This document shows positions 1-41,619 of a stretch of 41,619 nucleotides of DNA, in pieces (position 1 is the first letter of the stretch; the number at the start of each line of letters is the position of its first letter). Under the pieces are notes generated by a model that made no database searches, was not told the origin of the DNA, and was given only the letters and a program-made list of their open reading frames with translations. Source of the DNA: a virus; the IMG/VR virus record IMGVR_UViG_3300042197_000592, positions 1 through 41,619 of that record. One strand, given 5' to 3'. The translations under genes were made by a program, and so were the position numbers.

Positions 1-189
1 TGAGCAACGTTATCGGGATATGTTGGACGAAATCTACCCAGCCGTGAAAATTGGCTATAGCTCATATATGCCGTCCGAGATTGTTGAAAAGCTTTCTCCC
101 ACCGATTTTCGGTGCGGGGTGGCCGATTATATTAGCTCGGAAGATGCGCTGGTTGAGATTGACGGCAAATATTACGATGCGGACGACAT
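1..189. repeat. Terminal direct repeat, left copy (contig circularisation overlap)
   Basis: Bases 1-189 are repeated at 41431-41619 with one difference: T at 127 against A at 41557. The repeat lies inside a gene and joining the ends restores an uninterrupted reading frame, so it most likely marks a circular assembly and not the physical direct terminal repeat of the virion DNA. The mismatch changes Asp to Glu and may be a population variant or a sequencing error. Confidence 0.9.
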
Positions 190-271
190 TGAACGCCTTG
201 CTGAACGTGTTGCCGATGAGGAAGAGGCTAGAAAACAGATCGAAAAAGAGATCGAGGAGGTAAAAAAGTGA
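1..271 (+). CDS. Hypothetical early protein, C-terminal part (gene begins at 41357)
   Basis: This is the 3' part of a gene whose 5' part lies at the other end of the window. Codons are in frame from base 2. Joining 41357-41430 to 1-271 gives a 114-residue acidic protein with an EIDGKYYDADD segment and a charged, lysine/glutamate-rich helical C-terminus. Small proteins of this look, with a conserved DG(K)YY-like stretch, occur in phages and plasmids, but I know no function for them. Its stop overlaps the next start (GTGA at 268-271) and the sequence GAGGAGG just upstream serves that next gene. It belongs to the early gene chain. Confidence 0.75.
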   Translation, partial: EQRYRDMLDEIYPAVKIGYSSYMPSEIVEKLSPTDFRCGVADYISSEDALVEIDGKYYDADDIERLAERVADEEEARKQIEKEIEEVKK

Positions 272-354
272 ACAACGAACAACTTTGTGCTTTCCTGTTT
301 GGCTGGTCTTGTGCGATGGTCTTTGTCCTTGTTTTATTGGGGGTATTACTATGA
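268..354 (+). CDS. Tiny membrane peptide (28 aa)
   Basis: The GTG start overlaps the stop of the previous gene and follows a strong GAGGAGG ribosome binding site by about seven bases. The peptide is 28 residues: a short polar N-terminus (NNEQL), then an almost uninterrupted hydrophobic stretch to the C-terminus (residues 7-28), so it would be a single-pass inner-membrane peptide. The next gene starts inside its stop codon (ATGA at 351-354), making a tight translationally coupled chain. Function unknown; too short for homology. The good ribosome site and coupling are the main reasons to believe it. Confidence 0.55.
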   Translation: MNNEQLCAFLFGWSCAMVFVLVLLGVLL

Positions 355-560
355 AGCGCAATTCTGGTGGTCTTTGGTTTTCTTCAAAGAGAAGAATTAC
401 GGCTCGTTCTATGTTGGTTCAAGAAGTTGGGGACACCCTTAAACGAAAAGGAGAGATTGCAAAAAGATTACGTGATTCTGCTTTGAGGGACTGCCCAGCA
501 ACAGGGGAGGTATTGAAATCCCTAATAGGCGAAAAACCAAAAACAGAAGAGGGGGTATAG
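351..560 (+). CDS. Hypothetical basic early protein (69 aa)
   Basis: It starts at the ATG overlapping the previous stop (ATGA). The longer in-frame opening from 285 has no ribosome site and overlaps the preceding gene, so the ATG at 351 is preferred. The protein is basic in its first half (KRNSGG, SSKRR, TLKRKGE) and ends in an acidic tail. No membrane segment, cysteine pair or recognised domain is visible. It may bind nucleic acid, judging only by charge. It sits in the early small-gene chain upstream of the integrase. Confidence 0.55.
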   Translation: MKRNSGGLWFSSKRRITARSMLVQEVGDTLKRKGEIAKRLRDSALRDCPATGEVLKSLIGEKPKTEEGV

Positions 561-586
561 CAAGAAAAATTTTTTCTAAATTTTTT

Positions 587-835
587 ATGGAAACTACTAA
601 ATGGAAACCCGCAGTTGCCGATTTGTTGTGGACAATCAAAATCCTGTCCCTTGTTAGGGATGGTGGGCTTTGGAAGTGTCCCGATGGTCGTTCTGAATGG
701 AAAGTGTACAAACGCAAACGCCTTGTCCGAATGGATGGGGAAGACAATGAACTGAACCGCCGAATCAAGAAGGTTATTTTGATTCTGGGCTTTTCGGTTC
801 TTGAGGTGGAACCAAAGAAAGGAGCAAAAAAATGA
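587..835 (+). CDS. Hypothetical early protein (82 aa)
   Basis: An 82-residue basic protein with several tryptophans (KWKP, LLW, GLWK, SEWK) and a hydrophobic patch near the end (KVILILGFSVLEVE). The start at 587 has no clear ribosome binding site; it follows an AT-rich stretch with a near-perfect AGAAAAA/TTTTTCT inverted repeat at about 563-577, which could be a weak terminator or a spacer. Its stop overlaps the start of the next gene (ATGA at 832-835), and the sequence AAAGGAG before the stop serves that gene. No family recognised. Confidence 0.55.
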   Translation: METTKWKPAVADLLWTIKILSLVRDGGLWKCPDGRSEWKVYKRKRLVRMDGEDNELNRRIKKVILILGFSVLEVEPKKGAKK

Positions 836-1011
836 GTGATAGTAAGAAAGTGGCGGTGCTTCGCCCCACAGAAGGGGGTTGGGTACTGATTAACAAGGCA
901 ACAAACCAGATTTTCGCCTTTATTGGTGAACATTTACCTGTTGCTGAATACTTGCCGAAAGATTGGAAAGTCGAGGAGGACTTAAAAAATGACTACAAAA
1001 AAGACGCTTAA
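832..1011 (+). CDS. Hypothetical early protein upstream of the integrase (59 aa)
   Basis: The ATG overlaps the previous stop and follows AAAGGAG at a good distance. The 59-residue product (MSDSKKVAVLRPTEGG...) has a short beta-rich look with GGWVLINK and a charged end. It overlaps the integrase start by 23 bases in a different frame, and the GAGGAGG that serves the integrase lies within it. This position next to int is where excisionase-like proteins are often found, but no helix-turn-helix is recognisable, so no function is assigned. Confidence 0.55.
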   Translation: MSDSKKVAVLRPTEGGWVLINKATNQIFAFIGEHLPVAEYLPKDWKVEEDLKNDYKKDA

Positions 1012-1822
1012 AGACGCATTTGACGGAGTTGTTGCCCGATACTGGGCTGGATCAAAGAATGAGATGGGAGCAATTAGAAACGCCAAATGTTGCCTGGAAC
1101 ACTTCGGGGAATCCAGTTGCTTGCAGAGTATTACACCCCAGAAGATTGAGGAGTTTGTGGTTGCTTTACGTGATGCTGGCAACGGCAACTCCACCATCAA
1201 CCGCAAGCTGGCCGCTTTGAGCAAGATGCTTCGGTACGCTTACAATATGGAGTGGACTGACCGCATCGCAAAGATTGAGAAAACCAAAGAAAGCAAGAAC
1301 CGCATTCGATGGTTGATCCGTCCAGAGGAGGCGAAATTGAAAGACGTGTTGCTGACGATGAAACGACCAGAGCTTGCCAACCTTGTTACGTTTCTTGTGG
1401 ACACAGGAGCCAGAGTTGGCGAGGCGTTGCGTCTTGAGTGGCGTGACGTGGCAGATCACCGAGCTACTTTCTGGGACACCAAGAATGGCGAATCCAGAAC
1501 CATACCCTTGACCAAGCGGGTAATGGCGATGCTTGAGTATCTGAAAAAGGAAAACCAAAGTGGTCCTTTTACGACCATCAATCAGTCTTCCTTTAATCAC
1601 GCTTGGAACAACGCTCGGAACGTGATGGGGTTGGCTAAAGACAGGGAGTTTGTACCCCACGCTCTACGCCATACGTGTGCGAGCCGATTGGTGCAGGCTG
1701 GGATTCCGTTAACAGCCATCAAGGAGTTTCTTGGTCACAAGAACATCCAGATGACTCTGCGGTATGCTCATTTGTCCCCTGCCCAGTTACAGGAAGCAAC
1801 CAACGCATTGGAGGAGGTCTAA
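989..1822 (+). CDS. int: Tyrosine recombinase / phage integrase (277 aa)
   Basis: A site-specific recombinase that would integrate the phage genome into the host chromosome. The N-terminal part (about residues 5-100) looks like the core-binding SAM-like domain (STINRKLAALSKML). The catalytic domain shows the family residues: Arg142 in TGARVGEALRLEW, the HxxR box at His224/Arg227 (HALRHTCASR), His250 in LGHKN and the nucleophile Tyr259 in RYAHLS. All are present, so the enzyme should be active. GAGGAGG ten bases upstream supports the start. T7 itself has no integrase, but several aquatic T7-like phages carry one at this same place just before the RNA polymerase. No attachment site with a tRNA-like 3' end was found near it. 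Confidence 0.93.
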   Translation: MTTKKTLKDAFDGVVARYWAGSKNEMGAIRNAKCCLEHFGESSCLQSITPQKIEEFVVALRDAGNGNSTINRKLAALSKMLRYAYNMEWTDRIAKIEKTKESKNRIRWLIRPEEAKLKDVLLTMKRPELANLVTFLVDTGARVGEALRLEWRDVADHRATFWDTKNGESRTIPLTKRVMAMLEYLKKENQSGPFTTINQSSFNHAWNNARNVMGLAKDREFVPHALRHTCASRLVQAGIPLTAIKEFLGHKNIQMTLRYAHLSPAQLQEATNALEEV

Positions 1823-1980
1823 TGGAGATTCATTTCCACAAAGAGGATAAAGATTGCTTTTCAACGGCAATCACCCCAAAAAAAGAAGACAAGGTAATAA
1901 GTGATGAGGATGCCAAGCGGATTATCCACATTATTTTAGGACTTGGTGACGAAGGAGGAGAAAAAAATGAACAAGATTGA
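1822..1980 (+). CDS. Hypothetical acidic protein (52 aa)
   Basis: The ATG shares its A with the integrase stop (TAATG) and follows GGAGGAGG, so the two are coupled. A longer reading frame opens upstream inside int, but this start has the ribosome site. The 52-residue product is strongly acidic and lysine-rich with a hydrophobic centre (KRIIHIILGLG) and no recognised domain. It could regulate integration by position alone, but nothing in the sequence proves it. Its end overlaps the next gene by 14 bases. Confidence 0.55.
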   Translation: MEIHFHKEDKDCFSTAITPKKEDKVISDEDAKRIIHIILGLGDEGGEKNEQD

Positions 1981-2146
1981 AAGCATACTTGTAGGAACCA
2001 TCTGCAAACTCAACGCAACCATTCGTACGCTGGAAGCTGAAAACAACTCTCTTAAACGGCAGTTGGGGGAAACCCATTCAGCTTTGGTAGCTTCCGAGAT
2101 TCGTGAAAACGATTTGCTGGAATACCGCAAGGAAGCCGCTGTTTGA
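1967..2146 (+). CDS. Small coiled-coil protein (59 aa)
   Basis: The ATG at 1967 follows GGAGGAG and is preferred over an in-frame ATG at 1943 that has no ribosome site. Residues 15-50 (TIRTLEAENNSLKRQL...) have the heptad pattern of a coiled coil, so the protein is probably a dimer or binds a partner. No DNA-binding motif is visible. Its stop overlaps the TTG start of the RNA polymerase (TTGA), so translation of the two is coupled. Confidence 0.55.
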   Translation: MNKIESILVGTICKLNATIRTLEAENNSLKRQLGETHSALVASEIRENDLLEYRKEAAV

Positions 2147-4554
2147 AACAAGAAGACTTAAACAGGGCTATGGTGCTGGAAGGTATTTCCAAATACCGAT
2201 CCAAAGCTTCACAGGCCAGAGCAAAGCAAAGGGAAACCGCAAGCACAGCGGGGGCGGTTTTGCTTAAGAACAGCGTTGGTGATGTAGCCGAAGCAATTAA
2301 AAAGTGGTCGGCAGAAGCCAGACAAAGGCCAGGAGTAAACCATTCAAGCGTTAAACTGCTAGATTTGTTCGACCCAGAGCTAGCCAGTTTTGTTTTGTGC
2401 CGTTGTATTCTTGATTGCATCAGCATACGCAAGCCTCTTACTGGAACGGCCATAGCGATAGGAACGGCCTTGGAAGACGAGGCAAGGTTCAGCAAGATGA
2501 ACAAGGAAAAGCCAGACGCTTGGAAGCGTATTCGATTGGAGTGTGACCGAAAGATTGGGTACAAGTTGAAACGTATAGTAGCCAATCACAGGGCGAGACA
2601 GGCTGGCTTTACGTGGTGCTGGTGGACACCCACAGAAAAGCTTCATCTTGGAATGGCCTGTATAGACATTTTCCGCAAAACAACAGGGCTGGTTGACATT
2701 GAATCTCAGTATGAACGTGGAAACAAAAGATGTAGCTACATTGTACCCGCTGGCGACACAATCGAATGGATTGAAAAGTTTGACCGATTCAACGAGAAGC
2801 TGTCCCCCACCCTTATGCCTATGGTATCTCAGCCAAAGCCGTGGCGAGACAAAGACCCATACGGCGGTGGGTATGGGGATGGAGTTTTTACTGACCGCCC
2901 CTGCCTTGTTAAAACCAGAAACAAGCGTTACAGGGACGGATTAATAGGCCACTCGATGCCTGTTGTATATGAAGCCGTCAATCGTATGCAAAACACGGCT
3001 TGGGTGGTTAACTCTAAAGTTTTGGAGGTGGTTAATTACTTTTGGGAACACGGATATACTGCCAACAATGTGCTACCCAGTTCCCAGTTGCTTGAGATAC
3101 CAAGCAAACCTACCGACATAGACACCAACGCTGAAAGCCGCAAGGCTTGGAAGCGGCAAGCCGCAAAGGTTTATGAAACCAATGCCAAGACTAAGAGCAA
3201 ACGATTACAGGTAGCCAGAACGCTACTCCTGGCGAACAAGCTGAAGGATGAGCAAATGATTTTCTTCCCCTACCAGTTGGATTTTCGTGGGAGAGCGTAC
3301 GCTTTGCCGTACTTCTTGACTCCACAGGGGACTGATCTTTCCAGAGGGTTATTAAAGTTTAAGCAGGGGAAGAGGCTGGATGACAAAGCTATTACCTACC
3401 TTAAACTTCACGGAGCAAATTGCTATGGGCTGGATAAGGCTTCTCTTGAGGAACGAGCTTTGTGGGTGGATCAAAACCTAAACAACATCCTAAAGACTGC
3501 CAAAGACCCTTATTCTACCCTAGAGTTTTGGGCAGAAGCAGACGAGCCTTGGCAGTTTCTAGCTTGGGTATTTGAGTTTGCGGAGCTTAAGGACAAAGGG
3601 GCTAAATTTGTATCCAGCCTTCCCATTAGCCTTGATGCCAGCAACAACGGCCTTCAAATTTTGTCTTTGTTGATGCGTGACCCAGAGGGAGCAGAGGCTA
3701 CTAATTGTTTGCCTAACCCGCACCCAAGAGATATTTATGCGGACGTTGCTCACAGAGTTATTGACAAGCTGACTGCCCGACAAAACGAGCCTTTGGCAAA
3801 AGCTTGGCTTTCTTTTGGTATTACTAGGAAGACCACAAAGCGTCCTGTAATGATTCTCCCTTACGGCGGTACGTACACAGCTTGCAGGGTGTATTTGGAG
3901 GAGTGGCTGGATGACGAGATGCTTAAAAAGCCATTCCCTGTTGATGTCTCTACTTTTAAAGCCTGTCTCTATTTAACTCCTATTGTTTGGGAAAGCATTA
4001 AGGAAGTTGTGGGTAAAGCCCAAGAATGTATGGGTTGGTTTCAGAATGTGGCAAGAACCTGTTGCAAGTTACAGCTACCTATAAGGTGGGATACGCCTTC
4101 TGGTTTCCCTGTATGCCAGGACTACCCAAAGACGTTCACTAAAGTAGTTAAGTCAACTCTTGCTGGTAAAGTTCGCTATCATAAACTCAACGTTGACAAA
4201 AAAGCCATAAGCGTACGCCGACAAGTCAACGGAATAAGCCCAAACTTTGTTCACAGCTTGGATTCGGCTTGCCTTCACCATACTGTTTTTGACTTGCAAG
4301 AAGTTGAAAGTTTTGCGATGATTCACGACTCTTTCGGGGTGGTGGCGGCAGATGCGGAAGTGCTTGCTGTTACGCTTCGTAGGGTATACGCAAAAATTTT
4401 TAAGGAAAATGTCTTGCATAAATTTAGGGAGCAGATAAATAAACAAGTAGGAGCAAAACAACCGAAAAGTGGTAGTTGCGAATTACCTCCGCTCCCGAAA
4501 CTGGGAAACCTAGACGTTTCCAAGTTGGAGTTAAGCAACTATTTCTTTTCATAA
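2143..4554 (+). CDS. Single-subunit phage RNA polymerase (T7 gp1 family, 803 aa)
   Basis: Transcribes the middle and late phage genes from phage-specific promoters. Family signatures are clear: DFRGRAY at 380-386, the motif A aspartate Asp498 (SLDASNNG), Lys566 and Tyr574 of the O helix (KRPVMILPYGG; T7 Lys631 and Tyr639), FVHSLDS near 705, and the motif C aspartate Asp729 (MIHDSFG; T7 Asp812). It is about 80 residues shorter than T7 RNA polymerase, mostly in the N-terminal part. The start is TTG, overlapping the previous stop, with AAGGAAG upstream; an ATG at 2170 is the alternative. No T7-consensus promoter was found, as expected if the specificity loop differs. Confidence 0.97.
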   Translation: MKQEDLNRAMVLEGISKYRSKASQARAKQRETASTAGAVLLKNSVGDVAEAIKKWSAEARQRPGVNHSSVKLLDLFDPELASFVLCRCILDCISIRKPLTGTAIAIGTALEDEARFSKMNKEKPDAWKRIRLECDRKIGYKLKRIVANHRARQAGFTWCWWTPTEKLHLGMACIDIFRKTTGLVDIESQYERGNKRCSYIVPAGDTIEWIEKFDRFNEKLSPTLMPMVSQPKPWRDKDPYGGGYGDGVFTDRPCLVKTRNKRYRDGLIGHSMPVVYEAVNRMQNTAWVVNSKVLEVVNYFWEHGYTANNVLPSSQLLEIPSKPTDIDTNAESRKAWKRQAAKVYETNAKTKSKRLQVARTLLLANKLKDEQMIFFPYQLDFRGRAYALPYFLTPQGTDLSRGLLKFKQGKRLDDKAITYLKLHGANCYGLDKASLEERALWVDQNLNNILKTAKDPYSTLEFWAEADEPWQFLAWVFEFAELKDKGAKFVSSLPISLDASNNGLQILSLLMRDPEGAEATNCLPNPHPRDIYADVAHRVIDKLTARQNEPLAKAWLSFGITRKTTKRPVMILPYGGTYTACRVYLEEWLDDEMLKKPFPVDVSTFKACLYLTPIVWESIKEVVGKAQECMGWFQNVARTCCKLQLPIRWDTPSGFPVCQDYPKTFTKVVKSTLAGKVRYHKLNVDKKAISVRRQVNGISPNFVHSLDSACLHHTVFDLQEVESFAMIHDSFGVVAADAEVLAVTLRRVYAKIFKENVLHKFREQINKQVGAKQPKSGSCELPPLPKLGNLDVSKLELSNYFFS

Positions 4555-4567
4555 AGAGGAGACAAAA

Positions 4568-5227
4568 ATGAGTGACAAGAAAAAGTTAGTCAGAATTGTC
4601 AGCCCCAAGGGGGTGGCAAAGTACCCGAAACTCAACGAACCCGATAAGAAATTCAAGGCAGACGGAGAGTATTCCGTGCGCCTTGTGTGCAAGCGGGAGG
4701 AAGCGGAAGCCTTTATCAAGCTGGTCAAAGACCAGTTTGTTCAACATTACAAGGATGTCTGCGTTCGTGAAAAGAAGAAGGAAGTCAAAACCGCAGAGAT
4801 GCCTTGGAAAAAGGTTACAAACGATGCTGGCGTTGAGACAGGCGATGTTGAAATTAAGTTTGCCTTGGCCGCAAAGATCGTTTCCAAGAAGACAGGTCAA
4901 TCTTGGGAACAGCGGCCAGCTTTGTTTGACAGCAAGGGCAACGTAATCAATGACCGAGTAGGCGGTGGTTCGGTGCTAAAGGTAGCCGCAGAGGTGTTCC
5001 CTTGGTACACCCCGCTTCTTGGCTGTGGCGTTAGCTTGCGTTGCCGTGCGGTTCAAGTAATAGAGCTACACCAGTACAGCGGAGGTAGTGCTTCCAACTT
5101 TGGATTCACTTCTGAGGAGGAAGGTTTTGTTTCTGGGGGAGAGTCTTTCCCAGATTCAGCCTTTTCCGCTTCCAAGGAGGAATCCAATGATGAAGTGGCT
5201 GAACCGAAAATCCAAGGGGACTTCTAA
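4568..5227 (+). CDS. Single-stranded DNA-binding protein (T7 gp2.5-like, 219 aa)
   Basis: Coats single-stranded DNA at the fork and contacts polymerase and primase-helicase. The position after RNA polymerase and before endonuclease I matches T7 gene 2.5 (232 aa). The body (KYPKLNEPDKKFKADGEYSV...) fits the OB-fold family, and the C-terminal quarter is acidic and serine-rich and ends in phenylalanine (IQGDF). The acidic tail with a terminal aromatic residue is the known protein-interaction feature of gp2.5. AGAGGAG precedes the ATG. The next gene begins inside its last 41 bases. Confidence 0.88.
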   Translation: MSDKKKLVRIVSPKGVAKYPKLNEPDKKFKADGEYSVRLVCKREEAEAFIKLVKDQFVQHYKDVCVREKKKEVKTAEMPWKKVTNDAGVETGDVEIKFALAAKIVSKKTGQSWEQRPALFDSKGNVINDRVGGGSVLKVAAEVFPWYTPLLGCGVSLRCRAVQVIELHQYSGGSASNFGFTSEEEGFVSGGESFPDSAFSASKEESNDEVAEPKIQGDF

Positions 5228-5621
5228 ATATAGGTCACAATTCGAGGCTAAACTTGTTCACCAGTTGGAGACGGCTGGTGTCAAGTTTGGCTACGAATCA
5301 CGAACCATTGGATACGTAAAAGTATGCAAGTACAAACCAGATTTCCTTTTGCACACGAAGAAGCCGTTTCTTTTAGAGGCAAAGGGATACTTTCTGCCAT
5401 CGGATCGCACGAAACTACTGGCTGTTCTCAAGCAGAATCCAGGCATAGACCTACGGATTGTGTTTCAAAGGGCGGGTCAGAAGCTTTCCAAACGGAGTTC
5501 AACTTCGTATGGGGATTGGGCGACAGCCTACGGCATCCGATGGGCAGAGAAAACGATACCAGAGGAGTGGATAAAAAATGATGCAGATAAAGGAAGAGAT
5601 TCTAAACCATCCGATTCTTGA
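5187..5621 (+). CDS. Endonuclease I, Holliday-junction resolvase (T7 gp3-like, 144 aa)
   Basis: Resolves branched phage DNA and helps degrade host DNA. With the start at 5187, which has an ideal AAGGAGG, the catalytic residues fall where T7 has them: Glu20 (RSQFEAK), Asp52 (KPDF), and Glu64/Lys66 (LEAKGYF), against T7 Glu20, Asp55, Glu65 and Lys67. The length also matches (T7 149 aa). A longer frame opens at 5088 inside the ssb gene but lacks a ribosome site. It overlaps ssb by 41 bases and the next gene by 44. Confidence 0.93.
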   Translation: MMKWLNRKSKGTSKYRSQFEAKLVHQLETAGVKFGYESRTIGYVKVCKYKPDFLLHTKKPFLLEAKGYFLPSDRTKLLAVLKQNPGIDLRIVFQRAGQKLSKRSSTSYGDWATAYGIRWAEKTIPEEWIKNDADKGRDSKPSDS

Positions 5622-5907
5622 TATTGAAAATTGCAAGCTACCCCCGCTACCAGAGGGGTACGTAGCGATAAGGCAAGTTGCCGAATTGGAAAAAAAGTAT
5701 ACTGGGAACGAGGAAGTTCTTAACGTTCTTAAAACTTATAGGTGGTATTTCGATGTGCTGACAATCGTGGTTCGCTACTACGAAAAGGTAAGCCCATTGA
5801 TGCACCAGTATCGAGGTCTTATTAACGAAATCTTGGACACCAATACTCAATTAACAAACGAAGTAATTCGGCTCAGACAGGCCACCACAAAGGAGGTGCT
5901 GAGTTGA
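5578..5907 (+). CDS. Hypothetical protein in the T7 gene 3.5 position (109 aa)
   Basis: In T7 this slot holds the amidase/lysozyme gp3.5, but this 109-residue protein has no zinc-ligand pattern of that amidase. It has a PLPEGYVAIRQVAELEKKY segment and a C-terminal half likely to be helical or coiled coil (MHQYRGLINEILDTNTQL...). Double ATG start (5578 or 5581) with GAGGAG upstream, inside the end of endonuclease I. Function unknown; a role in replication or its regulation is only suggested by its neighbours. Confidence 0.65.
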   Translation: MMQIKEEILNHPILDIENCKLPPLPEGYVAIRQVAELEKKYTGNEEVLNVLKTYRWYFDVLTIVVRYYEKVSPLMHQYRGLINEILDTNTQLTNEVIRLRQATTKEVLS

Positions 5908-5910
5908 GTT

Positions 5911-6120
5911 ATGAGTTTAACGATTGAGAAATCCAAGCAAGGTCCAGACGATTTTTGTTTGGTTTGCAAGGCGAGACTTGGGTTCAACCCCAAAGTCCCC
6001 AATGGGATGAGCATTTGTGTGGACTGCTTGGAACACGTTCAGAGTGCAGACAGAGCCATACAGATTCAAATGAGCAAGCCACCAGAGGCTTGGTTAAGGA
6101 GAAAAAATGATGAAAGCTGA
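5911..6120 (+). CDS. Small zinc-ribbon protein (69 aa)
   Basis: Contains two CxxC pairs 20 or so residues apart (CLVCKARLGF and SICVDCLEH), the layout of a zinc ribbon. It lies directly before the primase-helicase, whose own N-terminus has a zinc motif, and overlaps it by 14 bases. The GGAGG upstream is about 16 bases from the ATG, longer than usual, but an in-frame stop blocks any earlier start. Possibly nucleic-acid or protein binding; no named family recognised. Confidence 0.65.
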   Translation: MSLTIEKSKQGPDDFCLVCKARLGFNPKVPNGMSICVDCLEHVQSADRAIQIQMSKPPEAWLRRKNDES

Positions 6121-7741
6121 GTTGGAGAAAAGCAAGTTTGTTGGGCATCAGCCGTGCGAAAAGTGCGGTTCATCGGATGCCAAAGCGATGTACGAGGACG
6201 GACACGCTTATTGTTTTAAATGCAACACATACTACCACGGAAAGGGGGAGAAGATTCTTATGCCAGAGTTAGCCTTAATTAAAAACCCGATAGAAGCCTT
6301 TATTGATGGGGAGGTTGTTGACCTTACCAAAAGAAAAATTAGCAAGGAAACTTGCGCCAAATGGGATTACAGGGTTGGTGCGTTTGGCGGGTTTCCTGTC
6401 CAGATTGCTAATTACAAGGGGGACGATAACAGGGTGGTGGCTCAGAAGATTCGGTATCCTAACAAGGACTTTAGAATTATCGGTAACTCGAAAGCTATGG
6501 GTTTGTATGGACAACACCTTTGGCGGGAGAGCGGAAAGATGGTTGTGGTTACGGAGGGAGAAATTGATGCTTTGTCTTTAAGCCATATTCAAGGAAACAA
6601 GTGGCCTGTGGTGTCTGTGCCTAATGGGGCGAGTGCCGCACCTACGGCTATTCAAAAGGCGATTGATTGGTTGGAGCGGTTTGAGGTTGTTGTGTTTATG
6701 TTTGATTCAGACGAAGCTGGTAGGAAGGCCGCTTCCATTTGCGCTGGTTTGCTATCCCCAGGCAAAGCCAAGATTGCATCGTTACCCTTAAAAGACATTA
6801 ACGATATGCTTGTTGCGGGTAGGGAGGCAGAAGTTATTGATGCGGTGTGGAGCGCAAAAACATTTAGACCCGATGGTATTGTGGCTGGAACAGACCTTTG
6901 GGAAACCATTCGCAAGGTGGATCAAGTTTCTGCGATTCAATACCCATTCAGCGGTCTTACCCGCTTTACTCACGGCCTTCGCAAAGGGGAGCTAATCACT
7001 ATCACCGCTGGTTCTGGTGTTGGTAAAAGCCAGTTTTGTAGGGAACTGGCAAACTGGTTGCTTAAAAATAACCAAAAAGTTGGTTACATAGCTTTGGAAG
7101 AAAGCGTGAGGCGTACGGCTTTGGGCATTCTTGGTATTGAGATGAGCCTTCCACTTCACTTGAATACCCAAGGTGTCAGCGAAGAAGACCTTCGTAAGAC
7201 CTTTGATTCAACTGTAGGTAGCGGGAAGTTCTTTACCTACGACCATTTTGGTTCGATTGATTCAGACAACCTTATTAATCGCATTAGGTATTTGGTACGT
7301 GCCTGTGAATGTGATTTCATATTCTTGGATCACTTGTCCATTGTTGTTTCTGGTATGGAAGGTGGAGACGAGCGGCGGTTGATTGACAACACAATGACTC
7401 GCCTTCGGTCTCTTGTTGAAGAGCTAAAGATGGGCTTAATTCTTGTAAGCCATCTTAAACGACCAGAAGGCAGGGGACACGAAGAGGGAGCCGCCACAAG
7501 CTTATCTCAATTACGTGGCTCTGCTGGGATAGCCCAGTTGTCCGATATGGTCATAGGCTTGGAACGTAACCAGCAGGGAGAGCCTACCGAGCGTCTGAAT
7601 ACCTACGTTCGTGTGTTAAAGAACAGGTGGAGCGGGGAAACTGGCCTTTGCTCGACTCTTGAGTACAACCCTACAACTGGGAGGCTTTTGGAAAGAGCTA
7701 CCCCAGACATTCAAATACCAAGGGAGATTGAAGATTTGTGA
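6107..7741 (+). CDS. DNA primase-helicase (T7 gp4-like, 544 aa)
   Basis: Unwinds the fork and makes primers. The zinc-binding cysteines are Cys17, Cys20, Cys36 and Cys39, the same numbers as T7 gp4, which confirms the start at 6107 with AAGGAG upstream. The TOPRIM primase domain has VTEGEIDAL and FMFDSDEAG. The RecA-like helicase has Walker A GSGVGKS at 302-308, Walker B FIFLDHLS, VSHLKRPEGRGHEEG, and RGSAGIAQLSD, with the arginine finger region near RVLKNRWSGETG. The length is close to T7 (566). All motifs are intact. It forms the replisome with the polymerase encoded at 8345. Confidence 0.97.
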   Translation: MMKAELEKSKFVGHQPCEKCGSSDAKAMYEDGHAYCFKCNTYYHGKGEKILMPELALIKNPIEAFIDGEVVDLTKRKISKETCAKWDYRVGAFGGFPVQIANYKGDDNRVVAQKIRYPNKDFRIIGNSKAMGLYGQHLWRESGKMVVVTEGEIDALSLSHIQGNKWPVVSVPNGASAAPTAIQKAIDWLERFEVVVFMFDSDEAGRKAASICAGLLSPGKAKIASLPLKDINDMLVAGREAEVIDAVWSAKTFRPDGIVAGTDLWETIRKVDQVSAIQYPFSGLTRFTHGLRKGELITITAGSGVGKSQFCRELANWLLKNNQKVGYIALEESVRRTALGILGIEMSLPLHLNTQGVSEEDLRKTFDSTVGSGKFFTYDHFGSIDSDNLINRIRYLVRACECDFIFLDHLSIVVSGMEGGDERRLIDNTMTRLRSLVEELKMGLILVSHLKRPEGRGHEEGAATSLSQLRGSAGIAQLSDMVIGLERNQQGEPTERLNTYVRVLKNRWSGETGLCSTLEYNPTTGRLLERATPDIQIPREIEDL

Positions 7742-7770
7742 TTGACACAACTACAACAATGAAATAAAAA
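7742..7770 (+). promoter_or_regulatory. Candidate host sigma-70 type promoter
   Basis: TTGACA at 7742-7747, a 17-base spacer, then TAAAAA at 7765-7770 (four of six to TATAAT). It overlaps the primase-helicase stop and lies 20 bases before the oxygenase start. The 49-base gap is one of the few between replication genes. The consensus -35 may still be chance. Confidence 0.4.
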
Positions 7771-7790
7771 AGGATAAAGGAGCCTTAAAA

Positions 7791-8348
7791 ATGAAATATA
7801 GAGTATGTGATGCCGTCACATTTGACGGAATGTTCTCTGAGGAAGAGTGCAAAGACATTATTGCTTTGGGTAAAGGAGCAATAATGGAAAAAGCCAAGCT
7901 ACAGCATACCGATGGTAATTGGCGGGTAGGCAGGGGTAGAAATTGCAGTTTGGCTTGGATAGGTAGGGATGTACCAGGGGCTAGCTGGGTGTTTCAGCGG
8001 TTCAGCTACATCTTTAATAAAATTACAGATGAAAATTATGGGTTTCGGATTCGCCCACCAGTAGCTCTTCAGTTTACCGAATACAAAATGTTACAGAACT
8101 ACGATTGGCATTTTGATAATGGAGCGGAAAATGATGTTCGTTTACTTACTTGCGTTGTTAACCTTAAAAACGCTGTTTGGGGAGGGGGAACGCAGATAAA
8201 GGCAAACAACTGGGTAGACGGAGATAAAGCAAATAACATTGGGGCTGGAACTTTCTTCCCTTGCTACTTGCTTCACCGAGCCAAGAAGGTTATTCTGGGT
8301 ACTCGCTACAGCTTGGTCGGCTGGGCGACATCGAGGAGCCTACAATGA
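7791..8348 (+). CDS. 2-oxoglutarate/Fe(II)-dependent oxygenase (185 aa)
   Basis: Predicted dioxygenase of the prolyl-hydroxylase-like (PKHD) type, coupling 2-oxoglutarate decarboxylation to hydroxylation of an unknown substrate. The iron triad is visible: His107 and Asp109 in WHFDNG, and the distal His162 in LLHRAKK, followed by Arg172 (GTRYSLVGW), which should bind the 2-oxoglutarate carboxylate. QFTEYKMLQNYDWHFD fits the second double-stranded-helix strand. AAAGGAG precedes the ATG. It sits between primase-helicase and DNA polymerase, overlapping the latter by four bases. T7 has no such gene, but T4-like and aquatic phages often do. Possible substrates are a DNA base, a nucleotide or a protein. 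Confidence 0.9.
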   Translation: MKYRVCDAVTFDGMFSEEECKDIIALGKGAIMEKAKLQHTDGNWRVGRGRNCSLAWIGRDVPGASWVFQRFSYIFNKITDENYGFRIRPPVALQFTEYKMLQNYDWHFDNGAENDVRLLTCVVNLKNAVWGGGTQIKANNWVDGDKANNIGAGTFFPCYLLHRAKKVILGTRYSLVGWATSRSLQ

Positions 8349-10186
8349 ACGACTCAATTTATATTTTTGATTTGGAATCGGATCACTTGATTCCAGATAT
8401 GACGGCTATTCATTGTATAGCCATAAAAGACCCTGTTAAGGGTGTTTCTTATCGGTTTTCTTCTCAGCAGAAGAACATAGAGCAGGGTATTGAGTTGCTT
8501 AAAAACGCTAGTCTTATCATTGGTCACAACATCATTGATTTTGATATCCCTGCAATTCAAAAGCTTTATCCTTCTTTTGAGCCTTCTGGTAAGGTATTTG
8601 ATACTATCGTTTGTTCCAGATTGATTTGGGCTGATATGAAGGAAAAGGACTTTGCTAGGGTAATTTCAGACCCCTCTTTTCCTAAAAAGCTGATTGGATC
8701 GCATAGCTTGAAGGCTTGGGGGTATCGGGTTGGTGTGCTAAAGGGCGATTACAAGGAGTCTGATAAAGCTGACTTTTCTAAATGGTCGCAAGAGATGGAG
8801 GATTATTGCGTTCAAGATGTGGAGGTAACTGAGCGGCTGTGGAGGCTGATTGTGAGTAAGAACTACTCTCCCACATCTTTGGAGCTTGAGCATCGGTTTG
8901 CTATTATTATGCAAAAACAGCAAGCTCACGGCTTTTGTTTTGATGTTCCGAAAGCTCAAAAGCTTTACGTGGATTTATGCAAGAAGCGGGTTGAAATTGA
9001 AAAAACACTTCAGAGCGTTTTTGAGCCAGACAAAGAAGTGATGAAGTCAACGTTGTGGAACACGCCAGATGGTAAAGTCTGGGCTACCAAGAAAGAAGCT
9101 GTGACCGCTGGGTATAAAGCCAAAGAAGTTACAAAGGGGGAAGCCAAGATAAAGGAGACTCCTTTTAATCCAGGTTCACGAGACCAGATTGCTGACAGGT
9201 TTATTAAAAAGTATGGGTGGAGACCGCTAGAATTTACCCCAGACGGAAAGCCAAAGATTGATGAAGCAGTTTTGAATGAGCTTAATTTTGCAGAAGCCAA
9301 GCCTCTTTGTGAGTATCTTATGGTACAGAAGCGGATTGGTCAGTTGGCTGAAGGAAACGAGGCTTGGATTAAGATGGAAAGGAAGGGAAAAATTTATGGA
9401 CGGATTATTACGAATGGGGCTGTTACAGGACGTTGTACGCACAAAAACCCTAATATGGCGCAAGTTCCTAGTGCTAGTAGTCCGTATGGTAAGGAATGTA
9501 GGTCTCTTTTTTCGGTTCCCCAAGGGTATAAGCTTGTTGGAGCGGACGCTTCTGGCATTGAGCTTCGCTGTCTTGCTCATTATATGGCTCGTTTTGACGA
9601 TGGTAGTTACGCTCAACTTCTCTTGAATGGAGACATTCATACTGAAAACCAGAAGGCCGCTGGGTTGCCTACAAGAGCAGACGCTAAAACCTTTATCTAC
9701 GCCTTTCTTTACGGAGCGGGAGATGAAAAGATTGGCAAGATTATTGGCAAAGGTGTTGAGGCTGGGAAAAAGATTAAAGCAGAGTTTTTGAAACAGACAC
9801 CAGCGTTGAAGCGGTTGAAAGAGGAGATAGATGTTGTTTTACAATCTAGGGATTGGCTTACAGGGTTGGACGGCAGAAAGCTTTCAATCCGTTCCAAACA
9901 CGCCGCTTTAAACACGCTTCTTCAATCAGCGGGAGCTTTGATTATGAAACAGGCAACCATCGTTTTGTACGATGTACTAAGAAAGCAGGGACTTATCTGG
10001 GGTAAGGATTTTGCTTTTGTAGCTCATATTCACGATGAAATTCAGATACAGGCTAGGGAAGCTGTGGCCGAGGCTGTTGGTAAATTTGCTGTTGAATCAA
10101 TCAAGGAGTCTGGTCGGTTGTTCAAATTCAGATGCCCTTTGGATGGCGAGTTTAGAATCGGGAACAACTGGGCAGAAACACATTGA
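8345..10186 (+). CDS. DNA polymerase, family A with 3'-5' exonuclease (T7 gp5-like, 613 aa)
   Basis: Replicative polymerase. The start at 8345 (GAGGAG upstream) is preferred over the in-frame 8261. Exonuclease residues: Asp9/Glu11 (FDLESD), GHNIIDFDIP and YCVQDVEVTE. Polymerase motif A has Asp401 (GADASGIELR), motif B runs R444...K448...Y452 (ADAKTFIYAFLYGAG), and motif C is HDE 563-565. The C-terminus NNWAETH resembles T7 PNWAICH. It is about 90 residues shorter than T7 gp5, and the thumb segment that carries the thioredoxin-binding loop in T7 (here roughly residues 215-270, lysine-rich) is shorter. Tyr452 corresponds to T7 Tyr526 and to E. coli Pol I residue 762. Confidence 0.97.
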   Translation: MNDSIYIFDLESDHLIPDMTAIHCIAIKDPVKGVSYRFSSQQKNIEQGIELLKNASLIIGHNIIDFDIPAIQKLYPSFEPSGKVFDTIVCSRLIWADMKEKDFARVISDPSFPKKLIGSHSLKAWGYRVGVLKGDYKESDKADFSKWSQEMEDYCVQDVEVTERLWRLIVSKNYSPTSLELEHRFAIIMQKQQAHGFCFDVPKAQKLYVDLCKKRVEIEKTLQSVFEPDKEVMKSTLWNTPDGKVWATKKEAVTAGYKAKEVTKGEAKIKETPFNPGSRDQIADRFIKKYGWRPLEFTPDGKPKIDEAVLNELNFAEAKPLCEYLMVQKRIGQLAEGNEAWIKMERKGKIYGRIITNGAVTGRCTHKNPNMAQVPSASSPYGKECRSLFSVPQGYKLVGADASGIELRCLAHYMARFDDGSYAQLLLNGDIHTENQKAAGLPTRADAKTFIYAFLYGAGDEKIGKIIGKGVEAGKKIKAEFLKQTPALKRLKEEIDVVLQSRDWLTGLDGRKLSIRSKHAALNTLLQSAGALIMKQATIVLYDVLRKQGLIWGKDFAFVAHIHDEIQIQAREAVAEAVGKFAVESIKESGRLFKFRCPLDGEFRIGNNWAETH

Positions 10187-10594
10187 ATGAGGAAAATAAC
10201 CAATGAAGAACTTAGCTACTTCGCAGGATATTTTGACGGCGAAGGATGTATACACGCTCGCTACAACCACTCTCGATACTTTACTGTCGAAGTGCTTGTT
10301 ACTAGCACGTACCCTATGGTCTGTCGTTCAATGTGTAGGGCGTTTGGCGGTGTTGTTTCCCATAATCGTCACGGAAATTCTAAGACACGCCATAAGTTCA
10401 AGAATTACAGGAACTTCTATAGGTGGAGGATTTTTGGGACAAACGCCATCGTGGTTCTCAAAAGACTATTCCCATTTTTGCGTGAAAAAAAGGAACAGGC
10501 TCGACTTGGGATACGTTTGTACAAAGAAAAAGACAGAATTAGAAAGTCCCAAATTGTTGCCCAGATTGCTTCGCTTAAGAGGGTGCAATATTAA
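10187..10594 (+). CDS. LAGLIDADG-type homing endonuclease, single motif (135 aa)
   Basis: The N-terminal LSYFAGYFDGEGCIHARY is a good LAGLIDADG helix with the catalytic acidic residue, followed by the beta-rich basic body seen in this family (RNFYRWRIFGTNA). One motif in 135 residues means it would act as a homodimer. It begins on the base after the DNA polymerase stop and has no ribosome site of its own beyond the polymerase end, so it depends on polymerase translation. Free-standing endonucleases next to a polymerase gene usually cut an allele lacking them and spread by recombination. The polymerase gene is not interrupted by an intron or intein. Confidence 0.87.
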   Translation: MRKITNEELSYFAGYFDGEGCIHARYNHSRYFTVEVLVTSTYPMVCRSMCRAFGGVVSHNRHGNSKTRHKFKNYRNFYRWRIFGTNAIVVLKRLFPFLREKKEQARLGIRLYKEKDRIRKSQIVAQIASLKRVQY

Positions 10595-10609
10595 AAAAGG
10601 AGTAAAAGA

Positions 10610-11368
10610 ATGAAACCAACATTATTAATAGACGGAGATGTAGTAGCCTACAAAACATCATTCCTATCGGAACAGCCCTTTCATTGGGGTGACGATATGT
10701 GGACTTTGCATTGTGACTTTAAAGAAGTTACAGGAAGAACGTATTCTTTTATTGAAGATTTAAAAAACGAATTGGGTGCAGGGGATGTGATTATTGCGCT
10801 ATCCCATAAAGATAACTTTAGAAAAAAGATTTCCCCAACTTACAAAGCTAATCGTGTTTCTATGAGAAAACCTGTTGTACTCAGCCAGCTTAAAGAGTAT
10901 CTCATATCTGCATTTAAAACTGAAATTTGGGAAAATGCCGAGGCTGATGACGTTATTGGTGTAATGGCTACTGGGGAGTATAAAGATAAATGTATTGCTG
11001 TAAGCATAGACAAAGATTTTAAGACTCTTCCTGTTAAGCAGTATAACCCAGACAAACCAGAAGAAGGGGTTCGAGACATTTCAGATGATGAAGCTGATTA
11101 TTGGTTTATGTATCAGACTTTAACTGGGGACACTACGGACGGATATCCAGGTTGCCCTGGTATCGGTCCAAAGCGAGCCGAAGGCATTCTTGGAGAAATT
11201 GGGCAAGGCTCTTTGCCTTTTTATTGGGAGTGCGTCAAAGCCTGTTTTAAGAAAGCAGGGTTTGGGGAAGAAGAGGCTATTGTTCAAGCCAGACTTGCTC
11301 GGATTCTTAGGAATGGAGAATATGACAAAACAACCAAAACGCCGTTTCTCTGGAAACCGAAATCGTAA
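10610..11368 (+). CDS. 5'-3' exonuclease (T7 gp6-like, 252 aa)
   Basis: FEN/flap-type exonuclease that degrades host DNA and removes primers. Metal-binding aspartates: IDGD near residue 6, EADDVIG near 106, SIDKDFKTLP near 129, and the helix-three-turn-helix region GDTTDGYPGCPGIGPKRA near 168. It is shorter than T7 gp6 (300 aa), but the catalytic core is complete. AAAGGAG precedes the ATG. The next gene starts within its last 47 bases. Confidence 0.93.
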   Translation: MKPTLLIDGDVVAYKTSFLSEQPFHWGDDMWTLHCDFKEVTGRTYSFIEDLKNELGAGDVIIALSHKDNFRKKISPTYKANRVSMRKPVVLSQLKEYLISAFKTEIWENAEADDVIGVMATGEYKDKCIAVSIDKDFKTLPVKQYNPDKPEEGVRDISDDEADYWFMYQTLTGDTTDGYPGCPGIGPKRAEGILGEIGQGSLPFYWECVKACFKKAGFGEEEAIVQARLARILRNGEYDKTTKTPFLWKPKS

Positions 11369-11696
11369 AAAAGTTTACATATCTGGTCCGATGACTGGAT
11401 TACCAAACTTGAATTACGAAGCTTTCCACAAGAAAGCTGAAGTGCTTAGAAAGCAGGGCTATGCTGTGGCTAACCCTGCCGAGCATTTTAATGGGAGACA
11501 GGATTTGGATAGGGAAACCTACTTAAAAGAGGACGTAAAACAGCTAGTGGCTTGCGATTACATTACTTTTTTAGAGGGGTGGAAAAGCAGTAAAGGGGCT
11601 GTTTTGGAATACCTTATTTCTTTAGAGTGTGGTATAAAAGTACTAGAAAAGGAGGAGCATTGTGAAAGATGTGGCAGTAAAAGATTCGGGGCGTAG
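11322..11696 (+). CDS. DUF4406 protein, nucleoside deoxyribosyltransferase-like (124 aa)
   Basis: KVYISGPMTGLPNLNYEAFH and WKSSKGAVLEYLIS are the signatures of the DUF4406 family, which shares the fold of nucleoside 2-deoxyribosyltransferases. It probably acts on nucleotides, but no reaction is established. The frame is open from 11190; the ATG at 11322 is chosen because AGGA lies nine bases before it and the preceding residues have no family match. It ends in a small CERCG motif. It overlaps the exonuclease and the next gene (35 bases). Confidence 0.8.
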   Translation: MTKQPKRRFSGNRNRKKVYISGPMTGLPNLNYEAFHKKAEVLRKQGYAVANPAEHFNGRQDLDRETYLKEDVKQLVACDYITFLEGWKSSKGAVLEYLISLECGIKVLEKEEHCERCGSKRFGA

Positions 11697-12021
11697 GCAA
11701 GAATTTAATACAGGGTCTAGGAGAGACACCAGAGACGGCAAAGGTCGTTTTGATCTTCTTATGCCTCACGCTATCTTCTTGATTGCTAGGCAGTTAGAAG
11801 AAGGTGCTAAAAAATATGGGGATAGGAACTGGGAAAAAGGCCAACCATTATCTAGGTATATGGACTCAGCTTTACGCCATCTGTTTAAACATTTAGAGGG
11901 ACATACTGATGAGCGGCACGATGTAGCCGCCGCTTGGAACTTACTTGCTATGATTGAAACAGCCCATAGTATTGAAACAGGCAAATTGCCCAAAGAGCTA
12001 GATGACCTTTATAACAAATAA
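11662..12021 (+). CDS. dATP/dGTP diphosphohydrolase-like protein (DUF5664 / MazG-like, 119 aa)
   Basis: An all-alpha nucleotide pyrophosphohydrolase-like protein: FDLLMPHAIFLIARQLEEG, YGDRNWEKG, SALRHLFKHLEG and ERHDVAAAWNLLAM carry the Glu, His and Asp residues expected to bind metal. Relatives in phages are annotated as dATP/dGTP diphosphohydrolases; some take part in changing the purine nucleotide pool. GTG start with AAGGAGGAG just upstream. It follows the DUF4406 gene, forming a small nucleotide-metabolism pair at the end of the replication block. No PurZ-like adenylosuccinate synthetase is present, so base Z synthesis is not suggested. Confidence 0.8.
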   Translation: MKDVAVKDSGRRQEFNTGSRRDTRDGKGRFDLLMPHAIFLIARQLEEGAKKYGDRNWEKGQPLSRYMDSALRHLFKHLEGHTDERHDVAAAWNLLAMIETAHSIETGKLPKELDDLYNK

Positions 12022-12232
12022 TAAACAAAAATCAAGTGTTGACGATGCTGATAATTTTCCTAAAGTGTCAGAAGTGTTGTTAAAGAAACTTAACGACAGC
12101 ATCCCAGAAAGATGCCCAGAGTTGGATTGGACTGATAGGATGGTCTGGTTCTACGCTGGTCAACGCTCAGTAGTTCGTCTCTTAGAGAAGAAGTACGAGC
12201 AACAAAACGAAAACATCCTAACAGGTAATTAA
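12002..12232 (+). CDS. Hypothetical protein (76 aa)
   Basis: A soluble 76-residue protein overlapping the previous gene by 20 bases. The second half (LDWTDRMVWFYAGQRSVVRLLEKKY) is probably amphipathic helices. Short proteins with this WTDRM..W.AGQR pattern are seen in other phages, usually without a function. AAAGAG lies close to the ATG. No further assignment. Confidence 0.6.
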   Translation: MTFITNNKQKSSVDDADNFPKVSEVLLKKLNDSIPERCPELDWTDRMVWFYAGQRSVVRLLEKKYEQQNENILTGN

Positions 12233-12245
12233 GGAGAACAAATAT

Positions 12246-12482
12246 ATGTGTATTGGCGGCGGCGGTTATTCAATGCCTCCTCCTCCTCCTCCTCCTCCCC
12301 CGCCTCCCCCTGCGCCACCCCCGCCTACGGAGACAGCGAAGAAGTTGGAGACCCCAGAGCCGATCAAAGCTAAGAGCGGTTCTGAAGGAGTGCGTATTAA
12401 AGCTAGAGGTCGTGGTGGGTTGCGTATTGACAATGAGCAAACTCGTGTTGCTCGTGGATACAATATCCCTACGGACAATTAA
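12246..12482 (+). CDS. Small proline-rich virion protein, T7 gp7.3-like (78 aa)
   Basis: Begins MCIGGGGYSM, then twelve consecutive prolines, alanine and four more prolines, a charged middle, and a C-terminus GGLRIDNEQTRVARGYNIP. T7 gp7.3, a small virion/tail protein at this same position before the portal gene, also ends in a glycine-rich GINI signature, and phage proteins ending LRI...GLNIP are common here. The assignment rests on position and this tail motif, not on full-length similarity. The DNA of the proline tract is a CCT microsatellite that could vary in length. AAGGAG precedes the start. Confidence 0.62.
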   Translation: MCIGGGGYSMPPPPPPPPPPPPAPPPPTETAKKLETPEPIKAKSGSEGVRIKARGRGGLRIDNEQTRVARGYNIPTDN

Positions 12483-12491
12483 GGAGTATCA

Positions 12492-12773
12492 ATGACATCA
12501 CCAGCGATTTATTCGCATCTTGGGCAGTACGGAGCAAAAGTGATTATTGGAGACGGAACAACGGCGGTGACTCCCGATGCTGGATTTGCATTTGGGACGA
12601 TCTACTTTGTTGAGTCTGGTCATCTACACAGCCTAACGGCTCGTGGATGGACAGGCGACTCTATCGCCAACAAATCTTTTGCGGCTGATGCACGGATTCA
12701 CGGCTATTTTACAAGCGTGACTGTGCAGAGCAACAAAACTGTTATTGCCTATAACATCCCTGCCAAGACCTAA
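12492..12773 (+). CDS. Hypothetical protein before the portal, possible virion component (93 aa)
   Basis: A 93-residue protein rich in glycine, threonine and serine with alternating hydrophobic residues (FGTIYFVESGHLHSLTARG; HGYFTSVTVQSNKTVIAYNIP), which suggests a small beta fold. The start follows AAGGAG. It lies between the gp7.3-like gene and the portal, so a structural role such as decoration is plausible but unproven. No named family recognised. Confidence 0.6.
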   Translation: MTSPAIYSHLGQYGAKVIIGDGTTAVTPDAGFAFGTIYFVESGHLHSLTARGWTGDSIANKSFAADARIHGYFTSVTVQSNKTVIAYNIPAKT

Positions 12774-12777
12774 TTAA

Positions 12778-14349
12778 ATGGTCGAGAACGCAAAAGCGGC
12801 TTACTTAGAGCTAGCTTCTCAACGCCTTAGTTTTTTACAAAGGGCTAGGGACTGCGCTGAGTTGACGATACCGACCCTCGTTCCACCCGAAGGTCATAGT
12901 TACGCCACTAGATATTACACCCCCTTTCAAGGGGTGGGTGCTAGGGGTGTAAACAATTTGTCTTCTAAGTTGTTGCTTGCTTTGCTTCCCCCTAATCAGC
13001 CGTTTTTTAGAATGGCTGTTGATACCTACTTGCTAAAGAAGCAGGGTGGAGACGATACTCTTAAGACAGAGCTAGAAAAAGCCCTTGGAGAAGTTGAAAG
13101 GGCGATTATGACGGAAGTGGAAACGTCTTCCATCCGTGTGGGGGCGTTTGAAGCTCTTAAACAACTGATTGTTTCTGGAAACTCCCTTATCTACGTCCCA
13201 GATCGGGGCGGTATGCGTGTGTTTAAGATGGACAGCTACGTTGTGAAACGTGATCCGTCTGGTTCAGTTTTGTATTTGGTAACTAAAGAAACTATTTCGC
13301 CAGTTACTCTTCCTAAAGAAATTCGTGCCATTACTAAAAGCGGCGATACTACCAAGGAAAAAACTTTGGAATTGTATACTGCCGTGTGCCGTGAAGAAGA
13401 TGGCTGGTATGTGTTCCAAGAAATAAATGGAATTAAAATTCCAGGCACGATTGGAAAATACGCTTTAGACAAAAACCCCTACATTCCTCTTCGGTACAAT
13501 CGAGTTGACGGAGAGGATTATGGACGTGGGTTTGTTGAAGAATACTTTGGGGATTTGCGTTCTCTGGAAGCGTTGACTAAAGCCATTGTTGAAGGTTCAG
13601 CGGCGGCTTCTAAAGTATTGTTTTTGGTTAACCCCAATGGTGCTACTAGGGCTAAAATCCTTGCTGAAACTCCTAATGGCGGGTTTGCGGCTGGTAATGC
13701 CGCTGATGTCACGACTTTGCAGTTGCAGAAGTTTAATGATTTTAGGGTGGCTCAAGATACAGCCAATCAGATTACCCAACGCCTTTCGTTTGCTTTCTTG
13801 CTTAATAGCTCAGTCCAGCGTGATGCAGAGCGAGTAACTGCTGAAGAAGTGCGATTTATGGCTCAAGAGTTGGAAGCGGCTTTGGGCGGTGCTTACTCGG
13901 TAATGTCCCAAGAGTTTCAGCTACCCCTAGTTAATCGTCTTATGGACAGGATGGCTAAGAAAGGTCGTTTGCCTAAATTACCTAAAGATATTGTAAATCC
14001 TATGATAGTTACAGGTGTTGAGGCTCTTGGTAGAGGTAACGATTTGAATAAGCTGGATATGTTTGTTGGCGGTGTTGGTCAGATTCTTGGACCAGATATT
14101 CTTAGCCAGTTTGTTAATATAGGTGACTACCTAAAACGTAGGGCTACCGCTATTGGTATTAATACTGATGGTCTGATTAAGACTGAGGAAGAAATTGCTC
14201 AATCAGCCCAGCAAAATCAAATGATGGGTATGATGGAAAGCCTTGGACCTCAAGGAATTAAAGCTGTTTCAGATAATTTAGTTGCATCTCAGAAGACAGG
14301 TGCGCTACAACAAGCTATGCAACAGGCGCAAGCCCAAGCACAGCAGTAA
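12778..14349 (+). CDS. Portal protein / head-tail connector (T7 gp8-like, 523 aa)
   Basis: Forms the dodecameric ring through which DNA is packaged and released. The N-terminus closely follows T7 gp8: ASQRLSFLQRARDCAELTIP, YYTPFQGVGARGVNNLSSKL and LALLPPNQPFFR. Length 523 against T7 536. The C-terminus is glutamine-rich (QQAMQQAQAQAQQ), as in other portals of this group. There is no clear ribosome site before the ATG; the gene starts five bases after the previous stop, so it may rely on re-initiation. Confidence 0.96.
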   Translation: MVENAKAAYLELASQRLSFLQRARDCAELTIPTLVPPEGHSYATRYYTPFQGVGARGVNNLSSKLLLALLPPNQPFFRMAVDTYLLKKQGGDDTLKTELEKALGEVERAIMTEVETSSIRVGAFEALKQLIVSGNSLIYVPDRGGMRVFKMDSYVVKRDPSGSVLYLVTKETISPVTLPKEIRAITKSGDTTKEKTLELYTAVCREEDGWYVFQEINGIKIPGTIGKYALDKNPYIPLRYNRVDGEDYGRGFVEEYFGDLRSLEALTKAIVEGSAAASKVLFLVNPNGATRAKILAETPNGGFAAGNAADVTTLQLQKFNDFRVAQDTANQITQRLSFAFLLNSSVQRDAERVTAEEVRFMAQELEAALGGAYSVMSQEFQLPLVNRLMDRMAKKGRLPKLPKDIVNPMIVTGVEALGRGNDLNKLDMFVGGVGQILGPDILSQFVNIGDYLKRRATAIGINTDGLIKTEEEIAQSAQQNQMMGMMESLGPQGIKAVSDNLVASQKTGALQQAMQQAQAQAQQ

Positions 14350-14373
14350 ACAAAAAACAAAGGAGTATAAAAA

Positions 14374-15099
14374 ATGAATGAAGGTCAAGTAGTCATTACT
14401 AGTCCCGAAAGTGGTGCTGTTGCACCCGAACCCACTAACCCTCAATCGGTTGTCCCCTCTGATAATACTACTGAGCGGCCAGCTTGGTTGCCTCAAAAAT
14501 TTCAAAATACAGAAGAGTTAGCTAGGGCTTATTCCGAACTTGAAAGTAAGTTAGGTAATCGGGGTACACCCGAAGAACAGCTTCAAGAAAGCCTACCTAA
14601 CGAACAACTTCCCCCAGATTTTTCAAAATTTGGGTCTGAATACCTCCAGAATGGAAGGTTAAGCGATCAGAGTTATGATGAACTTGCTTCTAGGGGTATT
14701 CCTCGTGAAGTGGTGGACGCTTACATCTCTGGTCAACAGGCCGTTCAAGAGCGTGAAGTCAATACAGTTATGACTGATATTGGCGGTAAAGAGAATTTTG
14801 ACGCTCTTTCTAAGTGGGCGGCAAGTAACCTCAGTCAAGATGAATTGGACGCTTATAACGCTATGGTTATGGGCGGCAATCTACAGCAAGCTCGTATGGC
14901 CGTTAAAGGGCTGTATGCTCAGTATCTATCTGGTAGCTCTGAGCCTAGCTTGCTAGGTGGCAGTACTGGACGATATTCTGGTGATGGCTTCCGCTCTACG
15001 GCAGAAGTTATTCAAGCTATGAAAGACCCTCGTTACCAGAATGACGAAGCTTACCGAAAAGACGTTCAAAACCGCTTGTCGGTTTCTGAAATCATCTAA
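14374..15099 (+). CDS. Scaffolding / capsid assembly protein (T7 gp9-like, 241 aa)
   Basis: Lies between portal and capsid like T7 gene 9 (307 aa). The protein is acidic and low in complexity, with an ERPAWLPQKFQNTEELARAYSELE motif typical of podovirus scaffolds, a helical centre (FDALSKWAASNLSQDELDAY), and a C-terminal FRSTAEVIQAMKDPRYQ segment, also typical. It should guide procapsid assembly and then leave. AAAGGAG precedes the ATG. Its 5' part holds one copy of a 28-base repeat found again at 37148. Confidence 0.92.
   Translation: MNEGQVVITSPESGAVAPEPTNPQSVVPSDNTTERPAWLPQKFQNTEELARAYSELESKLGNRGTPEEQLQESLPNEQLPPDFSKFGSEYLQNGRLSDQSYDELASRGIPREVVDAYISGQQAVQEREVNTVMTDIGGKENFDALSKWAASNLSQDELDAYNAMVMGGNLQQARMAVKGLYAQYLSGSSEPSLLGGSTGRYSGDGFRSTAEVIQAMKDPRYQNDEAYRKDVQNRLSVSEII
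14442..14469. repeat. 28-base repeat, copy inside the scaffold gene
   Basis: Matches 37148-37175 at 27 of 28 positions (C at 14447 against A at 37153), with a perfect 22-base core. Here it encodes part of the scaffold N-terminus (VVPSDNT). The other copy is in a non-coding tract. A match this long is not expected by chance in 41 kb. Confidence 0.85.
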
Positions 15100-15113
15100 A
15101 GGAGGATAAAACT

Positions 15114-15281
15114 ATGACCTGGATTACTGAAAACTTTGCTAACATTATGGCAATCATTGGTGCGGTGATTGTGGTTGCTCGGCTTGTTGTAAAGCTGACT
15201 CCTAGCCCAGCCGATGACAGCGTTCTTGAGAAAATTGTTAACGTTCTCAAGGCTGTTGGCCTTCACATTAACGACAAATAA
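15114..15281 (+). CDS. Small membrane protein, holin-like (55 aa)
   Basis: ATG with AAAGGAGG upstream. One hydrophobic segment at residues 8-27 (FANIMAIIGAVIVVARLVV), then LTPSPADDSVLEKIVNVLKAVGLHI. Small phage membrane proteins with a TP(S/T)P.DD motif after a transmembrane helix are often annotated as possible holins; that is the best guess here, without proof. It is the first of three overlapping small envelope genes between scaffold and capsid; the next ATG overlaps its stop (TAATG). Confidence 0.65.
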   Translation: MTWITENFANIMAIIGAVIVVARLVVKLTPSPADDSVLEKIVNVLKAVGLHINDK

Positions 15282-15484
15282 TGTTTACGTGGCTAATTGA
15301 GTTAATCATAGCCATCTTAAAGTTCTTTGTAGTAGAAAATGTGCGGGAACAAGGCAAACCTACCAAAGCTGAAGATGCCGCTCCTTTGCCTCCTTACTTG
15401 CGTAGCCGTTTTATTGACAGGATGCGCCAGTACGATAGAGAGCAAAAAAGTGGTGTTTCTCGACCCTCAGACATCAATCATTAG
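15281..15484 (+). CDS. Small membrane-anchored protein, candidate i-spanin-like (67 aa)
   Basis: An N-terminal hydrophobic segment (residues 2-19, FTWLIELIIAILKFFVVE) is followed by a hydrophilic tail with charged residues (RSRFIDRMRQYDREQK). The start shares bases with the preceding stop. The lipoprotein gene at 15339 begins within it in another frame, like Rz/Rz1 pairs. It is short for an i-spanin and has little coiled coil, so the assignment is tentative. Confidence 0.55.
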   Translation: MFTWLIELIIAILKFFVVENVREQGKPTKAEDAAPLPPYLRSRFIDRMRQYDREQKSGVSRPSDINH

Positions 15485-15662
15485 GATTGGTCCGAATGTG
15501 AGGGGTAAGGTATACTTTTGGAACGGAAAGGAGTGGGAATTATCTCATTCTGATGTCAATATACCAGAAGGATGGTATAGCGGGAACGTTCCAGACGAGG
15601 TTATGCCTCAACCAAAAAAAGATTTGTCAGAAAAAACTCAAAACCCATCAACTCAGCGTTGA
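15339..15662 (+). CDS. Outer-membrane lipoprotein, candidate o-spanin (107 aa)
   Basis: A lipoprotein signal is clear: LLCLLTCVAVLLTGCAST with the lipobox LTGC and lipidation at Cys29. The mature part has VVFLDPQTSIIRIGPNVRGKVYFW and PEGWYSG, a pattern common in phage lipoproteins. The start at 15339 gives a lysine-containing n-region; ATG 15375 is an alternative with a shorter signal. It overlaps the membrane gene at 15281 in another frame, the typical Rz/Rz1 nesting, suggesting a role in outer-membrane disruption at lysis. It could instead be an envelope-modifying lipoprotein. Confidence 0.75.
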   Translation: MCGNKANLPKLKMPLLCLLTCVAVLLTGCASTIESKKVVFLDPQTSIIRIGPNVRGKVYFWNGKEWELSHSDVNIPEGWYSGNVPDEVMPQPKKDLSEKTQNPSTQR

Positions 15663-15809
15663 CGGACTTACACAGACCCATCTGCGGGTGGACAATCTCG
15701 ACTAAGGCGTACAAAGCGGTGAAAGGTTAGAGTTAACGCTACAAACTTGCTAGCAATAGCAAGAAACCAAAAAACAACCTAACAAAACAACAAAGAAAGG
15801 ATTACTATT
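15663..15809. promoter_or_regulatory. Intergenic leader before the capsid gene
   Basis: A 147-base gap. It holds an ACCC/GGGT stem near 15676-15689, then at 15746-15763 a perfect 7-base stem CTTGCTA/TAGCAAG closing a GCAA tetraloop, then an A/C-rich run and AAAGGA before the capsid ATG. A phage promoter and an mRNA-stabilising 5' hairpin for the most abundant protein are both plausible. No T7 consensus promoter is present. Confidence 0.55.
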
Positions 15810-16790
15810 ATGGCTAATGGTAATGCTACTCCTAACCGCCTTGGGCAGATCAATGCTACTGGCGATGCTTTTGCGTTGTTTCTTAAGACGTTTGCTGGTG
15901 AAGTGTTGACCACCTTTGAGACCCAGACGGTTTTCAAGGCTCTTCACACCATCCGTACGATTAAGAACGGCAAATCGGCACAGTTTCCTGTGACGGGCAT
16001 CGCTTCTGCGGCGTATCACACCCCTGGCGAATCTATTGCTGACGCTGGCAACAGCTATCTCAGCACGATCAAACACGGCGAGCGGGTCATCAACATTGAC
16101 AAGATGCTCCTCTCCTCGGCGTTTATCGCTAACCTCGATGAAGCTCAGAACCACTATGACGTTCGCTCGATCTATACGACCGAGATCGGACGTGCGCTGG
16201 CTCGTGAGTTTGATAAGACGATTGCACGAGTCATCGTTAAGGCGGCTCGTACGGCGGCTTATCTCGGACTTAACAACGCTGGTACTAAGCTGGCGAAAGG
16301 TGCTAGCGGCCTCGATACTGGTGCGGAAATTGCTTCCGCTATCTACGAAGCCGCAGAGGAACTTGATAAGAAGAACGTTCCAGACGATTCACGCTATTGC
16401 GTCCTTCGTCCTACGGAATACTACAAGCTCGTTCGTGAGCTTGCAGAGCCTTCCAAGCCCTCGCCTGTCGGTAGCTACGTGGACGGAAGCGTTGCTCGTG
16501 TGGCGAACGTTACGATTGTGAAATCGAACAACGTTCCCGCCGACAACTTCAGTTCTACCGCTAACCAGGCATCGAACGTGACGAACAACGATTACTCCGT
16601 TGATTTGACGGATACCGTTGGTCTCGTGTTCCACCCCGCCTCGGTGGGTACGGTGAAGCTCCTCGACCTTGCGGTTGAGAGCGAGTACCAGATCGAACGG
16701 CAGGGTACTTTGATGGTTGCCAAGTATGCTATGGGTCACGGAGTTCTCCGTCCCGAGTGTGCTGTTGAGCTATCGAAGGCGGCTAGCTAA
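15810..16790 (+). CDS. Major capsid protein (T7 gp10A-like, 326 aa)
   Basis: Main shell protein with an HK97-type fold. The order after scaffold and the features GQINATGDAFALFLKTFAGEVLTTFE, FPVTGIASAAYHTPGE and the C-terminal LMVAKYAMGHGVLRPECAVEL fit T7 gp10A (345 aa). The gene stands out for GC-richer, C- and G-ending codons (tac, atc, aag, cgt) against AT-rich neighbours, as expected for very high expression. No frameshift product like T7 10B is evident. It is followed by an intrinsic terminator. Confidence 0.97.
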   Translation: MANGNATPNRLGQINATGDAFALFLKTFAGEVLTTFETQTVFKALHTIRTIKNGKSAQFPVTGIASAAYHTPGESIADAGNSYLSTIKHGERVINIDKMLLSSAFIANLDEAQNHYDVRSIYTTEIGRALAREFDKTIARVIVKAARTAAYLGLNNAGTKLAKGASGLDTGAEIASAIYEAAEELDKKNVPDDSRYCVLRPTEYYKLVRELAEPSKPSPVGSYVDGSVARVANVTIVKSNNVPADNFSSTANQASNVTNNDYSVDLTDTVGLVFHPASVGTVKLLDLAVESEYQIERQGTLMVAKYAMGHGVLRPECAVELSKAAS

Positions 16791-16881
16791 TAGCTATTTA
16801 GGGGGTGTCACTCCTATGATTGGATTTGTTGATCGTGTGGTTTTATTCATTTATCCCACGGCTCCTCTCAACAAGTCCCAT

Positions 16882-16904
16882 AGGGGTGGCATCCCCTTTT
16901 TTTT
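16882..16904 (+). terminator. Rho-independent terminator after the capsid gene
   Basis: AGGGG at 16882-16886 pairs with CCCCT at 16893-16897, with a six-base loop, followed by a run of eight T (16897-16904). The position corresponds to the T7 terminator behind gene 10 and would favour capsid mRNA over the tail genes downstream. Confidence 0.85.
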
Positions 16905-16941
16905 GTTGTAATGTCCGTTTAAAGGCGTAAACAATACCTAT

Positions 16942-17523
16942 ATGGCTACATATTCTCATCGAATTTCTAAACTAGAAGCAGTTAACACGATGCTCACCTT
17001 GGTAGGTGATTCTCCTGTAAATACACTTAGCGCAACGACTTCAAACGCTCAGATTGCTGAATTGATTTTGGACGAAGTTACCAAAGAATTTCAGTACCAA
17101 GGGTGGCATTTTAACACAGAAAACAACGTTACGCTTCCAAGAGACAACACAAATAAGATTGAAATTCCAGATACCGCTTTGTCTGTGGACGTGGACGATA
17201 ACGTGTACCCTAGTTTAGATGTCATTATTCGTGGAAACTACTTGTACGATAAAGCCAACCATACGTATGAGTTTTCTTCTGATTTAAAAGCGGAAGTTAT
17301 TTACTTTTTAACTTGGGATAATTTGCCAGAAATTGCAAAGCGTTTTGTTGTTCTTCGGGCTGGTCGAATCTTTTCTCAGAGGTTGATCGGGTCGGCTGAA
17401 CAAAACTCAACTAACACTATTGATGAGAACCAAGCTTTAAGGGAGCTTGTGTATTGGGATGAGCAGATGTCTGATTTAACGATTTGGGACAACTATTCAG
17501 TATCAAGAGTGTTGGACAGATAA
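16942..17523 (+). CDS. Tail tubular protein A (T7 gp11-like, 193 aa)
   Basis: Adaptor ring protein between portal and nozzle. The length matches T7 gp11 (196 aa), as do the start (SKLEAVNTMLTLVGDSPVNTL) and EVTKEFQYQGWHFNTENNV, which are typical of the family, and the C-terminal LRELVYWDEQMSDLTIWDNY. The position after the capsid agrees. There is only a weak ribosome site (AAAGG about 20 bases upstream). Confidence 0.95.
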   Translation: MATYSHRISKLEAVNTMLTLVGDSPVNTLSATTSNAQIAELILDEVTKEFQYQGWHFNTENNVTLPRDNTNKIEIPDTALSVDVDDNVYPSLDVIIRGNYLYDKANHTYEFSSDLKAEVIYFLTWDNLPEIAKRFVVLRAGRIFSQRLIGSAEQNSTNTIDENQALRELVYWDEQMSDLTIWDNYSVSRVLDR

Positions 17524-17535
17524 GGAGATTTTGTT

Positions 17536-20466
17536 GTGGCTCTGATTAACACGACCATACCTAATTTAATTAGTGGAGTAAGCCAGCAGTCTGATTCTCT
17601 TAGGTACGGATCACAGGCAAAAGAACAAGTTAACGCTTACTCTTCAGTTGTTGAAGGGTTAATTAAGCGTCCTCCTACAATTCATATTGCTAATTTACAA
17701 ACCCCCGCTTCTGGTGGAGTATTTGTTCATATTATTAATCGTGATGTGACTGAACGTTACATTATGACTATTGAAAAAACAGGAAGAATTAAAATTTACG
17801 AAACAAGTGGAGTTGAAAGACAGGTTTATAACGCAAATACTACTGCTTATTCTGCTGGAAACTTAGGTGGCGGCTTTACTGCCGCAGAAGTTCCGTCTTT
17901 AGGAGCAGGTGTTGGGTATAACACCAGTTTTCCTTATTATTTACAATGGCCTACTGCAAGTGCTGATCCTAACAATTATCTTCAAGCCATAACGATTGCT
18001 GACTTTACGTTTTTGTTAAATAAATACACAAGCGTTACTATGAACGCCGCTCCTGCAAACGACAGGCCGTACGAAAACATAGTTTATGTGGCTCAAGGTG
18101 CTTATAATTCTAAATATATTGTTACTCTTACTCAAGGAGCGACTACTCAAACTGTAACCTGTACTACAGGTGACGGAATTGTAACAAGCGGCTTTACTGT
18201 AAACGGAAAAGAAGCCGCTCAAACTAACACGATTGCCGCCGCTCTTGCTGGATTAATTAATGCCGCTGGCTTAAGTGGTGTAACCAGAACAGTAATTGGT
18301 TCAAGCATTCGGTTTAATTCTAACAGCCCATTTACGATTACTGTAGAAGATTCTGGTAGCGGAACGTTGTTAAAACAAGTTTTAGGATATCGAAATGGGT
18401 CTGTTCAGAATTTTCAAGATTTGCCGATTAATTGTGTTAACAATTTTATTGCTCAAGTTAACTCTGATCCCGAACAAGCTGGTGATGATTATTATGTTAA
18501 ATTTTTGGCAGATAACGGCGTTAGTGGAAGCGGAAAATGGGAAGAAGCAGTAAGACCAGCTATTCCTACTTCATTTAATGCTGGAACTATGCCTCACGCT
18601 CTAATTAGAAAATTTGATTCTAACGGAGTTCCGTTTTTTGTTTTTAAAAGGCTTATTTGGGACGAAAGACTAGCGGGAGATACAGCTACTAACCCAGACC
18701 CGACTTTTGTAGGAAACCCAATAAGAGGAATTACGTTTTTTAAAAACAGGCTTGGATTTTTAAGTGACGAAAATGTTATTTTTTCTGAAGCAAGCGAGTT
18801 TTTTAGCTTTTTTAGAACTACTGTAGCCCAACTTTTAGATTCGGATGTAATTGACGTTGCCACAACTTCTTCAAAAGTAAGTTATTTAAACTGGGCTATT
18901 CCTTTTAATGATAAATTGTTGCTTTTTTCGGATCAGACTCAATTTAAAGTAAGTAGCGGAGATATTTTTAGCGCAAAAACTGTTTCTATTTCTCAGACTA
19001 CTGAATACGAAAACTCAATGTTTTCTTCACCAGTTACGTCTGGTAAAAATGTGTATTTTGCATTTCCAAGAGGCGAATACAGCGGTATTCAAGAATATTA
19101 TGTTTCAACTGAAAACTTAAATTATGTTGGAGTTGACATAACTTCAGCCGTTTCAAAATACATTGTTGGAAATGTAAAAAAGATTGCAACTTCTCAAAAT
19201 GAACAGGTTTTGGCTGTAGTAAGCGATGGGTTTAAAAGTGGCGTTTACATTTACAAATATCTTTATCAAGGCGATCAAAAACTTCAATCGGCTTGGTTTA
19301 AATATGATTTTGGTGCTGATGTTGAAGTGTTAAATGCTGAGTTTTTAGATACTGATTTGTATTTAATTCTTCGTAGAAATAACTCTAATTTAGCCATTGA
19401 AACTGTTTATTTTGAGGCAGGGTTAAAAGACAAATACGCTCCGTTTATAACTTGTTTGGATAGAAGAATCTTTTCTAAAGACCTTCCAAATAATTATATG
19501 ACTTACAATCCAGACACTAACTTAACTTCAATTCGGCTTCCTTATTTTGTGGGAAATCAAAAGAAATTTAGTGTAGCGACAGCGTATCTTGATCCAGACT
19601 CTTTGGATTTAGATTTTACTAATACAAATACAGCATCGGATTATAAGGAACTTCCTGGTGGCTATATTTTAAAACCAGCAGACAATCAAGCTCAAAAAGT
19701 TCAATGCGGTATTTGGAATAATTTTACAACGTATACCCCAGGAACTAAGGTTTTTTATAATGATGAAATTTGGCAAGCTAAGTCTTTGCCAGTTGGGACG
19801 GCTCCAAATACGATCAACTTAGCCAGAACACCAGGAATTACATATCAAATTACAGTAAACAACGTTTTACAAAGCTTTTCTTTTTGGGCTAATAACGTAT
19901 CTGGAACAGGACCAGCCAGATATTTTTCTACTGTTTTTTATAATCCTCCGTCTGGATCAATTAATATTTACGAGTTATTTACAACCTTATTGGATGATTA
20001 TAAACCAGTATACACCGATCCTGTAACAAGTATTACTTACGTCCGCATTCAAGGAAATCACGTTGGTCGCCCTGTTTGGATTGGGTATCCCTATGATATG
20101 ATGTACACAGTTTCTAGACCGATGATTCGTGAAAACATTGGTCAAGGAAAGCAGTCTGTGGCTTCTGGAATCTATATGATGCGTACTGGTACTGTAATGT
20201 ACGACAATACTAGATATTTTAGAGTTGAAGTTACTCCTCAATCCAGAGCCACCTACAAATACGTGTTTAACGGAACTGCTTTAAATACAGTAGATACCAT
20301 TATGCCTAATAACCCGCTAAAAGACGGAACCTTTAAGTTTCCCATTATGGCTAAAAATGACGAAGTTGAGATTAACCTACTTAACGATTCTCCCTTTCCT
20401 TCGGCTCTTATTAGTATGGATTTTGAAGGGTATTACCAAAACAGAGCAAATAGGTACAATGGTTAA
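17536..20466 (+). CDS. Tail tubular protein B / nozzle (T7 gp12-like, 976 aa)
   Basis: Forms the tail nozzle. The N-terminus INTTIPNLISGVSQQSDSLRYGSQAKEQ and later FFKNRLGFLSDENVIFSEASEFFSF are hallmark segments of gp12. It is longer than T7 gp12 (794 aa); the extra length appears to lie in the loop-rich middle and C-terminal third. GTG start with AAGGAG eight bases upstream. The gene is strikingly AT-rich with A/T-ending codons, unlike the capsid gene. Its last eight bases overlap the next start. Confidence 0.95.
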   Translation: MALINTTIPNLISGVSQQSDSLRYGSQAKEQVNAYSSVVEGLIKRPPTIHIANLQTPASGGVFVHIINRDVTERYIMTIEKTGRIKIYETSGVERQVYNANTTAYSAGNLGGGFTAAEVPSLGAGVGYNTSFPYYLQWPTASADPNNYLQAITIADFTFLLNKYTSVTMNAAPANDRPYENIVYVAQGAYNSKYIVTLTQGATTQTVTCTTGDGIVTSGFTVNGKEAAQTNTIAAALAGLINAAGLSGVTRTVIGSSIRFNSNSPFTITVEDSGSGTLLKQVLGYRNGSVQNFQDLPINCVNNFIAQVNSDPEQAGDDYYVKFLADNGVSGSGKWEEAVRPAIPTSFNAGTMPHALIRKFDSNGVPFFVFKRLIWDERLAGDTATNPDPTFVGNPIRGITFFKNRLGFLSDENVIFSEASEFFSFFRTTVAQLLDSDVIDVATTSSKVSYLNWAIPFNDKLLLFSDQTQFKVSSGDIFSAKTVSISQTTEYENSMFSSPVTSGKNVYFAFPRGEYSGIQEYYVSTENLNYVGVDITSAVSKYIVGNVKKIATSQNEQVLAVVSDGFKSGVYIYKYLYQGDQKLQSAWFKYDFGADVEVLNAEFLDTDLYLILRRNNSNLAIETVYFEAGLKDKYAPFITCLDRRIFSKDLPNNYMTYNPDTNLTSIRLPYFVGNQKKFSVATAYLDPDSLDLDFTNTNTASDYKELPGGYILKPADNQAQKVQCGIWNNFTTYTPGTKVFYNDEIWQAKSLPVGTAPNTINLARTPGITYQITVNNVLQSFSFWANNVSGTGPARYFSTVFYNPPSGSINIYELFTTLLDDYKPVYTDPVTSITYVRIQGNHVGRPVWIGYPYDMMYTVSRPMIRENIGQGKQSVASGIYMMRTGTVMYDNTRYFRVEVTPQSRATYKYVFNGTALNTVDTIMPNNPLKDGTFKFPIMAKNDEVEINLLNDSPFPSALISMDFEGYYQNRANRYNG

Positions 20467-20932
20467 AATACGCATAGCTGAAGAAAAAGACGCTTCAAAC
20501 CTTGCTCCACGTCTTCGGGAAGAAGACAAGCTTGAAATTAGGTCTATTTTTACTGAATCTGAAAAAAGCACAGAAGAAGTCCTTTTGGATAGCATTAGGT
20601 CGTCTATTCCTTGCCTTTCTGTTGAAGAAAATGGGAATGTTATTATGGTCTTTGGGGCATCCGATTATGGGGACAAAGATTGCGGTTTGGTCTGGCTTTT
20701 AGGGTCAGATAGAATAAAAGAGCTATGGATACCCTTTTTACGTCAATCCCACTACTGGTCTGATGCGTTGTTCAATATCAGTAAGAAACGCTTGCTTTTT
20801 AACAGAGTTTGCTCCAAAAATGACTTGCATATTAGATGGATTAAATGGCTGGGGTTTACCTTTGTTCAGAAATTGGACAACTACGGCCATTTAGGGCTAT
20901 CTTTCTATGAGTTTTGTAAACTGAAAGGGTAA
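20459..20932 (+). CDS. gp13-like protein, DUF2833 / acetyltransferase-like (157 aa)
   Basis: The slot between nozzle and gp14 matches T7 gp13 (138 aa), and the C-terminal half LHIRWIKWLGFTFVQKLDNYG resembles T7 HIRFLKTIGAVFHEEYTRDG. The fold is related to GNAT acetyltransferases (MVKIRIAEEKDASNLAPRLREED start), but T7 gp13 is known as an accessory of virion assembly, not an enzyme. The start at 20459 overlaps the nozzle gene; a longer frame from 20357 lies fully inside it and is rejected. Confidence 0.85.
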   Translation: MVKIRIAEEKDASNLAPRLREEDKLEIRSIFTESEKSTEEVLLDSIRSSIPCLSVEENGNVIMVFGASDYGDKDCGLVWLLGSDRIKELWIPFLRQSHYWSDALFNISKKRLLFNRVCSKNDLHIRWIKWLGFTFVQKLDNYGHLGLSFYEFCKLKG

Positions 20933-20936
20933 GACG

Positions 20937-21530
20937 ATGTGCTTTGTACTACCATTGTTATTGCCGTTAGCTTCCTTCGCCATTGGAGCGGCGGGGCAAG
21001 TAATGGGCTTTATGAACCAGCAGTCTGCGGCCAATGCACAGGCTGAGTACCAAAGAAGGCTTTTAGACCAACAACGGCAACTGGCTGATCTTGAAACCAA
21101 GAAGTATATCCAAGAAGCGGAAGCGATGCGCTTCAAAGAAGCTCAAGAAAAAGAACAGCAGGGTAGGGAGATTTACAGCATCGCCCAGGAATCAAAAGCC
21201 GCTAAAGCTCGTGCCAAAACTGCCGCTGGTGAGGCTGGGGTGGCTGGTCCGTCTGTTGATGCTATTTTGGCTGATTTTACCAGACAAGAAACTGCGTATG
21301 CCGCCGCTCTTCGTAGGCAAAGCTTTTACACCGAAGCGGCTACCAGCCGTTCTATTGAAAATGCTCGGTTGGGTACGCAGTATAACATCGCCGCTATTCA
21401 AAGTCCGATGCCTCCGATTCAGCGTCCTAATATTTGGGCTACCGCCCTTCAGATTGGCCGAGAAGGTTTGGACTCCTTGGGTCAATTTGAACAATGGTCT
21501 CCATCAAAAAGTCCGTATAAGAGGGTCTAA
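20937..21530 (+). CDS. Internal virion protein B (T7 gp14-like, 197 aa)
   Basis: The length equals T7 gp14 (196 aa). It starts MC like T7 gp14, with a hydrophobic N-terminal segment (LPLLLPLASFAIGAAGQVMGF) that fits insertion into the outer membrane on ejection, followed by alanine- and glutamine-rich helices (AEYQRRLLDQQRQLADLE). With gp15- and gp16-like proteins it should form the DNA-ejection channel. AAGGG precedes the ATG; the stop overlaps the next start. Confidence 0.9.
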   Translation: MCFVLPLLLPLASFAIGAAGQVMGFMNQQSAANAQAEYQRRLLDQQRQLADLETKKYIQEAEAMRFKEAQEKEQQGREIYSIAQESKAAKARAKTAAGEAGVAGPSVDAILADFTRQETAYAAALRRQSFYTEAATSRSIENARLGTQYNIAAIQSPMPPIQRPNIWATALQIGREGLDSLGQFEQWSPSKSPYKRV

Positions 21531-23938
21531 TGGCCGATAAACGTGTAATTGTTGAAGATTTGGAAGCCGCTCCTCGTGTGCGTACAAGGGAGATGCAGAC
21601 ATCTGATTTTCGTAGGCCAGCCGCTCCTATTAATCCAGTTCAAGGACAAAGCCAGCTTGGTCAGTTGGTGGAGTCTCTTGAGTCTTTTAATGCTGGCCTT
21701 CGTAATTTCAATCAGATTTATATGCAGAAAAGCAACAGAGCGGCAGTTGATGACGCTTTGGTTGAATTTTATCAAAACCCAGACAAGTACCGAGAAGCGG
21801 CTAAAGGTGGTGTGGCTGAGATGGTGCGTAAGGGTGTCATTGACAGCAATCAAAACCCATACAAAGCCACTACTATTTTGGAGCTTACTGGACAAGATTT
21901 AGCAGATGGAAAATATAGTTCTGCTTTGGCTGAAAGCTTAAAGCAAGTAGGAGATTATACCCCAGAACAACTTGACGAACACATTGGTAAACTTCGGCAA
22001 AACTTTGTTAAAAATAACGTTGGAGACAGCTACTACACCAATTTGGGCTTTTCAAAACGAGCCTCAGACATTGAGCGTTCATTTAAGTCTCAAGCAAGAG
22101 AATTACGCCTTAAACGGCAAGAAGGACAAGCTCAAGAAAAGCTGGCTAATCTTTCAACTAGGATTTTTGACGATATGCTAGCTGGTGATTTTAATGACGA
22201 TGCTTTTGTAACTGAACAGGTTAGTCGTTTAAGAGGAATCTTTAAAGAAGCACATTTGGGTACTATTTCTGAAGACCCGAATGGAATTACTTTAAAATCT
22301 TTAAAAGGCTGGGTGCAAGCAAACTACCAAGACAACCCAGAAGAAGTAAGACAAGTGGTTGAAGCTGTTTTTGAGATAGACCCACGAGGAGACGGAAACA
22401 AACTTAAGAACATAAGCCCCGCTGAGTACGGACAACTTCAAGATTACCTAGACAACAACGAAAACGAGGTTTTGCAAAGGGCGTATCAAAGACAGCAGTT
22501 GTTAGATAATATTGCCCAAACAGAAGCACGAAAGTTTATTCGGACGTTTGCCGCAGAACGTAGGATGGAAACTGGACAAGCGGCGTTGTCTGATCGGGAC
22601 AAAAGAGACTTGATTGTTGAGATTCAAAAACAGCCTTGGTATAACAAGGAAAATTCTGGTGTTCTTCTGGATATTGCTGTTGGAGAAAACGGAATTGCTA
22701 ATGAAGAATCTGCTGTTGGTACGCTTTCCAATTCAACAGAAGACTTTTCTCAGCAAAAAGGAAGGTTTGAAAGGGCGGCTAATGATCCTGTGCTGGCTCC
22801 CCAAGCCCTTGAAGACTTGCGTAATCTTTATGATTCTGGGTCGGTGTCGCCAAAGGATTTTAAAGAATTGGAAGCTCGTTTGGAACAGGCGGCACAAAAC
22901 AAGGATTTAACTGATAAATCTGAAATCTTTAATTTTAATAAAACGTCTTTGACAGAGTTTATTAACACACGTCTTCAGATTGACCCAGAGAACGTTGACG
23001 ATGTTTCTAGGAAAGCGGCTTTGATGGATGAAGGTCTGCGTATGTACCGAGAAGCCGTTTCCAGCAAGCTTTTGGCTGAACGTAACGCAGTAAGTGAGGA
23101 ACCCGCAGAGACGTTTAATCGGCGCATTATTACCAGCCCTATTTACGGAGAAGCAAGGACTGAAGTACAAAAGCAGATTGAAAGTAAGCTACAAGCTGAA
23201 GAGCGTAGGCTTGAAAAACAGAAGCAAGTTCAAAAAGATATTGAATCAGCCACTCCTGTCGGGTCTCCAAGTTTCTTTGATAAGATTTTTAAGGGTAACT
23301 CAGCGTTGATTGACCAATACAAAGATGTTTCTTCAGCTATGGCTAGGGCTATATCTAAGAACCCAGCTTTGGATCGTCCAGAGTATCGTGAACAGCTAAA
23401 AGGCTACTACGCCGAAATTAAAAAGATGGCTGATGAAGATTTGGCTAAGTTTGGTGAAACTATTTTGGAAGGTGGTTATTACGTAACAGACAGACCTCGT
23501 GGCGGGGTTGAGCCAAATATTAGTCTTAATTATCTTACTACTGCACCTTGGAACAGGAAAACAAGGGCGTTTGGTTTACTCCCTGGTACTCCCGAAACCC
23601 CTGCTTATACAAAAACCTTTGTTCCGTATCCTGTTGAGAAAATGGAAGAAGTTAAAAAGAGCTTTTTGAGCAGGGTCACGGCTACTGGGACTACTTGGAC
23701 TAATTTTGTTGACAGCCAGACAGGAAAGCCTAGAGAAAATGTTCGTCTTTATGGGGTTCCAGTTGATGCCAAAGCTGAACTTAACGGCCTAGCTGTTCCC
23801 CTATTTTCGAGCCGTGACGAATTTAATGATGTTTTTTCCAAGCCAGAGCTTGCTAAAAACCTTGCAGATTCCCTCGGCGTGGATATAAACCAACTTAAGG
23901 TTAACCAAGCTTTAAGACTTCTTGAGAGGGGACTATGA
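21530..23938 (+). CDS. Internal virion protein C (T7 gp15-like, 802 aa)
   Basis: A large, mostly helical charged protein between gp14- and gp16-like genes, like T7 gp15 (747 aa). It has a conserved-looking N-terminus (QGQSQLGQLVESLESFNAGLRN) and many heptad-like segments. It should form the periplasmic part of the ejection tunnel. The start overlaps the previous stop (TAATGG) with GAGGG upstream; the end overlaps the next start (ATGA). Confidence 0.9.
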   Translation: MADKRVIVEDLEAAPRVRTREMQTSDFRRPAAPINPVQGQSQLGQLVESLESFNAGLRNFNQIYMQKSNRAAVDDALVEFYQNPDKYREAAKGGVAEMVRKGVIDSNQNPYKATTILELTGQDLADGKYSSALAESLKQVGDYTPEQLDEHIGKLRQNFVKNNVGDSYYTNLGFSKRASDIERSFKSQARELRLKRQEGQAQEKLANLSTRIFDDMLAGDFNDDAFVTEQVSRLRGIFKEAHLGTISEDPNGITLKSLKGWVQANYQDNPEEVRQVVEAVFEIDPRGDGNKLKNISPAEYGQLQDYLDNNENEVLQRAYQRQQLLDNIAQTEARKFIRTFAAERRMETGQAALSDRDKRDLIVEIQKQPWYNKENSGVLLDIAVGENGIANEESAVGTLSNSTEDFSQQKGRFERAANDPVLAPQALEDLRNLYDSGSVSPKDFKELEARLEQAAQNKDLTDKSEIFNFNKTSLTEFINTRLQIDPENVDDVSRKAALMDEGLRMYREAVSSKLLAERNAVSEEPAETFNRRIITSPIYGEARTEVQKQIESKLQAEERRLEKQKQVQKDIESATPVGSPSFFDKIFKGNSALIDQYKDVSSAMARAISKNPALDRPEYREQLKGYYAEIKKMADEDLAKFGETILEGGYYVTDRPRGGVEPNISLNYLTTAPWNRKTRAFGLLPGTPETPAYTKTFVPYPVEKMEEVKKSFLSRVTATGTTWTNFVDSQTGKPRENVRLYGVPVDAKAELNGLAVPLFSSRDEFNDVFSKPELAKNLADSLGVDINQLKVNQALRLLERGL

Positions 23939-26900
23939 CACCATTTGATGAGGCATTACAGGAAGCCCAGTTGTCTGGGGGCTACCTTAATCAAGGAGCT
24001 TCGGTAACTGAGCCTATTCCAACTTCTGCGCTTAAGATGTCAGAAATGTCGGCTACTGAAGAAGCCCCTCAGTTGTCCCTAAAGGACTACACTATTGACG
24101 CTATTTTGGCTCCGTTTCGTGGTGTCGTTTCTGCTGGCGGGTCAGCTTATGACCTTGTGGACACGCTGGCTGGTGACTTGTTGCCAGACCAAGAGTTTAA
24201 AAAAGTGGTTTTTGGAAAGTATGCGGACAGCGTTACGGCTCCTGGTGCAGTTATTGAGGGTATCTCCGATTTTGCAACTGGGTTTATTCCTGGTCTTGGC
24301 TTAGTTGGCAAAGCTGGAAAACTTGCCAAAGCTTCAAAATTGGGTGCGCTTGCTAAAGCTGGTGAGTTTGTCACAAAGCCTATTGTAAAAGGTGCTTTGG
24401 CTGGTGCGGTAAGCGATTTTGTTGCTTTTGATCCTCACGCTCAAAGGTTGTCAAATCTTCTACAAACTGTAGACAACCCACTTCTTAACAATGCTGTAAC
24501 GAATTATCTTGCCGCTGACGAGAATGATAGTCAGTTAGAGGGTAGGTTTAAAAATGCTGTTGAAGGTCTTGGCATTGGTGCGGTTGTGGACACCCTTTGG
24601 TATGGGCTTAAAGCTTACAAGGCTCGTAAGACAGCCGTTGAAGCTGGCAAGCCTATGGAAGAGGTGGAGCGTATAACAAGTGAAGCGGTCAAACCAGAAG
24701 AACTTAAAAAGCTGTTGCCAAGCTCCGACATTGAACCAAAGCCTAGTCTTACCGAAACACCTACACTTACCCCAGACACAGCGGCTCAGTCGAAAGCTGT
24801 CTCGCCTAGCCCTGCTATCGAATCCCAACCCAAGGTAGCTACAGAGGGTATCTACACTAAAGAACAGGAAGATTCTCTCAAAGGCATAGTTAAGAAAACT
24901 GCTGATAATTACTTGCGGCCAGAAAACAACGCCGCCAAAGCCGAAAGGCTGTCTGGTTTGGAATCAGACGAATTTAACAGGGTTGTTCCAGTTCAGATTG
25001 AAGAAATGAAGAAAATCTTCAATTACACTACGTATCGGGACGGAAACGATAGGATTCTTATGTCGTTTATGGAAGCGGCCAAGGAAAAGCTGGGCTATAA
25101 GCCGATGACTGACCAGCAACGCTATGATATAGCAACTCCTTTGGCTAGGGCGATTGGTCAAGAGCCAGAGGAATTTATGAAGCGGCTGACTGCCAAAGCT
25201 GATGCTGTTAAGGATTTAGATATTACAGTTTTAACCGCTAGAATGGCTTTTGATTCGTCTATGAGCCTGTTTAAGAAGTCTTTGGAAGCCGCCAAAACAG
25301 GGGATACCAAAGCATTAAATGATTTCATTGAGTATGGGGCTGTAATGGCCGATATGGGTCTTAAGATTCGTGGAATCCTAAGTTCTGCTGGAAAGACTCT
25401 CCGTTCTGGACAAGAACTACGTAGATTTTTGCAGTCTGTTAACTTAAATGCTTCTGGTCTTCGTAAGGGGTTGTTGGGGCGTAGCATCTCTGATTTGACA
25501 ATTCCTGGTGCTAGGGAGCTTGTGGAACGCAGAATTAAAGAACTAGGCGGTAGGGACGCTCTTGTTCGCAACGCTGATCGCTTGGCTATGGCTTTTGAAT
25601 CTGGAAACATTAAGGCGGTCAATGCTCTCCTTCGTGAAGGGCGGTGGATAAATGCTCATAATGAGTTTTGGATCAACTCTCTGCTGTCTGGTCCGAAAAC
25701 AGCGATGGTAAACGCTATTGGAAACACTTTTACAACCCTGTACCTCCCATTGGAAGGAGCCGTGGGAGCGGCCAGAAAAGGTAACTTTGGTTTAGCGAAG
25801 GAGTTTATTTCTCGATATGGCTATATGATTGAAGCTATCCAAGACGCTTACAAAATTGCTAAGTTAGCTTGGAAAACCAACGAGCCTAAGTTCATTTCAG
25901 ATACCTTTACAGACCCAGGGATGAACCGAAACGCCATCTCTGCTTCCAATTTTGACGATTTGATTACAAATCAAGAAGGAAGTTTGGCTAATTTTATTAA
26001 CGGAATTGGTAATTTTGTAAACCTTCCTACTCGCTTTTTAATGACAGGTGACGAGTTCTTTAAGCAGATCAACGCTCGTTCTGTATCCAAAGCCAGATTA
26101 ATGAGCGAGGCTATGGACTTCTTTGCTGATAAAGGTCTGTCTCCCGATGCCTTGGCTCAAAGCGTTGGAAAGTACGTTAATGATCGTATGGAAGTCTTGT
26201 TTGACCAGACAGGTAGCTTGTTTAACAAATCTAAGCTTTATCAAGACGCTTACGCACAGGGAACTGAAGCTGGACTTAAGGGACAAGCGTTACAGGATTT
26301 TATGAAAGAATCAGTAGACCAACAATGGTCTCGTATGGGTTCTTTAGGTAAGATTTCTGAGTACTCTGAAAAAGTAGCCAGAGAAGCCACATTTCAGACT
26401 GACCTTGTTCCTGGTACTATGGCTTATAGTGTTCAAAAGTTTGTTGCCGAACATCCGATTGCCAGACTTGCGATGCCGTTTACACGTACCCCGATTAATA
26501 TTTTAAAGTTTTTTGGTCAGCGTATGGGTGCGCTAGACGTGCCTGGACTCCGTAACGTTCACAAGCGTATGGTTCAAGACCTGTCTTCTGGTGATCCAAG
26601 GTTAATTGCTGAAGCAAGCGGAAGGTTCTGGATGGGTTCTGCAATTAGCTTTACTGCCGCTATGATGGGTCTTCGTGGGTTGATTACAGGAGGTGGACCA
26701 ACTAACGAAGAAGAACGGAAAGTGCTGGAATCTACAGGATGGAGACCTTACAGCTTTAGGGTTGGTGACAATTATGTGTCGTTTCAGCGGTTAGACCCTT
26801 TTGCAACGTTTTTTGGTATGGCGGCAGACTTGGCTGATGCCAGCCGTAGGATGGATTCTGACGAGAATAACAAGATTGTTGCTGGTATGGCTGGTATGGC

Positions 26901-27654
26901 TTTGGCTTTGACTCAAAACGTGGTCAACAAGAGTTATATGACAGGGTTGGAGCGTTTTATGGAAGCAATTATGTCCCCAGAACGCTTTGTCCCGAAGCTT
27001 CTTAAAAGCCAGCTTGGTTCTTATGTCCCATCCGTAATCGCTCAAGCCGTTCCGACCATTGACCCTTACGCTAGGGAAGCCAGAACGTTTATGGACGCTC
27101 TTTTACGCAGAACCCCAGGAATGACAGGTTACGTTGACAAGAAACGCAATATTCTTGGAGAAGCCGTTGAGCTTCCTTTGGGTAGGATTCCTTTTGGAGT
27201 TGACTATTTAAGCCCGATGGTTGTTTCAAAGGATAAAAAAGACAAGGTTATGATGGAACTGGCTAACCTTCAATATGGTTTTTCAATGCCAAGAGCTAAT
27301 TTAGGGGGTGGTTTAGATTTGCGAGAGATTTCTAATAAAAAGGGACAAACTGCCTATGATCGGTGGCTAGAGCTTCATCAGTCTGTCAAGGTCAATGGAA
27401 AGACCCTTCGCCAATCCTTGACAGGGCTGATAAATTCAACTAATTATAAAAGGTTGTCTGATAAGTCTACGGACAAGTACGACAGCCCTAGAATCCAAGC
27501 CGTAAGAAGGATAATCCGAAAATATCGTGACGAAGCCCTTAAAAAGACGCTAAAAGAGTTTAAAGATTTGAACCAAAACTACAATACAGTAAAACGGAAC
27601 AAGATCGCCTTGAAGAAGGGGATTAGTGTTGACGACCTAATGCCTCTTAAGTAA
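23935..27654 (+). CDS. Internal virion protein D (T7 gp16-like, 1239 aa), without transglycosylase domain
   Basis: The third ejectosome protein, in the T7 gp16 position (1318 aa). The N-terminus (MTPFDEALQEAQLSGGYL, then GVVSAGGSAYDLVDTLAGDLLP and a glycine/alanine-rich hydrophobic stretch around residues 95-155) has no lytic transglycosylase motif, unlike T7 gp16. The rest is helical, with segments such as NEFWINSLLSGPKTAMVNAIG and FTRTPINILKFFGQR near residue 865 that are seen in other phage inner-core proteins. Cell-wall cutting on entry may fall to another protein, perhaps the lysozyme-like product at 35665. Confidence 0.9.
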   Translation: MTPFDEALQEAQLSGGYLNQGASVTEPIPTSALKMSEMSATEEAPQLSLKDYTIDAILAPFRGVVSAGGSAYDLVDTLAGDLLPDQEFKKVVFGKYADSVTAPGAVIEGISDFATGFIPGLGLVGKAGKLAKASKLGALAKAGEFVTKPIVKGALAGAVSDFVAFDPHAQRLSNLLQTVDNPLLNNAVTNYLAADENDSQLEGRFKNAVEGLGIGAVVDTLWYGLKAYKARKTAVEAGKPMEEVERITSEAVKPEELKKLLPSSDIEPKPSLTETPTLTPDTAAQSKAVSPSPAIESQPKVATEGIYTKEQEDSLKGIVKKTADNYLRPENNAAKAERLSGLESDEFNRVVPVQIEEMKKIFNYTTYRDGNDRILMSFMEAAKEKLGYKPMTDQQRYDIATPLARAIGQEPEEFMKRLTAKADAVKDLDITVLTARMAFDSSMSLFKKSLEAAKTGDTKALNDFIEYGAVMADMGLKIRGILSSAGKTLRSGQELRRFLQSVNLNASGLRKGLLGRSISDLTIPGARELVERRIKELGGRDALVRNADRLAMAFESGNIKAVNALLREGRWINAHNEFWINSLLSGPKTAMVNAIGNTFTTLYLPLEGAVGAARKGNFGLAKEFISRYGYMIEAIQDAYKIAKLAWKTNEPKFISDTFTDPGMNRNAISASNFDDLITNQEGSLANFINGIGNFVNLPTRFLMTGDEFFKQINARSVSKARLMSEAMDFFADKGLSPDALAQSVGKYVNDRMEVLFDQTGSLFNKSKLYQDAYAQGTEAGLKGQALQDFMKESVDQQWSRMGSLGKISEYSEKVAREATFQTDLVPGTMAYSVQKFVAEHPIARLAMPFTRTPINILKFFGQRMGALDVPGLRNVHKRMVQDLSSGDPRLIAEASGRFWMGSAISFTAAMMGLRGLITGGGPTNEEERKVLESTGWRPYSFRVGDNYVSFQRLDPFATFFGMAADLADASRRMDSDENNKIVAGMAGMALALTQNVVNKSYMTGLERFMEAIMSPERFVPKLLKSQLGSYVPSVIAQAVPTIDPYAREARTFMDALLRRTPGMTGYVDKKRNILGEAVELPLGRIPFGVDYLSPMVVSKDKKDKVMMELANLQYGFSMPRANLGGGLDLREISNKKGQTAYDRWLELHQSVKVNGKTLRQSLTGLINSTNYKRLSDKSTDKYDSPRIQAVRRIIRKYRDEALKKTLKEFKDLNQNYNTVKRNKIALKKGISVDDLMPLK

Positions 27655-27674
27655 ACCTATAAGGAGACCTACTT

Positions 27675-30290
27675 ATGCCTTTATCGTTTAACGAAAGCAC
27701 AGCTACAGGAGTAACTACCCCAGGTTCTTCTCTTGGGACGGATTTTCCCATTTATTTTCCGTATTTGGCTAAAGCTCATATTAACGTTGATTTTAATAAA
27801 GTTCTTCAATCGCAAAACAATTTTGTGGTTTATGATGCCAACGAAGCGGTTGCTCCCGCTGGGGCGTTTGGGGCTAGTACAGCTTTTGTCCGCTTTACTA
27901 CAGGATTTCCTACTGCTGGGGTTACTATTCGTGTCCGCCGTATTACTGAAAAAGGCTTTCCTTTAGTTGATTTTCAAGACGGATCGGCTCTTACTGCCGA
28001 TGACCAAGATTTAGCCTTTTTACAGAATTTTTATCTTAATCAAGAGTCTGTTGAACAAGCTGACAATGCTCTTGGAAAAGTTGGGTTAGTTTTTTACGCA
28101 AACGGAGTTCGCATTACTGAAATAGGTCAGCCAACCCAACCTAATGACGCTACAACTAAGCTGTATGTTGACACTCAAGACGCTCTTAAAGTCACCAAAG
28201 CTGGTGATTCTATGTCTGGTGCTTTGGCTATGGGTAACAACAAGATTACTGGTCTCGGTGCGCCTACTTCAAACAACGATGCCGCAACTAAAACTTATGT
28301 GGATACCGCCGATGCGTTAAAAGTCACCAAAGCTGGGGATACAATGTCGGGTGCGCTTGCGATGGGTAGTAATAAGATTACTAACCTTGGTACTCCGACT
28401 GTTTCAGATGATGCCACTACAAAAGCTTATGTTGATGCGGCTGACGCAACGCTTACCAGCGGTAAGGTTTCTAAAAGTGGAGATACAATGGCTGGGGCGT
28501 TGGCGATGGGTAATAATAAAATTACTGGCCTTGGTACTCCAACCTCTAATAATGACGCTTCAACAAAAGCGTATGCAGATACTAAGCTTTCGCTATCTGG
28601 CGGTACTTTAACTGGGGAAGTTGATTTTGGCGGGTTTAGGGTTACTGACGTTTCTGACCCAAGTGCATTTAACGATGCGGCCACAAAACAATACGTAGAT
28701 TCTTCTATTCAACAGTACATAACTACTGGCGGGGTTTCTGGAAACCCGACTCGTTGGCAGTTTACAGGGGATGGGTCTACTTTAGTTTATAATATTACAG
28801 GTGCTACAGTAATCTACCCAAACAGCTATTTAGTTTCGATTGACGGCGTAGTTCAAGACCCAACTTACTCTTACAACGTTTCAGTTGGGGGGGCTTCTCA
28901 AACGCTCACATTTGACCAAGCACCCGCAAACGAAACACGTATTGTTATTATTGCTCTTGGATATGCTCTTCCAACTATTAGTTCTATTCCAAACAATACT
29001 GTAAGTACTGGTGCTATTGTTGATGACGCTGTAACTGCTGATAAACTTAAGGATAGCGTTTCTACTGATTTAGACAGAGCAGTTACTACTAATCATATTA
29101 GGGATTTGGCTATTACTACAGCTAAATTGGCTTCTAACGCTGTTACAGATGCTAAATTGAGTAGTGACGCAAGTGTAGATGCTAATAGAGCGGTTAATAC
29201 GAATCATATCAAAGATTTAGCTGTTACTACGGCTAAAATAGCTGGCAACGCTGTTACAGATGCAAAGCTTAGTAGCGATGCAAGTGTAGATGCTAATAGA
29301 GCGGTTAATACCAATCATATTAAAGATTTAGCAGTTTCTACAGCTAAATTGGCCGCTAACGCTGTTACAGACACTAAACTTAGTAGTGACGCAAGTGTTG
29401 ACGCAAACAGAGCAGTTAACACTAATCATATTAAGGATTTGGCTGTGACTAATGCTAAATTAGCAGGGTCTATTTCAGCCAATAAACTTACTAATAGCGG
29501 AGTTACTTCTGGGACGTACGGAAGCACAACTCAATCCCCTCAACTTACTGTAAATGCTCAAGGTTTAGTAACTTCTGTTTCTAATCAGAATATTGCTTTC
29601 CCTGTTCAAAAAGTTGTAAATGTTTATAGTAAAATTAAAAGAGATACATTTACTAATAATACTGGGTGGAGATATCAAAGTATTTCAGGCTTGCAAATTG
29701 GAACTCTTAATACCGCTCCTTATACTGGTGGAAATATAACTCTAGCTTCTGCTTCAAATCGGGTGCTTATTCAAGGAACAATTCATACAGGAGACAGTAA
29801 TAATTACCTAACTTCATTACAACTTATGAGGTGGCAAACAGGAACAGCACCTATAGCGGCTACGGCTATGGTTGTGGGTAATTATTATATGATAGTTATT
29901 ACTGGAACAACAACTTTTACTTCGTTTGGGGCGCGAACTAACGCTGTTGGTGTTTACTTTAGAGCAAGTGCGGCTGGAACTGGAACTGGAACAGTTTTAC
30001 CTGTAATAATGGTTGGTATGGGGGACCAAAACGGAACACGTACAAGGACTACTGCTGGTTGGCAAAGCAACGTAAATGCAAACACAATGCTTCCTGTTGT
30101 GCTAAACTTAATGGACGCTCCTGGTTTCACAAATGTATCTTATGATTTACTTCTTGGAGGTTATGGAAGTGGGACTACGTATGTAAACAGGAGTCAAACT
30201 TGGTCAAACCAACTTGGTAGCGGTTCGACATCCACCGCTTATGATCTTTGCCCAAGCTCTTCTGTAATTTTTACAGAACTTACACCTTAA
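27675..30290 (+). CDS. Tail fibre protein (T7 gp17-type N-terminus, 871 aa)
   Basis: The N-terminal 150 residues (FPIYFPYLAKAHINVDFNKV, AFVRFTTGF, YLNQESVEQADNALGK) are the T7 tail-fibre attachment domain. Two sets of repeats follow: about 44-residue units (KVTKAGD.MSGALAMG.NKI..LG.PT...DA.TK.YVD) at 28191-28700, and 37-residue units (DAKLSSDASVDANRAVNTN...) at about 29034-29480, both typical of extended trimeric fibre shafts. The C-terminal 270 residues, glycine/threonine-rich, should contact the receptor. AAGGAG precedes the ATG. Confidence 0.93.
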   Translation: MPLSFNESTATGVTTPGSSLGTDFPIYFPYLAKAHINVDFNKVLQSQNNFVVYDANEAVAPAGAFGASTAFVRFTTGFPTAGVTIRVRRITEKGFPLVDFQDGSALTADDQDLAFLQNFYLNQESVEQADNALGKVGLVFYANGVRITEIGQPTQPNDATTKLYVDTQDALKVTKAGDSMSGALAMGNNKITGLGAPTSNNDAATKTYVDTADALKVTKAGDTMSGALAMGSNKITNLGTPTVSDDATTKAYVDAADATLTSGKVSKSGDTMAGALAMGNNKITGLGTPTSNNDASTKAYADTKLSLSGGTLTGEVDFGGFRVTDVSDPSAFNDAATKQYVDSSIQQYITTGGVSGNPTRWQFTGDGSTLVYNITGATVIYPNSYLVSIDGVVQDPTYSYNVSVGGASQTLTFDQAPANETRIVIIALGYALPTISSIPNNTVSTGAIVDDAVTADKLKDSVSTDLDRAVTTNHIRDLAITTAKLASNAVTDAKLSSDASVDANRAVNTNHIKDLAVTTAKIAGNAVTDAKLSSDASVDANRAVNTNHIKDLAVSTAKLAANAVTDTKLSSDASVDANRAVNTNHIKDLAVTNAKLAGSISANKLTNSGVTSGTYGSTTQSPQLTVNAQGLVTSVSNQNIAFPVQKVVNVYSKIKRDTFTNNTGWRYQSISGLQIGTLNTAPYTGGNITLASASNRVLIQGTIHTGDSNNYLTSLQLMRWQTGTAPIAATAMVVGNYYMIVITGTTTFTSFGARTNAVGVYFRASAAGTGTGTVLPVIMVGMGDQNGTRTRTTAGWQSNVNANTMLPVVLNLMDAPGFTNVSYDLLLGGYGSGTTYVNRSQTWSNQLGSGSTSTAYDLCPSSSVIFTELTP
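28191..28700 (+). repeat. Tail-fibre tandem repeats, about 132 bases per unit
   Basis: Units start near 28191, 28323 and 28467, with a degenerate fourth after 28590. The first two are 132 bases apart (44 residues); the third is displaced by 12 more bases. Each encodes a TKAGD(T/S)MSGALAMG-like shaft element and a DA(A/T)TK.YVD element. Confidence 0.8.
29034..29480 (+). repeat. Tail-fibre tandem repeats, 111-base unit
   Basis: Copies with the same phase marker (acagat/acagac) at 29145, 29256 and 29367 give an exact 111-base period (37 residues), with partial units on both sides. Near-identical units point to recent duplication and allow length change by recombination. Confidence 0.85.
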
Positions 30291-30299
30291 GGAAAATAT

Positions 30300-30635
30300 A
30301 TGGATATTTCAAGAACTCTTCAAAAACTTTGTCCAAATTGTAGTTATTGTGTAAATGGCAATTCCTACGAAGGAATTATTTGGCAAGACGAAACTATTGA
30401 AAAACCAACATTACAAGAAATTGTAAATGCTTGGGATGCTATTAAAAATGATATTATTTGGGAAACAACAAGAAACCAAAGAAACAAGCTTTTACAAGAA
30501 TGTGATTACACTCAATTACCAGATTATACTAAATCAGATAAAGAAGATTGGGCAATTTATAGAAACAAATTGCGTGACATTCCTCAAACTTGGTTTAATC
30601 CAGATTTAGTTATTTGGCCTCAAAAACCAAATTAA
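30300..30635 (+). CDS. Tail-fibre assembly chaperone, Phage_tail_APC-like (111 aa)
   Basis: The C-terminal half, RNQRNKLLQECDYTQLPDY followed by WAIYRNKLRDIP and WFNPDLVIWP, is the signature of the phage tail assembly chaperone family (RN.LL..CD.T.LPD...W..YRQ.LRD.P), which helps fibres fold. It lies between two fibre-like genes, consistent with that role. GGAA lies before the ATG. No other domain is visible; the N-terminus has two CPNC/YCVN cysteines. Confidence 0.8.
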   Translation: MDISRTLQKLCPNCSYCVNGNSYEGIIWQDETIEKPTLQEIVNAWDAIKNDIIWETTRNQRNKLLQECDYTQLPDYTKSDKEDWAIYRNKLRDIPQTWFNPDLVIWPQKPN

Positions 30636-30643
30636 GGAGTTAT

Positions 30644-31660
30644 ATGCCGTTAATTAAAGCAACTAATCGAGTCACAACGTTAATTCTCAGTACTTACGCT
30701 AATTATGCCGCTATTGCGGCTACTACAGGCGAAACTAACAGAGCGTATGTTGCTTTAGATACTGGTAAAGTTTATGCTTGGACGCAAGCAACTGGATATG
30801 TAGAGGTGTCCCCAACTGAGTTATCTCCTAGTTTTAATTCTTTGTCTGTCCTTGGAAATACAACTTTGGGAGACAGCGCAAGCGATGAAGTCATTGTAAA
30901 CGCTGGTCCTGTTAAATTAGTAAATGCTACTCAGCCATCTGATGCTTTAGAATTTGGAAGCGGAGCAAATTTAGCTAATCTTTACACTTCAGCTTCAGAT
31001 ACTTTAAAAACTGATGATAATTTTGTTGCTGGTGGTAACATTACTGGAAACAATTTAAAACAAACTTCACAAAATAGCGTTGGTCTTGGCTTGTCAACTC
31101 TGTTATCTACAACTGGCTTAGATAATACGGCTGTTGGAAATAATGCTTTAAAAGACACTACTTCGGGAACTAACAACACCGCCGTTGGGGCAAATGCGCT
31201 TAAAAACAATACAATAGCTAGCCAAAACACCGCCGTTGGAACAAATGCGCTCTCGGCTAATCAAACAAGCTCCAACAATGCGGCTTTTGGTACTGCGGCT
31301 TTGGAAATATCAACAGGAGACTCCAATTCGGCATTTGGGCGAGAGGCTTTGTCCGGTAATACCACGGCCACAAACAATGTCGGCGTTGGAACTAACGCTG
31401 GCCGATTGCTGTCCACAGGCTCGAAAAACACAATCATAGGTTCTTTAGCCAACGCTGATGCAAACAATAGGTCGGGGTGCGTGGTGCTTGGTTATTCAGC
31501 AATTTCGCCAGCAGTAAACGGCTCTCTTGCCATTGGCGGAACTGGAGTAAATGCAATGGACGGACTTACTACTTCAACTGCCCCGACAGGTACTTCCACT
31601 TATCTGCGAATCTGGCTTAACGGAGAGGAGCATAGAATTGTGGCGGTTAAGGCAACGTAA
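30644..31660 (+). CDS. YadA/Hep_Hag-type repeat protein, candidate second fibre or spike (338 aa)
   Basis: The centre (about residues 155-275) holds repeats of the form (N)NTAVG.NAL, about 14 residues each, as in the left-handed beta-roll head of YadA-like trimeric adhesins. The C-terminus (TSTYLRIWLNGEEHRIVAVKAT) is typical of phage fibre ends. It probably binds host surface structures. Start ATG 30644 with AAGGAG; an in-frame start at 30614 lies inside the previous gene. Base composition changes inside the gene: AT-rich up to about 31.2 kb, clearly GC-richer after it, suggesting a recombination joint. Confidence 0.82.
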   Translation: MPLIKATNRVTTLILSTYANYAAIAATTGETNRAYVALDTGKVYAWTQATGYVEVSPTELSPSFNSLSVLGNTTLGDSASDEVIVNAGPVKLVNATQPSDALEFGSGANLANLYTSASDTLKTDDNFVAGGNITGNNLKQTSQNSVGLGLSTLLSTTGLDNTAVGNNALKDTTSGTNNTAVGANALKNNTIASQNTAVGTNALSANQTSSNNAAFGTAALEISTGDSNSAFGREALSGNTTATNNVGVGTNAGRLLSTGSKNTIIGSLANADANNRSGCVVLGYSAISPAVNGSLAIGGTGVNAMDGLTTSTAPTGTSTYLRIWLNGEEHRIVAVKAT

Positions 31661-31663
31661 TGT

Positions 31664-31885
31664 ATGACTGAAGAATTACACCGCTCCTTGGGTCGTTTGG
31701 AGGGTAAAATTGACCACGTTTTAAACAACCAATCAGAGTTTAAAGACACCTTTGAAAAGCACGATCAACGCCTTCGTCACCTTGAAAGCTGGCATTACCG
31801 AAGTCTGGGTGTAATTGCGGCTATTACTTTCTTTTTTAGCCTTACGTGGGAATGGATTAAGGGAGCGTTTCTTAAACAACAATGA
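31664..31885 (+). CDS. Holin-like membrane protein in the T7 17.5 position (73 aa)
   Basis: A charged, probably coiled-coil N-terminus (RSLGRLEGKIDHVLNNQSEF...) followed by one transmembrane segment at residues 46-63 (SLGVIAAITFFFSLTWEW) and a short basic tail. This layout recalls XhlA-type haemolysin/holin accessory proteins, and the place between the fibre genes and small terminase is that of T7 holin gene 17.5. It is the best holin candidate in the genome. Its end overlaps the next start (ATGA). Confidence 0.7.
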   Translation: MTEELHRSLGRLEGKIDHVLNNQSEFKDTFEKHDQRLRHLESWHYRSLGVIAAITFFFSLTWEWIKGAFLKQQ

Positions 31886-32106
31886 GTGTTACAGACAGCC
31901 AACCCGCTTTAGAAGAGCTTCATTCCGTTGTAGCAGAAGAGCTTCTGGCTCGAATTAAAAGCGGAGATGCCAAACCAGCAGATTTGGCGGTAGCTGTTAA
32001 GTTTTTAAAGGATAACGGAGTGGATGCGTTGGCTAGCAACGATTCACCATTAAAAAGGCTTGCACAAGTCTTGCCGTTTGCCGAGACTGAGCTAAACCTA
32101 AACTAA
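31882..32106 (+). CDS. Terminase small subunit (T7 gp18-like, 74 aa)
   Basis: A 74-residue helical protein overlapping the holin-like gene by four bases, in the place of T7 gp18 (89 aa). The segment VVAEELLARIKSGDAKPADLAVAVKFLKDNG is like small terminase (DNA maturase A) sequences of other T7-like phages. It should recognise the concatemer junction and load the large subunit. Here the large subunit gene is unusually distant, about 1.9 kb downstream. Confidence 0.75.
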   Translation: MSVTDSQPALEELHSVVAEELLARIKSGDAKPADLAVAVKFLKDNGVDALASNDSPLKRLAQVLPFAETELNLN

Positions 32107-32118
32107 AGGATAACAACA

Positions 32119-32727
32119 ATGGCAAATTACGGAAGAACATCTAACAGGCAAAATCGTACGCCTACAATTCAAACGCAAGTTACTTCAAAGCCAGGACAGG
32201 CGGCTATTGGAGACAGCGTTAGGGTTACTGAAAAACAAATGGGAAAACTGACTAACGGAGGAATTGGAAACGCAACGCATTGGGCAGGTCTTCCGATTAC
32301 TGGGTTAGAACAACCAAGAACGTATTTAACAGGTAGACCAGGTCAGCGTGGTCGCCAATGGGTTACAGAATACCCAAGAAACCCGATTCCCGAATACGGA
32401 AGCTATATTCAAGGTAGGCAAATTGGAAGAGACAGCTACGGAACAATGATTACTCGTGAACTTGTCCGTGGAAAACCAGGTGTTGCCGCTGAAATAATTT
32501 TTAAACGAAAAAGTTTAGGAATAGATAAAGCCGAAACTGAAGGTAAGCAAGATTTAATTGACGAAGCCAACAAGCCTGTGCAGACAACTGCTGAAGACAT
32601 TCTTAAACGCCGTTTAGCCCTAATCCGTATGAAAGGCAGGGCTTCAATGCCTTCATCTTCGGCTTCTAAAGACGAGCCTACTGTGAATGTTAGCTCTGGT
32701 GGGGCTATTGGTCTTAACTTTGCTTAA
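32119..32727 (+). CDS. Hypothetical protein, paralogue 1 (202 aa)
   Basis: Glycine-, arginine- and proline-rich protein of 202 residues. Its last 60 residues (ANKPVQTTAEDILKRRLALI...RASMPS...DEPTVNVSSGGAIGLNFA) align almost continuously with the end of the next protein, also 202 residues, so the two are paralogues with divergent N-termini. The C-terminal SSGGAIGLNFA recalls the glycine-rich end of T7 gp7.3. A virion-associated role is possible. AAAGGA precedes the ATG. Confidence 0.75.
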   Translation: MANYGRTSNRQNRTPTIQTQVTSKPGQAAIGDSVRVTEKQMGKLTNGGIGNATHWAGLPITGLEQPRTYLTGRPGQRGRQWVTEYPRNPIPEYGSYIQGRQIGRDSYGTMITRELVRGKPGVAAEIIFKRKSLGIDKAETEGKQDLIDEANKPVQTTAEDILKRRLALIRMKGRASMPSSSASKDEPTVNVSSGGAIGLNFA

Positions 32728-32739
32728 AGGATTACACAA

Positions 32740-33348
32740 ATGAGTGAATCACGATCAAGCACAGGAAGAAAAAGTTATTCAACTAATTATTTAGCCGCTA
32801 GTCCAGGCCGTACTATAAAAACAGATAATTGGAAAAGAAGTGTTTATGAAAAAAAGTTTACTGTTACTACCCCGCATCAAGACGATCCTGGTGAAGAACA
32901 ATGGGTTTATGCTAATACAGTTTCTATTCCAGCTTGGAGAGCCTCCCAATCAAAATGGGAAGCTGATTTAAAAGCAAAGCACGGAAAAAATGTAACAATT
33001 CAGCATCTTGGAAGCGGAAGTTATGGAAACGGAGTTGGATATTCAAACACATACAAAGTTATTTTAGATGAAAATAGTCCAACCTATTCAAGCAAAGCTC
33101 CTACTTTAAAATCTTTTGACAAAGTTAATAGAGAAGGGTTGCTTATTACCAAAGACAAAGAAGGAAAATCAGTTTTTGTTAACGAAACAAACAAAGCAGA
33201 ACAAGTAACAGCAGAAGACGTTCTTAAAAAACGTTTAAACCTATTAAGCCGTAAAGGGCGTATTACAATGCCTTCGGGGAGCGGTACTAGTGACGAGCCT
33301 ACAATTAATATCAGTTCTGGTGGGGCTGTCGGACTTAATTTTGCGTAA
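32740..33348 (+). CDS. Hypothetical protein, paralogue 2 (202 aa)
   Basis: The same length as its upstream neighbour, with a shared C-terminal block (NKAEQVTAEDVLKKRLNLL...GRITMPSGSG.SDEPTINISSGGAVGLNFA). The N-terminal half differs (serine-rich start, then QHLGSGSYGNGVGYSNTYKV). The gene is more AT-rich, with A/T-ending codons. AAAGGA and similar 12-base spacers precede both copies, as expected from duplication. Function unknown. Confidence 0.75.
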   Translation: MSESRSSTGRKSYSTNYLAASPGRTIKTDNWKRSVYEKKFTVTTPHQDDPGEEQWVYANTVSIPAWRASQSKWEADLKAKHGKNVTIQHLGSGSYGNGVGYSNTYKVILDENSPTYSSKAPTLKSFDKVNREGLLITKDKEGKSVFVNETNKAEQVTAEDVLKKRLNLLSRKGRITMPSGSGTSDEPTINISSGGAVGLNFA

Positions 33349-33350
33349 AA

Positions 33351-33500
33351 ATGGCCGATGAATCCGAGCAATTTGCACAATGGAGCGAAGACGAGATTCT
33401 AAACGAGCTTCGCTACTTGCTTGCTGAAAATTTTATTAACGTTGTTGAAAGGAATGGAGATTATTATTTTGTAATAAATGACGAGGTAGACGAGGTATGA
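33351..33500 (+). CDS. Hypothetical acidic protein (49 aa)
   Basis: Starts two bases after the previous stop, without a clear ribosome site. The product is very acidic (ADESEQFAQWSEDEILNEL, ending INDEVDEV) and might be a small helical regulator. Its stop overlaps the start of the HNH-like gene (ATGA at 33497-33500), which supports it as part of a coupled chain. Confidence 0.5.
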   Translation: MADESEQFAQWSEDEILNELRYLLAENFINVVERNGDYYFVINDEVDEV

Positions 33501-33715
33501 GAGATTACGCAAAAGAATACCGAGAATATCACAGCAAGCCCGACCAGGTTAAAAACAGGGCTATGCGAAACGCCGCTAGACGGCTTATGATTAAAAAGCA
33601 CGGAAAGGAAGCCCTAAAAGGGAAAGACGTTGACCATTCTGACGGAAACCCAAGGAATAACGGAAGGGCTAACTTAAAGATTACTTCAATAAGCTACAAT
33701 AGAGCTAAAAAATAA
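33497..33715 (+). CDS. Small HNH-nuclease-like protein (72 aa)
   Basis: A basic protein whose second half, KGKDVDHSDGNPRNNGRANL followed by SYNRA, has the DxDH.DGNP.NN...NL pattern of short HNH domains, with His and Asn residues in place. The N-terminus (MRDYAKEYREYHSKPDQVKNR) is a basic helix. It overlaps the previous gene by four bases (ATGA). HNH proteins beside terminase genes help packaging in some tailed phages; here one sits just before the large terminase. Activity is not certain because the protein is short. Confidence 0.68.
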   Translation: MRDYAKEYREYHSKPDQVKNRAMRNAARRLMIKKHGKEALKGKDVDHSDGNPRNNGRANLKITSISYNRAKK

Positions 33716-33864
33716 TGAAGTTTCACAAGTTTGGTAAGTGGAAAACAGCCCCTTACGGAAAAAAGGTAACTAAAGAGCAAGAAGAAGCCATTATTGCCAA
33801 ATACGATTGGGATTACGCCATAAAAGCGGTAAAAGAAGGTCGAAAAAGAGCTAAAAAGCGGTAA
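33715..33864 (+). CDS. Hypothetical basic protein (49 aa)
   Basis: The ATG shares an A with the previous stop (TAATG). The product is lysine-rich (FHKFGKWKTAPYGKKVT ... GRKRAKKR at the end), so it may bind DNA. It is the last gene before a 127-base gap with two hairpins. No family recognised. Confidence 0.5.
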   Translation: MKFHKFGKWKTAPYGKKVTKEQEEAIIAKYDWDYAIKAVKEGRKRAKKR

Positions 33865-33991
33865 AAACGCTGGTATTTTGAGTTATTTACAAAATACTCA
33901 CATTGATTTTCAATAACTTACGTTTTGTTTACAGGTTTAATCCTATAAACATTGACCCTTTCGCACAATCGAGGCTAAATTTCTTACAAAA
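33865..33991. promoter_or_regulatory. Intergenic region with two hairpins before the large terminase
   Basis: Hairpin 1 has GTATTTTG at 33873-33880 pairing with CAAAATAC at 33890-33897 (8 pairs). Hairpin 2 has GTTTAcAGG at 33927-33935 pairing with CCTaTAAAC at 33942-33950 (one mismatch). Neither is followed by a T run, so they are more likely promoter, RNA-processing or control elements than terminators. There is no ribosome site before the terminase ATG. Confidence 0.5.
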
Positions 33992-35668
33992 ATGGATATA
34001 GACCCCCGCCTAAAGGATTTTCGTAATTTTTTGTATATTGTCTGGAAGCATCTTCATTTACCAGACCCAACCCCTATTCAATACGATATTGCAAACAAAA
34101 TTCAAAACGGACCAAAACGGCAAGTTGTAGAGGCGTTTCGAGGGGTGGGTAAAAGCTGGATTACTTCTGCCTTTGTTGTTCACCAGTTATTGCTAGACCC
34201 TACCCTTAACTTTCTTGTTGTGTCTGCCAGCAAAAACCGAGCAGACGATTTTTCAACATTTACCCTTCGGCTTATTCAAGAAATACCCATTCTTCAGCAT
34301 CTTATCCCAAAAGAGACACAGCGTAGCTCCAAGATTGCTTTTGACGTTGGACCCGCCCCTGCCGCTCACGCCCCCAGCGTAAAGAGTGTCGGTATTACAG
34401 GACAGATTACTGGAAGCCGTGCAGACGTGGTTATTGCCGATGACGTGGAAAGCTTAAACAACTCCCTAACTCAAGGTATGCGGGACAGGTTGGGTGAAAC
34501 CATCAAGGAGTTTGAGGCCGTTTTAAAGCCAAGCGGACGCATTCTTTTCTTAGGCACTCCGCAGACCGAGATGAGCATTTACAACCAGCTTCCAGAGCGA
34601 GGCTACGAAGTTCAAATATGGCCTTCGAGGTATCCAACAACTGCTCAGATGTCTGGGTATGGAAATCGGCTTGCTCCGACAATTTCAAAAAGTCTTGAGG
34701 ATGATCCTTCATTGGCTGGTAAACCTACTGATCCGTTGCGTTTCAATGAGGACGATCTGCTTGAACGTGAGCTTTCCTACGGCAAAACTGGGTTTGCCTT
34801 GCAGTTTATGTTGGATACTAGGTTATCTGACATAGATCGTTACCCATTAAAGTTATCCGATTTAATTGTAATGGCAATCAACCCCGAACTTGGACCAAGC
34901 AAAGTCGTATGGGCAACCAGCCCCGAACTGGCTTGGAACGACCTGCCTTGCGTTGGTTTGGCTGGGGACAGGTACTACAGACCGATGCAGACCATTGGTG
35001 AATGGACTCCCTACACAGGATCGGTGATGGCTATAGACCCATCTGGCCGAGGCAAGGATGAGACAGGGTATGCAGTTGTCAAGATGCTAAACGGCCAGTT
35101 GTTTTTGACGGCTTCTGGTGGTTTTCGGGAAGGCTACAAAACCGAGAATCTTGAGATTTTGGCAAACGTGGCAAAACAACACAAAGTTAACTACATCATT
35201 GTGGAAGCCAACTTTGGAGACGGAATGTTTAGCCAGTTGCTTAAGCCTGTATTGGGAAAAATCTACCCTTGCACGATTGAAGAGGTACGCCACAGCCAAC
35301 AAAAGGAAAAGCGCATTATAGACACTTTAGAGCCTGTATTAAATCAACACAGGTTAATTATAGATGCCAAGGTCATAGATGCCGATTACAAGTCAACCGC
35401 AAGCCTAGCCAGCGAAATTAAAGCCCAGTATCAGCTATTTTATCAGCTTTCCAGACTCACCAGGGACAGAGGCTCCCTTAGTCGGGATGACCGCCTTGAT
35501 GCCCTTTCTATGGCTGTGGGATACTGGGTGGAGCAAATGGCTAGAGACGTGGATATGGCTGTAAAAGAAGCCTATGCCGAAAAACTGGAAAAGGAGCTAG
35601 ATACTTTTATGGATTCCATTTTTAAGTTGCAAGGGGGCAAAAAGCAGACAACTTGGATGAAAGTATGA
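33992..35668 (+). CDS. Terminase large subunit (T7 gp19-like, 558 aa)
   Basis: Packaging motor and nuclease. ATPase: Walker A-type RGVGKS at 50-55 and Walker B VVIADDVE with Asp150/Asp151, plus the coupling segment ILFLGTPQTE. Nuclease domain: Asp349 in AIDPSGRGKDETG and a later acidic DDRLDALSMAVGYW. Length 558 against T7 586. The family is clear. No ribosome site precedes the ATG, so translation may depend on the leader described upstream. The next gene starts in its stop codon. Confidence 0.97.
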   Translation: MDIDPRLKDFRNFLYIVWKHLHLPDPTPIQYDIANKIQNGPKRQVVEAFRGVGKSWITSAFVVHQLLLDPTLNFLVVSASKNRADDFSTFTLRLIQEIPILQHLIPKETQRSSKIAFDVGPAPAAHAPSVKSVGITGQITGSRADVVIADDVESLNNSLTQGMRDRLGETIKEFEAVLKPSGRILFLGTPQTEMSIYNQLPERGYEVQIWPSRYPTTAQMSGYGNRLAPTISKSLEDDPSLAGKPTDPLRFNEDDLLERELSYGKTGFALQFMLDTRLSDIDRYPLKLSDLIVMAINPELGPSKVVWATSPELAWNDLPCVGLAGDRYYRPMQTIGEWTPYTGSVMAIDPSGRGKDETGYAVVKMLNGQLFLTASGGFREGYKTENLEILANVAKQHKVNYIIVEANFGDGMFSQLLKPVLGKIYPCTIEEVRHSQQKEKRIIDTLEPVLNQHRLIIDAKVIDADYKSTASLASEIKAQYQLFYQLSRLTRDRGSLSRDDRLDALSMAVGYWVEQMARDVDMAVKEAYAEKLEKELDTFMDSIFKLQGGKKQTTWMKV

Positions 35669-36612
35669 GAACACAGGTAGGGGACATCGTACCAAACAGC
35701 CATCGGTCAGTTATGAACAATTTTGAGCAATACAGCACCAAACGCACCCCACGTAAGCGGGTAGAGCCTATGCCGCTACGCCAGCCTGTACAGCAACCTA
35801 CCCAACCCCAGCAACTCACCCAGCCAGAACCCGATGCCAGCCTCTCTATTGAGGATCAAGAGCGTCAACTGGTGTTTAAGACTATGCTAGGGTCTGAAAT
35901 TAAGAATGTGCTTGCCGAGGCTTTAAAAGGGGCAAATTTAGCGCAGGGAACAGTTCAAAACAGCGTTTCAACGGCTGGTAGTGTCCCCACAGCGACCCAA
36001 AGCGCATATACAGGCACAGACCCCCTTTATTTGCGAAATGCTCGCCTTCTGGCTGGAACCAACCAATCCTTAAGCCAGGAACAGCAATTTGCTATGCGTA
36101 AGTTCGTCCAGAACTACCAGACCAATAAAGCTCGCTATGAGGCCGTAGCCCAAAAAACCGATATGCCCCCAGAGCTTATTGCCGCCCTGCATTGGCGGGA
36201 AAGCACAGGCAACTTTGGCACATACCTTCACCAAGGCGACCCGCTAGGCCAACCCGCACGGCGTATCCCCAACAATATCCCTGTATTCAACGATTGGGAA
36301 AGTGCCGCCATCCACGCCATAAACCTTAAAAAAGGCATTCAGCAACGTTTTGGTATTACCAAGGCCACAGGCCAAAGCGACCCTGCCGCCCTGTCCACTT
36401 ACGCCGAGTACTACAACGGCAAAGGCTACTTTAACAAAAGCCGTCCCTCTCCCTACGTCTTTAGCGGTACTTCCAGCTACCAATCGGGCAAGTACGTGGC
36501 AGACGGCAAGTACGATCCAAATGCTGTTGACAGGCAACTTGGGGTTTATAGTATGCTAAGTGATCTGTGGAGCCTCAATAGCCCCAAACCAGCCGTTGCT
36601 GGCTCCCAGTAA
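35665..36612 (+). CDS. Lysozyme/transglycosylase-like protein (315 aa)
   Basis: The C-terminal half (from about residue 160) has a lysozyme-like fold signature: PPELIAALHWRESTGNFGTY, with the likely catalytic Glu179, then HQGDPLGQPAR and a helical domain ending in VDRQLGVYSMLSDLW. The N-terminal third is proline- and glutamine-rich (about residues 35-55) and lacks a signal peptide or membrane segment. It may be the endolysin, or a virion-borne enzyme that replaces the missing transglycosylase of gp16. ATG 35665 overlaps the terminase stop (ATGA); a TTG at 35653 is an in-frame alternative. Confidence 0.8.
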   Translation: MRTQVGDIVPNSHRSVMNNFEQYSTKRTPRKRVEPMPLRQPVQQPTQPQQLTQPEPDASLSIEDQERQLVFKTMLGSEIKNVLAEALKGANLAQGTVQNSVSTAGSVPTATQSAYTGTDPLYLRNARLLAGTNQSLSQEQQFAMRKFVQNYQTNKARYEAVAQKTDMPPELIAALHWRESTGNFGTYLHQGDPLGQPARRIPNNIPVFNDWESAAIHAINLKKGIQQRFGITKATGQSDPAALSTYAEYYNGKGYFNKSRPSPYVFSGTSSYQSGKYVADGKYDPNAVDRQLGVYSMLSDLWSLNSPKPAVAGSQ

Positions 36613-36624
36613 AAGGAGCTAAAA

Positions 36625-36828
36625 ATGAAAAAGTATATTATATTGGCGGTACTGATGCTTACCCCCACCCTCAACGCACAGGAGACGATGCGAGCCAACT
36701 GGGTGGGGAACCTACAGGACGAATCGGGTACAATTCGGTATTTTAAAGGTAGCATCCGAGGCGTGGGCTGGATTAGCGCAGACAATGTTAGCGGTATGGA
36801 AAAGTACACGCCTAACCCGCTTCGGTAA
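36625..36828 (+). CDS. Small secreted protein with signal peptide (67 aa)
   Basis: AAAAGGAG precedes the ATG. The N-terminus MKKYIILAVLMLTPTLNAQE is a typical Sec signal with a probable cut after LNA, leaving about 49 residues in the periplasm (GSIRGVGWISADNVSGM...). No cysteine or lipobox is present. A role in lysis or superinfection exclusion is possible by location, but no family was recognised. Confidence 0.7.
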   Translation: MKKYIILAVLMLTPTLNAQETMRANWVGNLQDESGTIRYFKGSIRGVGWISADNVSGMEKYTPNPLR

Positions 36829-36837
36829 GAAAGCCTG

Positions 36838-37113
36838 TTGAAATTTTCAGATAACTTTCAAGGTCGCTCTCGCGAACTGAAAGTCTACAACGGCAGGGTC
36901 AAGATATACGTGGACGGCATCGTTATGTTCACGTTTAACCAAATAGATTTTAAAGGCTGGTACGCCTATAAGGACGATCACTCCCTTTACGGAATAGACA
37001 TTTACCTGGTCGAATCCAGCGGCGGGTCGGGCGGGTCAACCATTATGCAAATTTCCTTTAAGACTAAGGAGAATTGGCTAGGGGTTCTGGAGCTTTTAGA
37101 CAGGTACTTATAA
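36838..37113 (+). CDS. Hypothetical protein at the end of the late region (91 aa)
   Basis: Starts at TTG nine bases after the previous stop, with only AAGAAAG as a possible ribosome site. The product is beta-rich (VKIYVDGIVMFTFNQIDF, SLYGIDIYLVES) with a flexible SSGGSGGS linker. It is the last gene before the long non-coding tract. Function unknown. Confidence 0.6.
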   Translation: MKFSDNFQGRSRELKVYNGRVKIYVDGIVMFTFNQIDFKGWYAYKDDHSLYGIDIYLVESSGGSGGSTIMQISFKTKENWLGVLELLDRYL

Positions 37114-37147
37114 CCCCCATTCCCCTTCGGGGAGACCGACAATCCAA

Positions 37148-37175
37148 TCAATAGGTTGTCCCCTCTGATAATACT
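37148..37175. repeat. 28-base repeat, copy in the non-coding tract
   Basis: Same element as at 14442-14469, with one mismatch. It lies shortly after the last late gene. Here it is not in a reading frame, so its conservation with the scaffold copy is not explained by protein coding. Confidence 0.85.
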
Positions 37176-37395
37176 TAAGGTATGCTTTGGGTATCCCAAG
37201 GTTGTTAATCCTTTTTATTATCCTTTGTACTCTTTTGTGTCTTTTTACACCTAATTTAGTTTGTGAGGGAGGTCTAAATTTAGAGAGTCCAAGGAGGGAG
37301 GTTTTACCTTTAGCTTACCTTTAGATAGCTTTGTAAAAGGCTATTAAAGGATGTAAAGGAGTAAAGAAATAAGATAAACCTTAATTAAACTTTAA

Positions 37396-37412
37396 GTTAT
37401 CCTTTCGATAAC
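37396..37412. promoter_or_regulatory. Short perfect hairpin in the genome-end tract
   Basis: GTTATC pairs with GATAAC around a CTTTC loop. A second weak stem AGCC/GGCT follows at 37422-37435. There is no T run. Possibly a control or packaging element before the small gene at 37502. Confidence 0.45.
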
Positions 37413-37501
37413 CGACTAAATAGCCTCTAGCGGCTTGTAGGGGGTGTGGAAAGATAAGGCTTAATGAATGCTTTTTGTAACCAAAAGGAGTAACTCATTA
37501 A

Positions 37502-37681
37502 ATGAAAAACAATGAAAGTATTGGGACAAAGGTTGCCGAATCAAATCGCCAGCTTATGCAAAGGGAAAAACTTAAGAAGCTTTTGGGTTTGTCCAAGCTT
37601 TATCCCGAAAAGGGCTGGGAAGAGGAAATTAGGAAACAACCAGTTTATACTACAGGTGTGTCTTTTAGCGGTGGCCAATAG
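37502..37681 (+). CDS. Hypothetical small protein (59 aa)
   Basis: The ATG lies 10-11 bases after AAAGGAG. The product (MKNNESIGTKVAESNRQLMQ...) is basic and mostly helical, with a LLGLSKLYPEKGWEEE segment and a glycine/serine-rich end. It stands alone between two non-coding tracts, perhaps the first gene of an early transcript. A longer overlapping frame from 37512 is judged a shadow because it lacks the ribosome site. Confidence 0.55.
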   Translation: MKNNESIGTKVAESNRQLMQREKLKKLLGLSKLYPEKGWEEEIRKQPVYTTGVSFSGGQ

Positions 37682-38279
37682 TATCAATGTTTTCAATCTT
37701 TACACGTCTTAAACAACGTGTTAAAATTTCCCAAATATTTTGGCAAAAAAATCTGAGCGAGTGTACATCGTAGAATTTTCCTGGTTCCCCCCATACCCCC
37801 TTATTTGCTCCTAACTTTAACGATAAAGCGGGGGTCGCCCCATTCACTATCTGACCTAACTCGTTGACATTCAACAACTAGAAACGGACTCCAAATCCCT
37901 TTTTCTCCGTTGCCTAAAACTTTATTGGTTTATGTCTTTTACCCCCTGCAAAAAGACCAGACCCAGAGCAACTAGAAAAGCAGGGGCAACCCTCAAAACA
38001 CGACCCAGACCGCCCACAACTATCATCCGACTATCACCAAACCCAAACCCCCACGCAATCGAGCGGAAAAGCCCCTAGAAACGCTTAAGGGGTCGAATAG
38101 GTAGAGGACAGCGGAGAGCGGAAAAACTTAAGAAAACCTAATGAGCGAGCAATTAAAAACTAATACCCTATCACCTGGGCAAAAAGACTTGCTCTTTTTT
38201 CATTCTGTAGTAAATTGAAAACACAAGGGCAGAAGCAGAGGAGCCGAACCCTTGCAACGTTAGCAGAGGAGAAAAAAAA
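37682..38279. other. Non-coding tract, C/A-rich and G-poor in part
   Basis: No convincing gene in 598 bases. It contains a 7-base inverted repeat CCCCTGC (37943-37949) / GCAGGGG (37980-37986), a strongly C/A-rich, G-poor stretch about 37985-38055 whose complement reads G5-TTT-G3-TTT-G2, a CCCCT/AGGGG stem near 38080, and a terminator-like hairpin at 38181. The 3' end has AGAGGAG before the amidoligase. A weak promoter TTGCTC-16-TAAATT (38189-38216) could start that operon. Confidence 0.45.
38181..38200. terminator. A/T-rich terminator-like hairpin, possibly bidirectional
   Basis: AAAAAGA at 38181-38187 pairs with TCTTTTT at 38193-38199 around CTTGC, with a T run on the 3' side and an A run on the 5' side. 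It would isolate the amidoligase operon from upstream transcription, but the stem is weak. Confidence 0.45.
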
Positions 38280-39278
38280 ATGAGACTACTCGACCACGCA
38301 CTAGAAAAGGTAGGATTCAACCCCGAACGAATCCCGCTGAACCGCCACGACATCCACGCCATTCGACATTATTTGAAGAGAGGTGGAAATCTGGACTTAA
38401 ACACTACAGGACAAAAAATAGGTTTGGAAAACCTGCAAAGGCTGAAAGAAGCCAGAAGCCTTTTTAATATGGTCACAAGGCGGCTTTCTCTTGTTCCAGA
38501 GGATCGGTTGACGATGCGATGCCCCGAAAACTTCCGCACCCTCGGAAGCTTGCGGACGCTTTTCGGTATCCGTACGCATTTTGGAAAACTGGTAGGGGTG
38601 GAAATTGAGTTTTTCCACAACGAATCCCTTCGAAACCTTCATCCCATCGTCTCACTCGGACAGGATGGGAGCATTCGCACCCCAGACGATGAGCGGGACG
38701 ATGACGGCGAGATCGTCACACGTTGGCGAGCGTCCGAGGCACGTCTTGTATATGTCAAAGGTATTTCAGAAAACCGCTTGGAAAACCTATGCCGTCAAAT
38801 CCGAAACGCTGGCGGGCTTGTCAACGATTCTTGCGGGCTTCACGTTCATTTTGACCAGCGGGACGTGACAAGGCAGGGGGCGTATGCCAGAGCCATCCGT
38901 CTTACTCACTCACTATCATTCCTAAAATTGATGGTTCCCAAGTCTCGGACGAAAAACAACACGTACTGCAAGATCAATCCAGCGGGAACGCTCAATTCCT
39001 CGGACAGATACTACGCCGTAAATTGGTGCAGTTGGCTTGAACATAAAACAATCGAGGTGCGCTTGCACAGCGGGACAACATCAGCGGAGAAGATCAAAAA
39101 CTGGGTCGAGATTCTGGACGCTTGCCAGCGTCACACCATCCCAGACTTCACCGCTTTTATGGCATCCCCGCACGTTTCGATGAAAGCGAAGGTATGGGCA
39201 ATCAATCGCATTCGTAAATTCAACCCAGAAAGTCTGGATGGATTCGAGGGGACGCACCACGAAGGGTCAGAACAATAA
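38280..39278 (+). CDS. Amidoligase-family enzyme (332 aa)
   Basis: Predicted amidoligase of the glutamine-synthetase-like (COOH-NH2 ligase) fold, which joins a carboxyl to an amine using ATP. Family features: VGVEIEFF with Glu108/Glu110, SLGQDGSI, the conserved SCGLHVHFDQRDV with His188/His190, MVPKSRTKNNTYCK, YYAVNWCSWLEHKTIEVRLHSGT and EKIKNWVEILDAC. The N-terminal 95 residues are a separate helical part. AGAGGAG precedes the ATG. The gene is GC-richer and uses more C-ending codons than the phage core, suggesting separate origin. Its neighbour is a class II glutamine amidotransferase, the known partner of such enzymes. The substrate is unknown. Confidence 0.88.
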   Translation: MRLLDHALEKVGFNPERIPLNRHDIHAIRHYLKRGGNLDLNTTGQKIGLENLQRLKEARSLFNMVTRRLSLVPEDRLTMRCPENFRTLGSLRTLFGIRTHFGKLVGVEIEFFHNESLRNLHPIVSLGQDGSIRTPDDERDDDGEIVTRWRASEARLVYVKGISENRLENLCRQIRNAGGLVNDSCGLHVHFDQRDVTRQGAYARAIRLTHSLSFLKLMVPKSRTKNNTYCKINPAGTLNSSDRYYAVNWCSWLEHKTIEVRLHSGTTSAEKIKNWVEILDACQRHTIPDFTAFMASPHVSMKAKVWAINRIRKFNPESLDGFEGTHHEGSEQ

Positions 39279-39299
39279 ACCAGAAAGGAAAAAAACAAT

Positions 39300-40112
39300 A
39301 TGTGCCTTGCAATCGTAAAAAAAGCTAACGCAACACTCAACCTTGACGAGATGAAGGAAGCATCCATCAGCAACCCGCACGGCTTCGGGGTCGCTTGGAC
39401 GGACGGCAAACGTCTTCGATGTTTTCGGACGATGAAAAAAACGGAGCTTTTTGACCGCCTCAAAAAGTTGACCGCCTACCCTGCTATTGTTCACTTCCGC
39501 TTCGCCACTCACGGAACGAAAACGGAGGAGAATTGTCACCCATTCAGAATTAATAAAAGCACGGCGATGATTCATAATGGCATCATAGATATAAAATGCC
39601 GAGACGCTTCACGCTCGGACACTTGGCACTTTGTCGAAGACATAGTGAAACCATTAGAGGCGATGAGTCACGGACAATTCATCTATTCCCCAGAGGGTCA
39701 AGAGTTGCTCGCAAAGTATGTCGGCGGCGGGTCGAAACTCTGTTTCCTAAACTGGAAGGGTGAAGTTGTTATCGTCAACGAATCGGCGGGACATTGGCGG
39801 GAAAACGTTTGGTACTCGAATTGTTCCTATGAAAAGCGGAGCATCGTCAGCGTACCCGCAAAGGGTTTCGCCTATTACGATGACGATTCAGACTATTACG
39901 GCGAGTATGCCCCTAGTTATTTGAACTACAGAAAGCACAAGCGGAGAACGTGGAGAGATTCAGCACCCGCCAAGATGGGCGAGATTCAGCGGGAACTATA
40001 CGGACAAGAGGCGACACTAGCAGAGCAAGCCGAAAAACACATCGAGGAACAAACGATTCGAGAATATGAAAGCCAAAACTTTCACCAGACGGAAGGCGGG
40101 GGACTTCTATGA
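39300..40112 (+). CDS. Class II glutamine amidotransferase-like protein (270 aa)
   Basis: Ntn-hydrolase of the GATase II type that would release ammonia from glutamine. After Met removal Cys2 (MCLAIVKK) is the nucleophile. Further motifs: HGFGVAW, the AIVHFRFATHGTKTEENCHPF block, and AMIHNGI, all classical for the glutaminase pocket. The last 90 residues (SDYYGEYAPSYLNYRKHKRR...) are charged and unlike the family core. It lies 21 bases after the amidoligase with AAAGGA before the ATG, so the two are co-transcribed. Ammonia may be passed to the amidoligase or, more simply, the domain may cut an amide made by it. Confidence 0.9.
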   Translation: MCLAIVKKANATLNLDEMKEASISNPHGFGVAWTDGKRLRCFRTMKKTELFDRLKKLTAYPAIVHFRFATHGTKTEENCHPFRINKSTAMIHNGIIDIKCRDASRSDTWHFVEDIVKPLEAMSHGQFIYSPEGQELLAKYVGGGSKLCFLNWKGEVVIVNESAGHWRENVWYSNCSYEKRSIVSVPAKGFAYYDDDSDYYGEYAPSYLNYRKHKRRTWRDSAPAKMGEIQRELYGQEATLAEQAEKHIEEQTIREYESQNFHQTEGGGLL

Positions 40113-40189
40113 TTCCCGAATACCTTTTCTTCCTAGTCAACGTCACAGCGTGGGTAATTCTCGCAGTCGGCTTTTTTAACAACCGATAG
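40109..40189 (+). CDS. Tiny membrane peptide of the amidoligase cassette (26 aa)
   Basis: The ATG overlaps the amidotransferase stop (ATGA). The 26-residue product is nearly all hydrophobic (IPEYLFFLVNVTAWVILAVGFF) with a basic end, NNR, so it should sit in the inner membrane. It is placed just before a strong terminator, so it belongs to this operon. It may tether or report the enzymatic activity at the membrane, but no evidence beyond position exists. Confidence 0.5.
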   Translation: MIPEYLFFLVNVTAWVILAVGFFNNR

Positions 40190-40207
40190 AACCAGCGGGA
40201 AACGAAG

Positions 40208-40241
40208 GCGGGGGGTGGGCGAAAGTCTGCCCCCCGCTTTT
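40208..40241 (+). terminator. Strong Rho-independent terminator
   Basis: A 13-pair stem (40208-40220 with 40225-40237, including GCGGGGGG/CCCCCCGC and three G-U pairs) closes a GAAA tetraloop and is followed by four T. It ends the amidoligase operon and separates it from the early control region. Confidence 0.92.
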
Positions 40242-40440
40242 CATTTGCTCCCAGACCGCCGCCGCCTACGGCCTCCCCTCCGCAAACGGAAACGCCACCC
40301 CACCCCTAGATGACCAGCACCACAAGCGGTTGTGGTCGAAAAACGCCACCCGCCCTCTACTTTACGAAGTAAGAAGAATAAAAAATTACATACTCTGAAA
40401 GGAAGAAAAAAAATAATATATCAAAAGATAATAGATATAT

Positions 40441-40475
40441 ATGATAGTAATATATGATAGTGAAATAATGATAGT
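40441..40475. repeat. Three ATGATAGT iterons
   Basis: Exact copies begin at 40441, 40454 and 40468 (13 and 14 bases apart) in an AT-rich stretch, just before two TTACGTG repeats. Regular spacing near 1.3 helical turns suggests binding of a phage or host protein at an operator or origin. Confidence 0.65.
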
Positions 40476-40611
40476 GGCATTGATTACGTGATGCTGGCGT
40501 TACGTGCTTGCGGCTGGAACCCCTGGGGATCAAAGCAAATGACAAGGCATACCCACAAAGGGATATGTTCTTAACCTACAAAATAAATTTGATAAAAATA
40601 AAAAAATCTTG

Positions 40612-40647
40612 TTGACATACGTGTAGCTGTAGATAAACATATACACG
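40612..40647 (+). promoter_or_regulatory. Candidate early host-type promoter with inverted repeat
   Basis: Perfect -35 TTGACA at 40612-40617, preceded by A/T tracts. The -10 is not clean (AAACAT at a 17-base spacing, GATAAA at 14). CGTGTA (40620-40625) and TACACG (40642-40647) form an inverted repeat spanning the promoter, like an operator. Confidence 0.55.
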
Positions 40648-40721
40648 ATTCGATGCGGGAAAGATTGGCAGAGGAGCTAATTAATCCGCAACAAACGCAA
40701 AGAATCAGAGGAGTCAAAAAA

Positions 40722-41360
40722 ATGCCTAATCATTGTGCAAATTCTGTTTATCTTCCTGTCGAAGATAACGCACGTAAGGTACTTGAGCCGTACATAAGTC
40801 TCGATGACAACGAGGAGATTTTGGATTTCAACAAGATCATCCCGATGCCTTCGGAACTGCTGGCTGAAACAACTCAATACTCAACCGATGAGAAAGAAAA
40901 CAAACGCATCGAGTCGGAGAATCTCAAAAAGTACGGATTCAAAAACTGGTACGATTGGAGATTAGCCAACTGGGGAACCAAGTGGAATAGCTACTGGATG
41001 CACACCGATGGCGAGTGCATCCGATTCAGCACGGCTTGGTCTCCTCCGACACAAGTGATATGTGCGCTTGCCAAGCTATTGGGCAAGCCTCTTCGCCTCA
41101 CGTACACCGATGAAGCCTATATGTTTTGGGGTGAGACGCTGATTGACGAGCTAGGAAACAACGTGGAAGACAACTGCTACGATGACCTAGACAGCACCCC
41201 CAGCGAACTGGCTGACGAACTTGGTGTTCGTGGTGGGCTTGGTTTGGATGAGGATGATGAAGCTCCCGCCGAGGATGAGTCGAAGCTACGCACCGAGGCA
41301 GAGCAGATATTGATGGAAGACGAAACGTATCGGAACCTAATGAAAGGAATGAAACAATGA
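40722..41360 (+). CDS. DUF1281-type ferredoxin-like-fold protein (212 aa)
   Basis: MPNHCANSVYL, LDFNKIIPMPSEL, GFKNWYDWRLANWGTKWN and FSTAWSPPTQVI are the signature of the DUF1281 family (YubB ferredoxin-like), frequent on plasmids and phages, with no established activity. The C-terminus is acidic (LDEDDEAPAEDESK). Start ATG 40722 has AGAGGAG; the in-frame 40653 has none. As the first gene behind the early promoter it would be made at once on entry, when host-takeover or anti-defence proteins act; that role is inference. Its stop overlaps the next start (ATGA). Confidence 0.82.
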   Translation: MPNHCANSVYLPVEDNARKVLEPYISLDDNEEILDFNKIIPMPSELLAETTQYSTDEKENKRIESENLKKYGFKNWYDWRLANWGTKWNSYWMHTDGECIRFSTAWSPPTQVICALAKLLGKPLRLTYTDEAYMFWGETLIDELGNNVEDNCYDDLDSTPSELADELGVRGGLGLDEDDEAPAEDESKLRTEAEQILMEDETYRNLMKGMKQ

Positions 41361-41619
41361 ACATCGCCCTTACTGAAAAGCTAGGACACAGAATGACTGA
41401 AGCTCTTAAGGAGCTTACCGACATTGACGTTGAGCAACGTTATCGGGATATGTTGGACGAAATCTACCCAGCCGTGAAAATTGGCTATAGCTCATATATG
41501 CCGTCCGAGATTGTTGAAAAGCTTTCTCCCACCGATTTTCGGTGCGGGGTGGCCGAATATATTAGCTCGGAAGATGCGCTGGTTGAGATTGACGGCAAAT
41601 ATTACGATGCGGACGACAT
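41357..41619 (+). CDS. Hypothetical early protein, N-terminal part (continues at 1-271)
   Basis: The ATG overlaps the preceding stop (ATGA). The frame is open to the window end and continues at base 2 of the window, for a total of 114 residues. The first 24 residues (MNIALTEKLGHRMTEALKEL...) are helical. This copy reads AEYISSED where the left copy reads ADYISSED. Function unknown. Confidence 0.75.
   Translation, partial: MNIALTEKLGHRMTEALKELTDIDVEQRYRDMLDEIYPAVKIGYSSYMPSEIVEKLSPTDFRCGVAEYISSEDALVEIDGKYYDADD
41431..41619. repeat. Terminal direct repeat, right copy
   Basis: Identical to 1-189 except A at 41557 instead of T at 127. The unique genome length is therefore 41430 bases if the contig is circularised here. 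Confidence 0.9.

Follow-up and report, generated by a model that had tools for sequence, protein, structure and literature searches.

An amidoligase and class II glutamine amidotransferase pair in a swapped early island of a T7-like phage: the reduced form of a phage module already known

Introduction

The locus described here raises the question of what a T7-like phage would gain from an amidoligase (AL2) and a class II glutamine amidotransferase (GATase) encoded side by side. The window, meaning the whole analysed stretch of 41,619 nucleotides (IMG/VR record IMGVR_UViG_3300042197_000592), carries both genes close to its right end. The pair is real and intact, and nothing about its kind is unusual: it belongs, in reduced form, to a phage module already known, and was perhaps put together from two lineages. 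AL2 and GATase pairs are widespread in phages, and no demonstrated substrate, product, phenotype or biochemical test for an AL2 of such kind was found in the accessible literature. The two-gene T7-like version, which comes without GGCT, would offer a compact construct for learning the module's action.

The two enzymes

The cassette contains two full-length frames in the same orientation:

38280-39278, plus strand: Amidoligase_2 (AL2) open reading frame, 332 amino acids, SD sequence AGAGGAG
39300-40112, plus strand: class II GATase open reading frame, 270 amino acids, SD sequence AAAGGA

The AL2 frame matches PF12224 in the Pfam profile search with 60.6 bits (E 2.9e-16), well above the curated cut-off of 22, and two PHROG amidoligase families with E values of 9e-21 and 2e-6. 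The signature residues of Amidoligase_2, GxExE, GxHVH, RY and TxExR, are present at positions 106-110, 186-190, 243-244 and 257-261. In a 49-row alignment, the motifs G106xE108xE110, C185GxH188VH190, R243Y244, N248 and T257xE259xR261 are invariant or nearly so, and E108, E110, D129, S131, E153, G186, H188, H190, R223, R243, Y244, N248, E259, R261 and W275 are found in all 49 sequences. The protein is divided into a variable helical N-terminus (residues 1-100), modelled with low confidence, and a catalytic domain of the glutamine-synthetase fold (about 101-320), across which the AlphaFold2 model has a pLDDT of about 85-98. Foldseek ranks glutamine synthetases and YbdK highest among the PDB matches of this model (best E 4.6e-5, probability 1.0), although the TM-scores for the whole model are low (0.3-0.4); a sequence-profile search of the PDB with AL2 returned no match. 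The predicted fold is of the glutamine synthetase/COOH-NH2-ligase type.

The GATase frame matches PF13230 (GATase_4) with 25.1 bits (E 1e-5), above the cut-off of 23, and scores below the cut-off of 27 against PF13522 (GATase_6; 19.6 bits, E 9.5e-4). It retains the cysteine nucleophile after the initial methionine (C2), the glutamine-binding arginine (R67) and the oxyanion Asn-Gly (N93-G94). The motifs Cys2, H65FR67, T70HG72, H80PF82 and H92NG94 are invariant or nearly so in a 48-row alignment, where C2, N25, G30, H65, F66, R67, T70, G72, H80, P81, F82, H92, N93, G94, D107, S173 and N174 do not vary. The class II/Ntn-hydrolase domain comprises residues 1-180 and is modelled by AlphaFold2 with a pLDDT of 96-98, followed by a poorly predicted tail. 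The GlmS glutaminase domain (1xff) is the best Foldseek match of the model (E 6.7e-7), with EgtC next, and the sequence profile matched GlmS and PurF in the PDB. The predicted fold is that of an Ntn-hydrolase.

Both alignments were kept narrow because broader ones were too poorly conserved, and their members share about 21-38% identity with the window proteins. Scans with each protein alone brought up hardly any close relatives, and a DNA-level search of phages gave no match. With conserved residues retained and folds predicted, both enzymes look intact. The original prediction had placed an amidoligase and a class II GATase with intact motifs, among them Cys2 and the HFRFATHG...CHPF block, at this locus, and both identities hold; the two outcomes it had named as speaking against them, a failed amidoligase family match and the loss of catalytic residues, were checked, and neither occurred.

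Flanks and composition of the cassette

Three further elements were recognised around the two genes:

38177-38194, plus strand: weak terminator-like hairpin with a T6 run, upstream of the cassette, a pattern match only
40109-40189, plus strand: possible 26-amino-acid membrane peptide, its start overlapping the GATase stop (ATGA)
40204-40241, plus strand: intrinsic-terminator-like hairpin (17 pairs), closed by a GAAA loop and followed by a U-rich tail

The downstream hairpin is more stable than its shuffles (z -4.15; no shuffle was equally stable). A terminator with a GAAA loop had been described earlier at the end of the cassette, and this part stands, with 17 pairs counted in place of the 13 then given. 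Matches of the upstream hairpin type were nearly as numerous in shuffled sequences.

The 26-amino-acid frame was also part of the original prediction, as a membrane peptide belonging to the operon. It is hydrophobic (KD 2.31) and overlaps the GATase stop, and it has no family match in the Pfam search. Small hydrophobic frames follow 20 of 158 related GATases and 35 of 932 control frames. This enrichment is only modest and the sequences are unrelated, so the peptide was rejected as a conserved third gene and is left out of the module as defined here.

The higher GC content reported for the region was confirmed: the cassette has 49.7%, against a mean of 43.8% for equal-sized windows, and exceeds 99.5% of them. 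A repeated phage-promoter-like motif with at least 18 of 22 positions was looked for and not found, sigma-70-like sites were no commoner than in shuffles, and tRNA and Rfam searches yielded no tRNA and no Rfam family.

Genome setting and the variable island

The ends of the record, 1-189 and 41431-41619, overlap by 189 bp, of which 188 are identical with one mismatch. IMG/VR reportedly assigns such ends to the linear class, but the overlap is best explained by a complete phage genome whose assembly closes into a circle. On the circular map, the end overlap brings the cassette into the early region, where it precedes the integrase (989) and RNA polymerase (2143) genes on the same strand by about 2 to 3.5 kb. 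The order across the junction is the cassette, a DUF1281_C gene, a 114-amino-acid frame that spans the junction, the integrase and the RNA polymerase. The earlier statement that the cassette lies outside the core T7 gene order is right, and its position can be specified as early.

The T7-like nature of the phage was borne out as well. The backbone includes a T7-type RNA polymerase, a Gp2.5-like SSB, primase/helicase, DNA polymerase and exonuclease, as well as a capsid assembly protein, the major head protein, tail tubular protein B, an internal virion protein and the terminase, and it is accompanied by the integrase gene. Neither PF12224 nor a related GATase was found in any of 27 records retrieved through the major head protein, many of which are fragments.

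One close relative is near-complete, G006 (IMGVR_UViG_3300032225_000838), whose head protein is 78% identical to that of the window. Almost every gene of the window has its counterpart there, apart from the window region from about 36625 to 271. Two features of this region are needed for the comparison:

37502-37681, plus strand: 59-amino-acid open reading frame that marks the left border of the swapped island and apparently has a homologue in G006
40653-41360, plus strand: DUF1281_C (Api92-like) protein of the variable island, PF18406 at 31.5 bits

At the place of the island, G006 (L096 15960-20000) encodes DUF932 and GP88 proteins instead of AL2, GATase and DUF1281_C. These are flanked by the apparent homologue of the 59-amino-acid frame (L096 19339-19512, minus strand; shared GWEE...K...TTGVS motif, recognised by eye) and by a homologue of the window frame at 285-560. 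The 59-amino-acid frame has no family match, and a DUF1281_C homologue was looked for in G006, G003, G002 and G005 and not found. The early island, 36625-41619 together with 1-271, is hypervariable, and AL2 and GATase are swappable cargo within it.

Several genes elsewhere in the window are conserved in G006. A 2OG-Fe(II) oxygenase (PF13640) is encoded at 7791-8348 between primase/helicase and DNA polymerase. At 11190-12021, a DUF4406 (nucleoside 2-deoxyribosyltransferase-like) frame adjoins the N-terminal domain of a dATP/dGTP diphosphohydrolase. A 319-amino-acid protein (35653-36612), which has no Pfam or PHROG match, overlaps the end of the terminase gene.

Linkage of the two genes in other phages

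A gene-neighbourhood survey, proposed in the original prediction, was centred on GATases related to that of the window. An AL2 frame adjoins the GATase, within 300 bp and on the same strand, in 102 of 112 sampled loci (71 of 79 viral loci and 31 of 33 from bacterial genomes). The bacterial loci are nearly all from Bacteroidales, and some appear prophage-like by eye. AL2 comes first in 93 of the 102 linked loci, with a median gap of 27 bp; the window pair has this order and a gap of 21 bases. Starting from AL2, a related GATase is also present in 44 of 80 viral loci of its relatives. An ATP-grasp-type ligase accompanies 24 of the 79 viral GATase loci. In Arthrobacter phage Kovu, a Bacillus phage and a cassette of a Stenotrophomonas phage, GGCT is found next to AL2 or close by. 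Annotated pairs occur in Pseudomonas, Pseudoalteromonas, OM43 and Arthrobacter phages and in the T7-like ctgrD200. In Bacteroides sp. An322 (L295 4133-4998), AL2 is represented by two adjacent frames, a probable break, beside a full-looking GATase.

The pair is an already known module of many phages, going back to the prediction of Iyer et al. in 2009, as relayed in later papers (PMC5498523, PMC3890496). The earlier remark that such pairs had been predicted from genomes before agrees with the literature on phage cassettes. The cassette of RIO-1/PSA-HP1, phiEco32 and the LUZ24-like phages resembles the window in combining an amidoligase and a class II GATase in the early region, but can comprise as many as seven genes, with GGCT, ATP-grasp and a second ligase among them, whereas the window set consists of AL2 and GATase only. 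Larger gene sets were described in UFV-P2 and other LUZ24-like phages (PMC3890496) and in PSA-HP1 (PMC5498523). Pfam searches of the window record gave no match to PF06094 or PF13772 (GGCT/AIG2); they replaced a GGCT profile built from three diverse seeds, which had given only one match. No ATP-grasp ligase or second COOH-NH2 ligase was recognised among the window frames scanned. The missing GGCT makes the window set a reduced relative of the podoviral cassette rather than a full one.

Among the closest known settings is that of the podovirus ctgrD200 (MW202733), in which the same AL2-then-GATase order is found early, near an integrase and a T7-like RNA polymerase. The T7-like setting of the window pair is therefore not a first, and with ctgrD200 and the podoviral cassette on record its novelty had been overrated. 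The RNA polymerase and GATase of ctgrD200 are 33% and 31% identical to those of the window, but its AL2 is different, with 518 amino acids, a cysteine-rich N-terminus and only weak similarity to the window AL2 (39.7 bits). In the OM43 phages MEP401 and MEP402 (PMC10580990), AL2 also adjoins a GATase that is about 33-35% identical to that of the window, but AL2 has about 550 amino acids and the phages, Zobellviridae, possess a different backbone. Kovu likewise has AL2 next to GATase II, but with GGCT upstream (GGCT-AL2-GATase) and a GATase only 21% identical to that of the window.

Apparently conflicting lineages of the two proteins

In 150 other AL2-GATase pairs, the similarities of the two proteins correlate (Spearman 0.40, reached by none of 200 permutations), and on average 6 of the 10 nearest neighbours are common to both. 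In the window pair the similarities run in opposite directions (-0.78, lower than in any of the 150 others), and none of 20 neighbours is shared. The window AL2 is nearest to the L183/L193 group, but the GATases of that group are distant from the window's; the window GATase is nearest to the L104/L113/ctgrD200 group, in which it is the AL2s that are distant. Joining the window protein to the other group was rejected by AU tests in each tree (p about 0.0006 in both), in a set where loci were picked by similarity to either window protein, groups were named after the scores had been seen, and the window AL2 branch is long. The direct scores are independent of the sampling cut, though an unsampled lineage with both proteins could exist: the AL2s of the 20 best GATase kin score about 22 bits or less, and the GATases of the 13 best AL2 kin about 21 or less. 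L104, L106, L107, L108 and L120 are also discordant, which makes the window an extreme case but not the only one. Judged by these comparisons, the window AL2 and GATase seem to come from different lineages, which is a modestly new point. At L193 (AL2 448-1602), an AL2 near that of the window neighbours an extremely divergent GATase (branch 2.1), possibly a second partner exchange.

The conflict between lineages argues against a specialised, obligate complex of AL2 and GATase. The apparent partner exchange also provides a testable prediction on whether the two enzymes must form a complex.

Proposed function and alternative explanations

The function considered moderately probable is that of an early accessory module of two genes, in which AL2 would act as ligase and the GATase as donor or hydrolase on an amide of gamma-glutamyl type, formed on a carboxylate of the envelope or of a protein. 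AL2, as a predicted carboxylate-amine ligase of the glutamine-synthetase fold, would form an amide bond at the expense of ATP, probably of the gamma-glutamyl type. The GATase-fold enzyme may supply ammonia from glutamine to AL2 or hydrolyse the same kind of amide, so that both would act in a common pathway. The position of the genes points to early expression. If the larger podoviral cassette is taken as a guide, the pair probably alters peptides of the host envelope (peptidoglycan stem), or else a host protein, early in infection, which would favour takeover or exclude other phages.

The envelope as substrate is a prediction from the literature. The seven-gene peptidoglycan modification cassette of podoviruses was hypothesised to block superinfection (PMC5498523), the predicted genes of this kind in phage PSA-HP1 are expressed immediately (PMC7082346), and the idea of Iyer et al. 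(2009) for phiEco32 is repeated in PMC10580990. The missing GGCT counts against the proposed function, as a part of the published cassette is thereby missing. GGCT in kindred cassettes and the EgtC fold match favour gamma-glutamyl chemistry, without settling it.

The same chemistry could serve small molecules. AL2 would then make a gamma-glutamyl conjugate of an amine or thiol that the GATase hydrolyses, with a metabolic role in nitrogen or redox supply and not in the envelope. The models are EgtA/EgtC in ergothioneine synthesis and PuuA/PuuD in polyamine use, where a glutamine-synthetase-like ligase is paired with a GATase-fold enzyme on gamma-glutamyl amides; they differ from the window pair in operon and subfamily, and their substrates are known. 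The modelled GATase has EgtC as one of its best fold matches, but GlmS-type glutaminases match at least as well. GGCT, which cleaves gamma-glutamyl amides, recurs in related cassettes, but thiol or polyamine genes were not recognised among the window frames scanned. A phage gene set that comprises AL2, GATase, glutathione synthase and GGCT was proposed to act in nitrogen metabolism (PMC10945688); the growth effect in that paper was obtained with whole phage and not with those genes. A small-molecule role is rather unlikely.

Another explanation, rather doubtful, takes AL2 and GATase as exchangeable parts that this phage combined from two lineages. The two enzymes would then act on a common intermediate, either diffusible or exposed, and not as a channelling complex that evolved together; the swapping of the early island would mark the pair as a device of host takeover or counter-defence, not as a cell-wall set.

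A direct role in counter-defence, with the pair modifying a host defence or regulatory protein or a nucleotide signal early in infection, is slightly more doubtful still. T7-like phages usually carry their host-takeover genes in such an early position, and the pair shares its swapped island with DUF1281_C, replaced in G006 by DUF932 and GP88; however, no defence target is known and island position alone is weak evidence.

Hypermodification of the phage DNA, with the GATase as amide donor, is very improbable: glutamine amidotransferase domains are used in some DNA-modification pathways, but deazaguanine and thymidine-hypermodification enzymes are absent among the window genes scanned, and the pair is linked elsewhere to ligases and GGCT. 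The reading of the genes as chance frames or decaying, functionless cargo is disfavoured and hardly credible, since the GC content unlike the rest of the genome, by which the segment may be recently acquired, is opposed by full-length frames, ribosome-binding sites, a terminator and residues conserved at 21-38% identity.
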